A stretch of 60,268 bases of DNA from Rhodanobacter fulvus Jip2 (GTDB lineage Bacteria > Pseudomonadota > Gammaproteobacteria > Xanthomonadales > Rhodanobacteraceae), in contig NZ_AJXU01000027.1 in the NCBI RefSeq assembly GCF_000264315.1, positions 1 through 60,268 on the forward strand, given 5' to 3'. Positions within the stretch are counted from its first letter, which is position 1; every line of letters begins with the position of its first letter. A program made the translations under genes and the position numbers. The notes below the pieces were generated by a model. It did no database searches. It was not told where the DNA came from and was given only the letters and a program-made list of their open reading frames with translations. Shown here piece after piece: positions 1-60,268 of this stretch.

Positions 1-211
1 GTCAAACCCGGGCCATCTCAAAGTGACCCCGGACTCTAAACCGCCCCGCTACTCAATGCGGGGGGACGTCGGTAGTGCAACGGTTTCGTGTCTGGCGCCC
101 TCAGCTGCTTGAAAAATGTGTCACCAACATTTTCTTGCGCCTGAGGCCTTTTCCACGACTGCCGCTACAATCGTGCCCCGTCTCTCACGCCAGCTGTGTA
201 TCCAATCCCCC

Positions 212-538
212 ATGAAACATCCATTGACTCCCGACAAGCGCTATCTGGTGGTTCGAGGACGGCTGTGGCGTGCGGCCAATCCGGCACTGTCGCCCGAGGT
301 GCGCAAGGCTTGCGTTGATCGACTCATGACGGCGCGCAGGGCGGTGCGCGATGCGCTCCGATCCGCCGACGACGAAGCGCTGGCGCACGCGCGGACCGAG
401 GTCGACCAGGCCAAGGTGGCGCTGGGCGAGCGCGGCCCCGTGTGGTGGACCGACGGGGCGCCCGATCTCAATCGCCAGCATGTGAAAAAAAGCCCGTACG
501 CAGACTGGCTTGAGCGCCACAAGAACGAGCAGGGATAG
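212..538 (+). CDS. Conserved hypothetical protein, 108 aa
   Basis: A small soluble protein with a basic, alanine-rich helical centre and a conserved-looking C-terminal half containing GERGPVWW, a DGAPDLNR stretch and a PYADW motif. Proteins of this layout are widespread in proteobacteria without known function; that is recall, not a search. I start at the ATG at 212 because the conserved sequence (MKHPLTPDKRYLVVRGRLWR) begins there; the reading frame is open further upstream but that part looks like non-coding sequence. No signal peptide or membrane segment is visible. It shares its frame with the next gene, separated by a stop and about 50 bp. No function is proposed. Confidence 0.75.
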   Translation: MKHPLTPDKRYLVVRGRLWRAANPALSPEVRKACVDRLMTARRAVRDALRSADDEALAHARTEVDQAKVALGERGPVWWTDGAPDLNRQHVKKSPYADWLERHKNEQG

Positions 539-589
539 CTGGCGGACTATTGTGGGGCAGCCTCAAAAAAGTCGACTCTGAACTTAATA

Positions 590-889
590 GTGGGCCCAGG
601 CTTCGCTCATTTCGCCGGTCTCTGCGAAAGCGTGACCCAGATGGACGAAATCGTTCACGGCGTGCGTGAGCCGTCGCGTGAGTTCCCTATCGATGCCATC
701 GGCGTCACCAATATCCGCAAAGCCACGGGCTTGTCCCAGGCCAAGTGCGCCATGCTCATTGACGTCCAGGTCGCCACGTTGCGGAGCTGGGAGCAGAGGC
801 GACATGAACCTACCGGGCCGGCCAAGGCGTTGTTGCGGGCTATCGGCAAAGATCCCGAGAATATGCTTCAGGCGTTGGCTGGGGGATGA
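590..889 (+). CDS. Orphan HTH regulator of the HigA/NadS antitoxin type
   Basis: About 99 aa from a GTG start. The C-terminal part (roughly residues 40-95) is a helix-turn-helix of the HigA/NadS kind, with TGLSQAKCAMLIDV, TLRSWEQRRHEPTGPAKALL and a terminal DPENMLQAL. The N-terminal ESVTQMDEIVHG stretch also fits this antitoxin family. In such type II modules a RelE/HigB-like toxin normally lies directly beside the antitoxin. Here the upstream gene is an unrelated small protein and the downstream gene is on the opposite strand, so it is an orphan or the remnant of a module. The GTG start is weak: no clear ribosome site precedes it, and the first residues do not look like family sequence, so the 5' end may be damaged. 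Confidence 0.7.
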   Translation: MGPGFAHFAGLCESVTQMDEIVHGVREPSREFPIDAIGVTNIRKATGLSQAKCAMLIDVQVATLRSWEQRRHEPTGPAKALLRAIGKDPENMLQALAGG

Positions 890-939
890 TGGGGCGATGA
901 GCTGGATAGGCGAAAGTGCGCTCTGCCCCCGGCTTCGTT

Positions 940-1764
940 CTACCGTGAGTGAAGCTGGATCTCCGCCGCGAAATCCCGGAACGCCTGCGTCACGGCTTCT
1001 GGATTTTCGATCCACGGAAAATGGCCGGCACCGGCGATCTCGCAAGCGATGTGGTTGGGCGTGTGGTATGCGGGGTCGCGCCAGCCGTGCTGGCTGACGA
1101 TGCGGTCACTGCCGCCGTATAGCCGAAGTACGGGGATGTCGGACGGCCACCACCGTGCTTGGTAGGCATGGTCGAAATGCGTGTCCGACCACGTAACCGC
1201 GGCGATGTTGTAGGGCAGGCGCGCCAGCAACTTGCGGCCGGCCGTGAGGGCGGACGGAGTGAAGTTCCACGCGGTTGCGGCAACAACCATGGCGGTGAAT
1301 TTTTCGAGGGTGGGCTGCTGGCTGTAGGCGGCGACCGCAAGGTCGAATTCGGGCAGCGGATGTCGACGCGTCATTGCCACATAGTCCGCATGCCATGCAC
1401 TGTTCGGTGCGCTGTCGAGCAACGCCAGTCCACGCAGTCTTCCTTGCAGCGCGGGCGTGGCAAGCAGGTACATGCCACCGGTCGAATGACCAACGAAGAT
1501 GGCTTCCGGTAACGTGTCGACGGCCTCGATCAGCACGTCGGGCCAGTTCGCAAACGGGTCTGGCGAATGTGCGACGGTGTTGGATCCGTCGCCCGGGAGA
1601 TCGACGAGCCAGATGGAGCCGGGCACATCCAGTGCGTCGGCCAATTCGAGCAGGCTTTCGGAGCCAAGCCCCGGTCCGCCAGGCAACAGCAGCCAGTTGA
1701 GCGGGCCTTCGCGCGTTGAGTGCAGTTGAAGTCTGACGCCTGAGGGTGTGTATCGGGTTTGCAT
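940..1764 (-). CDS. Alpha/beta-fold hydrolase
   Basis: 274 aa. The oxyanion-hole segment LLLPGGPGLGSESL near residue 20-33 and the nucleophile elbow GHSTGG with Ser94 identify an alpha/beta hydrolase, nearest in style to proline iminopeptidase/haloalkane-type hydrolases. The late GAGHFPWIENPEAV segment supplies the catalytic His, and LRLYGGSDRIV the likely acid. No signal peptide, so probably cytosolic. The ATG at 1764 gives the usual family start a few residues before the first beta strand; longer in-frame starts add sequence that does not look like part of the fold. Ribosome site is poor. Substrate unknown; its isolated, minus-strand position gives no pathway clue. Confidence 0.8.
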   Translation of the reverse strand: MQTRYTPSGVRLQLHSTREGPLNWLLLPGGPGLGSESLLELADALDVPGSIWLVDLPGDGSNTVAHSPDPFANWPDVLIEAVDTLPEAIFVGHSTGGMYLLATPALQGRLRGLALLDSAPNSAWHADYVAMTRRHPLPEFDLAVAAYSQQPTLEKFTAMVVAATAWNFTPSALTAGRKLLARLPYNIAAVTWSDTHFDHAYQARWWPSDIPVLRLYGGSDRIVSQHGWRDPAYHTPNHIACEIAGAGHFPWIENPEAVTQAFRDFAAEIQLHSR

Positions 1765-2168
1765 GGGGAAGAAGATTACGCCAATGCGTTTTTCCGGATC
1801 GGCAAACAAAAAGCGTACGGACGGAATCAAATGGAAATAGTTGCCTCCGTTCCCTTTGTCGGTCGGGATCGCGTGGCTGAGCTTGCGTTGTGTTGTGGTC
1901 GCCTTCCTCAAGTCCGAGCACAAGCTGGGTCACGGACACGCCAATGCGCTCGTGGCCTATTTCAGGGCTCGTGGCGGGGCATGAGGAATAAAGGGGACGT
2001 GGCAAATTAAATTGTGTCTGGATAAAGGGTGTCGATGCCGACCCTGGCTGACGAATGACTACGTTCGCGCATGTCGATTCACTGCTGCCTCGTTCGTCTG
2101 GTAGTCAGGGTCAGGTCAAGTCCGCCGTGGTGGCGGGCGACCTGATCCGACTCAACCGGAGCAGATCG
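1765..2168. other. Intergenic region between divergent hydrolase and GST genes
   Basis: About 400 bp with no intact gene. It contains the decayed DUF4287-like tail listed separately (about 1895-1984) and, just after it, an AT-richer stretch around 1990-2030 that is out of character for the surrounding DNA. The promoters for both flanking genes must lie here, but I could not assign convincing -35/-10 boxes. Confidence 0.5.
1895..1984 (+). pseudogene. C-terminal remnant of a DUF4287-family protein
   Basis: Reading plus-strand codons that end at the TGA at 1982-1984 gives VVAFLKSEHKLGHGHANALV followed by AYFRARGGA. The HKLGHGHANALVAY signature is what I know as the conserved C-terminus of DUF4287 proteins, which are small (around 60-190 aa) and of unknown function. 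Upstream of this point the frame runs into unrelated sequence (residues such as SLRCV) and there is no start with family-like N-terminal sequence, so only the tail survives. The identification rests on a short motif from memory. It overlaps no credible gene in another frame. Confidence 0.5.
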
Positions 2169-2822
2169 ATGGCTATCGTCATTACCGCCTTTGAGAAGTC
2201 GCCTGATGGTGGCCTGGGCCTTGCGCGCGATACGCGCGTTCGCTGGGCGCTGGAAGAAGTGAACCAGCCCTACGAGGTCCGTCTTGTTTCGTTCCGGGCG
2301 TTGAAGCAACGCGCGCATCTCGCCATCCAGCCGTTTGGCCAGATTCCCACGTATGAGGATGGCGACCTTGTGCTGTTCGAGACCGGTGCGATTGTCTTGC
2401 ATATCGCCGAGCGTCACCCGGGCCTGTTGCCGGTGGATGCCGGTGCGCGGGCGCGTGCCATCACCTGGATGTTTGCTGCGCTCAATACCGTGGAGCCGCC
2501 GATCCTTGAGCTCGTTGTAGTCAAGTTTCTGGAGGGCGACAGGCCATGGAAGGCGGGCCGCTTGCCTTTGGTTGAGGCGCGGATCCGCCATCGGCTGGGC
2601 CAGTTATCTGACTGGTTGGGCGATGCCGACTGGCTTGATGGTGCATTTGGCGTGGGCGATCTCATGATGGTGTCGGTGCTGCTCAGGGTGAGGCCATCGG
2701 GCCTTCTAGGCGAATATCCGAATCTGGCTGCGTATGTCGCCCGCGGCGAGGCGCGACCTGCGTACAAGCGTGCGTTCGCCGCCCAATGGGCGGTCAACAA
2801 TCCAGCCTTGCCACCGGCCTGA
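2169..2822 (+). CDS. Glutathione S-transferase family protein
   Basis: 217 aa. The N-terminal thioredoxin-fold domain (residues about 1-80) has the cis-Pro region PFGQIPTYEDGDLVLFETGAI, where the Glu-Thr pair binds the glutathione gamma-glutamyl group. The C-terminal all-helical domain follows, with WLDGAFGVGDLMMV corresponding to the conserved N-capping/hydrophobic-staple motif. I chose the ATG at 2169 because MAIVITAFEKSPDGG begins the first beta strand; the frame is open upstream but not family-like. Probably a cytosolic detoxification enzyme. The catalytic Ser/Tyr/Cys is not obvious in the first 20 residues, so specificity cannot be given. Confidence 0.85.
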   Translation: MAIVITAFEKSPDGGLGLARDTRVRWALEEVNQPYEVRLVSFRALKQRAHLAIQPFGQIPTYEDGDLVLFETGAIVLHIAERHPGLLPVDAGARARAITWMFAALNTVEPPILELVVVKFLEGDRPWKAGRLPLVEARIRHRLGQLSDWLGDADWLDGAFGVGDLMMVSVLLRVRPSGLLGEYPNLAAYVARGEARPAYKRAFAAQWAVNNPALPPA

Positions 2823-2883
2823 CGGCAGCAACGAAGGTACCACTGCGCGTGCGGGGCGCCGTGTCTGTCGGCGCGGTGTCCGA

Positions 2884-2908
2884 TGTCCGCGAGCAAGTGT
2901 CCGCGGAC
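2884..2908. promoter_or_regulatory. Repeated TGTCCGCG sites, possible enhancer for the sigma-54 promoter
   Basis: TGTCCGCG occurs at 2884-2891 and again at 2898-2905, and the second copy forms part of a perfect 10-bp palindrome GTCCGCGGAC (2899-2908). These lie about 70-90 bp upstream of the sigma-54 promoter, the usual distance for binding sites of sigma-54 activators. The role as an activator site is inference; no activator gene lies in the window. Confidence 0.4.
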
Positions 2909-2973
2909 GGCTATTCATTTTTCGGCGATGGGCGAAAACAGCGCGGGAGCGCGGTTTTCAAGGTGTATTGGCG

Positions 2974-2989
2974 TTGGCACGACGTTTGC
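2974..2989 (+). promoter_or_regulatory. Sigma-54 (RpoN) -24/-12 promoter
   Basis: The sequence TTGGCACG-ACGT-TTGC matches the sigma-54 consensus (TGGCACG, four bases, TTGC) exactly. The invariant GG (2976-2977) and GC (2988-2989) are separated by the required 10 bp. Transcription would start near 3000, about 36 nt before the 31-codon gene at 3037. Confidence 0.75.
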
Positions 2990-3036
2990 CATATCGAGCC
3001 TGAAAGCTTCATTCCCTCATTCGATGGAGAGCCGCC

Positions 3037-3132
3037 ATGAACCTCAATCGCGAAACCATGCTGTTGCAGAGCCTGTTCGGCGCCTGCGTCCTGATTTGCA
3101 CGATGACCCTCGGCAGCATGCTGCTGATGTAG
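3037..3132 (+). CDS. 31-aa predicted membrane peptide
   Basis: A 31-codon gene whose product starts MNLNRETMLLQ and then forms one hydrophobic helix (about residues 8-31, LLQSLFGACVLICTMTLGSM and a short hydrophobic end). It looks like a single-pass inner-membrane small protein with a short N-terminal tail. Support for it being real: a GGAGAG ribosome site about 7 nt before the ATG, a perfect sigma-54 promoter ending about 48 bp upstream, and clean coding throughout. The two cysteines in the helix and the C-terminal hydrophobic end are notable. I do not recognise a family. Sigma-54 control suggests a stress or nitrogen response, but that is inference. Confidence 0.65.
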   Translation: MNLNRETMLLQSLFGACVLICTMTLGSMLLM

Positions 3133-3263
3133 GCGGTCGATCGCGCGAAATGCCGGCTACACGCCGGCGTGGGTCGGCCTCGTCCGTCCCCCGTTTCACA
3201 GCCGTGGCCAAACCCCTGGTATGCCCGTGCTTTTTCTCCTCCACAAACCATAGGACATGACCC

Positions 3264-3650
3264 ATGAACAAGATTCTCTCGTTCCGTTCTTCCTTGCATC
3301 GCGCCGCCCGTGGTCTGGCGTTGGCCGGTGTGATTGGCGCGTGCGCCGTCGCCGGTATCTCGACGGCCAGCGCACAGGCCACGGCAGGCCGGGTGTTCGG
3401 CAAGGCGCCGGCGGGCTACAGCATCACCGTGCACAGCGATGCGACGGGCATTGGCCGAACGGTGAAGTCGGATGCTGACGGCCGCTACTCCGCAGCCCAG
3501 CTGCAACCGGGTACGTACACGGTCACGCTGAAGCAGGACGATCAGCCCGTGGCCAAGCATCTCAACGTACCGGTGACGGTAGGCCGCGGCATCGAAGTGG
3601 ATTTCAAGTGTGGCGAAATCAGGTGCGACCAGCCTGTCGCCACGAAGTGA
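3264..3650 (+). CDS. Secreted carboxypeptidase-regulatory-like (beta-sandwich) protein
   Basis: 128 aa. It begins with a signal peptide (basic start, hydrophobic LALAGVIGACAVAGI, cleavage after STASA near residue 37). The mature part is a single carboxypeptidase-regulatory/transthyretin-like beta-sandwich: GRVFGKAPAGYSITV, then DADGRYSAAQLQPGTYTV and a final strand with VTVGRGIEVDFKC. The DGRYS...LQPGTY pattern is typical of this fold and of the N-terminal extension of Oar-like TonB receptors. Two cysteines (CGEIRC) near the end may form a disulfide. It stands alone, so it may act as a small periplasmic binding or adhesion module. It is followed by a hairpin shared with the convergent msrA. 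Confidence 0.7.
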   Translation: MNKILSFRSSLHRAARGLALAGVIGACAVAGISTASAQATAGRVFGKAPAGYSITVHSDATGIGRTVKSDADGRYSAAQLQPGTYTVTLKQDDQPVAKHLNVPVTVGRGIEVDFKCGEIRCDQPVATK

Positions 3651-3684
3651 GTCCTGGCGCACCAAGGCGCGCCTGGTGAAGAAG

Positions 3685-3714
3685 AGAGGCGCGGGAACCG
3701 CCGGGCCTCTTTCC
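3685..3714. terminator. Hairpin terminator between convergent genes
   Basis: AGAGGC (3685-3690) pairs with GCCTCT (3705-3710), with additional GC pairing inside, and is followed by TTCC on the plus strand. It lies between the stop of the secreted beta-sandwich gene and the stop of the convergent msrA. Confidence 0.5.
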
Positions 3715-3724
3715 GTTGTCATGC

Positions 3725-4435
3725 TCAGTACATCTGCACTTCCACCATCGCCTGCGGCGCCTGATAGACATCGGGGAACAGGTCTTTCAGGTGTCGGACC
3801 ATCGGCGCGTCGTTGTACATGATGTACAGATTGTCCGGATGCCGCTCGGCGTAATGCTGGTGGTAGGCCTCGGCGCGATAGAAGCGTTTCAGCGGCACCA
3901 CCTGGGTGACGATGGGCGCGGCATACGACCTGGCCGCAGTCAGCTGCGCAATGTAATCGGTGGCGATTTTCTTCTGTTCGGGGCTGTTGTAGAAAATGAC
4001 CGAACGATACTGCGTGCCGCTGTCCGGGCCCTGCCGATTCAGCTCGGTGGGGTCGAAGGCCACCGAGAAGAACACCTGCAGCAACTGGCCGTAGGTGACC
4101 TGGCTGGGGTCGTATTTCACCTGCACCGATTCGGCGTGGCCGGTGCCGCCTCCACTGACGATGTTGTAGCGGGCGGTGTCGGCGCTGCCGCCGGCATAGC
4201 CTGCGGTGACCTGGCGCACGCCCTTGACGTGCTCGAACACCGAGGACACGCCCCAGAAGCAGCCACCGGCGATCACGGCGGTGGCCTCGCCGGGAACGGC
4301 AGCCTTGCTGGCGTCGACGGTGGGAGCCGGTTGACGGGTGGCGGTGATGGTGGCGGAAGCGCTCTGGCACGCGCTGAGGGCGAGCATCACGGTGGCGGCA
4401 AAAGGGGCCAGTCGAAAAGCAGTGCGACGAATCAT
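3725..4435 (-). CDS. msrA: Peptide-methionine (S)-S-oxide reductase, lipoprotein form
   Basis: 236 aa. It repairs methionine-S-sulfoxide in proteins. The catalytic motif GGCFWG (Cys59) is intact, followed by the family stretches GVRQVTAGYAGG, GHAESVQVKYDP and the FFSVAFDPTELNRQGPDSGT segment, ending with the FYRAEAYHQHY motif that binds substrate. Unusually it carries an N-terminal lipoprotein signal with the lipobox LSAC (Cys23), so the enzyme should sit on the periplasmic face of a membrane rather than in the cytosol. The ATG at 4435 is preceded by GCGAGG and begins the signal peptide. Resolving cysteines near the C-terminus, present in some MsrA, are absent, so it may use an external thiol. 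Confidence 0.9.
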   Translation of the reverse strand: MIRRTAFRLAPFAATVMLALSACQSASATITATRQPAPTVDASKAAVPGEATAVIAGGCFWGVSSVFEHVKGVRQVTAGYAGGSADTARYNIVSGGGTGHAESVQVKYDPSQVTYGQLLQVFFSVAFDPTELNRQGPDSGTQYRSVIFYNSPEQKKIATDYIAQLTAARSYAAPIVTQVVPLKRFYRAEAYHQHYAERHPDNLYIMYNDAPMVRHLKDLFPDVYQAPQAMVEVQMY

Positions 4436-4618
4436 GGTGAACCTCGCTGGCGGGGAGTCAGGTGGACTTGCTCCGGGCGGAGCACCTCCGTTACCTGTCA
4501 TTCGTCGCGGCGGTGGTGGTGGTTACGCGTGATCGTGGGAACCCATCCGGAACGTTGCGCCTTGGCTATTGGCTGCGCGGCGGGATAGGCTCGGGATTCC
4601 TCCGTTTCCTGTTTGCAC

Positions 4619-5653
4619 ATGACTACGACACCACTGCAGTGGGGCATCCTGTCCGCCGGGCACATCGCCCGGAAATTCGCCGTCGATCTTCAATCCTCCC
4701 GCAGCAATCGCCTCGTGGCCGTGGCTTCGCGGCATGAGGCCGATGCCGCGGCCTTTGCCGGCGAGTTCGGCGGTGTCCGCGCCCACGGCAGCTATGCGGC
4801 GTTGCTGGCCGATCCCGAGGTGCAGGCCGTCTACATCGGCACGCTGCATCCCTGGCATGCCGAGTGGGCGATCGAGGCGGCGCGCGCGGGCAAGCATGTC
4901 CTCTGTGAGAAACCGCTGGCGCTGAACCTGGCTGATGCCCAGCGCATGATCGAGGCCGCGCGCGACCACGGCGTGTTGCTGATGGAAGCCTTCATGTACC
5001 GGTTCCATCCGCAGACGCTGAAAATCGCGGAGCTGGTGCGGACAGGCCAGGTGGGCGAAGTGCGGGTGATCCGCGCGTCGTTCAATTTTGCCGCCGACTT
5101 CGATCCGGGCCATCGCCTGTTCAACAAGGGCCTCGGTGGTGGCGCGATTCTCGATGTCGGCTGTTATCCGATGTCGTTCGCGCGACTCATCGCCGGCCAG
5201 GCCAGCGGGCGGACTTTCGCCAACCCGACGACCCTCCACGGGGTGGGCCGGATTCACCCCGTCGCGCAAACGGATGAGTTTGCCTCCGCCGTGGCGCGCT
5301 TTCCCGGCGGCGTGCTGGCCGAGCTTTCCTGCGGCACGACGATCCTCGACGACCAGTCCGCGCAGATCTACGGCACCGACGGCTGGATCGATGTACCCAC
5401 GCCGTTCCTGCCCGGGCAGGGTGGCCGCGACGAGGTGATCTGGCTGCATAAACGGGGCAACGCCGTGCCGGAAAAAATCGCCATCGACCATCTCGCACAC
5501 GGCCTCTACACCTACGAGGCCGATGCGGTCGCCGAGGCCGTCGCGCGCGGCGCCACTGAAGTCCCGGCGATGACGTGGGCCGACACGCTCGGCAATATCG
5601 CCGCCCTGGATACGTGGCGCCAGGCGGTCGGTGTGCGTTACGAGGGGGAATGA
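4619..5653 (+). CDS. Gfo/Idh/MocA-family oxidoreductase
   Basis: 344 aa. The N-terminal Rossmann domain begins WGILSAGHIARKFA (NAD(P) binding) and continues to the family motif HVLCEKPLALN around residue 98-108, where the EKP lysine is catalytic. The C-terminal alpha/beta domain follows, with GGGAILDVGCYPMSFARL. This resembles dehydrogenases acting on sugars, inositol or trans-dihydrodiols. I use the ATG at 4619; a TTG two codons earlier is in frame. No signal peptide is seen, unlike some family members. Its neighbour, a convergent glycosyltransferase, gives only a weak hint at sugar metabolism. Confidence 0.85.
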   Translation: MTTTPLQWGILSAGHIARKFAVDLQSSRSNRLVAVASRHEADAAAFAGEFGGVRAHGSYAALLADPEVQAVYIGTLHPWHAEWAIEAARAGKHVLCEKPLALNLADAQRMIEAARDHGVLLMEAFMYRFHPQTLKIAELVRTGQVGEVRVIRASFNFAADFDPGHRLFNKGLGGGAILDVGCYPMSFARLIAGQASGRTFANPTTLHGVGRIHPVAQTDEFASAVARFPGGVLAELSCGTTILDDQSAQIYGTDGWIDVPTPFLPGQGGRDEVIWLHKRGNAVPEKIAIDHLAHGLYTYEADAVAEAVARGATEVPAMTWADTLGNIAALDTWRQAVGVRYEGE

Positions 5654-5667
5654 AAGCCCGGCCCGGG

Positions 5668-6705
5668 CTAGATGAAGTTGGCCACGGCCAGCAGCGCCAG
5701 GCTGCGTGCCACCTTGTAGCGCTGGCGCACGGAATGCATCAGGAGGCGTTTGGCGAAGCGGCGATGGTGGGTGCGCAGCAGGCACCGGGCCATCCAGTAC
5801 TGCGCGTCGTTGAGGGCATCCTTGTGCAGGGTCGCATAGGCGGCCAAACGCGCGGGAAAACGTCGCGCCAGCGTCCGCAGGATGTACACGTGGCGTCGCG
5901 GCATGGCGGTGGCGGGGCGTGCCCTCGATATCTGATCCACTCGTCCGGCATCGCGCCGGAAGCCGTCGTAGTCGATATAGCCGCCGATGCCCTGCAGGCA
6001 CATGCGGGCGAAGAATTCCCAGTCGTTGTAAAACCTGAAGTGCTCGGTGAACGGCCCGGCGCGCACGATGGCATCGCGGCGAATGATCAGGCCGCTCAGC
6101 AAAAACAGGTCGCCGCGGATGATCGCCGGGAAGTAATCGCCGTAGAGCAGGGTGGCGTTGCGTTGCGGGCCATCCAGGGTCAGCGACTGGTGGACGAGCG
6201 CGGTGCTGCGAAAGCCGGCATGCGACCAGCCGGGCGCGTCTTCCGCCACCACGCGTGAGATCAACGGATGCGCCGGTGATGGCAGGGTGCTGCCCTCGAT
6301 GCTGAGAAAGGCCAGCTCCGGGTGTTCCGCGAAAATCTGTTCGACCACCGTCAGCGTGTGCGCCATCCACAGGTCGTCGGAGTCCAGAAAACAGACCAGT
6401 TCACCGCACGACGCCCTGAAGCCGGTGTTGCGCGCGGCGTTGGTGTACTCGCGCGCGGTGGTGATCACGCGGACGCTGTCGTTGCCGGCATGGTGCTGAT
6501 GGATGGCTTCGGCCAGGCCATCCGTGGAGCCATCGTCGACGACGATGATCTCGATGCGGCGCGGGTGATGCTGTTCAAGGACCGAGTTGATGGCCCGCAG
6601 CGCAAGTTCGCGGCGGTTGTGGGCCGGAATGACGACGCTCAGCCAGCACGGCGGCGCCTCTGCGGCATCGGCAGTGGTGGGGGCGGACGTCGTGTGCGTC
6701 GTCAT
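5668..6705 (-). CDS. Family 2 glycosyltransferase
   Basis: 345 aa. The GT-A fold is clear: LSVVIPAHNRRELALRAINS, then EIIVVDDGSTDG for nucleotide binding, and the metal-binding FLDSDDLW. A later DWEFFARMCLQG provides the ED-like catalytic base region, and the basic C-terminal third (ILRTLARRFPARLAAYATLH) may associate with membrane or acceptor. No transmembrane segment is predicted. The ATG at 6705 starts a short Thr/Ala-rich leader before the fold; a longer frame exists but the extra residues look random. It probably adds a sugar to a surface glycan, yet no other polysaccharide genes surround it. Confidence 0.85.
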   Translation of the reverse strand: MTTHTTSAPTTADAAEAPPCWLSVVIPAHNRRELALRAINSVLEQHHPRRIEIIVVDDGSTDGLAEAIHQHHAGNDSVRVITTAREYTNAARNTGFRASCGELVCFLDSDDLWMAHTLTVVEQIFAEHPELAFLSIEGSTLPSPAHPLISRVVAEDAPGWSHAGFRSTALVHQSLTLDGPQRNATLLYGDYFPAIIRGDLFLLSGLIIRRDAIVRAGPFTEHFRFYNDWEFFARMCLQGIGGYIDYDGFRRDAGRVDQISRARPATAMPRRHVYILRTLARRFPARLAAYATLHKDALNDAQYWMARCLLRTHHRRFAKRLLMHSVRQRYKVARSLALLAVANFI

Positions 6706-7056
6706 GGCTGGTACCTGGCTGGAACTCAACGCGTCATCGTCGATCGGCGTCGCCGACGCCGTGAAAAATGCGAAGCTCGTGCGGTGCCTGTTTCCGCTGG
6801 CTGCACTCAGGGGGCCGACACCTGGCGATTCTCTGTTCGCCATGTGGGGTTTCGGGGGTGCACCATCGTACGGATCGTACACCGCAAAAAGTGTTTGTTC
6901 GCGCAGACTTAAGCTCTAGAACCGGCATGGCCGAACGACATAGGGCGCCGTTGCGGGGCGACCTGCGGAACGTCCGCGAGCGCGGCAAGCACGAGACGCA
7001 ACGAATCGGCGAGAATGCCGTTCGCGACTTTTTTTCAGGAAAGGAGAGTGACGTAA
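6706..7056. promoter_or_regulatory. Divergent promoter region with GTACG-GAT-CGTAC palindrome
   Basis: A 351-bp gap between the glycosyltransferase and the aldo/keto reductase, which are transcribed away from each other. At 6868-6880 lies the perfect inverted repeat GTACG-GAT-CGTAC, a possible operator. Just before the reductase there is a T-run followed by the strong ribosome site AAAGGAG at about 7041. I see no gene in the gap. Confidence 0.4.
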
Positions 7057-8037
7057 ATGAAAACCCGGATACTGGGAAACACCGGCTTTGCCGTCAGCGA
7101 AGTCGGCCTTGGTTGCTGGCAGTTTGGTGGCGACTTCGGCCCCATCAACGAAGCCACCGTCGACGGGATCATCGACGCCGCGCAGGAAACAGGCATCAAT
7201 TTCTTCGATACCGCCGACGTCTACGGTGACGGGGCGAGCGAGCGTTTTCTGGGTGAACGATTGGCCTCGAGCAAGCCGCGCCCGTTCATCGCCACCAAGT
7301 ACGGCCGCGCCGCGGACACCTATCCGAACGGCTATTCGCTCTCCAGCCTGCGCGACCGGATCAGGACCGCGCAGGATCGGTTGCGCTGCGACAGCATCGA
7401 CCTGCTGCAGTTGCATTGCGTGCCGCTGGCGCTGCTGCAGCGTGGCGAGATCTTCGACTGGCTGCGTACCGTGCAGCAGGAAAAGTTGATCAAGTTCTTT
7501 GGTGCCAGCGTCGAGACGGTGGAAGAAGGGCTGGTCTGCGCGCAGCACGACGACGTCAGCTCGCTGCAGGTCATCTTCAATGTGTTCCGGCAGAAGTTGC
7601 TGGACGAGTTGCTGCCCAAGGCGCAGGAAAAAAACATCGGCATCATCGTGCGGCTGCCGCTGGCCAGCGGCATGCTGAGCGGCAAGTACAACAGCAAGAC
7701 CCGCTTCGCGAGCACGGATCACCGCAACTACAACAAGGACGGCCAGGCGTTCAGCGTGGGCGAAACCTTTGCGGGCATCCCGTTCGAGAAAGGCATCCAG
7801 CTTGCCGACGCCGTCACGGCGAAAACGCCCGCGGGCTACACCACGGCGCAAATGGCCATGCGCTGGATCCTCGACCATCCCGCCGTCACCACGATCATCC
7901 CTGGCGCCAGCCGCGCCGAGCAGGTGCGCGAAAACGCCAAGGTCAGCGCGTTGCCGTCATTGCCGCAGACCTTGCATGACGACCTGGCCGCGTTCTATCG
8001 GAACGAGGTGGCGCAGCATATTCGCGGCGCCTATTGA
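7057..8037 (+). CDS. Aldo/keto reductase
   Basis: 326 aa. A (beta/alpha)8 NADPH-dependent carbonyl reductase. The catalytic tetrad is intact: Asp51 (in NFFDTADVYG), Tyr56, Lys81 (in FIATKYG) and His120 (in LLQLHC). The C-terminal GYTTAQMAMRWILDHPAVTT and IPGASRAEQV form the cofactor-phosphate site. It is nearest to the AKR class often annotated as oxidoreductases or pyridoxal/L-glyceraldehyde-type reductases; the substrate cannot be told. A strong AAAGGAG ribosome site precedes the start. It is followed by a perfect 12-bp hairpin shared with the convergent regulator. Confidence 0.9.
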   Translation: MKTRILGNTGFAVSEVGLGCWQFGGDFGPINEATVDGIIDAAQETGINFFDTADVYGDGASERFLGERLASSKPRPFIATKYGRAADTYPNGYSLSSLRDRIRTAQDRLRCDSIDLLQLHCVPLALLQRGEIFDWLRTVQQEKLIKFFGASVETVEEGLVCAQHDDVSSLQVIFNVFRQKLLDELLPKAQEKNIGIIVRLPLASGMLSGKYNSKTRFASTDHRNYNKDGQAFSVGETFAGIPFEKGIQLADAVTAKTPAGYTTAQMAMRWILDHPAVTTIIPGASRAEQVRENAKVSALPSLPQTLHDDLAAFYRNEVAQHIRGAY

Positions 8038-8052
8038 TCGGAAAACCCGTGC

Positions 8053-8084
8053 CGGCGGCTTGAATGCGCATCTTCAAGCCGCCG
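8053..8084. terminator. Bidirectional hairpin terminator
   Basis: A perfect 12-bp stem, CGGCGGCTTGAA (8053-8064) with TTCAAGCCGCCG (8073-8084), separated by 8 bases. It lies between two convergent genes and overlaps the last codons of the XRE regulator. There is no long T-run. Confidence 0.6.
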
Positions 8085-8910
8085 CCGCTCTGGCCTCGAT
8101 GTAGGCACGCAAGCGCTGCGCATCTCTCGCCTTCACCGGGTTGAACACGATCATGCCCAGGTCCGGTCGCCCGTCGACGCCAAAGGCGGAAAACTCGAGC
8201 TCCAGCAGACCCAGCTCCGCATGGCGCAGGCGCTTTACGCCTTCGCCATAGGCGTGGACATCGTTGGCCAGCCACAGCTTTTCGAATTCGGGGCTGAGCC
8301 GGGACATCTCCTCCACGAAACGGGTGATCTCCGCGCCCGCACCGGCGCGGGTCGCATCCGCACGAAAGGCGCCCACGACGAAACGGGCCACGCGTTGCCA
8401 GTCCGGCTGCGCGGCGCGTACGCGTGAATCGGAAAAAAGCAGGCGCAGGATATTGCGCTCCGATGGCGGCAGCTTGCTGTAGTCGGTAAGCACAACGGCG
8501 GCGGCGCGGTTCCAGGCCACCACATCCCACAGCGCGGTCTTGACGATGGCCGGGCTCACCTCCAGCGCGTCCAGCACGCGTTGCAGGCGCGGCGTCACGC
8601 CCGCAGTGGCCTTGTAGCGAACTCCGGGCGGATGGCCGAGGCCGAGCATGAACAGGTGCTCGCGCTCGGACTCGGTCAGCATCAACCCGTCCGCGATGCG
8701 GCCCAGCACCTCGGCCGACGGTGCGCCGCCGCGGCCTTGTTCCAGCCAGGTGTACCAGGTGGCGCTGATGTTGGCGCGCTGGGCGACTTCCTCCCGGCGC
8801 AGGCCCGGCGTGCGCCGGCGGCCGCCAACAAAGCCGAAGGTGGCCGGGTCGAGGCGGGTGCGCCGATCCTTCAGATAGGTGCCGAGCTGGCTGACGGTGG
8901 TGGCGGGCAT
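8074..8910 (-). CDS. XRE regulator with MmyB-like ligand domain
   Basis: 278 aa. The N-terminal helix-turn-helix (about residues 8-75) has the signature RRRTPGLRREEVAQRANISA and WYTWLEQGRGGAPSAEVL. The C-terminal MmyB-like PAS-related domain begins with LVVAWNRAA-type sequence (here DVVAWNRAAAVVL) and includes FNPVKARDAQRLRAY at the end. MmyB regulators are thought to bind small hydrophobic ligands and commonly repress a neighbouring oxidoreductase. Here the divergent neighbour 99 bp away is an SDR/epimerase-like gene, and the spacer holds a good palindrome, so it probably controls that gene and itself. Confidence 0.9.
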   Translation of the reverse strand: MPATTVSQLGTYLKDRRTRLDPATFGFVGGRRRTPGLRREEVAQRANISATWYTWLEQGRGGAPSAEVLGRIADGLMLTESEREHLFMLGLGHPPGVRYKATAGVTPRLQRVLDALEVSPAIVKTALWDVVAWNRAAAVVLTDYSKLPPSERNILRLLFSDSRVRAAQPDWQRVARFVVGAFRADATRAGAGAEITRFVEEMSRLSPEFEKLWLANDVHAYGEGVKRLRHAELGLLELEFSAFGVDGRPDLGMIVFNPVKARDAQRLRAYIEARAAAA

Positions 8911-8956
8911 GGCCGTTCCTGTTGGTTTTTATACCAGGATAATGCAACTACTTTAC

Positions 8957-8971
8957 CCGTATATTTTACGG
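8957..8971. promoter_or_regulatory. Candidate operator CCGTA-N5-TACGG
   Basis: A perfect inverted repeat with 5-bp arms and a 5-bp AT spacer, in the 99-bp gap between the divergent XRE regulator and SDR gene. Its position overlaps the probable promoter of the SDR gene, fitting repression by the XRE protein. Confidence 0.45.
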
Positions 8972-9009
8972 CATAGGATCGTTCCCACAACTCGACGGGA
9001 GACGATTCC

Positions 9010-9906
9010 ATGCGTATTTTCCTCACCGGCGCGACCGGTTTCATCGGCTCCAGGATCGTGCCGGAATTGCTGGCGGCCGGTCACCAGGTGCTGGGCATGA
9101 CCCGATCGGACGCGGGTGCCAAGGCGCTCGTTGCCGCCGGCGCGGAGGCTCACTTCGGTCTGCTGGAGGACCTGGACAGCGTGCGGCGTGGGGCGGCGGA
9201 TGCCGACGCGGTGATCCATACCGCGTTCGATCACGATTTCGCCCATTTCGTGGCCAACTGCGAAAAGGACGCGCGGGTGATCAAGGCCCTGGGTTCGGTG
9301 CTGGCGGGATCCGCGCGGCCGCTATTGCTGACGTCGGGGACGGGCGCGGGAATCGCGGCCGATGGGCAGCCGGCGATGGAAGATGTCTTCAACCCGGAAC
9401 ATCGCAACCCGCGCATAGCATCGGAACTGGCCGGTGCGGACATGCTGGCCGCTGGCGTGGCCGTGTCCGTGATGCGGTTGCCGCAGGTGCACGACACCAA
9501 CCGCCAAGGCCTCATCAGCCCGCTGATCGACATTGCCCGCGAGAAGGGTGTCTCGGCGTATGTCGGCGAGGGGTTGAACCGCTGGCCCGCCGCGCATGTG
9601 CTCGACGTGGCCAGGCTTTACCGGCTGGCGATCGAGAAATGCCAGCCCGGCGAGCGCTATCACGCCGTTGACGAAGAGGGCGTGTGCGTTCGCGACATTG
9701 CGCAGGTGATTGGTGCGGGCCTGAATGTGCCGGTCAAATCGATCGACGCCAGTGAGGCGCCGGATCATTTCGGCTGGTTGGGTGGCTTCATGGACCTCGA
9801 TCTGACCGCGTCGAGTGCGTGGACGCGTCGCGTGCTGGACTGGCATCCGACCGGGCCGAGCCTGATGGACGACCTCGAGCACATGGACTATTCGCGTCGG
9901 GACTGA
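9010..9906 (+). CDS. NAD(P)-dependent SDR/epimerase-like oxidoreductase
   Basis: 298 aa. The extended SDR Rossmann motif GATGFIGS lies at residues 7-14, followed by a YeeZ/atypical-SDR-like body. Instead of the classical YxxxK site the active region is degenerate (the usual Tyr/Lys pair is not in place, with SGTGAG and NPEHRNPRIASE in that area), which is common in atypical SDRs. It therefore could be a reductase, isomerase or regulator. It is divergent from the MmyB-type regulator and is its likely target. The ATG at 9010 starts directly at the first beta strand. Confidence 0.85.
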   Translation: MRIFLTGATGFIGSRIVPELLAAGHQVLGMTRSDAGAKALVAAGAEAHFGLLEDLDSVRRGAADADAVIHTAFDHDFAHFVANCEKDARVIKALGSVLAGSARPLLLTSGTGAGIAADGQPAMEDVFNPEHRNPRIASELAGADMLAAGVAVSVMRLPQVHDTNRQGLISPLIDIAREKGVSAYVGEGLNRWPAAHVLDVARLYRLAIEKCQPGERYHAVDEEGVCVRDIAQVIGAGLNVPVKSIDASEAPDHFGWLGGFMDLDLTASSAWTRRVLDWHPTGPSLMDDLEHMDYSRRD

Positions 9907-9912
9907 GCGGCT

Positions 9913-10896
9913 TCAACGGGTGCAGTCCTCATCCGTGCGCCAGCCGCTTCGCTTGAGAAAGCTGGCCGCATTGTCGTTGTCGACGTTGAGGATGTCCTGG
10001 ATCGCGCGCGGCTTGTCGCTGGCGTGCGCGTAGTAGGCACGGGCGATGCGGTAACCCACCCAGTAACCGAGGTCGCCCGGCGCTTCGGGCGTACCGGGGC
10101 CGTTGTACAGCCAGCGGGACATGTCGGTGTCCATGGCATGCGCCTGGAAATCGCGCTCGATGCGGCAAGCCTTGTCCCGCGTCCAGCGTTGCAGGTGGAC
10201 GTTCAGGACTTCGCCGGAGGTCAGTTCGCCGACGAACTCGGCGCCGCCTTCCACCAGCGAGGCAAACAGCACGGTGGCGTTCGCCGGCGGGGCCACCTGC
10301 GCCGCCGGCTGCTGCACGTGCACGTATTCGTGGGCGATCAGGTGCACCAGCCGCTGGGTGATGTCGGGGGCCAACCAGTTCGATCGGCAGATCACTTCGA
10401 GGCCGATCGTGACACCGCTCGCGGTGGTGGTGCCGCCGGTGTTGTTGCGTCCGATGACGATCGTCACCGGCGGAAACGTCGCCTGCGGATCGAGTGTGGT
10501 CAACGCGGAAAACACCTGCCGCAGTTGATCGCGTGCCGCCGGGAGCATCGGTACGCAGCGGCGTGCGTTACGGAAATCCTGCGGTGACCTGGCGATGGCA
10601 TCGGCCAGTTTTTCGGCGGAGGAAATCCGCGCCGTCACAAATTGCTGCAGGCCCGGCGAGCCGCTGTCGAGATAACCCGCCTGGAGCGCGGCAGCCGAGG
10701 GTTTGCCGTCGGCCTGGTCGTAGACGGCGTAAAAGCGCGCAACATCGTCGATGCGTACGACGGGTTGCCGCGAGCTGTTGGAGGGTGGTTCGGGCGGGGT
10801 CGCGGCCTGTGCAAAGGCGCTGAACAGCGCAAGCAAGAGCATGAGAATCGATCGGCGCACGTGGGGTCCTGGTGGCGGGGATTTATTCGCCGCCAT
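9913..10896 (-). CDS. Secreted DUF2268-like putative zinc protease
   Basis: 327 aa. A signal peptide (SILMLLLALFSAFAQA, cleavage near residue 31) sends it to the periplasm or outside. The core carries a HEYVH zinc-protease motif at about residues 189-193 and a downstream EGGAEFVGEL that could supply the third ligand, an arrangement typical of DUF2268-type predicted Zn-dependent proteases. Several Cys residues in the mature part may form disulfides. It ends 6 bp after the convergent SDR gene. Substrate unknown. Confidence 0.7.
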   Translation of the reverse strand: MAANKSPPPGPHVRRSILMLLLALFSAFAQAATPPEPPSNSSRQPVVRIDDVARFYAVYDQADGKPSAAALQAGYLDSGSPGLQQFVTARISSAEKLADAIARSPQDFRNARRCVPMLPAARDQLRQVFSALTTLDPQATFPPVTIVIGRNNTGGTTTASGVTIGLEVICRSNWLAPDITQRLVHLIAHEYVHVQQPAAQVAPPANATVLFASLVEGGAEFVGELTSGEVLNVHLQRWTRDKACRIERDFQAHAMDTDMSRWLYNGPGTPEAPGDLGYWVGYRIARAYYAHASDKPRAIQDILNVDNDNAASFLKRSGWRTDEDCTR

Positions 10897-10927
10897 GGTA
10901 TCCGCAACAAATCCCCACGCTGATTCC

Positions 10928-11050
10928 TTCCCCCGCGCAGCGGGGGAAGGTGCCGAAGGCGGAAGGGGCTACGCGGCATAGCCGCGCTGCTGCTTTTTGC
11001 ACCGGCGGAAAAGCGCCCCCATCCGCCCTCCGGGCACCTTCCCCCGCAGG
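10928..11050. repeat. Intergenic inverted-repeat element (CCTTCCCCCGC family)
   Basis: Left arm 10940-10969 and right arm 11014-11046 are imperfect reverse complements of about 30 bp (GCGGGGGAAGGTGCC...). The left arm is itself half of a small hairpin (CCTTCCCCCGC / GCGGGGGAAGG). A GC-rich loop with a T-run lies between. The element sits between two minus-strand genes and has the look of a dispersed intergenic repeat. Confidence 0.6.
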
Positions 11051-11066
11051 CAGGAATGGCCCTGTT

Positions 11067-11822
11067 TCAATACGGATGTTGTCGATAGAACAGCTCAAGC
11101 TGGCGGTACACCTTGGGCAGATGCTGGCGCAGCGCGGCGGGCGTTTCGAAGAACTGCTCGCTCGCCACCGCGAAGAATTCGGCCGGGTTTTCCAGGGCGT
11201 AAGGATCGATCGGCAACTCGGCGCCGTTGCGGTGCTCATCCTTCAGGCGATCCCAGGCGCTGGAGAAGACCTTCCACCACACGCGGTGATCCATCCGCCG
11301 ATGCATCGGCGGGAAGCCGTTGGCGTCGCCATTGAGCATGTCGAGCTTGTGTGCCATTTCGTGGATGACCACGTTGTGGCCAGGCGTTTCCCCGATGTGC
11401 AACACGTCCTCCCACGACAGGATCACCGGGCCGCGGCCCCACGCCTCGCCCAACAGCACGGCATCGGATTGGTGGACCACGCCCGCGTCGTCGGTATGCG
11501 AGCGGCGTGGGATGAAGGCGGCCGGGTAAACGATGACGCTGTGCCAGCCGTCGTACCAGTCCAGGCCCAGCTTCAGGATGGGCAGGCATGCGTGCGTCGC
11601 CAGCAGCACGCGATCGGCGTCGTCCAGTTCAACCCCTTCGACCGGCTCGATGGATTTGCGGTGCAGAAACAGCGTGGCCAGCACCCGCAGCGTCGCCTGG
11701 TCGGAAGCGCCCAGCCGACGCGCCGGCGCACAACGCCGCAGCGCCTTGTGCCAGAGGTCTTCGGCAATCGGACGCTGCGCGACGACGCGCCGCTCGCGCC
11801 AGTTTCGGATGAGCTTGAACAT
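11067..11822 (-). CDS. mtfA: MtfA-family zinc peptidase
   Basis: 251 aa. MtfA is a cytosolic zinc aminopeptidase-like protein that in Escherichia coli binds the Mlc (DgsA) repressor and so affects the glucose PTS. The family core is present: IVYPAAFIP, then SWEDVLHIGETPGHNVVIHE and the metal motif HEMAH (residues 154-158) followed by KLDMLNGDANG. The C-terminal Glu ligand lies in ENPAEFFAVASEQFFE. The ATG at 11822 begins at MFKLIRNW, the usual family start; a TTG four codons earlier is possible. No Mlc or PTS gene is nearby, so the peptidase role may matter more here. Confidence 0.9.
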   Translation of the reverse strand: MFKLIRNWRERRVVAQRPIAEDLWHKALRRCAPARRLGASDQATLRVLATLFLHRKSIEPVEGVELDDADRVLLATHACLPILKLGLDWYDGWHSVIVYPAAFIPRRSHTDDAGVVHQSDAVLLGEAWGRGPVILSWEDVLHIGETPGHNVVIHEMAHKLDMLNGDANGFPPMHRRMDHRVWWKVFSSAWDRLKDEHRNGAELPIDPYALENPAEFFAVASEQFFETPAALRQHLPKVYRQLELFYRQHPY

Positions 11823-12084
11823 GGATACCGCCAACGTGTTCGATCAGACACTCATGGCTTCGGCGCAATGCTTTTGCAAGCCCGCGCACGGATCGCCGCA
11901 CCCTGACGCCCTGCGTCGAGGATGGAGCCGTGTGTCGTGGTGGAAACGCGATGCGGAGAGTCCGCCTCGGGATGCGTGGCTGGTGCCTCTGCAGCCGATG
12001 GTCAGCCGCGCGTGGCGCCGCCTCGCATCCCCCGCATGAAACATGGGGTGAACCGGCTCAGGTCGAGTGGTTCACCGCGTGACG

Positions 12085-12300
12085 CTAGATCACGCGAAAT
12101 GCCTGCTGTCGCGCAAGACCATTGCGGTAGACGGGACGGCTGGCGTAGGTGCCCGTGGTGTAGCTGCTGTCGCGCATGCGTGAGCGACGGTGCGGGCGGT
12201 GGATGAAAAAGCCCTCGGGCAGGTGGACTGCGCGATTGACGGGTGAATCAGAGGTCGTGCCAGACCGCTTGGCCCGTGGGCTACGGTAGAACAATGACAT
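12085..12300 (-). CDS. Small basic hypothetical protein, possible AUC start
   Basis: 71 aa from the ATG at 12300: Arg/Ser/Tyr-rich, with no hydrophobic segment (FFIHRPHRRSRMRDSSYT). I know no family. A perfect AGGAGG ribosome site (complement of 12322-12327) lies 21 nt before the ATG, too far, but exactly 6 nt before an in-frame ATC at 12313-12315; no ATG, GTG or TTG lies between. Translation may therefore begin at AUC, adding five residues (KTSI after the start). A TACAAT -10-like box lies upstream at about 12362-12367. It could also be a leader or a false gene. Confidence 0.4.
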   Translation of the reverse strand: MSLFYRSPRAKRSGTTSDSPVNRAVHLPEGFFIHRPHRRSRMRDSSYTTGTYASRPVYRNGLARQQAFRVI

Positions 12301-12443
12301 GATTGAAGTTTTGATGGTGTGCCTCCTTTTTTTCCTTTATTTACAGTTGTTTGCGGCGAGATTGTAACATGTTTGGCCGGCCGGGGCCCGGTTGTCGGGG
12401 TGAAACCGCGCGGGTGCGACAAAAGGCCCGAAGCACGGACATG

Positions 12444-13511
12444 TCAGGTCGGCACCGTGGGGTGGCGAAAAGCGCGCAGCACGCCCGCGACGGCGAAGAA
12501 CAGCCACACCGCCAGGCTCACATACACGCCCACGTCCGGGATGACCTGCAGGAAATCCAGCTGCAGCGCCTGCGCCAATTCGTAGGTCGCCACGGTGTAC
12601 ATCCCCACCGGGAAAACGATGTCCCAGTCGTCGGCCTCATAGCGCAGCGGCACATGCCGCCAGGCGTAGCGCCAGCCTTCCAGAAGCAGCAGCAACGGTA
12701 TCCACCACGTGGCGGTCGCCCAGAAGAACAGCGTGAAACCTTTCACGAACGGCAGCAGCTGCGCCAGCGAACCCGATGCCGGGATGTGCTGCACCAACAG
12801 GCTGCCGGCCAGCGCAGTGATTGCCAGCGCACCCATGTTGATCCAGTACGGCGGGGTGAAATCGCGGGCGCGCAGGGGGAAGAACACCAGGCGATACACC
12901 ACCAGCGTGATGATCAACAGGTACAGCGCCGCACCCAGCAGATACAGGCACAGCGCCGTGAACAGCCACGCGGCATTGGGCGGCGACACGCTCGCCGTGC
13001 GCAGCACCAGCAACACGGCCAGCGCCTGCGTCGCCACCACGGCCACCAGCCAGCCACCGTTGATGCTGCGGGTGAAGCCGGGCTTGATGCGCGCGGTGAT
13101 GGTGGCGGCGAGGAACAGGTAGACAAGACCGACCCAGCTCACTGCACCCGCCAGCAGCAAGCCATCGGCAAGCCGGCGCAGCGGCACCACCAGCAGGCAT
13201 TGGCTGCCGAGTACGCAGGTGCCCGCCGCCAGGGTGAGAAAACCCGCGCCCCGGCCGGGGCTGACGAAATCGGCCAGCAGCTCGCGCGGAAAGTGCAGCA
13301 GGCGCAGCGTCGTCATCACCAGCAACACGGCATACGCCAGCAGATTCAGGCCGAACAACGCCTGCGCCAGCAACGTCATGCCGTGCTGGCTGACGTCGAT
13401 CGACACGATGCCGGTCGCCATCACCAGCGCGAAGCAGCCGGGATTCAGATGGCGGATTCGCGAGCGCACGATCATCGACAACGCATTCTGATGCATGGGC
13501 TTCTGTGCCAT
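12444..13511 (-). CDS. TDT (TehA/SLAC1)-family transporter
   Basis: 355 aa, about ten transmembrane helices. The first helix region HLNPGCFALVMATGIVSIDV matches the start of the tellurite-resistance/dicarboxylate transporter family (TehA, Mae1, plant SLAC1 anion channels). Further conserved parts are the paired helices around FVKGFTLFFWATATWWIPLL and the C-terminal FPVGMYTVATYELAQAL. These proteins move organic acids or anions through the inner membrane; the substrate here is unknown. It is divergent from the large glycoside hydrolase gene, with an operator-like site between the two. Confidence 0.85.
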   Translation of the reverse strand: MAQKPMHQNALSMIVRSRIRHLNPGCFALVMATGIVSIDVSQHGMTLLAQALFGLNLLAYAVLLVMTTLRLLHFPRELLADFVSPGRGAGFLTLAAGTCVLGSQCLLVVPLRRLADGLLLAGAVSWVGLVYLFLAATITARIKPGFTRSINGGWLVAVVATQALAVLLVLRTASVSPPNAAWLFTALCLYLLGAALYLLIITLVVYRLVFFPLRARDFTPPYWINMGALAITALAGSLLVQHIPASGSLAQLLPFVKGFTLFFWATATWWIPLLLLLEGWRYAWRHVPLRYEADDWDIVFPVGMYTVATYELAQALQLDFLQVIPDVGVYVSLAVWLFFAVAGVLRAFRHPTVPT

Positions 13512-13613
13512 GGGGCCGGGCAGGTCGATCGGGAAAGCCGTTCCACGATGCCACGGTCTTCTTCAACGTGGCGCGATGGAGACCCCACGGCTCGACGGTG
13601 CCCATGATCCGTC

Positions 13614-13634
13614 TTGACATGGTAACGTTATCTA
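13614..13634 (+). promoter_or_regulatory. LacI-type operator-like site after a TTGACA box
   Basis: TTGACA (13614-13619) is directly followed by TGGTAACGTTATCTA (13620-13634). The AACGTT centre and the TGGTAACGTTA half-palindrome resemble operators of LacI-family sugar regulators such as those controlling glycan-use genes in Xanthomonas. It lies 113 bp upstream of the glycoside hydrolase and about 103 bp upstream of the divergent transporter. No convincing -10 box follows at 17 bp. Confidence 0.45.
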
Positions 13635-13746
13635 CCGTGATCGCGGCGGAAGGTGGTTGGGGTTGGGCCGTCGGGCGATCGCACAAGCGCTGCTACCTTT
13701 TGCAGGCTCTTGATCGGGCCGGCGCCGACTTTCTGGGGAATGTTCC

Positions 13747-16700
13747 ATGTCTTTCTTCCTGCGATTCCTGTGGCTGGTCGTCCTTGGCGGCTGCATCGTG
13801 CCGGCCGCGCTGGCCGCTGACGGAACGGTGGTTTTCCAGCAGCCCGGTTTTCCCGCGGCCGATACGTCGCCGGTTTCGTCCGCGGCGCTGGCGGCGGGAT
13901 TTCCCGACGCACGCATGGTGAATGCGGCGCAGCTCGATGCGGCGCTCGGCTCGGCGCAGACGAAGTTGCTGGTGCTGCCTTATGGCTCGACCTATCCCGA
14001 GGCGGCTTGGCCGTCCATCCTGCGTTACCTCGACCGTGGCGGAAACCTGATCGTGCTGGGCGGCAAGCCGTTCACGCGGGCGGCGTATCGCGACGGCAAC
14101 ACGTGGCGGTTGCGCGAGTCCAGCGTGGCCGCATCGCTGGAGCTTTTCATCCAGGGTTGGCAGGCCACGCCCGGCTCGAAGACGCTGCAGTTCGAGCCGA
14201 ATGCGGATGTGGCGCCGACGCTGCCTGCGTTCGGCTGGACGCAGGCGTGGAGCCCGGTGATCCGGCTTTCGGTGGTGATGGACCCCAAGGACACGGCGGC
14301 CAACAATGGCAGTGAGGATGCTTTCCTGACCACGCTGGCCTGGGGCACGCGCGATGGCCACAAGCTGGCCGCGCCGGCGGTGCTGGTCGATCACGTGCAG
14401 CATCGTTTCGTGGGCGGGCGCTGGATCTTCCTGGCCTGCGATCCGGACGGCAACGCCTTTGCCAATCCCCCCTTGCTGCAGCGGCTGCAGGCGCTGGCGT
14501 TGCGCCAGCACGACCGCTTCACCTTCCGCCCGCGGATGCCGCTGTTCGTGCAGGGCGAGGCACTGCAGTTCCGGTTCGAGCCCGCGCGCGGGACCACGGT
14601 CGAGGCTGGCGATACGCTCAAGGTCAGCGTGCACGCGGACACCGGCGCCGCGCAGCACTACAGCTTCAAGGCCGATCCCACGCAGCCGGTGACCCTGCCG
14701 AAACAGGCGGCCGAAGGTTCCGGCCTGCATGTGGTCGAGGCCACGCTGGAGCGCAACGGCGCGCCGGCGTGGACGTATCGCTCAGGCTTCTGGATGCGCG
14801 ACCTGGCGTATCTGCGCAGCGGCCCGAAGCTCACCGTCAACGGCGACTATTTCCAGCTCGACGGCAAGCCGCTGCCGGTGGTCGGCACCACCTACATGGC
14901 CGGTGATGTCGATCGCGACTACCTGCGCAAGCCCAACGTGTGGGTGTGGGACCGGGACCTGAAGCAGATCCGCGCCGGCGGGTTGAACATGATCCGCACC
15001 GGCATCTGGTCGGCCTGGAACCGGCTGGTCGACCCCGACAAGTCGGCCAGCGAGGCGACCTTGCGCGCGGTCGAGGCGATGCTGATGACGGCGCGGCGTA
15101 ATGACCTCCCCGTGCAGTTCAACCTGTTCGCGTTTCTTCCCGAGACATTCGGCGCCGGTAACGCCTATCTCGATCCAGCCGCCTTGGCGATGCAGGATCG
15201 CTTCGTGCATTCGCTGGTGCAGCGCTTCCACGACGTGCCGTTCCTGCTGTGGGATCTGATCAACGAACCCAGCGCCAATACGAATCTGTGGAAGACGCTG
15301 CCGCAGGGCGACGCGCTGGAGCAGCAGGCGTGGCGGCGCTGGCTGAAGCAACGTTATCCCGACCAGGCTGCGCTGCTGGCGGCGTGGTCGGAGCCATCGT
15401 TCGGCAAGGGGCGGGCGCTGCAGTCGAAGCCGGATGTGGCGCCGCCCGAGGCCGGTGCGGCCGATCCGTTTGCCTTGCCCGTCGCCGGCGCATTCGATCC
15501 GGATGGCGTGCGTGCCGGCGCCAATCCGCTGAAGGTCTACGACTATTACCTGTTCACCCAATCCGTCTTCAACGACTGGGTGAAACACATGCGCGCCACG
15601 CTCCGCGACGCCGGCTCCGACCAGTTGGTGGTTGTGGGTCAGGAGGAGGGCGGCGTGGCGACGCGGCTGTCGCCGGCGTTCTTCTCGCCGCTGGTGGACT
15701 TCACCACCACGCATCTGTGGTGGGATTTCGACAGCGCGCTGTGGGCGGGCTTGTCGGCAAAGATGCCGGGCCAGCCGATGCTGATCCAGGAACTGGGCGA
15801 GCAACGGCGGCTGGACCAGCGCGACCGCCTGCGCTTTTCGCCGCAAATAGAGGGCTGGCAACTCGAGCGCAAGATGGCGATCTCGTTCGCCCAGGGCGCG
15901 GGCGGCATCGAGTGGGTGTGGAACGTCAACGCCCGCATGGCCAACGACAACGAGACGCCGATCGGCGCCATCCGCGTGGATGGCACCGAGAAGCCCGAGG
16001 CACGGGTGCTGGCAGGATTCGCGCATTTTGTGGCGACCAGCCCGGCCAGCTTCACCCGCATCGAAGCGCCTGCCGTCACCATGGTGACGTCGCAGTCGCT
16101 GATCTACAGCGGCATGCGCGACCTGGCCATGGCCACCCAGAAAAAGTCGCTGCGTGCCTTGGCCTATGACACCCACACGCCCGCGCGATTGCTGCCGGAG
16201 AATCGGCTGACCGAACTCGGCCAGCCGAAGCTGGTGATCCTGCCGGCGGCGCAGGCGCTGACCGACGACGCGTGGCAACACCTGCTCGACTACGTGGCCA
16301 ACGGTGGCTGCCTGCTGGTGTCCGGGCCGGTGCAGCGCAACGAGCATTGGCAGGCGGTCGACCGGCTCACGCCACTGAAGCTGAAGGCGGACGTGTTTCC
16401 CATCGCGGTACGGCAATCCACGCTGAGCTTGCCGGGCCACGAGCATCCGCTGCAGGTCAGCTACCCCGCCGGCGTGCAGCAGGCGCCGATCGAGAGCATG
16501 CGATTCGATGACGGCGCGTCACTGAAGGTTGTTCGCCACGGCAAGGGCAAGCTGATCTGGGTGGCCGATCCGGTGGCGTTTGCCGAGGGCTACGACACGC
16601 AGGCGGCGTTGTATGCGTGGGCGCTGGCGCAGGCCGGCGTCGCCCCCGCCTTCACCCAACTGCAGCCGCTGTCGCCGGGCGTGCTGGCGTTTCCCACCGT

Positions 16701-16908
16701 GCTCGACGACGCCGTGCTGTACAGCTTTGCTTCCGATTCGCTGCAGGACCAGACCGTCGACATCAAGGACACCGTCACCGGTGCCACCATCCATTTCACC
16801 CTCGGTGCGCAGCGTGGCGCCATGGTGTTGCTCGATCGGGCGAGTGGTGCGGTGCTGGCTTCCTATAACGCGGGAACGCAAAAGCCCGCTGCCGCAGCAG
16901 CGAGGTAG
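13747..16908 (+). CDS. Secreted clan GH-A glycoside hydrolase with flanking GATase-like domains
   Basis: 1053 aa with a signal peptide cleaved after ALA near residue 23. Three parts can be seen. Residues about 25-120 form a GATase1-like domain (LLVLPYGSTYP, YLDRGGNLIVLGG). The middle (about 370-780) is a TIM barrel with acid/base Glu507 in LLWDLINEPS and nucleophile Glu682 in MLIQELGE, typical of clan GH-A (GH5/GH42-like). The third part (about 820-960) is another GATase-like domain (LLDYVANGGCLLVSGP), as in the trimerisation domain of GH42 beta-galactosidases. It likely acts in the periplasm on oligosaccharides. A GGGGAA ribosome site precedes the ATG. The exact GH family and substrate are not certain. 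Confidence 0.8.
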   Translation: MSFFLRFLWLVVLGGCIVPAALAADGTVVFQQPGFPAADTSPVSSAALAAGFPDARMVNAAQLDAALGSAQTKLLVLPYGSTYPEAAWPSILRYLDRGGNLIVLGGKPFTRAAYRDGNTWRLRESSVAASLELFIQGWQATPGSKTLQFEPNADVAPTLPAFGWTQAWSPVIRLSVVMDPKDTAANNGSEDAFLTTLAWGTRDGHKLAAPAVLVDHVQHRFVGGRWIFLACDPDGNAFANPPLLQRLQALALRQHDRFTFRPRMPLFVQGEALQFRFEPARGTTVEAGDTLKVSVHADTGAAQHYSFKADPTQPVTLPKQAAEGSGLHVVEATLERNGAPAWTYRSGFWMRDLAYLRSGPKLTVNGDYFQLDGKPLPVVGTTYMAGDVDRDYLRKPNVWVWDRDLKQIRAGGLNMIRTGIWSAWNRLVDPDKSASEATLRAVEAMLMTARRNDLPVQFNLFAFLPETFGAGNAYLDPAALAMQDRFVHSLVQRFHDVPFLLWDLINEPSANTNLWKTLPQGDALEQQAWRRWLKQRYPDQAALLAAWSEPSFGKGRALQSKPDVAPPEAGAADPFALPVAGAFDPDGVRAGANPLKVYDYYLFTQSVFNDWVKHMRATLRDAGSDQLVVVGQEEGGVATRLSPAFFSPLVDFTTTHLWWDFDSALWAGLSAKMPGQPMLIQELGEQRRLDQRDRLRFSPQIEGWQLERKMAISFAQGAGGIEWVWNVNARMANDNETPIGAIRVDGTEKPEARVLAGFAHFVATSPASFTRIEAPAVTMVTSQSLIYSGMRDLAMATQKKSLRALAYDTHTPARLLPENRLTELGQPKLVILPAAQALTDDAWQHLLDYVANGGCLLVSGPVQRNEHWQAVDRLTPLKLKADVFPIAVRQSTLSLPGHEHPLQVSYPAGVQQAPIESMRFDDGASLKVVRHGKGKLIWVADPVAFAEGYDTQAALYAWALAQAGVAPAFTQLQPLSPGVLAFPTVLDDAVLYSFASDSLQDQTVDIKDTVTGATIHFTLGAQRGAMVLLDRASGAVLASYNAGTQKPAAAAAR

Positions 16909-16990
16909 GACGCGGCGGATTCTGGTGTCGCCCGTACTCATCGCTACGTCTGGCACGTGAAGCTTGCGGGCGGCACCATGTAACCTTGTC

Positions 16991-17016
16991 GACGGCGGCC
17001 GATCCCTGCCGCCGTC
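16991..17016. terminator. Hairpin after the glycoside hydrolase
   Basis: A perfect 9-bp stem GACGGCGGC (16991-16999) with GCCGCCGTC (17008-17016) and an 8-base loop, followed by ACCTT rather than a T-run. It is placed to end the glycoside hydrolase transcript. Confidence 0.4.
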
Positions 17017-17190
17017 ACCTTGTGCCCGAACCGTCCCCATGCCTCCGCTCCATCGTCTGCCTGTCTTGCGGGCACGCCATGCTCACGGGTCTGATGCTTT
17101 CGTTCGTCGGCGGCGTTCGCCGTGCGTTCGCGGCGCGGGTTTCATCGGGTTGAACGGTGGGCACGCGCCAATGGAGTTGTCAGGCACGCA

Positions 17191-18492
17191 ATGAACCGCA
17201 TGTTCCACTCGTTGAGGAATTACAACTACCGGCTGTGGGCCGCTGGCGCGCTGGTGTCCAACGTGGGCACCTGGATGCAGCGCATCGGGCAGGACTGGCT
17301 GGTGCTTACCGTGCTCACCCAGCACAACGCCACGGCGGTGGGTACGGTGATGGCGTTGCAGTTCGGGCCGCCCTTGCTGCTGTTGCCGTTGTCCGGTTTT
17401 GCGGCCGACCACATGGACCGGCGCAAGCTGCTGATGCTCACCCAGGGCGCGGCCGGCCTGCTGGCGCTGGGCCTGGGGCTGGTCACCCTCACTGGTGTGG
17501 TGCAGCTGTGGCATGTGTACGGCTTTGCGCTGTTGCTCGGTTGCGTGACGGCGTTCGATGCGCCGGCGCGGCAGGCATTCGTATCGGATCTGGTCGACGA
17601 CGACGACCTCGCCAATGCGGTGGCGCTGAACTCGGCCTCGTTCAACGCGGCGCGCATGCTCGGCCCCGCCGTGGCGGGCGTGTTGATCGCCGCGGTGGGC
17701 GAGGGCTGGCTGTTCGTGGTCAACGCCGTTTCGTACGGCGCGGTGCTGGTCTCGCTGGGGTTTCTTCGCTTGCACGAATTGCTGATCGAGCCGCGGCCAC
17801 CACGCACGCGCGGCAGCCTGCTGGCCGGCTTTCGCTACGTGGGGCAGCGTCCGGACCTGATCGCGGTGCTGGTGATGCTGTTGCTGCTGGGCACGTTCGG
17901 TTTCAACTTCGCCATCTTCATTTCCACCATGTCGGTCACCGTGTTCCATGGCGATGCCGGGCAGTACGGCTTGCTGACCTCGGCGATGGCCGCGGGCACC
18001 ATGTGCGGCGCCTTGTTCTCCGCCAGCCGCCCGTTTCCCGGCATGGTGCTGATGGCCGTGTCCGCGGGCGCGTTCGGCATCGCCGTGGCGGTGGCGGCCG
18101 TGATGCCCAGCCCGTTGTTGTTCGCGATCGTGCTGTTCTTCGTGGGCCTGGCCGCGCTCACTTTCATGACCGCCAGCAACTCGATGATGCAGCTCACCAC
18201 CGAGCGCACCATGCGCGGCCGGGTGCTGGCGCTGCGCATTGCCGTAGTGATGGGCGGCACGCCGATCGGGGCGCCGCTGGTTGGCTGGGTGGTCGACCGT
18301 TTCGGTGCGCGCTGGGCGTTGGGAGTCGGCGCGCTGGCGGGGCTGGCGGCGGCTGCGGTGGCCATCACCTATCTGGTCCGGCATCGGCGCTTGCGCTTGT
18401 CGGTGGCGGGCGGGCGCCTGCGTTTGACCATCCATCCGACACCGGCGGATGTGTATGCCGTTCGCGTGGCGGCGGGCGAACGCGTGACCTGA
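17191..18492 (+). CDS. MFS transporter, EntS/MFS_3-like
   Basis: 433 aa, about 12 transmembrane helices. The start FHSLRNYNYRLWAAGALVSN followed by VGTWMQRIGQDWLV is the signature of the MFS_3 (EntS-like) exporters, and loop 2-3 has the MFS motif A variant GFAADHMDRRKLLM. A further FDAPARQAFVSDLV segment is also typical. These proteins export siderophores, drugs or metabolites; there is no siderophore gene nearby to assign a substrate. ATG at 17191 is chosen because the first helix follows directly; an upstream in-frame start adds an arginine-rich piece lacking similarity to the family. Confidence 0.85.
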   Translation: MNRMFHSLRNYNYRLWAAGALVSNVGTWMQRIGQDWLVLTVLTQHNATAVGTVMALQFGPPLLLLPLSGFAADHMDRRKLLMLTQGAAGLLALGLGLVTLTGVVQLWHVYGFALLLGCVTAFDAPARQAFVSDLVDDDDLANAVALNSASFNAARMLGPAVAGVLIAAVGEGWLFVVNAVSYGAVLVSLGFLRLHELLIEPRPPRTRGSLLAGFRYVGQRPDLIAVLVMLLLLGTFGFNFAIFISTMSVTVFHGDAGQYGLLTSAMAAGTMCGALFSASRPFPGMVLMAVSAGAFGIAVAVAAVMPSPLLFAIVLFFVGLAALTFMTASNSMMQLTTERTMRGRVLALRIAVVMGGTPIGAPLVGWVVDRFGARWALGVGALAGLAAAAVAITYLVRHRRLRLSVAGGRLRLTIHPTPADVYAVRVAAGERVT

Positions 18493-18570
18493 GCGCCGTG
18501 TCGTCGCGTTGGCCTTCCCGGTCCATGCCCTTACAGTAGGGGGCGGTTTTTAGTGTGACGGAAGGGCTTG

Positions 18571-19818
18571 ATGGATGATTTGAGGATCTTGTTGGCGCCA
18601 GCGTGGGTGCATACGGTGTTGGGCGGCGTGGCGCTGCTGGCGGTGGCCTGGTTGGTGGCGTGGCTGGTGCGTCATGTGCTTGTGCGGGTGATGACGACTG
18701 TCAGTCGACGCACGGCCTGGCACTGGGATGATGCACTGATAAAACGCGGCGTTTTCCGCCGGCTGGCGCAGGTGGCGCCGATGCTGGTCCTGCATCGCGG
18801 CATCGGCTGGGTACCGGGCGTCCCCGTGCTGGTGGATACCCTGGTGTCGACGCTGACGATGGCGCTGGTCGTGCTGTATGTGGTGCTGGCGCTCAACGCC
18901 GCGCTGTCGGCACTGGAGGATCTGTACCAGGCCAGCCCGCGCGGGCGCGAGCGCTCGATCAAGGGCTATGTGCAACTGGTCAAGATTTTCGTGTGGTTGA
19001 TCGGCATCATCGTGATCATCGCGGTGCTGGTCGATCGCTCGGCGCTGTCGCTGCTGGCCGGGCTGGGCGCGGTGTCGGCGGTGCTGCTGCTGATTTTCAA
19101 GGACACGATCATGTCGGTGGTGGCCAGCATCCAGCTGAGCTCCAACGACATGCTGAAAGTGGGCGACTGGATTTCGCTGCCCGACGACAACGTGGACGGC
19201 GACGTGGTGGAGATCGCCTTGCATACGATCAAGGTGGTCAACTGGGACAAGACCATCAGCACCGTGCCCACCTGGCACCTGATCTCCAAGTCGTATCGCA
19301 ATTACCGCCACATGTACGCCACCGGGCGACGGATCCGGCGGGCGCTCAACATCGATCTGACCAGCGTGCGGTTCTTGAAGCCCGAGGAGATCGAGCACCT
19401 GCGCCGGTTCAAATTGCTGGACGGCTATTTCGAGCGCAAGCAGGAGGAAATCGCGCAGTGGAATGCCGCTGAAGGCGAGCCCGGCAAGCTGCCCATCAAC
19501 CAGCGCCGGCTCAGCAACATGGGCAGTTTCCGCGCTTACATGCAGGCCTATGTGCTGGCCCATCCCGGGGTGAACACCGATCTGTTCTGGGCGGTACGGC
19601 AACTGGACCCCGGCCCCACCGGTATCCCGCTGCAGATCTACGGCTATACGGTGGACACCGGTTTTGTGGCGCACCACAACGTGCAGGGCGACATCTTCGA
19701 TCACCTGATCGCGATCCTGCCCGAGTTCGGCCTGTCGCTGTTCCAGCAGCCGACCGGCGCGGACATGCGCGCCGGCCTGCGTCGCGCGGACGCGGAAGAT
19801 ACGGCCGTCACCGCGTAG
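18571..19818 (+). CDS. Mechanosensitive ion channel, YbdG/MscS type
   Basis: 415 aa. Several N-terminal transmembrane helices are followed by the pore-lining TM3 and beta domain of the MscS family: SLLAGLGAVSAVLLLIFKDT then VVASIQLSSNDMLKVGDWIS and NVDGDVVEIALHTIKVVNWD. The insertion in the C-terminal domain (GYFERKQEEIAQWNA, SNMGSFRAYMQAYV) and lack of a canonical cage match YbdG-type channels, which open under mild osmotic shock in the inner membrane. The ATG at 18571 is used; a TTG one codon earlier is in frame. Confidence 0.88.
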   Translation: MDDLRILLAPAWVHTVLGGVALLAVAWLVAWLVRHVLVRVMTTVSRRTAWHWDDALIKRGVFRRLAQVAPMLVLHRGIGWVPGVPVLVDTLVSTLTMALVVLYVVLALNAALSALEDLYQASPRGRERSIKGYVQLVKIFVWLIGIIVIIAVLVDRSALSLLAGLGAVSAVLLLIFKDTIMSVVASIQLSSNDMLKVGDWISLPDDNVDGDVVEIALHTIKVVNWDKTISTVPTWHLISKSYRNYRHMYATGRRIRRALNIDLTSVRFLKPEEIEHLRRFKLLDGYFERKQEEIAQWNAAEGEPGKLPINQRRLSNMGSFRAYMQAYVLAHPGVNTDLFWAVRQLDPGPTGIPLQIYGYTVDTGFVAHHNVQGDIFDHLIAILPEFGLSLFQQPTGADMRAGLRRADAEDTAVTA

Positions 19819-19868
19819 CAACAACGGATGCCGACGCGCTACGCGAGGCCGGCGATTTTCGCGTCCGC

Positions 19869-20771
19869 CTATGCGTCGGAACCGTCGTGCAGCCCGGCGA
19901 GCAGGCGCTCGCGCAACCAGCGATGAGCGGGATCGTCCTGCATGCGCGGATGCCAGGCCATCGCGTAGTCGAAGGCGTCGAGCGCAAACGGCAGGGGATC
20001 GATGCGCAGCGGAAAGCCCAGGCTGCGCAGGAACGCGCTGGGCAGCGTCGCCACGGCGTCGGAACTGGCCACCATGCTGGCCGCTTGCGTATACGTGGCC
20101 ACCGTCATGGCCACGCGGCGCTTCTGCTGCAGCTTGGCCAGCGCGTCGTCGATGATGCTGGAGAACTGGCCGGCGGGTGAGATCAGCACGTGCGGGCGCG
20201 ACGTATAGACGGCCATGTCCATGGGGGCCGGATCGTCATGGCGGCGTGCCACGCGGAAGTCGTCGCGAAGCAGCAGCCGTTGCTTCAACGAGGGCGCCAC
20301 CATGCGCGCCGCACCGAGGTAGAGATCCACGTCGCCGCGCTCCATGCGCGGCGCCATGTCGGCGTAATCCGGCGCGATGCAGCGCAGGCGGATGCCCGGC
20401 GCCTCGCGCAACACCGCTTGCGCCAGCGGTCGTACCAGTGCCGAAAAGGCATTGTCGTTGGCGGCGATGGTGAAGGTGCGGGCGTCGTGCCGCGGGTCGA
20501 ACGCGTTCGCTGCGATGGCGTCGTTCAAGGTCTGGAGGGCAGCGCGAAGCGGCCCCTGCAAGGCCTCGGCGCGCGGCGTCAGGACCATGCCACGACCATT
20601 GCCCGACGGCATCAGCAACGGGTCGCCGAACCATTCCCGCAATCGCGCAAGCTGGCTGCTCATCGCCGACTGGCTGAGGTTCAATCGGTTGGCGGCGCGG
20701 CTGACGTGCCGCTCGTCGAGCAGCACGTCCAGCGACAACAGCAGGCCGATATCGGCGCGTTTCATATCCAT
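19869..20771 (-). CDS. LysR-family regulator
   Basis: 300 aa. The N-terminal winged HTH (residues 4-63) reads LLLSLDVLLDERHVSRAANR with SQSAMSSQLARLREWFGDPL, then the periplasmic-binding-like effector domain. It matches the NodD/LeuO/SyrM-like subgroup by its short linker and GRGMVLTPRAEAL. It is divergent from the MBL-fold hydrolase starting 88 bp away and is its probable regulator; a palindrome lies 8 bp before its own start codon, fitting autoregulation. Confidence 0.9.
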   Translation of the reverse strand: MDMKRADIGLLLSLDVLLDERHVSRAANRLNLSQSAMSSQLARLREWFGDPLLMPSGNGRGMVLTPRAEALQGPLRAALQTLNDAIAANAFDPRHDARTFTIAANDNAFSALVRPLAQAVLREAPGIRLRCIAPDYADMAPRMERGDVDLYLGAARMVAPSLKQRLLLRDDFRVARRHDDPAPMDMAVYTSRPHVLISPAGQFSSIIDDALAKLQQKRRVAMTVATYTQAASMVASSDAVATLPSAFLRSLGFPLRIDPLPFALDAFDYAMAWHPRMQDDPAHRWLRERLLAGLHDGSDA

Positions 20772-20778
20772 GGGGTGG

Positions 20779-20789
20779 ATACCGGGTAT
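20779..20789. promoter_or_regulatory. Candidate LysR operator ATACC-G-GGTAT
   Basis: A perfect 11-bp palindrome in the 88-bp gap between the divergent LysR gene and the MBL-fold hydrolase gene. It resembles the short dyads within LysR binding boxes. Confidence 0.45.
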
Positions 20790-20859
20790 GCAAGCGGGGC
20801 GCTAACGCTCATCGCGCGCGGGACCCCATCGTAGTGCACTCCCTCGCGCGGATGCCGCC

Positions 20860-21732
20860 ATGACGACCGAAAGCACGATCTATCGCGTGGGCAACGCCCA
20901 CATCACCCGCATCACCGATCGCCTGCTGACCACGCTGCCCGGCTCGACGGTATTCCCCGACTGGAGCGAAGCCGCCGTCGCCCCGTGGCGCGACGCCATG
21001 CACCCGGAAATGCTCGCCGATGACGACCAGACCCTGATCATGAGCGTGCACAGCTGGCTGATCCGCATCGACGGGTTGATCGTGCTGGTCGATACCGGCA
21101 TTGGCAACGGCAAGTCGCGGCCATTCAACCGTGTCTTCGACCGGCTCAACACCGGCTATCTGCAGCGGCTGGCCAATGCCGGCGTGCGCCCGCAGGATGT
21201 CGACCTCGTGCTGCTCACGCATCTGCACGTCGATCACGTCGGCTGGAACACGCGCCTCGTCGACGGTCGCTGGCAACCGACGTTCCCGAACGCGCGCTAC
21301 GTGTATGCGCAGGCGGAAGAGGATTTCTACGCCACGCCGGCCGCCGCGTCCCGTCGCATGATCTTCGACGACAGCGTGCAACCGCTCATCGAGGCGGGGC
21401 TGGTGCAGCGCATGGGCGATCGTGGTGGCGAGATCGAAGCGGGCTTCCGCTTTCATCCCACGCCTGGCCACAGCGTGGGCCACATGTCGATCGGCCTGAC
21501 CTCCGGTGGCGAGAGCGCCTTGTTCGGTGGCGACGTGATGCACCACCCGCTGCAACTCCACCATCCCCACTGGAACTCCGTGTTCTGCGCCGATGGCGAG
21601 CAGGCGCGCCAGTCACGCGCCTGGGCGCTTGATGCCATCCGCGATGGCAGCCTGTATTTCAGCTCGCATTTCCCCGGCACCTCGGTGGTGCGGGCCGATG
21701 CGCATGTCGAAGGTGGTTGGGCGTTCGTCTGA
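20860..21732 (+). CDS. MBL-fold metallo-hydrolase (cytosolic)
   Basis: 290 aa. The metal motif THLHVDHVG gives His121, His123, Asp125 and His126; further ligands lie in the TPGHSVGHMS segment and GGDVMHHPLQL. The layout resembles quorum-quenching lactonases and related AidC/AiiA-like hydrolases (VLVDTGIGN before the motif, a late SSHFPGTSVV). No signal peptide. The divergent LysR regulator suggests induction by a small molecule. A lactonase or arylsulfatase-type role is possible, but the substrate cannot be read from sequence. Confidence 0.85.
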   Translation: MTTESTIYRVGNAHITRITDRLLTTLPGSTVFPDWSEAAVAPWRDAMHPEMLADDDQTLIMSVHSWLIRIDGLIVLVDTGIGNGKSRPFNRVFDRLNTGYLQRLANAGVRPQDVDLVLLTHLHVDHVGWNTRLVDGRWQPTFPNARYVYAQAEEDFYATPAAASRRMIFDDSVQPLIEAGLVQRMGDRGGEIEAGFRFHPTPGHSVGHMSIGLTSGGESALFGGDVMHHPLQLHHPHWNSVFCADGEQARQSRAWALDAIRDGSLYFSSHFPGTSVVRADAHVEGGWAFV

Positions 21733-21804
21733 TCGCGATGTTTCATCGCGGTTTTTCGCGCTAGTCTCGACGCTTCGATCCCACATCATGCCCGGAGCCT
21801 TGCG

Positions 21805-22644
21805 ATGAATCTGCGCCACTGGTTTGCGCTGCTGGCCTGCGTGGCAATGCTTGGCATGGCCGATACGAGCGCCGCCGCCGAGGCGCCGCTGAAGGTCATG
21901 ACGTTCAACGTGCGCGTGCCGGTTGATACCGGCATGAATGCCTGGGCGAACCGGCGCGAACTGATGGTGAAGGTGATCCTGGCGGAGCATCCGGATGTGC
22001 TGGGCACGCAGGAGCTGACTGAGGAGCAGGGCGAATACCTGGCTGCGCATCTGCCGGGCTACGCCTGGTTCGGGCAGGGGCGTGATGGTGGCAGCAAGGG
22101 CGAGCACATGGGCGTGTTCTATCGCACGGACCGCTTGCAGGTGGAGCGCTCCGGCGATTTCTGGCTTTCCGACACGCCCGGCGTGCCCGGCAGCAAGACC
22201 TGGGGCCAGCCTTATCCGCGCATGGTCACCTGGGCACGGTTCCGCTTTCGCGATGGCGGCGGCAGCTTCGCGTATTTCAATACGCATTTCCCGTATCGGC
22301 TGGAGGATGTGCATGCGCGGATGCTGAGCGCCGACATGATCCTGCAGCGCGTCGCCGGGCTTCCCGCCGGCGAACGCGTGATCCTCACCGGCGATTTCAA
22401 TTGCGGGCCGGAGACGCCGGTGCATCGGGAGCTGACCCGCACGCTGCAGGATGCCTGGCTGGCGTCGCCACGCCGCGCCGGCCCGGACAAGACCTTCCAC
22501 GACTTCACCGGCACGCCGGACCGGCGCATCGACTGGATATTGAGCCGTGGCTTCAGGGTTTTGGACGTCCAGACGGTGGACGCGCATGAAGGCCCGCGCT
22601 ATCCCTCCGACCATTTTCCGGTGATGGCGCAGTTCGGCCGCTGA
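21805..22644 (+). CDS. Secreted endonuclease/exonuclease/phosphatase-family protein
   Basis: 279 aa with a signal peptide (WFALLACVAMLGMADTSAAA). The EEP fold motifs are in order: VMTFNVRV at the first strand, GTQE with the metal-binding Glu, YFNTHFPY, LTGDFNCGPET with the catalytic Asp/Asn, and the terminal YPSDHFPVMAQF with the catalytic His. Family members include DNases, sphingomyelinases and sugar-phosphatases; secretion and the nearby TonB receptor and GH30 enzyme suggest a nutrient-scavenging phosphodiesterase. A perfect terminator follows its stop codon. Confidence 0.85.
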   Translation: MNLRHWFALLACVAMLGMADTSAAAEAPLKVMTFNVRVPVDTGMNAWANRRELMVKVILAEHPDVLGTQELTEEQGEYLAAHLPGYAWFGQGRDGGSKGEHMGVFYRTDRLQVERSGDFWLSDTPGVPGSKTWGQPYPRMVTWARFRFRDGGGSFAYFNTHFPYRLEDVHARMLSADMILQRVAGLPAGERVILTGDFNCGPETPVHRELTRTLQDAWLASPRRAGPDKTFHDFTGTPDRRIDWILSRGFRVLDVQTVDAHEGPRYPSDHFPVMAQFGR

Positions 22645-22668
22645 CCGGCGGCGTGGCGCCGGTCTTTT
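22643..22668 (+). terminator. Rho-independent terminator
   Basis: GACCGGCG (22643-22650) pairs with CGCCGGTC (22657-22664) across a 6-base loop and is followed by TTTTC. The stem begins at the EEP stop codon and separates that gene from the TonB receptor. Confidence 0.75.
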
Positions 22669-22875
22669 CATAATCTCCACATCGCTCGTGGTGTCTTGTC
22701 GCCGTTGCCCATGGGCCGCGCGTGTATGCGCTCCCCGGTGGCCGGCGACGGAACGGCAGCTCCGCCACGTTCGCCGGCATGCCGGATGCGGGACGCGAAG
22801 CCGTGCGCAACAGGTGCCGCGCGCCAGGTCTGCTTGACGCCGCTGACAAGGTCCACCACCAAGAAGGGCGCCATC

Positions 22876-25842
22876 ATGAAGTCGCGTTGTGCATTGCAGG
22901 GATCCCTGGCGCATGCCCGTTTCCGTCCATTGGCCGTTGCCTGTGCAGCGGCCCTGCTCGCCATCACCGGCATGGAAAGCGCATCGGCGCAGACGACGTC
23001 GAGTACACCGCCGACGGCGAGCACAGGCACCAGCACACCGGCGCCGCAGAAAGCCGGCGATGCGAAGACCGGCGACACCGGCACCGCGTCCGGAAAGCCT
23101 GTGAAGAAGCCCGCGAAAGCGGTGACCGATCTGAGCCAGGTGGTGGTCACCGGCATCAGCGGCAGCATCGCCAGTTCGATGAAGACCAAGGAGGATTCGA
23201 ACAACATCGTGGAGGCCATCTCGGCCGAGGACATCGGCAAGCTGCCCGACGTCAGCATTGCCGACAGCCTCGCGCGCGTTCCCGGCCTGGCCACGCAGCG
23301 CGCCGATGGCCAGGCCAATGCCATTTCCATCCGCGGCCTGTCGCCGGATTTCGCCGGCACCACGCTGGATGGACGCGAGCAGGCCACAGTGGGCGAGAAC
23401 CGCGGCGTGGAGTACGACCAGTACCCGGCCGAGCTGATCAACGGCGTGACCATCTACAAGACGCCGGATGCCAGCCTGGTCGGGCAGGGGTTGTCGGGCA
23501 CGGTGGATCTGCACACCATCAATCCGCTGGATTTGTCGAAGCGGACTTTCGTGTTCAACCTGCGCGGTGCGCACAACAGCAACGGCTCGATGAATCCCGG
23601 CACGGGAACGGGGACCAGTGGCCACCGCGCCAGCTTTTCGTACGTCGACCAGTTTTTCAACCACACCCTGGGTATTGCGCTGGGCGTGTCCGTGGTCGAC
23701 CAGCCGATCCAGGAGCGGCAGTACCAGGCGTGGTGGTGGAGCGCCAACAACGGCAGCGCCGGCATCGACCAGAATTGGGGCGGCCCGCATACGCCGGGCA
23801 TGCCGGACAACGTGGTCTCGCAGGAAGGCATGCAACTGCGCGCGCAGTCACAGAAGCAGAAGCGCAACGGCGTGATGGCCGTTTTGGAGTGGGCACCGAA
23901 CGACGTGTACTACTCCAAGCTGGACATGTACTACTCCACCTTCAGCAAGCGCCGCTACACCAACGGCGCGCAATGGTCGAGCAGCCCGTATGACCACGTT
24001 TCCTACGACAACGTGCAGACCTCGCCGGGTGAGCCGCTGCCGATCGTCACTTCCGGCACGATCCTCGGCGTGGCGCCGATCCTGCAGAACGAATACACGC
24101 GGGAGCACGACAAGCTCTATTCCATCGGCTGGAACAACAAGCTGTTCCTGGGCGACTGGACCTTGATGGCCGACCTGTCCTCATCCAGCGCGCGGGTGAA
24201 ACTGCACGACGCCTACCTGTTCAGCGGATTGGCTGATGGCGGCTTCACCACCGTGGGTTTCAACACGCCGGCCGCGTTCGGCTATCCGCATTTCACCCCG
24301 GGCGTCGACCTGGCCGATCCGGCCACGATGGTGTTTACCGACCCCGGCAGCCCCTGGAGCGATCCGCCAGGCTACGGCTACAACGGCCGCGACGAGTTCG
24401 ACCATCAGGACGACACCATCCACGCGTTCCGGCTGCAAGCCAGCCATCCATTGGGCTGGATCTTCAGCGACATGGACGTGGGCCTGGCCTGGTCGGACCG
24501 CACCAAGACCAAGCATGCGGACGTCTATTTCGCCTACCTCAACGGCAACGGCTCCACCAAGGATACGTACCAGCCACATCTCAGCGCGCCGGTGGATCCG
24601 TCGATGCTGTATCGCCCCACGTCGCTGGGCTATGGCGGCATCGACGGCATTCTCAATTACGACGTGCTGGGCGCGTTGTACGGCGGCCAGTTCTATCGGG
24701 TGCGGAAGAACGGGCAGGGCGACTGGAGCCGCAACTACACCGTCGAGGAAAAAGTGCCGCTGGCTTATGTGAAGTTCAATCTCGACACGCATCTGGGCAG
24801 TGTGCCGCTGCGCGGCAACGTGGGCGTGCAGTTCGTGCGCACCAAGCAGTCGTCGCGTGCATTGCAGACCAATGGCGATGCACTGGTCGGGAACATCAGC
24901 GATGGCGCCTCGTACAACAACGTGCTGCCCAGCCTGAACCTGGTGGCCGAGATCGGCGAGCGCCAGTACCTGCGCCTGGGACTGGCCAAGAGCATGGCGC
25001 GCGGCCGCATCGACGACGAGAAGGTGGCCACCTCGGCCAGCGTGTCGCAGATCACCAACGGCCCCGGCGCGGGCCAGGTGTTGTGGTCGGGCCGCGGCGG
25101 CAACCCGCAGCTGCGCCCGTACGTGGCGGTGGGCACCGACCTGTCGTGGGAGAAGTATTTCGGCAAGGCCAGCTACGTGGCGGCGGCGGTGTTCCACAAG
25201 AACCTGCTGAACTACATCTACAACCAGACCGTGCTCGATTACGATTTTTCCCACTACACCAACGACACCCCGACCCTGGTGCCAACCAGCAATACCGGCT
25301 CGTTCACCACGCCGCAGAACGGCACGGGTGGCAAGATGGATGGGCTGGAATTGTCAGGCGCGCTGGAGGGCGGCCTGCTCACGAGCGCGCTGGAAGGGTT
25401 CGGCGCGCAGGCCAATTTCTCGCTGACCAACAGCTCGATCCCGCTGTCGTCCATCTCGTCCGTTCCCGGTGGCCCGAAGACCTTGCCCGGGTTGTCGCGC
25501 AAGGTGGCCAACCTTGCGTTGTTCTATGAACGCTACGGCTTCTCGATACGCGTGGCCGAGCGCTACCGCTCGTCCTTCACCGGCGAAGCGGTGGCGCTGT
25601 TCGACCAGTTGGGCTACACCAAGATCCAGGCCAACCGGCAGACCGACCTGCAGTTGGGCTACGCGTTCACCGACGGCAGTCTCAACGGCTTGTCGCTGCT
25701 GCTGCAGGTCACCAACCTCACCAATTCGGCGGATTCGACGGTGCAGGTCGCCACCCTGGCCAACAACGCGCCGCTCACCCGCCCGCTGGAATATGACACC
25801 TGGGGGCGCACCATCCTGTTCGGCATCAACTACAAGCTGTAG
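22876..25842 (+). CDS. TonB-dependent receptor, Xanthomonas/Caulobacter type
   Basis: 988 aa. A signal peptide ending ASA near residue 37 is followed by a long Ala/Thr/Lys-rich linker. The plug domain starts at VVVTGISGSIASSM, with SAEDIGKLPDVSIADSLARV and ISIRGLSPDF, the pattern of the TonB-Xanth-Caul subfamily (TIGR01782). The beta barrel ends in WGRTILFGINYKL, with a terminal hydrophobic/aromatic run suited to BAM assembly. Members commonly import oligosaccharides through the outer membrane. The next gene, 195 bp downstream on the same strand, encodes a GH30 enzyme, so the pair may form a small glycan-utilisation locus. The ATG at 22876 is where the signal peptide begins. Confidence 0.92.
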   Translation: MKSRCALQGSLAHARFRPLAVACAAALLAITGMESASAQTTSSTPPTASTGTSTPAPQKAGDAKTGDTGTASGKPVKKPAKAVTDLSQVVVTGISGSIASSMKTKEDSNNIVEAISAEDIGKLPDVSIADSLARVPGLATQRADGQANAISIRGLSPDFAGTTLDGREQATVGENRGVEYDQYPAELINGVTIYKTPDASLVGQGLSGTVDLHTINPLDLSKRTFVFNLRGAHNSNGSMNPGTGTGTSGHRASFSYVDQFFNHTLGIALGVSVVDQPIQERQYQAWWWSANNGSAGIDQNWGGPHTPGMPDNVVSQEGMQLRAQSQKQKRNGVMAVLEWAPNDVYYSKLDMYYSTFSKRRYTNGAQWSSSPYDHVSYDNVQTSPGEPLPIVTSGTILGVAPILQNEYTREHDKLYSIGWNNKLFLGDWTLMADLSSSSARVKLHDAYLFSGLADGGFTTVGFNTPAAFGYPHFTPGVDLADPATMVFTDPGSPWSDPPGYGYNGRDEFDHQDDTIHAFRLQASHPLGWIFSDMDVGLAWSDRTKTKHADVYFAYLNGNGSTKDTYQPHLSAPVDPSMLYRPTSLGYGGIDGILNYDVLGALYGGQFYRVRKNGQGDWSRNYTVEEKVPLAYVKFNLDTHLGSVPLRGNVGVQFVRTKQSSRALQTNGDALVGNISDGASYNNVLPSLNLVAEIGERQYLRLGLAKSMARGRIDDEKVATSASVSQITNGPGAGQVLWSGRGGNPQLRPYVAVGTDLSWEKYFGKASYVAAAVFHKNLLNYIYNQTVLDYDFSHYTNDTPTLVPTSNTGSFTTPQNGTGGKMDGLELSGALEGGLLTSALEGFGAQANFSLTNSSIPLSSISSVPGGPKTLPGLSRKVANLALFYERYGFSIRVAERYRSSFTGEAVALFDQLGYTKIQANRQTDLQLGYAFTDGSLNGLSLLLQVTNLTNSADSTVQVATLANNAPLTRPLEYDTWGRTILFGINYKL

Positions 25843-26036
25843 GCTGGCGGGCTTGCACGCGAGTTCTTGACGGGTCGAAATGAGAGTCCCCAATGATCGG
25901 TGCCTGGTACGGGGGGTCGACCGTCGCGGGCATCGGAAACATGATGGATGCGGTGTACGGCGAAATCAGGGGCCGCTGACTGCCGACGGCGCCGAGTGGC
26001 GCCAGGCAGCCATCGGCCGTGGTGAGTGCGCCGTCC

Positions 26037-27566
26037 ATGGATGAAAACCAGGGGGTGGGGCGCTGGACGCCGTTCCTGTCGATGATCCTGTTGACGCTGC
26101 TGGCCATGTCGGCCCTGCACTGGCCGCGCCCGCCGCTGTTCGTGAACATCACCGCCGGTGTGTTGCAACCGACTGGCGTCATGGTGCATGTGTGGGTGAG
26201 CACCGCTGATCGCCGCCTGCGCCTGGCGCGGCAGTTCGATGTAATGGCCGGTGACAACGATGCCAAGGCGGCGCCGGCCGACGTGATCATCGACCCCACC
26301 CGCAAGTACCAGACCATGGTCGGTTTCGGCGCGGCGCTGACGGATTCGTCGGCCTGGCTGATCCGGAATGCGATGAGTGCCTCGCAGCGGAGCGCATTGT
26401 TGCAGGAGCTTTTCGGCCCGCCGCCGGAGCTCAACTTCCGGATGCTGCGCATCACCATCGGCGCGTCGGATTTCTCGCTGCAGCACTACACCCTGGACGA
26501 CATGCCCGCCGGTGAGGTCGACCTCGACTTGCAGCATTTCAACGTGGTGCCGAACCAGGCCTATCTCATCCCGGCGTTGCAGGAGATCGTGGCGCTGCGG
26601 CCCGATGTGCAGATCATCGCTTCGCCGTGGAGCGCGCCGGCGTGGATGAAGAGCAGCAGCAACCTGATCGGCGGCGCCTTGCTGGAGCAGTACGAATCGG
26701 TCTTTGCCGATTACCTGGTGCGTTTCGTCGATGCCTTCCAGGGCTACGGCATCCCCATTTTCGCGCTGACCGTGCAGAACGAGCCGGCGTTCCTGCCATT
26801 GACCTACCCGGGGATGGAACTGACCGCCGCCGCGCGCGCGCGCCTCATCGGCCAGTACCTCGGCCCCGCGTTGGCGCAGCGGAAGAACGCGCCGGTGATT
26901 CTGGGCTGGGATCACAACTGGGATACGCCCGGCGAATCACTGAGCGTGCTGGCCGACCCCGATGCCCGGCGCCATATGGCCGGCATTGCCTGGCATTGCT
27001 ATCGCGGCAACCCCAGCGCGCAATCCACCGTGCATGACGCCTACCCGCAAATGGACGCCTATCTCACCGAGTGCTCGGGCGGCGACTGGCCGTCGGCGCG
27101 CAAGGGTGAACTGATGTTGTTTGCGCGCAATATCGTGATGGAGAGCGTGCGCAACTGGGCACGCGGCGTCGTCTACTGGAACCTGGCGCTGGACGAGAAC
27201 CACGGTCCCCATGCCGGTGGCTGCGATGAATGCAAGGGCGTGGTCACCATCGACTCGGCCACCGGCGAAGTCAGCCGCAATGACGAGTACTACGCGTTCG
27301 GCCACTTCAGCCGGTTCGTGTTGCCGGGCGCCGCGCGGGTGAAGTCGGGCAACACCAATGCCGGCATCCACCAGCTGGCGTTCCAGAATCCGGACGATGG
27401 CTCGGTGGTGCTGGTGGCGGTGAACGACAAGGCCGAGATCAACCACCTGACCGTAAGCCAGGGCTCGCTCCGCTTCGCTTACGACATGCCGCCGAGCAGC
27501 GTCGCCACGTTTGTGTGGCCGGCGGCGGCCATGAGTGTCCCGCCGGCGCAACCTGCCGCCCGATAG
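26037..27566 (+). CDS. GH30-family glycosyl hydrolase
   Basis: 509 aa. The N-terminal hydrophobic segment (FLSMILLTLLAMSALHW) is a signal anchor or uncleaved signal. The (beta/alpha)8 domain starts MVGFGAALTDSSAW, a hallmark of GH30, with acid/base Glu249 in ALTVQNEP and nucleophile Glu345 in YLTECSGGDW. A side beta-sandwich completes the C-terminus. GH30 includes glucosylceramidases, beta-1,6-glucanases and xylanases; the GFGAALTDSS start and the long loop with GGCDECKG favour the glucosylceramidase/beta-glucosidase-like subfamilies. It follows the TonB receptor. I start at the ATG 26037; a GTG six codons earlier is in frame. Confidence 0.9.
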   Translation: MDENQGVGRWTPFLSMILLTLLAMSALHWPRPPLFVNITAGVLQPTGVMVHVWVSTADRRLRLARQFDVMAGDNDAKAAPADVIIDPTRKYQTMVGFGAALTDSSAWLIRNAMSASQRSALLQELFGPPPELNFRMLRITIGASDFSLQHYTLDDMPAGEVDLDLQHFNVVPNQAYLIPALQEIVALRPDVQIIASPWSAPAWMKSSSNLIGGALLEQYESVFADYLVRFVDAFQGYGIPIFALTVQNEPAFLPLTYPGMELTAAARARLIGQYLGPALAQRKNAPVILGWDHNWDTPGESLSVLADPDARRHMAGIAWHCYRGNPSAQSTVHDAYPQMDAYLTECSGGDWPSARKGELMLFARNIVMESVRNWARGVVYWNLALDENHGPHAGGCDECKGVVTIDSATGEVSRNDEYYAFGHFSRFVLPGAARVKSGNTNAGIHQLAFQNPDDGSVVLVAVNDKAEINHLTVSQGSLRFAYDMPPSSVATFVWPAAAMSVPPAQPAAR

Positions 27567-27591
27567 CTTTGCGTGTGCTGGCTGCAGCGAC

Positions 27592-27846
27592 TCAGCCGAC
27601 TGGATACATCGGTACCGGCAGACGTTCTTCCGCGGCGGCGGGTTGCGGCTTCTGCGGATGGGTACGGCCAAGCGTGATGTTCTTGCTGGCCCGCACCTCA
27701 CGGTTGGCGAACGTCCAGATTTCCCCGGTGGCCGTGATGAACACGGTCCAGTAGAGATCCGACTCGGGCCCGTAATCGATCAGGATGTGGGCGAAGCCCT
27801 CGCCTTTGGGGGTGTTCAGTGGAAGCGGTGGATTGAGTTGCAACAT
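27592..27846 (-). CDS. Conserved hypothetical protein, 84 aa
   Basis: A small soluble protein with a core that reads as an all-beta domain: GFAHILIDYGPESDLYWTVF, then TGEIWTFANREVRASKNITL, and a proline-rich basic tail. I do not recognise a named domain; similar short proteins with this ESDLYWTVF/EIWTFANREVR pattern are, from memory, widespread in proteobacteria and phages. The ATG at 27846 is chosen as the domain begins straight after it. It is convergent with the GH30 gene, whose stop lies 25 bp away. Confidence 0.65.
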   Translation of the reverse strand: MLQLNPPLPLNTPKGEGFAHILIDYGPESDLYWTVFITATGEIWTFANREVRASKNITLGRTHPQKPQPAAAEERLPVPMYPVG

Positions 27847-28013
27847 GAGGATGCGCCCGCTGCAGTGTCGGAGTTTGCAGCGCGATGATGGCATTCCCCC
27901 GCGTGAGCGCTCCGCAAAGGTCGTCGGATTCCCAGACGGCGCATGCCGGTCCATCCTGCGCGATCTGTCGGCGGGATGGACCGGACTTTCAGGCTTTCAG
28001 ACGTACGTATCGA

Positions 28014-28361
28014 TCAGGCGATCGCCGCCGTAATCACGATCTCGACTTTCCAGCCGGGGCTGGCGAGCTTCGCCTGTACGGTGGCGCGCGCAGGCGTGGC
28101 GCCTTGCGGCACCCAGCGACCCCAGGCTTCGTTCATGCCGGCGAAATCGGCCATGTCGGCCAGGAAGATTTCCGCCCGCAGGATGTTGCGCTTGTCGGTC
28201 CCGGCCTGCGCCAGCAGGGCGTCGATGGCCGCAAGCACCTGTTCGGTCTGACCGACGATGTCGGCGCCGGCGTCCTCGGCCACCTGGCCGGCGAGGTACG
28301 CCACGCCGTTGTGGACGGTCATTTCGGACATGCGCGGACCGGTATCGAAACGCTGGATCAT
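28014..28361 (-). CDS. RidA-family protein
   Basis: 115 aa. RidA proteins deaminate reactive enamine/imine intermediates made by PLP enzymes. The family motifs are visible: AYLAGQVAEDAGADIVGQTEQVL, then NILRAEIFLADM with the substrate-binding Arg, and the ATVQAKLASPGWKVEIVITA end. It forms the usual trimer in the cytosol. It belongs to one of the RidA-like subgroups (Rid4-7 type) rather than the canonical E. coli RidA, since the usual GxGTPxxxR segment is altered (ATPARATVQ). The ATG at 28361 is the family start; it lies downstream of the pirin gene in the same direction. Confidence 0.88.
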   Translation of the reverse strand: MIQRFDTGPRMSEMTVHNGVAYLAGQVAEDAGADIVGQTEQVLAAIDALLAQAGTDKRNILRAEIFLADMADFAGMNEAWGRWVPQGATPARATVQAKLASPGWKVEIVITAAIA

Positions 28362-28434
28362 GGGGCGGTTTCCTGTGGAGTGATCGCGCATTGTCGCTGG
28401 ATTGCGCCGCCGGTAGAAGCTCGATGGGAGCCAT

Positions 28435-28463
28435 CGCCGGATGACCGGTTTGGCCATCCGGCG
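28435..28463. terminator. Hairpin between pirin and ridA
   Basis: CGCCGGATG (28435-28443) pairs perfectly with CATCCGGCG (28455-28463) across an 11-base loop. On the minus strand it follows the pirin gene and precedes ridA, suggesting separate transcription. No T-run follows. Confidence 0.4.
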
Positions 28464-28475
28464 CGTTGCCGCGCA

Positions 28476-29198
28476 TCACGGCATCTGCGGCAGCTCCTGC
28501 GGGCGCAGATCGAACACCAGTACCTCGGCGTTCTCGCCCTTGCCCAGTTGCAGCGTGCGCGGGTTGCGCAAACGCACGCCGTCGCCCGCTTCCAGCTTCA
28601 CGCCGTTGAGCTCGATGCTGCCGCGGGCCACGTGCACGTAGGCATGGCGGTTGTCGTCCAGTGTCAGCGTGGCGCTTTCATCGCCGTGGAACAGGCCGGC
28701 GTAGACCGACGCGTCCTGCTGGATGCGCAGCGACTCGTCGCCGCCGTCCGGCGAGATGATCAGGCGCAGTTGGCCGCGCTTGTCGGCCTCGGCGAAGTGG
28801 CGTTGCTGGTAGACCGGTTCGCCGCCGGCCTCTGCCGGTGCGATCCAGATCTGCAGGAAGTGCACCGGCGCCTCGTCGGAGCCGTTGAACTCGCTGTGGG
28901 TCACGCCGCTGCCGGCGCTCATCAATTGCACGTCGCCGGGCTTGATCGCCGAGCCGGTGCCCATGCTGTCGCTGTGCGCCAGCGCGCCTTCCAGCACGTA
29001 GGAGAAGATCTCCATGTCGCGGTGCGGGTGTTTGCCGAAGCCCTGGCCCGGCGCCACGCGATCCTCGTTGATCACGCGCAGGTCGGAAAACCCCATCTGC
29101 GCGCGGTCCATGTAGCTGGCGAACGAGAAAGTGTGGCGCGAGCTGAGCCAGCCGTGTTCCGCCACGCCGCGCTCGGAAGCCTTGCGTACTTGCATCAT
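28476..29198 (-). CDS. Pirin-family protein (YhhW-like quercetinase)
   Basis: 240 aa. The bicupin layout is clear. The N-terminal cupin has HPHRDMEIFSYVLEGAL with metal ligands His57 and His59, and SGVTHSEFNG with His101 and Glu103. This set is intact, as in E. coli YhhW, which shows quercetin 2,3-dioxygenase activity. The C-terminal cupin lacks metal ligands. The start codon overlaps a second ATG. The LysR gene 167 bp upstream is divergent and very probably controls it; this pirin/LysR arrangement is common in proteobacteria. Confidence 0.92.
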   Translation of the reverse strand: MMQVRKASERGVAEHGWLSSRHTFSFASYMDRAQMGFSDLRVINEDRVAPGQGFGKHPHRDMEIFSYVLEGALAHSDSMGTGSAIKPGDVQLMSAGSGVTHSEFNGSDEAPVHFLQIWIAPAEAGGEPVYQQRHFAEADKRGQLRLIISPDGGDESLRIQQDASVYAGLFHGDESATLTLDDNRHAYVHVARGSIELNGVKLEAGDGVRLRNPRTLQLGKGENAEVLVFDLRPQELPQMP

Positions 29199-29314
29199 GG
29201 TGCTCTCCTCGTTGATGAGTGGCAGCGTGGGTCGCCCGCTCCGGCGCGCCGCGGAATCCGGCGCGGAAGCGGGCGGTTGCTGCGTCTGAAGTGGAATATT
29301 AGAGTCGCCATTCG

Positions 29315-29334
29315 ATTCAATAAAGATGATGAAT
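29315..29334. promoter_or_regulatory. Candidate LysR box ATTCA-N10-TGAAT
   Basis: A perfect inverted repeat in the AT-rich part of the 167-bp gap between the divergent pirin and LysR genes. The spacing fits the T-N11-A type LysR site, and it overlaps the probable promoter area of both genes. Confidence 0.5.
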
Positions 29335-29365
29335 TGCTTAATACTGTCAACTTGAGGACGACAAT

Positions 29366-30256
29366 GTGAACCAGCTTGAGGACATGCGGATCTTTGTCGA
29401 AACCGTCGATGCGCAAAGCTTCACGGCGGCGGCGGATCGGCTGGGGCTGTCCAAGCAGTTCGTCAGCAAGCGGATTGCCGCGCTGGAGAAGCGGTTAGGT
29501 GCGCGCTTACTGGTGCGCTCCACCCGGCAGCTGCGCGTCACCGATCTGGGCCTGGCGTACCACGAGCGCGCCCAGCGCATCCTGGAAGAGGTGGATGCCG
29601 CCGAGCAGTTGATCACCAGCCAGACTGCGGCGCCGCGCGGGCTGTTGCGGCTGAGCGCGCCGATGACGTTTGCCACGCTGCACCTGGGGGCGGTCATCGC
29701 CGCGTTCATGCAGCGCCATCCCGAGGTGGTGGTCGAGCTGGAGCTCAACGACCGCATGGTCGACCTGATCGGCGAGGGCTACGACATGGCCGTGCGCATC
29801 GGCGCGCTGGCCGACTCCAGCCTGGTTGCGCGCCGCATCGCCGCGGTGCCATTGATCACCAGCGCCAGCCCCGACTACCTGCGCCGTCGCGGCACGCCAT
29901 CGGCGCCCGGCGAACTGGCGTCGCATGCCTGCCTGACCTACGGGCGTGCGCGTCGCGGCGAATGGACGTTTCGCGTGGAGGGGCGCGTGCGCAAGGTTTC
30001 CGTGAGCGGGCCGATGCGCGCCAACAACGGCGAGATGTTGCGCGACGCGGCGATGGCCGGCCTGGGCATCGTCAGCCTGCCGGACTTCATCGTCGCCGCT
30101 GCGCTGGCCGATCGCCGGCTGGTGCCCGTGCTGGACAAGTTTCGACCCGAGGACATCAACGTATATGTGGTTTACCCGCAGCATCGCCAGTCCTCGCTGC
30201 TGGTACGTGCCTTCAGCGATTTCCTGGCGGAGCGTTTCAGCGCCACGGGTGCGTGA
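29366..30256 (+). CDS. LysR-family regulator beside pirin
   Basis: 296 aa from a GTG start (an ATG two bases earlier leads straight to a stop). The winged HTH spans residues 5-60: EDMRIFVETVDAQSFTAAAD with SKQFVSKRIAALEKRLGARL and STRQLRVTDLG. The effector domain follows, of the CrgA/AaeR-like subgroup (ELNDRMVDLIGEGYDMAVRI). It is divergent from the pirin gene and likely regulates it. Nothing is unusual in length or composition. Confidence 0.9.
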   Translation: MNQLEDMRIFVETVDAQSFTAAADRLGLSKQFVSKRIAALEKRLGARLLVRSTRQLRVTDLGLAYHERAQRILEEVDAAEQLITSQTAAPRGLLRLSAPMTFATLHLGAVIAAFMQRHPEVVVELELNDRMVDLIGEGYDMAVRIGALADSSLVARRIAAVPLITSASPDYLRRRGTPSAPGELASHACLTYGRARRGEWTFRVEGRVRKVSVSGPMRANNGEMLRDAAMAGLGIVSLPDFIVAAALADRRLVPVLDKFRPEDINVYVVYPQHRQSSLLVRAFSDFLAERFSATGA

Positions 30257-30370
30257 CATGGCAGGCTGCGATGAATGCGTTCGCCGGGCGGTTGATCCTG
30301 GTCAGGGGAAAGCGCGGGGGTTTTGAGCATCATGGCGAGCCATTGAACGCGACCCCTTACGGAGCAGACC

Positions 30371-30610
30371 ATGCAATACCAACTGTCCACCTGTCATCAC
30401 GACGCCGACGCCTTCACCACCGCGCTGCGCCCGCTCGACCCCCACGTGCAGATTGCCCTGGATGCCCCGCGCGGCCGCCTGGAAGTCCTGGCCAACGCCA
30501 CCGGCAACCAGGTGCTGGACGTGCTGCGCACCCTGGATTGCGACGCCGTGCCGCTGGAAACCGAAGTGCATATCAGCGGCGGCAGCACCTGCTGCGGCAG
30601 TTGCGGCTGA
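30371..30610 (+). CDS. Small protein with C-terminal CCGSCG motif
   Basis: 79 aa. The first 70 residues look like a compact alpha/beta ferredoxin-like domain resembling a heavy-metal-associated fold without its usual N-terminal CxxC (DPHVQIALDAPRGRLEVLAN, QVLDVLRTLDCDAVPLE). The tail ends GGSTCCGSCG, a likely metal-binding or thiol site. A GGAGCAGACC ribosome-site region precedes the ATG. I do not know its function; copper, zinc or iron-sulfur trafficking is plausible. It stands alone and is followed by a REP-like hairpin. Confidence 0.7.
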   Translation: MQYQLSTCHHDADAFTTALRPLDPHVQIALDAPRGRLEVLANATGNQVLDVLRTLDCDAVPLETEVHISGGSTCCGSCG

Positions 30611-30631
30611 TTCCGGCCGATCGACCTCCAG

Positions 30632-30705
30632 TGGGAGCGGTTTCAGCCGCGATGCTCTTGCCGTGAGGCTCCAAAGCAAGGGCGTCGCGGCTGAAGTCGC
30701 TCCCA
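30632..30705. repeat. REP-like palindromic repeat
   Basis: TGGGAGCGGTTTCAGCCGCG (left, from 30632) is the imperfect complement of CGCGGCTGAAGTCGCTCCCA (right, to 30705), with a short loop region. This motif is the REP-type repeat I know from Pseudomonas and Xanthomonadales intergenic regions, moved by RAYT transposases. It sits between two convergent genes and may end both transcripts. Confidence 0.7.
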
Positions 30706-30760
30706 GGGGCGTGGTCCGCGCAACGCCTTTCGAGCGTTACTCTACCGTTGCCAGTTCGCA

Positions 30761-32611
30761 TCACTCGAGCTCTGCGACGCTCACCGGCGTGGCGCCGCTC
30801 CGCAACGTCGAGCCCGGCACGGGTATGCCTTCCTTGTCGAGCAGGTCGCCCGTGCCCGCATGCGCAACGACGCGGTTGCGGCCAGCACCCTTGGCGCGAT
30901 AAAGCGCCGCGTCCGCCTCCTTGCACAGCCGCTGCAAGTCATGGCCGGATACTTCGGTGGACGCCAGGCCGACGCTGGCGGAAATCGTTATCACGCAATC
31001 GTCGTGTCCCATCGGTGTGGCGTCGATCGCGATCCGGATGCGGTTGGCAATCTCCAATCCTTGATGGCGGGAACATCCGGCCAGCAGGATGCCGAACTCC
31101 TCGCCGCCCAGACGGCCAAACAGATCGGCGGGTCGCAGCTCCTGCTGGCAGATCGCCACCGTCTGCTTCAGCACGGCGTCGCCCATGGCGTGGCCGTGGG
31201 TATCGTTGACCTGCTTGAAGTAATCGAGGTCGATGGAAATCAGACAGGCCTGCTCTTTCTTTTTCTTCGATGCCTGCAATACACGGGCCGCTTCGCCGAT
31301 GAAATGCTGGTGGTTGAAGATGCCGGTGAGGCCATCGTGGTGCGACAGCCGTTTGAAGCGCAGCTGCGAACGCTTGAGGCGATAGAGCCAGGAAGCGATG
31401 AATGCGACGATCAGCAGCAGCATCAGGATGTAGAGCCGGCCGGTTTCCACCGCCTTGGCGTCCAGCGCCCGTTGCAGGCGCAGCATCGCGTTCTGCCTGC
31501 TGAGCTTCTCGGTTTCCAGTTTCCCGGTCAGCAGGTGCTGCTGCACGGTCTGGTAGGCCAGCGCGCGGGCGCTGACGTCGTTGAGATAGCCCTTGTCCTG
31601 CACTGTGTAACGCTCGAAATACGACAAGGCGACGGCCGTGTCGCCGCGTTCCTTCTCCACCTTGTAGAGCACCTCGTAAACGGCCTTGAGCGCCTCGCTG
31701 ATCTCATTGGGATCACTCAGCGAAAGTGCCGCCAGAGCGGCCGTTCGGGCGTCGGCAAGACGGCCCAGCGCCAGCAGGGCCCTTGCCCGGAATACGGCGG
31801 TCGACTCGATGTGCGCGTAAAGCCCGTTGCGCTTGATGCCCGGTTCGATCCGGTCGAGCAGCGCGAGTGCCTTCGCCGGCTGGTTTTCCCGCAGATACGT
31901 ATCCACCATGACAAGCCGCAACGTGTTGACGTAAACCGGCTGTCCTGCCGCCTTGCATGTCTCGATGGCCTGATGAAACTCCGGGCTGGAGGAGGTGAGC
32001 GTGGGGCTGTCGTACCGGATGGTGATCTGCAGCGAGCGGGGAGGGCAGAGGGTCGCGCCGGGAGGGAGATTGCTTTCGATCATCCGTGCATAGTTGAGCG
32101 CCAGGTCACGCTTGTCGGCCAACAACATCGATTGCGCCAGATTGAACAGCACTTGAAAGCGTGCGAGCGGATCCTTGATGTTGGGAAGGTCGGTCGCCAG
32201 GCGGTCGGCCAGGGCAAAGGCTTCCTCGTACCGGCGGGTGAAACCCAGTCCGGTCAGGCGCATGGCTGAAGCCCTGGCGGCCAGCGTGGCATCGCCGGCG
32301 TGCTCGGCGACGGCGCGCAGCTGCGCGTCGGCCTTGGTGTAGTCACCCTGGTAAGCGGTTTGCCACGCATCGAGATAGCGCAGGTGCCATTGCTCGGCAG
32401 GGTTAAGGCGAGGCGCCTCGCGGTGGATCTGCGCCAGCATGCGCACGAATCGCGGGTGATCGCTGGTGCGTACGCTGTCGATCTGGGCAAGGAATGCCGC
32501 CGGGTCGGGTATCGCCGCGCTGGCCCGGGTCATTCCCGCGATCGCGCAGAGGGCCAGACCCACGCAGGCGGGCCATGAGCGGTAGCGGACCGGCAGACGA
32601 AGCATGCGCAT
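30761..32611 (-). CDS. Membrane diguanylate cyclase (GGDEF) in the borosin operon
   Basis: 616 aa. A signal peptide (LALCAIAGMTRASA, cleavage near 32) leads to a periplasmic sensor region of TPR-like helices (about 40-385), then one transmembrane helix at about 391-411 (LYILMLLLIVAFIASWLY), a short coil, and a GGDEF domain. The active site is GGEEF at 502-506, so it should make cyclic di-GMP. A canonical inhibitory I-site RPAD (493-496) lies five residues before it. It starts 13 bp after the stop of the predicted borosin precursor, preceded by an AGGCGAG ribosome site, so it is probably co-transcribed with it. ATG at 32611 or 32605. Confidence 0.9.
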   Translation of the reverse strand: MRMLRLPVRYRSWPACVGLALCAIAGMTRASAAIPDPAAFLAQIDSVRTSDHPRFVRMLAQIHREAPRLNPAEQWHLRYLDAWQTAYQGDYTKADAQLRAVAEHAGDATLAARASAMRLTGLGFTRRYEEAFALADRLATDLPNIKDPLARFQVLFNLAQSMLLADKRDLALNYARMIESNLPPGATLCPPRSLQITIRYDSPTLTSSSPEFHQAIETCKAAGQPVYVNTLRLVMVDTYLRENQPAKALALLDRIEPGIKRNGLYAHIESTAVFRARALLALGRLADARTAALAALSLSDPNEISEALKAVYEVLYKVEKERGDTAVALSYFERYTVQDKGYLNDVSARALAYQTVQQHLLTGKLETEKLSRQNAMLRLQRALDAKAVETGRLYILMLLLIVAFIASWLYRLKRSQLRFKRLSHHDGLTGIFNHQHFIGEAARVLQASKKKKEQACLISIDLDYFKQVNDTHGHAMGDAVLKQTVAICQQELRPADLFGRLGGEEFGILLAGCSRHQGLEIANRIRIAIDATPMGHDDCVITISASVGLASTEVSGHDLQRLCKEADAALYRAKGAGRNRVVAHAGTGDLLDKEGIPVPGSTLRSGATPVSVAELE

Positions 32612-32624
32612 GTCTCGCCTGGTG

Positions 32625-32906
32625 TCAGGGATTGGTCTGGCCGGGGACTGGCATCGGCGCTGGTTCGAGCTCGCCTTGCTCGACTTCATCGTCCTCGTGG
32701 CCGGGCGTGTGCGTAACCTGCGGCTGCTGCATCGGCATGTGTCCCAGCTCCGCGTAGAGCGCGGCGCTGTCGCCAGTCGAGACGGCGGCCGTGAGCGCGT
32801 CGGAGGCACCCAGCTGTTGCAGCCACTCCGCCAGTTCGTGCCTCGATGCATGCCGCAGCGACGCATCGGTGCCGATGGCCTCCAGAAGTTCGATCGTATT
32901 CGACAT
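32625..32906 (-). CDS. Predicted split-borosin precursor (SonA-like)
   Basis: 93 aa. Residues 1-55 form a helical domain: MSNTIELLEAIGTDASLRHA, then ELAEWLQQLGASDALTAAV and STGDSAALYAELG. This pattern (LG-DA-L, then a GD-x-x-x-L turn) resembles the borosin binding domain of SonA, the separate precursor of the Shewanella borosin system, as I remember it. Residues 56-93 are disordered and rich in Pro, Met, Gln and acids (HMPMQQPQVTHTPGH, then EPAPMPVPGQTNP), the place where a modified core would lie. It sits 65 bp downstream of the SonM-like methyltransferase, same strand, with a good AGGGGA ribosome site. Assignment as precursor is inference from context and layout. Confidence 0.7.
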   Translation of the reverse strand: MSNTIELLEAIGTDASLRHASRHELAEWLQQLGASDALTAAVSTGDSAALYAELGHMPMQQPQVTHTPGHEDDEVEQGELEPAPMPVPGQTNP

Positions 32907-32971
32907 GTCGTCCCCTGCTTTCGATGGTGTTGAGCATCTGTTTCGAACGCATCGCGCAGCGCTATTCCGCA

Positions 32972-33796
32972 TCAGGCCATGGTCGTTTCCCGGTCCAATG
33001 CTGCCAGTCGCTCGCGCATGGCCAGGTTCAGTTTGAGCGGCGCGGCGGGTGGCAGCACCACGGTGTGTTCTGTCGTCAGTTCGGCGGCGGGCAGCTCACG
33101 CAATGCGATACGGCGTATTTCCGGCCTCTGTATCGGGAGCGTCGCGGCGCGATAGATGATGACCTCGTGGTCCAGCGGATAGTCCTGACTCAGCAGATCC
33201 ACCAGTACCTGCCGGTACGCTGCGCCGGTGGAAAAGCGCTTTAGTGACAGATCGCCCACCAAGCCGACCTGCCACAACACCAGATAGCCGGTGGGATCGA
33301 TCTTGCGTTCATAGAAAAGCAGTTGGCTGGCCTCGAAATGCTGGCACCCGAAACGGCCCGGGTCGATGCCCAGGTCGGCATAGAGACAATCCTCGGCGGA
33401 AATGCCCGGTTCCATATGCGCGTCGAAACCTTCGGCACGCGCCACCTCGATGGCCTTGTGCGGCGACCAGGCGAAGATGCCGGGATGGCCATAAAACACC
33501 CCGCAAACCCGCTTGCCTGCACGCACCTCGGTCATCATCAACTCGACCCATTGCCGGTAGGTCTGCATGCGCGACTTGCCTTCCGCGTAATACGGCTGGA
33601 GGCTGCGTACGTCTGGATGCATCCGCTGCAGCCACATCTCCACGGCCCCATCGGAAAGGCCCGCGAACACCACGTCGGCCTGCTCGATGTGGCTGCGTGC
33701 CAGCGGCGTGAGGTGGGAGCCCAGCGTCATACCCATGCCAACGCACGCCAGCTTGCCGCGGCGGGACTCGGTCAATGGGGGATGGGCGGCGGTCAT
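32972..33796 (-). CDS. SonM-like borosin alpha-N-methyltransferase
   Basis: 274 aa. It has the tetrapyrrole (corrin/porphyrin) methylase fold: KLACVGMGMTLGSHLTPLAR at the first strand, VVFAGLSDGAVEMWL, then VCGVFYGHPGIFAWSP and MEPGISAEDCLYADLGIDP. These stretches and FEASQLLFYE, LVLWQVGLVGDL and YPLDHEVIIYRA agree closely with SonM of Shewanella oneidensis, which methylates backbone amides of SonA. The tyrosine cluster used for catalysis in borosins appears as Tyr69, Tyr70 and Tyr80 with Arg75 (LQPYYAEGKSRMQTYRQW). There is no cobalamin or siroheme gene nearby, against a porphyrin role. SAM is the methyl donor. It lacks a fused core peptide, so it is a split system with the gene at 32625. 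Start ATG 33796; weak ribosome site. Confidence 0.88.
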   Translation of the reverse strand: MTAAHPPLTESRRGKLACVGMGMTLGSHLTPLARSHIEQADVVFAGLSDGAVEMWLQRMHPDVRSLQPYYAEGKSRMQTYRQWVELMMTEVRAGKRVCGVFYGHPGIFAWSPHKAIEVARAEGFDAHMEPGISAEDCLYADLGIDPGRFGCQHFEASQLLFYERKIDPTGYLVLWQVGLVGDLSLKRFSTGAAYRQVLVDLLSQDYPLDHEVIIYRAATLPIQRPEIRRIALRELPAAELTTEHTVVLPPAAPLKLNLAMRERLAALDRETTMA

Positions 33797-33936
33797 CGCC
33801 AGAGGATAGGGCAGTCGAGCCCGGAACGAGGGCCGGATGCGCTTGTGACGGCGGCTTGCGATCGGTGCATGGCTCGAACTCCGAACGGCGTCATTCCAGC
33901 ATGGCGGCGGTTGATCCGGCACATGTGCACCGGCGA

Positions 33937-34848
33937 TCAGAAGCCATCCCAATATGGCGGCTCGCCGAACGAATTCTTGAGGTGGTCGATAAAAAGCTTC
34001 GCCTTCGCCGCGTGCGAGCGGCCGGGCATGCGCACGGCGTGAATGGCTGATCGGGCCATCTTCGATGGGACGCGCCGATCAGGGAACAGCACGACCAGCT
34101 TCCCGGCACGAACCAGATCCCCCACCAGCCAGCTGGCCAGGTGGACGATGCCGATGCCGGCGGCGGCGGCGCCCAGCAAGGCCTCGGCGTCGTCGGTGCG
34201 CAATGATCCGCGGACGGCAAGCGCGGCTTCCCGGTTGATGCCGGAGAAGCACCACCACTCAGGGGGCGGCGTGGACGCGAAGGTAAGGCAGTTGTGCTCC
34301 AGCAGTTGCTCGGGCGTTGCGGGATAACCGCGGCGGGCAAGGTAGTCGGGGCTCGCGCAGACCATGCGCCGGGACGGTGCCAGCCGCGTGGCGACCAGGT
34401 CGCTGTCGGGCAGCGTGCCCATGCGGATCGCCACGTCGACCCGCTGGGTCAGCAGGTCGACGCGCTGGTCGCTGAGGTGCAGGTCGATCTCGATCGCCGG
34501 GTAGCGCTTCAGGAAATCGGTCATCGCGGGAATGACGTGCAGCCGGCCGAATGCGGCCGGCGCCGTTACCGTCAACAGGCCACGGGGGTCGGCCTGCAGA
34601 TCCGCCAGGCCGTGTTTGGCGTCATCCATCTCCGCAACGATGTGGCGGGCGCGCGGCAGAAACTGCTCGCCGGCGTCCGTCAACATCAGCGCGCGCGAAT
34701 GCCGGGCCAGCAGCTTCGCGCCCAGCTCGGCTTCCAGCGCGTCGACCTTGCGCGTGATCGACGACACGGCCACGTCGCGACGCTTCGCCACGGCGGTGAA
34801 GCTGCGTTCGGTGGCCACATCGATAAAGGTTCTGATGGCGTCGAGCAT
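33937..34848 (-). CDS. LysR-family regulator
   Basis: 303 aa. The winged HTH (residues 1-60) has LDAIRTFIDVATERSFTAVA with AVSSITRKVDALEAELGAKL and HSRALMLTDAGEQF, then the effector domain (SDQRVDLLTQRVDVAIRMGT), of the CrgA-like subgroup. It is divergent from the secreted MBL-fold hydrolase at 34956 and probably controls it, with a palindrome in the gap. It lies 140 bp upstream of the borosin methyltransferase in the same direction, so read-through into that locus is possible. The ATG at 34848 is the normal family start. Confidence 0.9.
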   Translation of the reverse strand: MLDAIRTFIDVATERSFTAVAKRRDVAVSSITRKVDALEAELGAKLLARHSRALMLTDAGEQFLPRARHIVAEMDDAKHGLADLQADPRGLLTVTAPAAFGRLHVIPAMTDFLKRYPAIEIDLHLSDQRVDLLTQRVDVAIRMGTLPDSDLVATRLAPSRRMVCASPDYLARRGYPATPEQLLEHNCLTFASTPPPEWWCFSGINREAALAVRGSLRTDDAEALLGAAAAGIGIVHLASWLVGDLVRAGKLVVLFPDRRVPSKMARSAIHAVRMPGRSHAAKAKLFIDHLKNSFGEPPYWDGF

Positions 34849-34869
34849 GGTGTCCCGTGTTGCTGAAAA

Positions 34870-34886
34870 TGCAAGCCTGCCTTGCA
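34870..34886. promoter_or_regulatory. Candidate LysR operator TGCAAG-CCTGC-CTTGCA
   Basis: A perfect inverted repeat with 6-bp arms and 5-bp spacer in the 107-bp gap between the divergent LysR and MBL genes, in the position expected for LysR control. Confidence 0.5.
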
Positions 34887-34955
34887 CATTTACTGATTGT
34901 AGTGAAATACGCAAATGCTCAACATGGCGCCACCTTCAACCACCAAGGCGAAAAC

Positions 34956-35933
34956 ATGCGTACCCACCTCCGCGGCAACATCCTCCGTGCCACCACCGCA
35001 GCCATCCTTCTGGGGCTCACGGCGTCCAGCGCCTTCGCCGCGGCGCCGATGGCCCAGACATCGGCGCCGGGCTATTACCGCTTCATGCTGGGCAATTTCG
35101 AGGTCACCGCGCTCAGCGATGGCACGGTGGATCTGCCGGTGGACCAGTTGCTGCACGAGCCGGCCGCGAAAACGGTGGCTGCGCTGAACCACGCCTTCCT
35201 GAAGACGCCGCAGGAAACCTCCGACAACGCCTACCTGGTCAACACCGGCAAGCGCCTGATCCTGATCGATACCGGCGCCGGCGACCTGTTCGGACCGACG
35301 CTCGGCAAGTTGATGAGCAACCTGAAGGCTTCCGGCTATAGCGCCGCCGACGTCGACGACATTCTGCTGACCCACATGCATCCGGACCACGTCGGCGGCC
35401 TGGTGAAGAACAAGGTGATCCAGTTTCCCAACGCCATCGTCCATGCGGAGCGTGACGAGGGCGATTACTGGCTGAGCGAAACGAACCTGGCCAAGGCGCC
35501 GGATGCCTCGAAGGCCTTCTTCAATGACGCCATGGCCGAGCTCGACCCGTACGTGAAGGCCGGGAAATTCCGTCCGTTCAAGGGCGACGTGGCGCTGCTG
35601 CCGGGCGTGAGTTCGTATACCAGCTTCGGGCATACGGCGGGACATACTTCGTACATGATCGAAAGCCAGGGGCATAAGCTGCTGCTGATGGGCGACCTCA
35701 TTCACGTCCCCGCCGTCCAGCTCGATCATCCGAACGTGACCATCTCCTTCGACAGCGATCCGAAGGAAGCGGCGGCGTCGCGCATCCGCGTATTCAATGC
35801 GATGGCGAAGGACAGGACGCTGGTTGCCGGCGCGCATATCCCGTTCCCCGGCGTTGGCCATCTGCGCACGGCCGGCGCGTCCTATCAGTGGGTGCCGGTC
35901 AACTTCAGCCGGATGCGTCAGAACGGGGATTGA
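34956..35933 (+). CDS. Secreted MBL-fold metallo-hydrolase
   Basis: 325 aa with a signal peptide (AAILLGLTASSAFA, cleavage near 28). The metal motif THMHPDHVGG gives His140, His142, Asp144 and His145; FGHTAGHTSY and MGDLIHVPAVQL supply further ligands. The region FEVTALSDGTVDLPVDQLL and the overall pattern resemble the periplasmic quorum-quenching/lactonase-like MBL proteins (for example AidC-like or PNGM-type) common in proteobacteria. It is divergent from a LysR gene, the same arrangement as at 20 kb. A perfect 12-bp hairpin follows its stop. The substrate is unknown. Confidence 0.88.
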   Translation: MRTHLRGNILRATTAAILLGLTASSAFAAAPMAQTSAPGYYRFMLGNFEVTALSDGTVDLPVDQLLHEPAAKTVAALNHAFLKTPQETSDNAYLVNTGKRLILIDTGAGDLFGPTLGKLMSNLKASGYSAADVDDILLTHMHPDHVGGLVKNKVIQFPNAIVHAERDEGDYWLSETNLAKAPDASKAFFNDAMAELDPYVKAGKFRPFKGDVALLPGVSSYTSFGHTAGHTSYMIESQGHKLLLMGDLIHVPAVQLDHPNVTISFDSDPKEAAASRIRVFNAMAKDRTLVAGAHIPFPGVGHLRTAGASYQWVPVNFSRMRQNGD

Positions 35934-35953
35934 GCATCTTCGGGAGTCGAAGT

Positions 35954-35983
35954 CGAAAAGCAGCGGTTCATCGCTGCTTTTCG
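35954..35983. terminator. Bidirectional terminator
   Basis: A perfect 12-bp stem, CGAAAAGCAGCG (35954-35965) with CGCTGCTTTTCG (35972-35983), and a 6-base loop. AAAA and TTTT runs on the arms let it work for both the MBL gene and the convergent methyltransferase gene. Confidence 0.8.
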
Positions 35984-35986
35984 CTT

Positions 35987-36829
35987 TCAGCGCCGCACCG
36001 CCACCACGCCGTCCAGCGCCAATTGCGCCTTGAAGCCGGCTTTCTCCAGTCGCTTTTCCACTTCGCGCGGTACGTCGCGGCCGCTGGTGAGCTTGTTCGG
36101 GCTGCCGGTGTAATGGAACAGCCGCCCGCCGCGGCGCAGCACGCGGGCGAGCTGGTCGTAGAACGCCTGCGAGTAGAGTTCGCCCGCGATGCCGAAGCGC
36201 GGTGGATCGTGCAGCGCCGCGTCGACCGAGGCGTCGGCGAATGAGGTGATCGCCTGCGATACGTCGGCATGGGTGAGCAACAGACGACCGCCGCTGGTGT
36301 CGGCATCCGGGTCGGGCGACCACGGGTTCAGCGTGCGCAGCCACAGCACGTCGGCGTTTTTCTCGAACGAATGGATACGCGCCACGCCGGCTTCCAGGCA
36401 GCAGGCCGCGAAGTAGCCCAGGCCACCGCAGGTGTCGAGCACCACCTTGCCGGCCGGTTCGACCAGCGCCACCTTGCGCCGCGCATCCTCGAACGGCGAC
36501 TCCTTCGCCGTGGGCAGCATCTTGATGCCGTCGATCTCGAACGTGGGTGCGCCCCATTCGGTGGGCACCAGCTTGATCAGCGAGCCGGAGAAACGCGCCA
36601 CCGGCGCGTAGTCGTCGCCATCACGGTAGTAGATGGTGCGGTCCTTCAGCTTGCCGGGGTAGGGATGGCGCTGGCCGCGCCACTCCCAGTCTTGCGTCGA
36701 CAACCGCGCGTGATCGCGGGTGAAACCCAGCGTCAGCGAGCCGTGCCATGCGTCGGCGCCGGCGTCGCGCGCCGTGGCCAGCGATTCGGCCACGGGGCGC
36801 GTGAGCAGGGGGCCGGAATAATGCGGCAC
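35987..36829 (-). CDS. Class I SAM-dependent methyltransferase
   Basis: 280 aa. The SAM-binding motif I is VVLDTCGGLGYFAACCLEAG (about 129-148), motif II acid in HSFEKNAD, and the active-site motif DPPRF at 208-212, close to the DPPY/DPPK motifs of RNA-modifying methyltransferases of the RlmI type. The N-terminal 110 residues form a beta-rich domain (LTLGFTRDHARLSTQDWEWR) distinct from PUA, so the target may differ. It is cytosolic and monocistronic, ending at a strong terminator. An alternative is a spermidine-synthase-like small-molecule methyltransferase. Confidence 0.75.
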   Translation of the reverse strand: MPHYSGPLLTRPVAESLATARDAGADAWHGSLTLGFTRDHARLSTQDWEWRGQRHPYPGKLKDRTIYYRDGDDYAPVARFSGSLIKLVPTEWGAPTFEIDGIKMLPTAKESPFEDARRKVALVEPAGKVVLDTCGGLGYFAACCLEAGVARIHSFEKNADVLWLRTLNPWSPDPDADTSGGRLLLTHADVSQAITSFADASVDAALHDPPRFGIAGELYSQAFYDQLARVLRRGGRLFHYTGSPNKLTSGRDVPREVEKRLEKAGFKAQLALDGVVAVRR

Positions 36830-36947
36830 GTGGGTGGACTCCTTGGGTTAGCGGGGGCGGCCGCTGCTGGCGCAGGGCGCCGGCAGGATAACGTGGAGTG
36901 GGTCGAACCGCTCCGTCGGTGCGCAAGGGGAAAGATCAAAAGCGAAC

Positions 36948-36991
36948 CCCTCCCGCTCCCTCCCCTGCAAGCAGGGGAGGGAGCGGGAGGG
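36948..36991. repeat. Perfect 21-bp inverted repeat
   Basis: CCCTCCCGCTCCCTCCCCTG (plus one C) at 36948-36968 pairs exactly with 36971-36991 across a 2-base AA loop, followed by TTTT. It is purine/pyrimidine-strand biased and lies in the 300-bp gap between a divergent methyltransferase and the MATE exporter. It looks like a dispersed intergenic repeat. Otherwise I see no gene in 36830-37129. Confidence 0.65.
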
Positions 36992-37129
36992 TTTTCTCCC
37001 AATTCAGGGAAGGTGTCGATGATCGTTTCCACGCCCACCGCGGGCAGCGAAAAGTGCGGGGCTGTACGATGGCGCGCTGTCGATTCTGCCGGCAAGGCCA
37101 CAGCCATCAACGTTTTCACCCGTCAACCG

Positions 37130-38449
37130 ATGGATCGCGAGATCCTGCGTCTGGCCTTGCCGGCGTTCGGTGCGCTGGTGGCCGAGCCGATGTTTCTGCT
37201 GGCGGATTCGGCCATGGTCGGCCACCTGGGCGAGGAGCCGCTGGCGGGTCTGGGGCTGGCCGGCGCGATTCTCCAGACGATCATCGGCTTGATGGTTTTC
37301 CTGGCCTACAACACCACGCCGGCGGTGGCTCGCTGGCTGGGCGCGGGGGAGGGTCGTCGTGCCGTGGCGGTGGGTATCGACGGGCTCTGGTTTGCGCTCG
37401 GCCTCGGTATCGTTCTGGCCGGTGCGGGTTGGGTGGCGACGCCCGCACTGGTGGCCGCGTTCGGTGCGAATGCCGCGGTATCCACAGCGGCCGTCACTTA
37501 TCTGGGCATATCGATGGCGGGCATTCCGGCCATGCTGCTGGTGTTCGCGGCCAGTGGCTTGCTTCGCGGTCTGCAGGACACCCGCACGCCGCTGGTCGTG
37601 GCGGGCGCGGGCTTTGCCGTCAATATCGTGCTCAATTTCTGGTTCATCTACGGATGGGGGCAGGGCATCGCCGGTTCCGCGGCCGGTTCGGTCGTGGCGC
37701 AATGGCTGATGGTGGCGGCTTACCTTGTAGTGGTGAGCGGCCACGCGCGGAGCGAGGGTGCCAGTCTTTGGCCGCGCCGCGCCGGCATGCTGTTGGGCGC
37801 GACCGCGGGTGGCTGGCTTTTCCTGCGCACGCTGACGATGCGCATCGCCATGGTGCTTGCGGTCTACGTGGCGACCGGGTTGGGTTCGTCGCAATTGGCG
37901 GCTTTCCAGATCGTGATGACGCTGTTCGCCACGCTGGCGTTTGCGCTGGATGCGCTGGCGATCGCCGCCCAGGCGCTGGTCGGCCGTCATCTTGGGGCGG
38001 GCGACCGCGCCAGCGTCAAGGCCGTGTTGCGCCGGTGTCTGGAATGGGGCGTGCTGGCGGGCTTGTTGTCCGGCGCGTTGGTGGTGTTCGGCAGTGGCGT
38101 GCTGGGTCGTCTGTTCACCAACGCAACCAGCGTGCTGGCGTTGTTGCCGCCCAGCCTGGTCATGCTCGGCCTTTCGGTTCCCGTCGGCGCCGTGGTGTGG
38201 GTGCTCGATGGTGTGCTGATCGGCGCGGGCGATCTTCGCTATCTTGCCGTCGCCGGGGTGATCAACCTGGTCGTCTTCGTGCCGCTGGCCGTCGCCATTC
38301 TCATCATCGCACCCGCAGGGACGGCGGGGCTTGGCTGGCTCACCGCCGCCTTTGTCTTCGGCTTTCTGGGAGCGCGCTTCGCCACGCTCGGCTGGCGCGT
38401 TCGCCATGATCGGTGGATGGTTGTCGGTCCCGATCGATCACGCCACTAG
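37130..38449 (+). CDS. MATE-family efflux transporter, DinF type
   Basis: 439 aa, 12 transmembrane helices in two homologous halves. The first helix ILRLALPAFGALVAEPMFLL followed by DSAMVGHLGEEPLAG is the DinF-branch MATE signature, with the central Asp of helix 1-2 kept. The loop GLLRGLQDTRTPLV and the second-half QIVMTLFATLAFALDALAIA complete the pattern. It exports cationic drugs or metabolites using H+ or Na+. The ATG at 37130 starts directly before helix 1; an in-frame ATG at 37020 would add 37 residues unlike the family. Confidence 0.88.
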   Translation: MDREILRLALPAFGALVAEPMFLLADSAMVGHLGEEPLAGLGLAGAILQTIIGLMVFLAYNTTPAVARWLGAGEGRRAVAVGIDGLWFALGLGIVLAGAGWVATPALVAAFGANAAVSTAAVTYLGISMAGIPAMLLVFAASGLLRGLQDTRTPLVVAGAGFAVNIVLNFWFIYGWGQGIAGSAAGSVVAQWLMVAAYLVVVSGHARSEGASLWPRRAGMLLGATAGGWLFLRTLTMRIAMVLAVYVATGLGSSQLAAFQIVMTLFATLAFALDALAIAAQALVGRHLGAGDRASVKAVLRRCLEWGVLAGLLSGALVVFGSGVLGRLFTNATSVLALLPPSLVMLGLSVPVGAVVWVLDGVLIGAGDLRYLAVAGVINLVVFVPLAVAILIIAPAGTAGLGWLTAAFVFGFLGARFATLGWRVRHDRWMVVGPDRSRH

Positions 38450-38509
38450 GGCGGCGAAGTCTGTCTGCCAGCGGTGCCATCGGCCGACAACTGCGGGGAC
38501 CGCAACGCA

Positions 38510-38668
38510 TCAGTTTTCGTCGGGCGAGGTTTTGCTCTCGGTATCGGCGGCGGCTTTTTCCGCTTCGCGCGCCTGACGTTTGCGCTCGTCCTTTTCTTCC
38601 TGCTGTTTCTTCTTGGCGAGTTCGCGCTGTCGTTTTTCGAATGAATAATTGGGCTTGGCCAAGAGCAT
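38510..38668 (-). CDS. Small lysine-rich conserved protein
   Basis: About 52 aa and very highly charged: LAKPNYSFEKRQRELAKKKQ followed by a Lys/Glu/Arg helix and an acidic tail. Proteobacteria often carry short proteins starting MAKPNYSFEKRQRELAKKKK, function unknown. Here the family start would be the TTG at 38662 (encoding MAKPNYSF), which lies 6 nt after GGAGAG, an ideal spacing, while the ATG at 38668 directly abuts that site. I report the ATG but the TTG is the more likely start. A long coiled helix is predicted; it may bind nucleic acid. Confidence 0.65.
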   Translation of the reverse strand: MLLAKPNYSFEKRQRELAKKKQQEEKDERKRQAREAEKAAADTESKTSPDEN

Positions 38669-38833
38669 CTCTCCGTAAGGACGGCCATTGTAATACCGCG
38701 CGGCCGACGTGGGGGCGCGGCGACGGGGGACGCGCAGGCGTATCGCCATCGCGGTCATGGATTATCCTCGACGACCCATCGACAAAGCACCGCTGAGCCG
38801 CGTGCTGCGCGTGGCAAGAGGCGAAGGACGACC

Positions 38834-39412
38834 ATGTCGCAACAAGCATCATTCCCCGGGTTTGCGCAGCCCGTGGCCACCGACCGCCTGTTTCTGGCGA
38901 TATTCCCGGCTCGCGATACCGCCGAAAGGCTCGCCGCCTTCGCGGCCGCGCAGTGTGCCCACTACGGTTTGCGCGGCAAACCGCTGGCGACTGACCGGTT
39001 CCACGTCACGCTGTTTCATCTGGGCGATTCGGTGGGCTTGCGCCCGGATGTGGTCGAGGCGGCCCGTGCCGCGGCGGCGCAGGTCAGGGCGGCCCCGTTC
39101 GATGTGGTTTTCGACCAGGTCACCAGTTTCGACGCGCATCGGGAAAAGTCGCCCTTCGTGTTGACGGCCGATCACGGCAACGAGCCGTTGCACGCTTTTC
39201 AGACCGAGCTTGGCGCGCGATTGCGCGAGGCCGGGTTGGGCCGCTGCGTAGCCGCGGGTTTCAGGCCGCACCTTACGCTGGCGTACGACCGCCGGGTGAT
39301 CGCTCCCGAATCGTTGGCCCCGATTGCGTGGCGGGCGGAGGAGTTCGTGCTGGTGCACAGCCTGCTGGGCCAGACGCGTCACATCCCGCTGGCGCGTTGG
39401 CCGCTCGGGTAG
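38834..39412 (+). CDS. thpR: RNA 2',3'-cyclic phosphodiesterase (2H family)
   Basis: 192 aa. The two catalytic HxTx motifs of the 2H phosphoesterases are present: HVTL (residues 57-60, in TDRFHVTLFHLG) and HLTL (146-149, in FRPHLTLAY). The N-terminal RLFLAIFP and the central EKSPFVLTADHG follow ThpR/LigT family layout. ThpR hydrolyses 2',3'-cyclic phosphates on RNA and in vitro joins tRNA halves. The length is normal for the family. It is cytosolic, and the local gene order gives no further hint. Confidence 0.88.
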   Translation: MSQQASFPGFAQPVATDRLFLAIFPARDTAERLAAFAAAQCAHYGLRGKPLATDRFHVTLFHLGDSVGLRPDVVEAARAAAAQVRAAPFDVVFDQVTSFDAHREKSPFVLTADHGNEPLHAFQTELGARLREAGLGRCVAAGFRPHLTLAYDRRVIAPESLAPIAWRAEEFVLVHSLLGQTRHIPLARWPLG

Positions 39413-39572
39413 TTCAACCGTCGACGCGACATGCCGCGCATCGGTGCGTTCGCGTGCGGTAGTCGGCGTGAGTCCGGTGATCGACGCCGGTCTGGCGTTG
39501 CGCTGGTCGTGCCAACGGTTCTTCACGCAGGCTGCGGCAAGCTTTGATCTTCCCACAGGAGGTTGCTTGCCG

Positions 39573-40565
39573 ATGATCGAAAAACGCAGCTTGATTCTCG
39601 CGGCGTTGCTTGCGGCCGTGGCTGCGCCGACGCTTGCTGCCGAGCAGGGTGCAGCGCCGGTCCTGCTCGATGCCGCGGCAGTCAACAATGCCGCATTGGC
39701 TGCGCCGGTGCGGGCTGGCGACAAGGGCGCCGCCGTGTTGCGCGCGCAGATCCTGCTGGATCGCGCCCATTTCTCGCCGGGGGAGATCGACGGCGCGTAC
39801 GGCGCCAACCTGCGCCAGGCGATTGCCGGGTTCCAGGCCAGTCGCGGGGTGGGTGTCACCGGTGAAATGGACGCGCCCACCTGGGCGGCGCTGGATCAGG
39901 ATCGTGCGCCAGCGCTGATCGAGGTCACCCTTGGCTCCGACGACGTTGCCGGCCCGTTCCGCCCGGTACCCGAAGACACGGCGGCGAAGGCCAGGATGGA
40001 TGCGCTGGGCTACACCTCGCCGCTGGAGGCGCTGGGCGAGAAGTTCCACGCCAGTCCCGCGCTGCTTCAGCAATTGAACCCCGGCAAGGATTTCAGCCGG
40101 GCCGGCGAATCGCTGGTGGTACCGAACGTGCAAAGCGCGACGCCGCTGCCGGTCGTGGCGAAGGTGGTGGTGGACAAATCCGACGCCACCGTTTCGCTGG
40201 TGGATGCGGCGGGCAAGACCGTGGCGCAGTACCCCGCGTCCACCGGCAGCAGGCACGACCCACTGCCCATCGGCGACTGGAAGATCGAGGGCGTGGCGAA
40301 AGACCCTGTCTTCCACTACAACCCCAAGCTGTTCTGGGATGCCGACGCGGGCGATTCCAGGGCCATCCTGCCTGCGGGCCCCAACAATCCGGTCGGCGTG
40401 GTGTGGATCGACCTGTCCAAGCCCCACTACGGTATCCACGGCACGCCGGAGCCGTCGAAAGTGGGCAAGACCGAATCGCACGGTTGCATCCGGCTCACCA
40501 ACTGGAGCGCGCGGGAAGTGGCCCAGGCGGTGAAGCCCGGCATGACCGCCACCTTGAAGAACTGA
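39573..40565 (+). CDS. L,D-transpeptidase with peptidoglycan-binding domain
   Basis: 330 aa. A signal peptide (LILAALLAAVAAPTLA) leads to a peptidoglycan-binding domain (about 45-110, GDKGAAVLRAQILLDRAHFS, GVTGEMDAPTWAAL), a LysM-like segment (about 149-185, LGEKFHASPALLQQLNPGKD) and the YkuD catalytic domain. The active site HYGIHGTPEP (His289) and ESHGCIRLTN (His303, Cys305, Arg307) is intact, so it should form 3-3 cross-links or attach proteins to peptidoglycan. The ATG at 39573 is preceded by AGGAGG-like sequence (ACAGGAGGTTG). The M23 gene starts 1 bp after its stop, so they form an operon. Confidence 0.9.
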   Translation: MIEKRSLILAALLAAVAAPTLAAEQGAAPVLLDAAAVNNAALAAPVRAGDKGAAVLRAQILLDRAHFSPGEIDGAYGANLRQAIAGFQASRGVGVTGEMDAPTWAALDQDRAPALIEVTLGSDDVAGPFRPVPEDTAAKARMDALGYTSPLEALGEKFHASPALLQQLNPGKDFSRAGESLVVPNVQSATPLPVVAKVVVDKSDATVSLVDAAGKTVAQYPASTGSRHDPLPIGDWKIEGVAKDPVFHYNPKLFWDADAGDSRAILPAGPNNPVGVVWIDLSKPHYGIHGTPEPSKVGKTESHGCIRLTNWSAREVAQAVKPGMTATLKN

Positions 40566-40566
40566 C

Positions 40567-41277
40567 ATGAAAGTGCTGATCGGTTTTGTGCTGGGTGCGG
40601 TGTGCGCCGTAGTAGCCATGCTGAACCTCGGGGCGCGGGGGCCGGTTCCCGCCGTCGTGCAGGACGATCCTCCGCGGGCCATAAGCACCGCCGCCGCCAT
40701 GGACGCGCCACCACCGCCGGTGGCGGCAGCCACCGTCCCGCCGGTCGCCGCGACCACGGCGATCGTGCGCGACGAGACCGCGCCTGCCGCGCCGGCGTCC
40801 GCCATCGAAGCTGCGCCGGATATTTCGGGCCTGCCCGCCAGCGCCATATCGGGCTTGCTGATGCCGGTGGTGGGCGTCAAGACCGCCGACCTGGTGGATA
40901 CCTACACCCAGGCGCGCCAGGGGCGGGGCGTGCATGACGCGATCGACATCATGGCCGCCCGCGGCACGCCGGTGGTGGCGGTGAACGACGGTGAAGTGGT
41001 GAAGCTGTTCGACAGCGTGCGCGGTGGGCTCACCGTCTATCAGTTCGGACCGCAGCAAAGAGTCGTCTACTACTACGCCCATCTGGACCGCTACGCGCCG
41101 GGGCTGGCCGAGGGGCAAATGCTGCACAGGGGCGACCCGATCGGCTTCGTGGGGAGCACCGGCAACGCCAGCGCCGACGCGCCGCACCTGCATTTCGAGA
41201 TTGGCGTGCTCGGGCCGGAAAAACACTGGTGGCAGAGCAGGCCGATCAATCCCTACGGCCGGATAATCGGGCCATAG
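40567..41277 (+). CDS. M23-family metallopeptidase, membrane-anchored
   Basis: 236 aa. An N-terminal transmembrane anchor (IGFVLGAVCAVVAMLNLG) and an Ala/Pro-rich linker are followed by the LytM domain (about 95-225). Zinc ligands are His123 and Asp127 (VHDAIDIMA) and His209 in HLHFE, with His172 in YAHLDRY as a catalytic residue, all intact, so it should be an active peptidoglycan endopeptidase rather than an EnvC/NlpD-type activator. It starts 1 bp after the L,D-transpeptidase stop codon. Both act in the periplasm, one cutting and one cross-linking. Confidence 0.9.
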   Translation: MKVLIGFVLGAVCAVVAMLNLGARGPVPAVVQDDPPRAISTAAAMDAPPPPVAAATVPPVAATTAIVRDETAPAAPASAIEAAPDISGLPASAISGLLMPVVGVKTADLVDTYTQARQGRGVHDAIDIMAARGTPVVAVNDGEVVKLFDSVRGGLTVYQFGPQQRVVYYYAHLDRYAPGLAEGQMLHRGDPIGFVGSTGNASADAPHLHFEIGVLGPEKHWWQSRPINPYGRIIGP

Positions 41278-41399
41278 TGCCGGGATTCGGTGTCGCCCTC
41301 ATGCGTCCATATTTGGCTTGAACGGTGGGACAGGCAGTCTGCTGTTCTGTCGACTACGGCCCAACATATGGTTAACCCGCATCCGCTAGACTGCGCCCC

Positions 41400-42155
41400 A
41401 TGTCGTTGAAAACCTTCATGTCGGCGCTGATGCTGGCGTTCGCTGTGTGTGCGTGCGGCGTCGCGTTGGCAGCTGCGCGGCCTGGTGCCGTCGATCAGAT
41501 CATGCCGCCCGCCGCGATGCCGCTGACCGCGGCGCAACGTCTGGCGCGCGAGGCGCCCGCGATCGATCCGCAGGTGCTGTCGCTGGCCCTGGCGGCCGTG
41601 CAATGCGCGCGGGCCGGTGGCGTGGGGATGACGGCAGAGCGCCTGGCGGTGATCGATTACAGCATGCCGTCGCTGCAGCGTCGGTTGTGGGTGTTCGACC
41701 TGCGCAGCCATGAGCTCCTGTACCGCGAATGGGTAGCGCACGGCAGCGGCTCGGGCGGCAACCTGCCCACGCACTTTTCAAATGAGGACGGCAGCCACGC
41801 CTCCAGTGTGGGCCTGTTCGTCACCGGCGCCACCTACACCGGCCGCAACGGTTACTCGTTGCGCATGGATGGGCTGGAGCCTGGCTTCAACGATGCCGCC
41901 ATGGATCGCGCCATCGTGATGCACGGGGCCGATTACGTGAACGTGGCGGCCGACAAGGGAATCGGTCGGTTGGGGCGCAGCTGGGGTTGCCCTGCGCTGC
42001 GCAGCGCGGTGGCGCGTCCCATCATCGACGTGATGAAGGATGGCCAGTTCGTGTTTGCCTATTACCCCGAACAGGCCTGGTTGGCGCGCTCCGCGTTGCT
42101 GCATTGCCCGGCCGCACAACTGGCGTCGCAAACGGCGGCGGCGCCTTCACGCTGA
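41400..42155 (+). CDS. YkuD_2-type L,D-transpeptidase catalytic protein
   Basis: 251 aa with a signal peptide (ALMLAFAVCACGVALAAA). The catalytic domain belongs to the murein L,D-transpeptidase-like PF13645 type: WVFDLRSHELLYREWVAHGS, then AIVMHGADYVN (His175) and GRSWGCPALR with Cys197. The catalytic Cys and His are intact. It differs from the classical YkuD protein two genes upstream, so the cluster holds two distinct L,D-transpeptidase-type enzymes. A 120-bp gap separates it from the M23 gene. It probably works in the periplasm on peptide stems. Confidence 0.82.
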   Translation: MSLKTFMSALMLAFAVCACGVALAAARPGAVDQIMPPAAMPLTAAQRLAREAPAIDPQVLSLALAAVQCARAGGVGMTAERLAVIDYSMPSLQRRLWVFDLRSHELLYREWVAHGSGSGGNLPTHFSNEDGSHASSVGLFVTGATYTGRNGYSLRMDGLEPGFNDAAMDRAIVMHGADYVNVAADKGIGRLGRSWGCPALRSAVARPIIDVMKDGQFVFAYYPEQAWLARSALLHCPAAQLASQTAAAPSR

Positions 42156-42358
42156 TGCACGACCCGACGGTGGGCCAACCTCGCTTGGCATGGCGCGCCG
42201 CGGAGCAGGGTGCAGGCTCCGCCCCGACACGGACCAGCCGATAGCGCTGCCACGGATCATCGGCGCCGCCGCTGATGCAGACTGGCGCGCTTCGCCCATT
42301 TCCCTTGTCGCCGGGTTTCTTCTATGTTTGCGCATCCTGAACGCCAGAGACGCGCTGC

Positions 42359-43741
42359 ATGACCGCATTGACGGAGCATCCCGATCACCTGAGGCGCAGC
42401 CTGTCGAACCGGCACCTGCAATTGATCGCCATCGGCGGCGCCATCGGCACCGGGTTGTTCATGGGGTCGGGCAAGACGATCAGCCTGGCCGGGCCGTCGA
42501 TCGTGCTGGTCTACCTGATCATCGGCGTGATGCTGTTCTTCGTGATGCGGGCGATGGGCGAGCTGCTGCTCTCGGACCTGTGCTACAAATCCTTCATCGA
42601 CTTTTCCACCGACCTGCTGGGGCCGTGGGCGGGATTCTTCTGCGGCTGGACGTACTGGTTCTGCTGGATCATCACCGCGATCGCGGACGTGATCGCCATT
42701 GCCGCCTATGCCCAATACTGGTTTCCGGGGTTGGCGCCGTGGATTCCGGCCGTACTGTGTGTGCTGTTGCTGCTGACATTGAACCTCACCACGGTGCGCC
42801 TGTTCGGCGAGATGGAATTCTGGTTCGCGCTGATCAAGATCGTGGCCATCTGCGCATTGATCGTCACGGGTTTTGCGCTGGTGGCGTGGGGCTTCGAGTC
42901 GCCGAGCGGCAACAAGGCAACGCTGGCCAATCTGTGGAATGACGGCGGCGTTTTCCCGAAAGGGTTGGGCGGGTTTTTCGCGGGGTTCCAGATCGCGGTG
43001 TTCGCTTTCGTGGGCATTGAGCTGGTGGGCACCACCGCCGCCGAAACGGCCGATCCCGAGCGCAACCTGCCCAAGGCGATCAACTCGATCCCCGTGCGCA
43101 TCATCATCTTCTACGTGATGGCGCTGCTGGCGATCATGGTGGTGACGCCGTGGCACCTGGTGGAGCCGGGCAAGAGCCCGTTCGTGGAGTTGTTCGTGCT
43201 GGCCGGCATCCCCGCCGCTGCCAGCCTGATCAATTTCGTGGTGCTGACCTCGGCCACGTCATCGGCCAACAGCGGCATTTTCTCAACCAGCCGCATGCTC
43301 TATGGCCTGGCGCAGGAAGACCATGCACCCGGCATTTTCGCGCGGCTTTCGCGCGCCGCGGTGCCGTCGCTGGGCCTGCTGTTTTCCTGCTTCTGCCTGT
43401 TGCTGGGCGCCACGCTGGTCTACGTGATCCCCGACGTGATCACCGCCTTTACGCTGGTGACCACGCTGGCGGCGGTGCTTTTCATGTTCGTGTGGTCGCT
43501 GATCCTGTGCGCCTACATCGCGTACCGGCGCAAGCGACCGCAGCTGCATCAGGCGTCGAAATACAAGATGCCCGGCGGCGTGCTGATGTGCTGGGTATGC
43601 CTGGCGTTCTTCGGCTTCGTCATCGTGTTGCTGACCTTGCAGACCGACACCCGCGAAGCGCTGTTCGCGAGCCCGGTGTGGTTTCTGCTGCTGGGCGCAA
43701 GCTACGCATGGAAGCGCCGCAGCGCGGCCCGCGTCCGCTAG
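42359..43741 (+). CDS. cycA: Amino-acid permease, CycA-like
   Basis: 460 aa, 12 transmembrane helices of the APC superfamily. The start RRSLSNRHLQLIAIGGAIGT and GLFMGSGKTISLAGPSIVLV is the hallmark of the AAT family, and the helix 3/6 regions FFAGFQIAVFAFVGIELVGT and TAAETADPERNLPKAI match D-serine/D-alanine/glycine permease CycA. It imports D-alanine, glycine and related amino acids by proton symport. The position next to peptidoglycan L,D-transpeptidases, which release D-alanine, fits recycling. GABA or proline permeases of the same family are the alternatives. Confidence 0.85.
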   Translation: MTALTEHPDHLRRSLSNRHLQLIAIGGAIGTGLFMGSGKTISLAGPSIVLVYLIIGVMLFFVMRAMGELLLSDLCYKSFIDFSTDLLGPWAGFFCGWTYWFCWIITAIADVIAIAAYAQYWFPGLAPWIPAVLCVLLLLTLNLTTVRLFGEMEFWFALIKIVAICALIVTGFALVAWGFESPSGNKATLANLWNDGGVFPKGLGGFFAGFQIAVFAFVGIELVGTTAAETADPERNLPKAINSIPVRIIIFYVMALLAIMVVTPWHLVEPGKSPFVELFVLAGIPAAASLINFVVLTSATSSANSGIFSTSRMLYGLAQEDHAPGIFARLSRAAVPSLGLLFSCFCLLLGATLVYVIPDVITAFTLVTTLAAVLFMFVWSLILCAYIAYRRKRPQLHQASKYKMPGGVLMCWVCLAFFGFVIVLLTLQTDTREALFASPVWFLLLGASYAWKRRSAARVR

Positions 43742-43804
43742 CGATGCCCGGCACCAGGCTGGCCACGGTGGTCGGCCCGGTCGGTTCGCGGGGACGGGTG
43801 CGCC

Positions 43805-44083
43805 TCAGCTATCCGGGTTCACCAGCTTGAAGAAGGTGCTGTCGTCGCCGTTGGCCTTTTCCTTCTGGTACAGGAACGCCACGCCGGTGGCATCGAATTT
43901 CTCGAACCACTGTTCCCAGCTGACATGCTTCAGCTCGTCTTCGCCGGCTCCGCCGGGAAAATCGATGCGCAGGATACCGATGTCGTGCTCGGAGCCGGTG
44001 CCGCGTACGCAGGCAGGCTGACCGTCGTGCTGCTCAACCCATTGGCGGATCTCGTCGTGGTCGGTGGTGGTGGTTGACTGCAT
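43805..44083 (-). CDS. Conserved hypothetical protein, 92 aa
   Basis: A small acidic protein: DHDEIRQWVEQHDGQPACVR, then ILRIDFPGGAGEDELKHVSW and EQWFEKFDATGVAFLYQKEK. This is a widespread bacterial family, often wrongly labelled 1,4-alpha-glucan branching enzyme in databases; it has no glycosidase features. The start at 44083 is the ATG of MQSTTTTDHDE. The SWEQWFEKFD...LAFLYQ-type end is the conserved core. Function unknown; cytosolic, no cysteine cluster. Confidence 0.8.
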   Translation of the reverse strand: MQSTTTTDHDEIRQWVEQHDGQPACVRGTGSEHDIGILRIDFPGGAGEDELKHVSWEQWFEKFDATGVAFLYQKEKANGDDSTFFKLVNPDS

Positions 44084-44189
44084 GTTTGTGTCTCCTGCGT
44101 AAGGGGCGATTCGGACGCGCCGTGGTAGGGCGCCAAGCGGGCACCGTCGCATTCGTGGCGTGTTCCAGGTGTCGAAGGCCTCGGCGCCG

Positions 44190-44828
44190 TTAGCGGTTCT
44201 TGTCCTGCTTGCCTGCATCAGGCAGCGGCTGCTTGTTCAAGGCCTGCGCCATGGCCAGGTGGGTCTGCAACGCAGGCAGCTCCTTGCGCGCAAAGGCGCG
44301 CAGGTCGTCGTTCTCGCCCTGGTCGGCTTCTTTGGAGAACAGCTCGATGGCGTCGTGGTGGTCGTTCACCATGGCGCCGGCAAACGCGCGATCGAAGGCG
44401 TCGCCGTCGAGCCGGCCCAGGTCGTTCTGCAATTGCTCGGAGCGTTTTACGGGTACCGGCGTGGACTCGTGGGTCGTGCTGTGGCGCGTGGCGATGCGGG
44501 CCAGTTCGTTGTTCATCCGCGTGTGATCGGTGGTGATCCGCTGCGCCAGTTCGCGCACCGCGGAGGTTTGCGATTTCTGCAGCGCAAGCCGCGCCATGGC
44601 GATCTGGAAGCCATTGTCACCGGTCGCCTTGGCGACGAAATCCTGGTCGGCGCGCGTCAATGCGGGGTGGCTGGAATCCGCCTGCAACGACGTGGTGCCG
44701 GTGGCGGGCGCGGTCACGGCGGAGGCGGGCGTGCTGCCGGATGTCGCAGCTGGCTGGTCGCGCCCGCAGCCGGCCATGGCGAGCGAGAGGCAGGCGGTGC
44801 CGGCGGCGTACAAGGCGAAACGTTTCAT
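44190..44828 (-). CDS. DUF4142-family lipoprotein
   Basis: 212 aa. The N-terminus is a lipoprotein signal (ACLSLAMAGC lipobox, Cys about 20), then a low-complexity Ser/Thr/Ala linker and a DUF4142 helical domain (about 60-200) of ferritin-like four-helix type: FVAKATGDNGFQIAMARLAL, ELAQRITTDHTRMNNELARI, then DRAFAGAMVNDHHDAIELFS. The ADQDFVAKA and MVNDHHDAIELF motifs are the family signature. It should sit on the periplasmic side of a membrane. Function unknown; the His/Asp-rich helices could bind metal. The ATG at 44828 is the start because the signal begins there. Confidence 0.85.
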   Translation of the reverse strand: MKRFALYAAGTACLSLAMAGCGRDQPAATSGSTPASAVTAPATGTTSLQADSSHPALTRADQDFVAKATGDNGFQIAMARLALQKSQTSAVRELAQRITTDHTRMNNELARIATRHSTTHESTPVPVKRSEQLQNDLGRLDGDAFDRAFAGAMVNDHHDAIELFSKEADQGENDDLRAFARKELPALQTHLAMAQALNKQPLPDAGKQDKNR

Positions 44829-45074
44829 GCGGGTCTCCATGCGGTCGGGGAACGGACGGCTGCTCGCGGAGGGTCGGGCGCCGCAGGACGTTACCCTGGA
44901 CCGTCACGATGCAAGGTGGCGTGCACCGATCGTGAAAACGCTATCGCTGCGGCAGGGCGCCAACATCCATTTGTTCACACCCCGTTCGTTCGTACCCGAT
45001 TTGTTCACGCCCGATCGCCGCGGCATTCATCCGCGCGCGGTTATGCTCGGTACCCCTGATCAGGAGAGGTACTC

Positions 45075-45341
45075 ATGGCGACTGGCTGGGCGGGCGATGG
45101 CGCAGTGCAGGATCAGATCGATGCCACGGTCGACGATGCCGTGTCGCGTGCGCGCCGCCAGCTGCGCACAGGCCCGGGCTTGATCCGCTGCGAGGAATGC
45201 GACGTGGAGATCCCCGAGGCCCGGCGCAAGGCCGTGCCGGGAGTTCGCCTGTGCGTGGCCTGCCAGGAAATCCAGGATCGGGAACACGCCAGCGCGGCCA
45301 TCTTCAATCGCCGCGGCAGCAAGGACAGTCAATTGCGCTGA
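45075..45341 (+). CDS. DksA/TraR-type zinc-finger protein
   Basis: 88 aa. The single C4 zinc finger, CEECDVEIPEARRKAVPGVR followed by LCVACQ, is the DksA/TraR finger. The N-terminal part is short (about 35 residues) and lacks the long coiled-coil of DksA with its tip acidic residues, so it resembles YbiI/TraR-like short members that may bind RNA polymerase. An AGGAGAGG ribosome site precedes the ATG. It is a single gene between a convergent-facing recN and the DUF4142 lipoprotein. Confidence 0.88.
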   Translation: MATGWAGDGAVQDQIDATVDDAVSRARRQLRTGPGLIRCEECDVEIPEARRKAVPGVRLCVACQEIQDREHASAAIFNRRGSKDSQLR

Positions 45342-45401
45342 ATGGGGTGCCGGTGTTCGCGCGAACGATGGGCGGCCCCTGCGGCCGCTGGCGCAGCGGA
45401 C

Positions 45402-47081
45402 CTACTTCGCCACCGCCTGTCCCCGCTCCAGCATCTGCTTCGCATGAGCGCGCGTTTCGCGGGTAATCTCCACGCCGCCCAGCATGCGGGCCAGTTCATC
45501 GCGACGGCCGGCGGCATCCAGCGTCTCGATGTGGGTATAGGTCGCGTCGCCCTCGCTGCGCTTGCTGACGCGCAAATGCGCATGACCCTGAGCGGCCACC
45601 TGCGGCAGGTGGGTAACGCACAACACCTGTCGCTGCACGCCCAGTGCACGCAGCTTCTGGCCGACCACCTCGGCAACCGCGCCGCCGATGCCGCTGTCGA
45701 CCTCGTCGAACACCATGGTGCCGACGGCGTCGTTGCCCAGGGTGGCTACTTCGATGGCGAGGCTGATGCGTGCCAGTTCGCCGCCCGAGGCCACCTTGCG
45801 CAGCGGTCGCGGCGGCTGGCCGGGATTGGCGCTGACCAGCAGCTCGCAGCGCTCCTGGCCCAGCGGGTCCGGATCGACGCTGGCGACCGGTTCCAGTTCG
45901 ATGCGCAGCACGCCACCAGCCATGCCCAGTTCGCCCATCAGTGAGCCCACTTCCTGGCCAAGTCGCACGGCCGCGTCGGCGCGCGAGCGGCTGAGCTGTC
46001 CGGCGGCCTCGGTGTATTCGCGCTGCAACTGGTGGCGCTGTGCATCGAGCTTGTCCAGCGCATCGCCTGCGCCTTCGAGCTCGATCAGTTCGGCCTGCAT
46101 CGCGGCCAGCTTGTCGTGCAACTCGGCCACGGGCAGCCGGTGCTTGCGCGAGAGTTCGTGCAGGCGGGCGATATGGGTATCGACTTCGGCGTAGCGGTCC
46201 GGGTCCAGGTCGACGTCCTGCGCGTAGCGACCCAACCCGTCGACGGCCTCGCCCAGCTGGATCTCCGCGTTGTCGAGCAGTTCCAGCAGCGGCGTCAGCC
46301 GTTCGTCGAGGGTGGCGAGTTTGCCCAGTTCCGCCTGGGCCCGGCCCAGCGCCCGGCGCAGCGCGAATTCGCCGTCGCCATCGAGCAGGTCCACCACGCC
46401 GGATGCGCCTTCGGCCAGTCGGCCGGCATTGGCCAGCCGCTTGTGGCTGGTTTCGAGATCGGCCAGCGCGGCGGCGGGCAGGGCCCACTTTTCCAGTTCG
46501 CCGATTTCATGGCGCAGCAGTTCGATGCGGTGATCGCGGTCTTCACCGCCGCTGAGGCGGCGCACGCGCGCACCCAGTTCGCGCCACTGCATGGCCCGGT
46601 CGCGCACCTGCGCCAGCAGTGCGTCGTGGCCGGCGTAGGCATCGAGCAAGGCCATCTGGTGGTTGCGCGAAAGCAGCGCCTGATGCTCGTGCTGGCCGTG
46701 GATCTCGACCAGCAACTCCGTAATCTCGCCCAGCTGCCGGGCGTTGGCGGGGCGGCCATTGATCCACGCCCGCGAGCTGCCCTCGGCGCGCAATACGCGG
46801 CGCAGCTGGCAAACACCGTCCTCGTCCAGTTCTTCGCGCTGCAGCCATTCGCGCGCCAGCGGCAGTGACGACAGATCGAATTCCGCCGCCAGCTCCGCGC
46901 GATCACTGCCGGCGCGAACCATGCCGCTGTCGGCGCGGGCACCGGCCAGCAACATCAACGCGTCGACCAGCAGCGACTTGCCGGCGCCAGTCTCGCCACT
47001 GACCACCGTCAGGCCGGGGCCGAATGCGATCTCGGCTTTTTCGACGACAGCGAACTGGCGGACATAGAGCGAGGTGAGCAT
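45402..47081 (-). CDS. recN: DNA repair protein RecN
   Basis: 559 aa. RecN is an SMC-like ATPase acting in double-strand break repair. The Walker A motif GETGAGKS lies at residues 29-36, after MLTSLYVRQFAVVEKAEIAF; long coiled coils follow, then the signature VASGGELARISLAIEV and Walker B region TMVFDEVDSGIGGAVAEVVG near the C-terminus. The length is normal. The ATG at 47081 is the family start; frames reaching further upstream lack similarity. It is divergent from hrcA, the standard arrangement in Xanthomonadales. Confidence 0.95.
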   Translation of the reverse strand: MLTSLYVRQFAVVEKAEIAFGPGLTVVSGETGAGKSLLVDALMLLAGARADSGMVRAGSDRAELAAEFDLSSLPLAREWLQREELDEDGVCQLRRVLRAEGSSRAWINGRPANARQLGEITELLVEIHGQHEHQALLSRNHQMALLDAYAGHDALLAQVRDRAMQWRELGARVRRLSGGEDRDHRIELLRHEIGELEKWALPAAALADLETSHKRLANAGRLAEGASGVVDLLDGDGEFALRRALGRAQAELGKLATLDERLTPLLELLDNAEIQLGEAVDGLGRYAQDVDLDPDRYAEVDTHIARLHELSRKHRLPVAELHDKLAAMQAELIELEGAGDALDKLDAQRHQLQREYTEAAGQLSRSRADAAVRLGQEVGSLMGELGMAGGVLRIELEPVASVDPDPLGQERCELLVSANPGQPPRPLRKVASGGELARISLAIEVATLGNDAVGTMVFDEVDSGIGGAVAEVVGQKLRALGVQRQVLCVTHLPQVAAQGHAHLRVSKRSEGDATYTHIETLDAAGRRDELARMLGGVEITRETRAHAKQMLERGQAVAK

Positions 47082-47221
47082 AAGCCAAGCCGTAGGGGGA
47101 TCAGGCGATTGTAAAGGGAGCCAGCCTGCAAACGACTCCCTTGGGGTCGCTTGCCCGGCCATTCTTGCAATGCGCGGGCGCAGACCTTATTTCTATGCGG
47201 TCTCAGGGACTGCAACAGCAC

Positions 47222-48283
47222 ATGATCAATCCTTACGGTCACGACCTCGATGCGCGTGCGCGGCGGCTGCTGCGCACGCTGATTGCGCAATACCTCGTCG
47301 ACGGCGAACCGGTGGGGTCGCGTACGCTGTCGCGGTCGTCCGGGCTGGACGTGAGCCCGGCGACCATCCGCAACATCATGGCTGACCTGGAGGACGCCGG
47401 GCTGGTGGCCTCGCCGCATACCTCGGCCGGCCGCGTGCCGACGCCGCGGGGACTGCGCCTGTTCGTCGACAGCCTGATCGAACTGCAGCCGCTGCCGCAC
47501 GAGGACATGATCCGCCTGCAGCGCGAACTGCCGCCCGGGCCGACCACCACGCGCGACCTGCTCGGCAACGTGTCGACCCTGCTGTCGGCGATGACCCGTT
47601 TCGCCGGCGTGGTCAGCGTGCCGCGGCAGGCCGATTTCCCGCTGCGGCACATCGATTTCGTGCCGTTGCCGGATGCGCGGGTGCTGGTGATCCTGGTGTT
47701 TACCGACAATCAGGTGCAGAACCGCATCGTGCAGCTGGCCAAACCGCTGGCCAGCCATGAGCTCGAGCAGGCGGCCAATTACCTCAACAGCCAGTTCGCC
47801 GGCCTGCGGCTGGACGACATCCGCACCCATCTGCTGATCGAATTGCGCGAGACCAGCAGCGAGCTCAACCGCCTGCTGGCCAGTTCGGTGGAATTGGCCG
47901 CCGCATCCTTCGCGCCACAGGCGGGCGGCGACGACGTGCTGGTCAGTGGCCAGACCAACCTGATGGCATACTCCGAACTCGCCGATCTGCAGCGCTTGCG
48001 CGAACTGTTCGACGCGTTCCAGCAGAAGAACGAGTTGCTGCAATTGATGGAAGTGTGCGCCCGCGCGCCGGGCGTGCGGCTGTTCATCGGCGAGGAATCC
48101 GGTTTTTCCGCACTGGACGGGTGCAGCGTGGTCACCGCCAGTTACGGCGCGCAGGGGCGCGTATTGGGGGCGGTCGGTGTCATCGGCCCGACCCGGATGG
48201 CGTATGAACGGGTGATCCCGGTGGTAAAGGCCACGGCCGGATTGCTCAGTGACGCCTTGAATCGCGCTGCCACGACCTTATAA
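47222..48283 (+). CDS. hrcA: Heat-inducible transcription repressor HrcA
   Basis: 353 aa. HrcA represses heat-shock genes by binding CIRCE elements and is helped by GroEL. The winged HTH is at the start (ARRLLRTLIAQYLVDGEPVG, SRTLSRSSGLDVSPATIRNI), followed by SPHTSAGRVPTPRGLRLFVD and the GAF-like domain with VIPVVKATAGLLSDAL at the end. I use the ATG at 47222; an in-frame ATG at 47195 is possible. No CIRCE dyad was seen before it, nor before grpE or dnaK, so its targets are probably outside this window. A weak sigma-32-like CCCTTGGGG box lies near 47139. Confidence 0.93.
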   Translation: MINPYGHDLDARARRLLRTLIAQYLVDGEPVGSRTLSRSSGLDVSPATIRNIMADLEDAGLVASPHTSAGRVPTPRGLRLFVDSLIELQPLPHEDMIRLQRELPPGPTTTRDLLGNVSTLLSAMTRFAGVVSVPRQADFPLRHIDFVPLPDARVLVILVFTDNQVQNRIVQLAKPLASHELEQAANYLNSQFAGLRLDDIRTHLLIELRETSSELNRLLASSVELAAASFAPQAGGDDVLVSGQTNLMAYSELADLQRLRELFDAFQQKNELLQLMEVCARAPGVRLFIGEESGFSALDGCSVVTASYGAQGRVLGAVGVIGPTRMAYERVIPVVKATAGLLSDALNRAATTL

Positions 48284-48365
48284 CCGCTGCGGGACGGAGT
48301 TTTCCGCGAATTCACTGACGGCTGGCCGCCACGCCGGCCACGGCCAAGGCTTTGGAGTTTCCTAA

Positions 48366-48902
48366 ATGCACAACAACGACCCGCACGCACCCAACGACGC
48401 GCAGGGCGAAAATCCCGATATCGAGGCCGGCAATCTCGAGATCGAGACGCTGAAACTGCAATTGAGCGAGCAGCGGGCGCTCAATGCCGAATTGCGCGAA
48501 GCCAACCTGCGCGATCATGCCGAGCTGGATAACCAGCGCCGTCGCATGCAGCGCGATCTGGACCAGGCGCGCCGTTTCGCCAATGAGAAACTGCTGAATG
48601 AGTTGCTGCCGGTTTACGACGGCCTGGAGCGCGGCCTGGCGGTGGAAACCGGCGATGTGGCGTCGGTGCGCGAAGGCATCAGCCTCACGTTGAAATCGTT
48701 GTTGAAGATCGCCGAGAACAATGGCCTGGTGCAAGTCGACCCACTGGGCCAGACGCTCGACCCGGAGCGCCACCACGCCGTCAGCATGGTCGACGCCCCG
48801 GGCGCGGTGCCGAATACCGTGGTGAGCGTGCTGCAGAAGGGTTATGTGCTCAATGACCGGCTGCTGCGGCCCGCGCTGGTCGCCGTGGCCAAGGGCGAAT
48901 AA
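48366..48902 (+). CDS. grpE: Nucleotide exchange factor GrpE
   Basis: 178 aa. GrpE releases ADP from DnaK. The long N-terminal coiled coil (about 25-80, LKLQLSEQRALNAELREANL) leads to FANEKLLNELLPVYDGLERG, then the beta-wing domain with MVDAPGAVPNTVVSVLQKGY and LNDRLLRPALVAVAK. Length and motifs are normal. It lies 82 bp after hrcA and 120 bp before dnaK on the same strand, as in other Xanthomonadales. Confidence 0.95.
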   Translation: MHNNDPHAPNDAQGENPDIEAGNLEIETLKLQLSEQRALNAELREANLRDHAELDNQRRRMQRDLDQARRFANEKLLNELLPVYDGLERGLAVETGDVASVREGISLTLKSLLKIAENNGLVQVDPLGQTLDPERHHAVSMVDAPGAVPNTVVSVLQKGYVLNDRLLRPALVAVAKGE

Positions 48903-48950
48903 CCAGCCAGATCAATCGTCAACACCCCACATCCGGGAATGCAGCCGCCA

Positions 48951-48978
48951 TTGAATCGGCAGGCTGCAACCCCATTCT
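48951..48978 (+). promoter_or_regulatory. Sigma-32 (heat-shock) promoter candidate before dnaK
   Basis: ATTGAAT (48951-48957), 13 bp, then CCCCATTC (48971-48978). This compares well with the sigma-32 consensus CTTGAAA - N11-16 - CCCCATNT, seven of eight bases in the -10. The start would be about 35 bp before the dnaK ATG. dnaK would thus have its own heat-shock promoter inside the hrcA-grpE-dnaK-dnaJ group. Confidence 0.6.
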
Positions 48979-49022
48979 GAAAACCAGTCGCGGCGGACCG
49001 CCGAAAAATTTGGAGCGTAGTT

Positions 49023-50948
49023 ATGGGCAAGATCATCGGTATCGACTTGGGCACCACCAATTCGTGTGTGTCTGTCATGGACGGCGGCACCGCCAAAGTC
49101 ATCGAAAACTCGGAAGGTGACCGCACCACGCCATCGATCGTCGCTTTCACCAAGGACGGCGAAGTGCTCGTGGGTGCCTCGGCCAAGCGCCAGAGCGTCA
49201 CCAACCCGAAAAACACCTTCTACGCGGTGAAGCGCCTGATCGGCCGCAAGTTCACCGACGCGGAAGTGCAGAAAGACCTGCACGTCGTGCCGTACGGCAT
49301 CTTGGCCCACGACAATGGCGACGCCTGGGTGCAGACGTCCGACGGCAAGAAAATGGCGCCGCAGGAAATCGCCGCCAAAGTGCTGATGAAGATGAAGAAG
49401 ACCGCCGAGGATTATCTCGGCGAGACGATTACCGAGGCGGTGATCACGGTGCCGGCGTACTTCAACGACAGCCAGCGCCAGGCCACCAAGGATGCCGGCA
49501 AGATCGCCGGCCTCGAAGTAAAGCGCATCATCAACGAACCCACCGCGGCCGCGCTGGCTTACGGTCTGGACAAGACCGGCGGCGACCGCAAGATCGCCGT
49601 GTACGACCTGGGCGGCGGTACCTTCGACGTGTCGATCATCGAGATCGCCGAAGTCGACGGCGAGAAGCAGTTCGAAGTGCTGGCCACCAACGGCGACACC
49701 TTCCTGGGTGGCGAAGACTTCGACATGCGCGTCATCGACTACCTCGTCGACGAATTCAACAAGGAGCAGGGCATCGACCTGCGCAAGGATCCGCTGGCGC
49801 TGCAGCGCCTGAAGGATGCGGCCGAGCGCGCCAAGATCGAGCTGTCCTCCAACCACCAGACCGACGTCAACCTGCCGTACGTCACCGCCGATGCCTCCGG
49901 CCCGAAGCATCTGAACATCAAGCTGACCCGCGCCAAGCTGGAGTCGCTGGTGGAGGAGCTGGTCAAGCGCACCATCGAGCCGTGCCGTACCGCGTTGAAC
50001 GACGCCGGCCTGCGCGTGTCCGACATCAACGACGTGATCCTGGTCGGTGGCCAGACCCGCATGCCGAAGGTGCAGGAGGCGGTGAAGGATTTCTTCGGCA
50101 AGGACCCGCGCAAGGACGTCAACCCGGACGAGGCCGTCGCCGTGGGCGCGGCGATCCAGGGCGGCGTGCTGGGCGGCACCGTCAAGGACGTGCTGCTGCT
50201 GGACGTGACCCCGCTGTCGCTCGGCATCGAGACGATGGGCGGCGTGATGACCAAGCTGATCGAGAAGAACACCACGGTGCCGACCAAGGCCTCGCAGACC
50301 TTCTCCACCGCCGACGACAACCAGACCGCCGTGACCGTGCATGTGCTGCAGGGCGAGCGCGAGCGCGCCAACGCCAACAAGTCGCTGGGCAAGTTCGACC
50401 TGCAGGGCATCGACCCCGCACCGCGCGGCATGCCGCAGATCGAGGTCACGTTCGACATCGATGCCAACGGCATCCTGCATGTGTCGGCCAAGGACAAGAA
50501 AACCGGCAAGGAACAGAAGATCGAGATCAAGGCCGGCTCCGGCTTGTCCGATGAAGAGGTCGCGCGGATGGTCGCCGACGCCGAGGCCAACAAGGAAGAG
50601 GACCGCAAGTTCCACGAGCTGGTCGCCACCCGCAACAAGGCCGATCAACTGGTGCACGCCACCCGCAGTGCGCTGAAAGAGCATGGCGGCAAGGTGCCGG
50701 CGGATCAGCTCAGCAGCATCGAGGGTGCGCTGTCCGATCTGGAGAAGGCCAAGGACGGTGACGACAAGGCCGCGATCGAATCGAAGATCGAGAAGCTGGA
50801 GCAGGCGTCGCAGGCGCTGCAGGCCGCCGCGCAGGGTGGCGGTGCGGCCGACGATGGCGCCCAGACGGCTCCGGGCGGTGGTTCCGCCCAGCCCGACGAC
50901 GTGGTGGATGCCGAGTTCACCGAGGTCAAGGACGACGAGAAGAAGTGA
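49023..50948 (+). CDS. dnaK: Chaperone DnaK (Hsp70)
   Basis: 641 aa. The nucleotide-binding domain opens [20 protein letters not shown], with [20 protein letters not shown] and [16 protein letters not shown]; the substrate-binding domain follows from about residue 390 ([17 protein letters not shown]), and the helical lid ends in a Gly/Ala/Gln-rich tail with [17 protein letters not shown], the DnaK C-terminal motif. It refolds proteins with DnaJ and GrpE in the cytosol. It is preceded by a sigma-32-like promoter and followed by a strong hairpin. Confidence 0.98.
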
Positions 50949-50978
50949 TCGTCAGCTAGTCGGCGCCGCCGATTGACG

Positions 50979-51014
50979 CAGCCCGCGCCGCAGGAATTCC
51001 CGCGGTGCGGGCTG
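50979..51014 (+). terminator. Hairpin between dnaK and dnaJ
   Basis: CAGCCCGCGCCGC (50979-50991) pairs with GCGGTGCGGGCTG (51002-51014), 13 pairs with one G-T wobble, loop of 10, followed by TTTG. It likely ends or attenuates the dnaK transcript, lowering dnaJ expression relative to dnaK. Confidence 0.55.
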
Positions 51015-51081
51015 TTTGCTGAGAGGGACATGGTCCGCGGTGGGCGGGCCATCGCAAGGTCAACAGGTTGTGGGTAGATGA

Positions 51082-52203
51082 ATGAGCAAGCGTGATTACT
51101 ACGAGGTCCTGGGTGTCGAGCGCACGGTCGCCGAAGGCGATCTGAAGAAATCCTTTCGTCGCCTGGCGATGAAGTACCACCCGGACCGCTGTCCGGATGA
51201 TCCGTCGGCACAGGAGAAATTCAAGGAGGCCAAGGAGGCCTACGAAGTGCTGTCGGACGCACAGAAACGGGCGATGTACGACCAGCACGGCCATGCGGCC
51301 TTCGAGGGTGGCATGGGCGGTCGCGGCGGTGCCGGCTTCGGCGACGTGGGCGATATTTTCGGGGACATCTTCGGCGACATCTTCGGTGGTGGCGGCCGTG
51401 GCCGCCCGCGGCGCGGCTCGGATCTGCGCTACATCATGGAGCTCGACCTGGAGGAAGCCGTCTTCGGCGTGAACCGCAAGATCGAGGTGCCCACCCAGGT
51501 CAACTGCCACCACTGCAATGGCACGGGGTCGGAAGACGGCAAGGTCAGCCAGTGCAAGACCTGTCGCGGCCACGGCAGGGTACGCATGCAGAACGGCATC
51601 TTCTCGATCCAGCAGGCGTGCCCGCATTGCGGCGGCACCGGCCAGGCGATCGAAAAGCCGTGCAAGCGCTGCCATGGCGAGGGCCGCCTGGAAGAGACCC
51701 GCACGTTGTCGGTGCAAATCCCGGCGGGCGTCGACAACGGCGATCGCATCCGCCTCACCGGGCAGGGCGAAGCCGGCCCCGCCGGCGCTGCCGCCGGCGA
51801 CCTGTACGTGGAAGTACACGTGCGCGAGCACGCCATTTTCCAGCGCGACGGCAACGACCTGTATTGCGAATTGCCGATCCGGTTCTCGCATGCGGCGCTG
51901 GGCGCCGAGCTGCCCGTACCCACACTGGAAGGCGAAGTGCCGATCAGCATTCCGCCCGAAACACAGACCGGGCAGGAATTCCGCCTGCGTGGCCGCGGGG
52001 TCAAATCCGTGCGCAGCGGCCGCCATGGCGATCTCATCTGCAAGGTCGTCGTCGAGACGCCGATACGTTTGACGCGCCAGCAGCGTGAGCTGCTGGAGCA
52101 GTTGGAGGCCAGCTTCGACGACGGCGATGGCGAGAAGCACATGCCCCGCGCCAAGACCTGGGTCGACGGCGTGCGTCAGTTCTGGTCGCGGGTTACCTCG
52201 TAG
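51082..52203 (+). CDS. dnaJ: Chaperone DnaJ (Hsp40)
   Basis: 373 aa. The J domain (1-70) has the HPD motif at 33-35 ([10 protein letters not shown]). The Gly/Phe region (about 75-115) includes [16 protein letters not shown], then four zinc-binding repeats of the type CxxCxGx[25 protein letters not shown] and CKRCHGEG. The C-terminal substrate-binding domains follow. It is a full-length type I Hsp40 that stimulates DnaK. Start ATG at 51082; it comes 133 bp after dnaK with the hairpin in between. Confidence 0.97.
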
Positions 52204-52269
52204 TCGCGTTCACCGCAACGGCGCCGTGTTGCGCCTCATCCCATCCCATTCATGCCAAGGACGTTCGCC

Positions 52270-53088
52270 ATGACGACGCCACCGATCCGCCTCGCCATCA
52301 ACGGCGCTTCCGGCCGCATGGGCAGTGCGCTGCTCGCGCTGCTTCGCGATGATCCGCGGTTCGAACTGGTGCATGCGGTGGTGGCACCCGGCTCAGTGGA
52401 TGACGGGCAGCCGATCCATCACGGCGCCGCGCTGCGCTTTGCGCACGACTGGTCCGGCGCACCGGCGCTGGACGTGGTGATCGACTTCAGCGGGCCGGCC
52501 GCGCTGGAGGGCGCGCTCACCCATTGCCTGGCTCATGGCATCGCCCTGGTCAGCGGCACCACCGGTCTCGACGCGGCCATGGAGGCGCGGCTGGACCAGG
52601 CCGGCCAGCGCATCGCGTTGCTGCGCGCCGCCAATTTCAGCCTGGGGGTGGCGGTACTGACACGCTTGTTGCGCAATGCCGCCGCGGCGTTGCCGGGCTG
52701 GGACCTGGAGATTGTGGAAGCCCACCACAACCGCAAGCAGGACGCGCCTTCGGGCACCGCGTTGGCGCTGGGCCACGCTGCCGCCGAAGCGCGCAAGACC
52801 ACGCTCGACCACGCCGCCGTCTACAGCCGCGAAGGCCAGACCGGTCCGCGCGCCGAAGGCAGCATCGGTTTTGCGGTGGTGCGTGGCGGCGACATCGTGG
52901 GTGAACACACGGCCTTGCTGATCGGCCAGGGCGAGCGGGTGGAGCTGGGCCATCGCGCCACGGACCGTTCGATTTTTGCGCGCGGTGCGTTGCAGGCCGC
53001 GCATTGGCTGAGCAGCCGTCCGGCGGGCCATTGGCGGATCGACGACGTGATCGCTACGCCGCGCCAGGTATCTGCGCATCACGAGTGA
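52270..53088 (+). CDS. dapB: 4-hydroxy-tetrahydrodipicolinate reductase
   Basis: 272 aa. DapB makes tetrahydrodipicolinate in the lysine/diaminopimelate pathway. The NAD(P) motif GASGRMG opens the protein (LAINGASGRMGSALLALL), and the active-site region VEAHHNRKQDAPSGTALALG carries the catalytic His and Lys and the family signature. C-terminal VRGGDIVGEHTALLIG is typical. The ATG at 52270 follows an AAGGA ribosome site; the ATG at 52252 has none. It follows dnaJ by 66 bp. Confidence 0.96.
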   Translation: MTTPPIRLAINGASGRMGSALLALLRDDPRFELVHAVVAPGSVDDGQPIHHGAALRFAHDWSGAPALDVVIDFSGPAALEGALTHCLAHGIALVSGTTGLDAAMEARLDQAGQRIALLRAANFSLGVAVLTRLLRNAAAALPGWDLEIVEAHHNRKQDAPSGTALALGHAAAEARKTTLDHAAVYSREGQTGPRAEGSIGFAVVRGGDIVGEHTALLIGQGERVELGHRATDRSIFARGALQAAHWLSSRPAGHWRIDDVIATPRQVSAHHE

Positions 53089-53151
53089 GCGCGCTGTGAC
53101 ATGCGGTGGCTTGTGGCTTCCGGCCGCTACCGCTAGCATGCGCGCGTTGTC

Positions 53152-53290
53152 ATTGGGGAGTAGCCAGCCTCGTTCCCCCTGAGGCGTTCGCATCAACAGA
53201 CTTGGTCGCCGTGTTCTCCGGCGCCATGGTGCGAACAGCCACCGACGTCGTCAGGCGCCGGTGTTGCCCGGCGAGACCTTTGGCCATCGA
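53152..53290 (+). promoter_or_regulatory. yybP-ykoY manganese riboswitch
   Basis: The 276-bp gap before the exchanger gene contains the two hallmark pieces of the yybP-ykoY aptamer: TTGGGGAGTAGCC at 53153-53165 (5' side of the first loop) and GGCGAGACCTTTGGCC at 53270-53285 (3' side closing the P1 stem), with ATCAACAGACTTGG in between (53192-53205). CAUUGG can pair with CCUUUG to close P1, with two U-U mismatches. Mn2+ binding should turn on the downstream gene, which is 75 bp further on and starts after another stem (GCCGGGCGAG / CTCGCCCGGC, 53303-53348) that could mask or free the ribosome site. Confidence 0.85.
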
Positions 53291-53364
53291 CATGCTCACC
53301 CGGCCGGGCGAGCGGTGTCGTTGCGCCATCGGTATTCCGCTCGCCCGGCTTTTCGTTGGTACCC

Positions 53365-54372
53365 ATGCTGCTTACCTGTGTGCTGTTTTTCGGATCAGCG
53401 CTGGCCATCTATCTGGCCTGCGAATACTTCGTCAACGGCGTGGAATGGTTCGGGCGCAAGCTTGACCTGAGTGCGACGGCCACCGGCACGGTGCTGGCGG
53501 CCTTCGGTACCGCGTTGCCGGAAAGTGCGGTCACGTTCGTCGCCGTGATATTCGGCAAGACGCCATCGGCGCGTGATATCGGCGTCGGCGCCGCCATGGG
53601 CGGGCCGCTGGTGCTGGCCACGATCGCCTATGCCGTCGTTGGCGTGGCGTTGTGGTGCAACCGGCACCGGTTGCGGCGGACTGACCGGATCATCCGGGTC
53701 GACCATCAACGCCTGGCGCGCGACCAGTCATGGTTTCTGGCGATCTTCGTGGTCAAGGTTGGCCTGGGTTTGGTGGCGTTCGCCTTCAAGCCGGCGCTCG
53801 GCGTGCTGTTTCTGGTGGCCTACGCGTTGTACGTATGGCGGGAAGTGCGCAGCGAAGACAGCGCCCCGGAAGACGAATCCCTCGAACCCCTGAAATTCCG
53901 CCCGCACCACGCCGAGCCGGCCCTGCGCTGGGTGGTGGCGCAGACGGTGGCGGCGCTGGTGGTGATTGCGGCGGCGGCGCGCGTGTTTGTCAGCCAGCTG
54001 GAATCGATCGGCGCGGCGTTCGGCCTGCCGCCGCATCTCGTGGCGCTGGTGCTGAGTCCGGTGGCGACCGAATTGCCGGAAACCGTTAATGCGCTGATCT
54101 GGGTGCGCCAGGGCAAGGAGCGCCTGGCGTTGGCGAATATTTCCGGCGCCATGATGATCCAGGCCACCATCCCCAGCGCGCTGGCGATATTTGCGACGCC
54201 CTGGCTTTTCGATACACCGCTGATGGTGTCTGGCGCGCTGACGGCCGTTGCGATCATCTACCTGTGGTGGCTGTTCCGTCGCGGCGGGGTGGATGCCCGC
54301 TGGCTATGGCCGGTGGGGCTGCTTTATGGCGTATTCGCTGCGTACGTGGCCTGGCATTTCGCCAGCGCATGA
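53365..54372 (+). CDS. Na+/Ca2+-exchanger-family transporter, likely Mn2+ exporter
   Basis: 335 aa, about ten transmembrane helices in two inverted repeats. The alpha-1 repeat is GTVLAAFGTALPESAVTFVA (with Glu53) and the alpha-2 repeat is LSPVATELPETVNALIWVRQ (Glu236/Glu239 region), the ion-binding motifs of the calcium/cation antiporter family. A yybP-ykoY riboswitch precedes it, and that riboswitch senses Mn2+, so export of Mn2+ (perhaps also Ca2+) is the likely job. ATG at 53365; an in-frame TTG three codons earlier exists. It has a charged loop (RSEDSAPEDESLEP) between the repeats. Confidence 0.88.
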   Translation: MLLTCVLFFGSALAIYLACEYFVNGVEWFGRKLDLSATATGTVLAAFGTALPESAVTFVAVIFGKTPSARDIGVGAAMGGPLVLATIAYAVVGVALWCNRHRLRRTDRIIRVDHQRLARDQSWFLAIFVVKVGLGLVAFAFKPALGVLFLVAYALYVWREVRSEDSAPEDESLEPLKFRPHHAEPALRWVVAQTVAALVVIAAAARVFVSQLESIGAAFGLPPHLVALVLSPVATELPETVNALIWVRQGKERLALANISGAMMIQATIPSALAIFATPWLFDTPLMVSGALTAVAIIYLWWLFRRGGVDARWLWPVGLLYGVFAAYVAWHFASA

Positions 54373-54384
54373 GGCCGGCGGTGC

Positions 54385-55080
54385 TCAATCCGGATGCGAG
54401 GCGTTGCGATCGCGTCCGGCGCCGAGGCGCGTATCGAGTTCCCCGAAAATTTTCTTGAACATGCGGGAGAACTTTCCGCGCCGCGTCTTGCGCTGCTTTT
54501 CCTCTTCGCTGGTAAGCCAGGAAACCTGGATCACCCGGCGCTCGCCTTCATAGGGCAGGTGGCCGTGGAATGAATTGTCGCAGCGCTTGAACGCGGCGAA
54601 TTCGCCGTACAGCGGCGGCAACTCCGGTGCCACCATCGCGTCGATGTCGTCGATCTTGTGCAGGAACCGCAGGCAGCCGTTGCTGGTATCGGGCCAGCTG
54701 TGGTTGAGATAAAGCAGCGCCGTGACCACTTTCGAGCGGCTGTCGGTATGGATGGTGCCGTGGCGCTTGTTCAGCAGCCGGCAAACTGTCACCAGGGTCG
54801 GGTAGTGCTCCAGCCCGTCGATGCCCAGTCGGCGACCGACGACACTGGCGAAAGAGGGGGCCGTCATGTGCTCCACCAGCGCATTGACGGACGGCCCGCA
54901 GTCACCCGGGTCGTAGGGAAAGAAACCCGCGCTGGGGTAGCGTGGAAAATCGCGCTCCAGTTCCCCGCGGGCTTCGTCCGGCAGCTGGCCATGGGCCAGC
55001 AGGAAGGGGAATGGCTGCAGATGCACCGTGGTGTCCGGGCGATCAAGACGCGCGGGATCAAGCAGGACAGCGGTGTGCAT
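54385..55080 (-). CDS. 2OG-Fe(II) oxygenase
   Basis: 231 aa. The double-stranded beta-helix iron site is present: His111 and Asp113 in [12 protein letters not shown], His172 in NSFHGHLPY, and the 2-oxoglutarate-binding Arg182 in [10 protein letters not shown]. The layout resembles the prolyl-hydroxylase-like (P4Hc) family acting on proteins or small molecules. The basic C-terminal tail ([20 protein letters not shown]) could bind nucleic acid or membrane. It stops 12 bp from the convergent exchanger gene. Substrate unknown. Confidence 0.82.
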
Positions 55081-55294
55081 ACGTCATTCAACTCCATGTA
55101 ATCGCGGCAAGTGTACCTGCGATCACGGCCATGCCGAAGACGTGGATGGCGAGTCATTCATGCGTCGTAAGGTGGACAGAACCCCCTGTCGCCACCTATC
55201 ATTTCCAGCCGCCCCAATACCTTTCTTTCCACTGTTCACAAGCCAGCACCCCCGCGGCTTGCGGACTTTGCTGCATCTAAAAGGCGGATACCGT

Positions 55295-56421
55295 ATGCCC
55301 ATTCCCGCTCTGCTTGCCCTCGAAGACGGCAGCCTGTTTCATGGTCATGCCGCCGGCACCAACGGTGAAACCGTTGGCGAAGTGGTGTTCAACACGGCGA
55401 TGACGGGTTACCAGGAGATCCTCACCGATCCCTCCTATGCGCGGCAAATGGTCACCCTGACCTACCCGCATGTGGGCAACACCGGCGTGAATGCCGAAGA
55501 CGCCGAATCCCGCAAGGTGCAAGCGGCCGGCTTGATCGTGCGCGACGTGCCGCGTCGCGCCAGTAACTGGCGCTGTACCGAAAGCTTGTCCGATTACCTG
55601 AAGCGCCACGACGTCGTGGCCATTGCCGGCATCGACACGCGCCGTCTCACCCGCATCCTGCGCGTCAAGGGCGCACTGTCCGGTTGCATCGTGGCGGGCG
55701 AACAGATCGACGCGGAGGCGGCACTGGCCAGCGCGCGCGGGTTTGCCGGCCTGAACGGCATGGACCTGGCCAAGGTGGTGAGCACGCGTGAATCGTATGT
55801 GTGGAACGAGGGCATTTACGACCTCGATCGCACCGCCTTCAACCAGCCGGCCAAGCGCTTCAAGGTCGTCGCCTACGACTTCGGCACCAAGCTCAACATC
55901 CTGCGCCTGCTGGCCGAGCAAGGCTGTGAGGTGACCGTGGTGCCGGCGCAGACGCCGGCCGCCGATGTGCTGGCGATGAAGCCCGACGGCGTGTTTCTCT
56001 CCAACGGCCCCGGCGATCCGGCTGCATGCGATTACGCCATCGAGGCGACGCGCACGTTCCTGGAGGCGAAGATTCCCCTGTTCGGCATCTGCCTCGGCCA
56101 TCAGTTGATGGGCCTGGCGCTGGGTGCGCGCACCGTGAAGATGAAGTTCGGTCATCACGGCGCCAATCATCCGGTGAAGGATCTGGACGACGGTCGCGTG
56201 CTGATCACCTCGCAGAACCACGGCTTCGCCGTTGATCCGGCCACGCTGCCGGCGAACACCCGCGTCACCCATACATCGCTGTTCGACGGTTCGCTGCAGG
56301 GCTTTGCGCTGACCGATCGTCCCGCGTTCTGTTTCCAGGGCCATCCGGAGGCGAGCCCCGGCCCGCTGGACGTCGGCTATTTGTTCAAGCGGTTTGCCGC
56401 ACTGATGGAGGAGGCCCGCTG

Positions 56422-56422
<1 letters not shown>
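55295..56422 (+). CDS. carA: Carbamoyl-phosphate synthase small subunit
   Basis: 375 aa. CarA hydrolyses glutamine and passes ammonia to CarB for arginine and pyrimidine synthesis. The N-terminal domain opens [20 protein letters not shown], and the class I amidotransferase domain has the nucleophile Cys266 in [11 protein letters not shown], with [11 protein letters not shown] supplying His and Glu. ATG at 55295. The leader (55081-55294) contains a small hairpin at 55171-55196 and no obvious PyrR or ArgR site. Its TGA overlaps the carB ATG by one base. Confidence 0.97.
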
Positions 56423-59645
<3,223 letters not shown>

Positions 59646-59649
<4 letters not shown>

Positions 59650-60122
59650 GTCGCCCACCGATCACCAAAGCGGGCTCGGAACGTTTGCGCACCGAGCTCG
59701 AGCAACTGAAGTTCGTCGATCGCCCGCGGATCATCGCGGCGATCGCCGAGGCGCGCGCGCACGGCGACCTGAAGGAAAACGCCGAGTATCACGCCGCCCG
59801 CGAGCAGCAGAGCTTTACCGAGGGCCGCATCGGCCAGTTGGAGGGCCTGCTGTCGAACGCGGAGGTCATCGACGTGGCGCAGCTCAAGCCCGGCGAGCGA
59901 GTGGTTTTCGGTGCCACCGTCGAGCTGGAAGACGAGGATGCCGGTACGACGGTGACGTATCAGATCGTGGGCGACCTGGAGGCGGACATCAAACGCCAGA
60001 TGATTGCCGTGTCGTCACCGATCGCGCGCGCGCTGATCGGTCACAGTGCCGGCGACAGCATCGAGTTCACGGCACCCAACGGCGTGAAGCATTACGAGAT
60101 CATCAGCGTCCGTTATATCTGA
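59646..60122 (+). CDS. greA: Transcription elongation factor GreA
   Basis: 158 aa. GreA rescues backtracked RNA polymerase by stimulating RNA cleavage. The N-terminal coiled coil (about 1-75) contains [20 protein letters not shown] with the conserved acidic tip (DLKENAEY), and the C-terminal FKBP-like domain ends [20 protein letters not shown]. Its ATG overlaps the carB TGA (ATGA), implying translational coupling, a carA-carB-greA operon seen in many gammaproteobacteria. A tandem hairpin repeat follows. Confidence 0.96.
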
Positions 60123-60190
60123 GCGCGTATCTAGTCCGAGTGCGTATCTGGCCACATCGGTTCGTCGCCATCGGTACCAGGCCAGAAAAA

Positions 60191-60268
60191 GAAAAGGCCG
60201 CTTTCGCGGCCGCCATGCGGGAATAAGAAAAGGCCGCTTTCGCGGCTGTCACGCTGGAATAAGAAAAG
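60191..60268. repeat. 36-bp tandem hairpin repeat, continuing past the window
   Basis: The unit GAAAAGGCCGCTTTCGCGGC plus about 16 bases ending GGAATAA starts at 60191, again at 60227, and a third at 60263 cut by the window end: period exactly 36. Units 1 and 2 are identical in the first 20 and last 7 bases and differ at four positions between. Each holds a GGCCGC-TTTC-GCGGC hairpin, so the first may serve as the greA terminator. Confidence 0.75.

Follow-up and report, generated by a model that had tools for sequence, protein, structure and literature searches.

A split borosin-type locus in Rhodanobacter fulvus Jip2 joins a SonM-like methyltransferase and a SonA-like precursor to a conserved TPR/GGDEF sensor gene

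Results

Gene content of the locus

The window, by which we mean the whole 60,268-nucleotide stretch of Rhodanobacter fulvus Jip2 DNA analyzed here (contig NZ_AJXU01000027.1), carries three adjoining genes on the reverse strand that encode a SonM-like methyltransferase, a small SonA-like precursor, and a TPR-TM-GGDEF protein (Table 1). The methyltransferase and precursor are encoded separately, and the gap between their genes measures 68 bp, not 65 bp as given in the initial annotation. An AGGGGA stretch resembling a ribosome-binding site lies ahead of the precursor ATG, and the sensor gene begins 13 bp past the precursor stop codon. Both open reading frames that the initial annotation had proposed, for the enzyme and for the small protein, were confirmed with their ATG starts. 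Its reading of the locus as a SonM-like enzyme with a SonA-like precursor holds but was incomplete, as the third conserved gene, the TPR/GGDEF sensor, had been missed. Elsewhere in the window, ARAGORN placed a tRNA-Lys at 28749-28838 (+) inside a pirin open reading frame (28476-29198, -); this call is probably spurious.

Table 1. Genes, domains, and predicted segments of the three-gene unit, in window positions
Feature	Position	Strand	Length or residues	Basis
SonM-like alpha-N-methyltransferase	32975-33796	-	274 aa, ATG start	PDB phmmer, Pfam, kept catalytic residues
SonA-like precursor	32625-32906	-	93 aa, ATG start	ORF; protein homologues; family profile match to SonA
Leader/borosin binding domain, five predicted helices	32745-32906	-	residues 1-54	AlphaFold2, Foldseek
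Putative core, HMPMQQPQVTHTPGHEDDE	32685-32741	-	residues 56-74	conservation in P0001-P0014
Variable acidic/proline tail	32628-32684	-	residues 75-93	54% mean identity in P0001-P0014
TPR-TM-GGDEF diguanylate cyclase (predicted)	30761-32611	-	616 aa	Pfam GGDEF 7.7e-40; conserved neighbor
Signal-peptide-like N terminus	32513-32611	-	residues 1-33	hydropathy segment 16-34, then ASA-A; by eye
TPR sensor domain (predicted extracytoplasmic)	31442-32506	-	residues 36-390	AlphaFold2, alignment, Foldseek
Single transmembrane segment	31385-31441	-	residues 391-409	hydropathy 2.15
GGDEF domain	30872-31345	-	residues 423-580	GGEEF 502-506; RPAD (RxxD, I-site position) 493-496; Pfam

The methyltransferase belongs to the borosin family

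Searching the PDB with phmmer identified SonM (7ltc, E 2.8e-78) as the closest solved relative of the methyltransferase, followed by the fungal enzymes dbOphM, OphMA, and MroMA (E 1.3e-53 to 5.9e-50), indicating the presence of a borosin-family alpha-N-methyltransferase domain. Identity to SonM extends to 127 of 251 aligned residues (51%). Furthermore, Y70, R76, Y80, and Y102 align with SonM Y58, R67, Y71, and Y93, with all four kept; the available text of PMC8429565 describes these SonM positions as active-site residues probed by mutation. Of the catalytic cluster named in the initial annotation, Tyr70 and Tyr80 align with SonM Y58 and Y71; residue 75, taken there for the arginine, is a serine, and the catalytic arginine is Arg76. 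The motifs that it had listed as common to SonM (YGHPGIFA, MEPGISAEDCLYADLGIDP, FEASQ, and YPLDHEV) do fall in shared stretches, exactly or nearly. A single match to the enzyme was found in the R. fulvus assembly, which comprises 130 contigs and is 99.94% complete.

An ordinary tetrapyrrole (cobalamin or siroheme) methylase that happens to lie beside an unrelated small protein would agree with the Pfam TP_methylase match (E 1.3e-20) and with weak matches to precorrin and siroheme models. However, none of the seven NCBIfam matches (precorrin, cobalt-precorrin, siroheme, and YabN models) passed its curated cut-off: scores for the precorrin and siroheme models were 12 to 21 bits where 163 to 400 are required, and YabN reached 35.6 bits of a required 525. 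In the search against borosin families that had been set beforehand as a test, the best matches were borosin enzymes, and a homologue of the precursor is present in 74 of 80 related loci (eight of these recognized by inspection of open reading frames after BLAST had missed them). We consider a tetrapyrrole methylase extremely improbable, and this identity was dropped because the NCBIfam scores lie far under their cut-offs and the PDB matches are SonM and OphMA.

The precursor has a SonA-type leader and a conserved polar core

A protein search with the 93-aa precursor listed 43 entries at E <= 0.01. The top entry, 97% identical and lacking an outside source, represents the cluster to which the window protein itself belongs. 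The precursor matched no Pfam or NCBIfam family, and a single-sequence PDB search gave no credible relative; its kinship to SonA therefore rests on the family profile. Built from 50 sequences, this profile retrieved SonA chains as its top seven PDB matches (E 1.7e-4 to 6.6e-4), and the four SonA alignments printed were ungapped. Together with the PDB result for the enzyme, this link supports the split borosin reading and the SonA-type leader that had been claimed at the outset. When SonA of Parashewanella was used as the homologue query, it retrieved only itself. The R. fulvus genome holds one clear copy of the precursor, with a second match (E 0.015) on another contig.

AlphaFold2 predicted helices at residues 3-13, 15-19, 22-31, 36-44, and 47-54, followed by a tail of low pLDDT, in line with the initial annotation of this protein as helical at its N terminus with a disordered tail. 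The five helices lie in the same register as those of SonA, residues 1-53 of which form a five-helix domain according to the available text of PMC8429565. Foldseek ranked a SonA chain first (probability 0.85, TM 0.70 by target length, E 1.3), and SonA chains made up 10 of 29 matches at E up to 10, with no E-value significant; the siroheme synthase CysG accounted for another 8 of the 29, at probability 0.15 or less. SonA is 71 aa long, compared with 93 aa for the window precursor and its acidic/proline tail. Read from its sequence, the precursor has no hydrophobic signal segment.

Among P0001-P0014, mean identity to the window was 84% in the core (residues 56-74), 80% in the leader, and 54% in residues 75-93. 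The conserved block, HxPMQQPQ(V/I)xHTPGHEDDE, is likely the core with its acidic border. Extending the ungapped register of the profile, Gln63 and Thr65 would correspond to SonA L63 and I65, the residues at which SonA is methylated (PMC8429565, available text). SonA differs at these hydrophobic positions from the window core, which is polar (Q, T, H, P, and G) and proline bounded (QPQVTHTPGH) and for which methylation is putative. The same text calls the SonM pocket hydrophobic where the methylated residue sits, which counts against a polar core as a substrate. Cores of 11 tested pairs were primarily hydrophobic, and OphMA and SahM tolerate a broad range of cores, as stated in the available portion of PMC11285071.

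Precursors vary across related loci

Several of the related loci carry two or three precursors. Hydrophobic cores occur elsewhere in the family, including NVCCMMLPATVCCMMLPGM (L060) and repeated ALMPPF-like units (L065), and the window precursor thus appears to represent one branch of a family in which the leader is kept and the core varies. Precursors with two Cys-rich hydrophobic segments, which may be multicore borosin precursors, were seen at L060:7045-7311 (NVCCMMLPA, then TVCCMMLPG), L045:6965-7231, and L051:7387-7704. The precursor at L065:6827-7129 has approximately four tandem C-terminal hydrophobic segments (ALMPPF, ALMPAF, ALMAPI, and SLVAPF) and no acidic tail.

We compared acidic stretches with sensor adjacency in 87 precursors, a count that leaves out the Shewanella precursors: 72 were acidic and adjacent to a sensor, 3 acidic and not adjacent, 4 nonacidic and adjacent, and 8 neither (Fisher 1.2e-6, kinship ignored; adjacency set by hand for L072, L075, L077, L078, and L079). 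A rule that sensor-adjacent precursors carry an acidic tail was nonetheless dropped, because Shewanella precursors adjoin the sensor without such a tail.

The third gene encodes a predicted membrane-bound diguanylate cyclase

By sequence, the third gene is predicted to encode a diguanylate cyclase. Among 75 complete sensors, GGEEF is kept in all, RxxD at the I-site position in 70, and a membrane segment at the expected place in 73. An N-terminal signal-like segment was detected in 30 of 75 by a crude hydropathy cut, so that part of the case for a TPR domain outside the cytoplasm comes from the sequence of the window sensor itself and from two invariant cysteines. These residues, C189 and C219 of the TPR domain, are invariant among 44 aligned sequences and would suit a disulfide bond outside the cytoplasm.

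The TPR domain was modeled by AlphaFold2 at a pLDDT of 92.5. Foldseek matched this model first to LGN complexes, then to Rap with CSF (rank 7), NprR with NprX (rank 13), and a phage Rap with its pheromone (rank 16). Since LGN-type TPRs outrank Rap, the likeness is to peptide-binding TPRs in general. The RRNPP receptors Rap and NprR (Foldseek entries 4gyo, 4gpk, and 8rtc) offer a functional analogy, in that a TPR superhelix is encoded beside a peptide gene. The window sensor differs from them in its predicted location outside the cytoplasm and in the membrane helix leading to a GGDEF output, and with a weak match to RapF (E 0.012) as the sequence link, we do not claim it as a member of that family. 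A sensor paralogue with 39% identity lies elsewhere in the same genome (L087, contig C17, approximately 34955-36043), with no family precursor open reading frame seen beside it.

Enzyme, precursor, and sensor are conserved as a unit

Of the 80 fetched loci, 69 contain the TPR part and 68 show the order enzyme-precursor-TPR/GGDEF; in these 68, the precursor and the TPR protein are separated by a median of 12 bp. Six other window neighbors were each present in 1 to 16 of 80 loci when counted anywhere in the locus. Precursors lie no more than 250 bp upstream of 71 of 78 sensors. Outside the 68 ordered loci are L053 and L073, which stop just past or inside the enzyme. In L075, L077, L078, and L079, the order is kept by inspection but the sensors were too divergent for the BLAST criterion, and the GGDEF domain of L079 is without the motif. 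L080 holds the 3' part of the enzyme, and no such downstream gene was found in it. In L048 and L071, short precursors were present and the sensor was not found; L056 has sensor and enzyme, with no precursor found; and in L059 neither precursor nor sensor was found. An Undibacterium locus (L076:3575-6004) shows a different order, with a GGDEF gene and a 139-aa open reading frame bearing a leader-like stretch upstream of the enzyme.

The unit extends to Shewanella, where the enzyme is present in 53 of 60 genomes of the genus of Shewanella sp. SR44-3. A GGEEF protein lies downstream of the enzyme in 20 of 20 extended Shewanella regions, a chosen set of which none is known to be MR-1, and a precursor was recognized by motif in 14 of 17. 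Across 197 genomes of the family, 128 encoded the enzyme (E <= 1e-30) and 124 the TPR part (E <= 1e-15) at thresholds of our own choosing; both occurred in 123 genomes, neither in 68, the enzyme alone in 5 (all of one genus), and the sensor alone in 1 (86% complete). The Fisher value for this co-occurrence is 1.2e-45 with kinship ignored.

Repetition was also observed within a locus. In L063 (1964-12768), one enzyme gene is followed by three successive precursor and TPR/GGDEF pairs, the last sensor being cut by the locus end. Two further TPR/GGDEF genes lie upstream of that enzyme, and the whole looks like an expanded peptide-sensor array.

Core and TPR domain covary

Covariation was assessed in 72 units (71 from loci plus the window). 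Core distance correlated with TPR distance after enzyme and GGDEF distances were removed (r = 0.44, partial Mantel p = 0.003, 299 permutations), whereas the control of core against GGDEF distance, with enzyme and TPR distances removed, gave r = -0.06. Removing the leader as well lowered the core-TPR correlation to 0.36, and to 0.29 in the two subsets nearest the window. The correlation between leader and TPR is at least as high (0.36-0.50; 0.48 with the core controlled), which means that part of the core-TPR signal is due to shared history. Furthermore, partial Mantel tests are liberal, and we take the covariation as support for, rather than proof of, a relation between peptide and sensor.

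These results bear on whether the sensor recognizes the peptide. Alternatively, the cyclase may be an operon partner that tunes c-di-GMP for timely production or secretion of the peptide and does not sense it. Such a role would be compatible with the kept GGEEF and RxxD motifs and with the paralogue that lacks a neighboring precursor, and co-occurrence and synteny suit any functional link, not ligand binding alone. It fits less well with a core that is tracked by the TPR half and not by the GGDEF half, and the repeated precursor and sensor pairs behind one enzyme in L063 are better explained by ligand-receptor pairing. We regard an operon partner of this kind as rather unlikely, and sensing of the methylated peptide, although tentative, as somewhat the better supported of the two. 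Counting against sensing are the paralogue, L056 with its missing precursor, and the five genomes with an enzyme and no detected sensor.

Maturation and export

The three-gene operon contains no protease and no exporter. Shewasin A is said to cut a borosin precursor in Shewanella. A search for pepsin-family (PF00026) genes found none in the R. fulvus genome, and of 10 related genomes 1 gave matches; both PF00026 searches came back empty for the 14 control genomes. On this distribution, pepsin-type maturation as in Shewanella was rejected here. In Alteromonas sp. KUL42, a PF00026 gene (L072:4221-5660, E 9.4e-20) immediately precedes that of the borosin enzyme and is a candidate maturation protease.

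A protease-free operon also raises the possibility that the precursor stays full length, with the methylated protein itself acting as a regulator or partner that makes contacts through its acidic tail. The preponderance of sensor adjacency among acidic precursors (72/75, against 4/12 of the nonacidic) and the covariation of leader and TPR domain would be expected under such a scheme. However, the precursor has no hydrophobic signal segment and the predicted site of the TPR domain is outside the cytoplasm; Shewanella precursors that adjoin a sensor have no acidic tail; and conservation within the protein is lowest in residues 75-93. A full-length active product is accordingly improbable in our judgment, and we favor release of a methylated core peptide.

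Discussion

Type IV split borosins form a heterotetramer of a dimeric enzyme and two precursors, in which the core backbone is iteratively N-methylated. Every feature of a split (type IV-like) borosin that was tested is present at the R. fulvus locus, as read from its sequence and predicted fold. SonM/SonA of Shewanella oneidensis is the nearest known system and likewise encodes enzyme and precursor separately (PMC8429565, available text). The fungal OphMA/dbOphMA enzymes belong to the same family but carry the precursor as a C-terminal extension, in contrast to the separate protein found here. Since a SonM relative adjoins a SonA-like peptide gene, the genome likely makes a backbone-methylated peptide, and we consider it very probable that the SonM-related enzyme acts on the separately encoded 93-aa precursor, N-methylating amides of its core backbone.

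In the model that we propose, the leader (residues 1-54) would dock on the enzyme, and the core (approximately residues 56-74) would be N-methylated from its N-terminal to its C-terminal end, with Gln63 and Thr65 at the positions matching SonA Leu63 and Ile65. The peptide would be released and exported by a host protease and an exporter, neither of which lies in the operon. On binding the TPR domain, the peptide could then alter how much c-di-GMP the GGEEF domain makes. We give slightly less than even weight to this sensing step, in which the co-encoded TPR/GGDEF sensor would take the methylated peptide as its ligand. We hold with the same reserve the broader suggestion that split borosins of Gammaproteobacteria may constitute a c-di-GMP signaling system, with a pheromone-like methylated ligand, a membrane-bound TPR receptor, and a cytoplasmic diguanylate cyclase half.

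Parts of this picture may have precedents. A bacterial borosin product was reportedly described in 2023. As of 2021, no type IV pathway had been linked to a final natural product, according to the available text of PMC8429565. A GGDEF element is named in a published scheme of borosin architectures (Figure 1 legend, PMC11395268), the legend text of which does not state its borosin type or role, and the linkage of borosins to GGDEF domains may therefore be partly known. Among open-license PMC papers, we found none beyond PMC11395268 linking borosins and GGDEF domains, none joining borosins with Rhodanobacter, and none on a diguanylate cyclase with a periplasmic TPR domain and a peptide ligand; one review came up for RiPP precursor peptides together with c-di-GMP and GGDEF domains.

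In sum, a sensor gene accompanies those of the enzyme and precursor in Rhodanobacteraceae, Alteromonas, and Shewanella, which poses the concrete question of whether the peptide controls c-di-GMP. If its methylation proves true, the polar and strongly conserved core would widen the range of known natural backbone N-methylated sequences. Should the signaling reading also prove true, the split-borosin class of RiPPs would gain a built-in target and a function.
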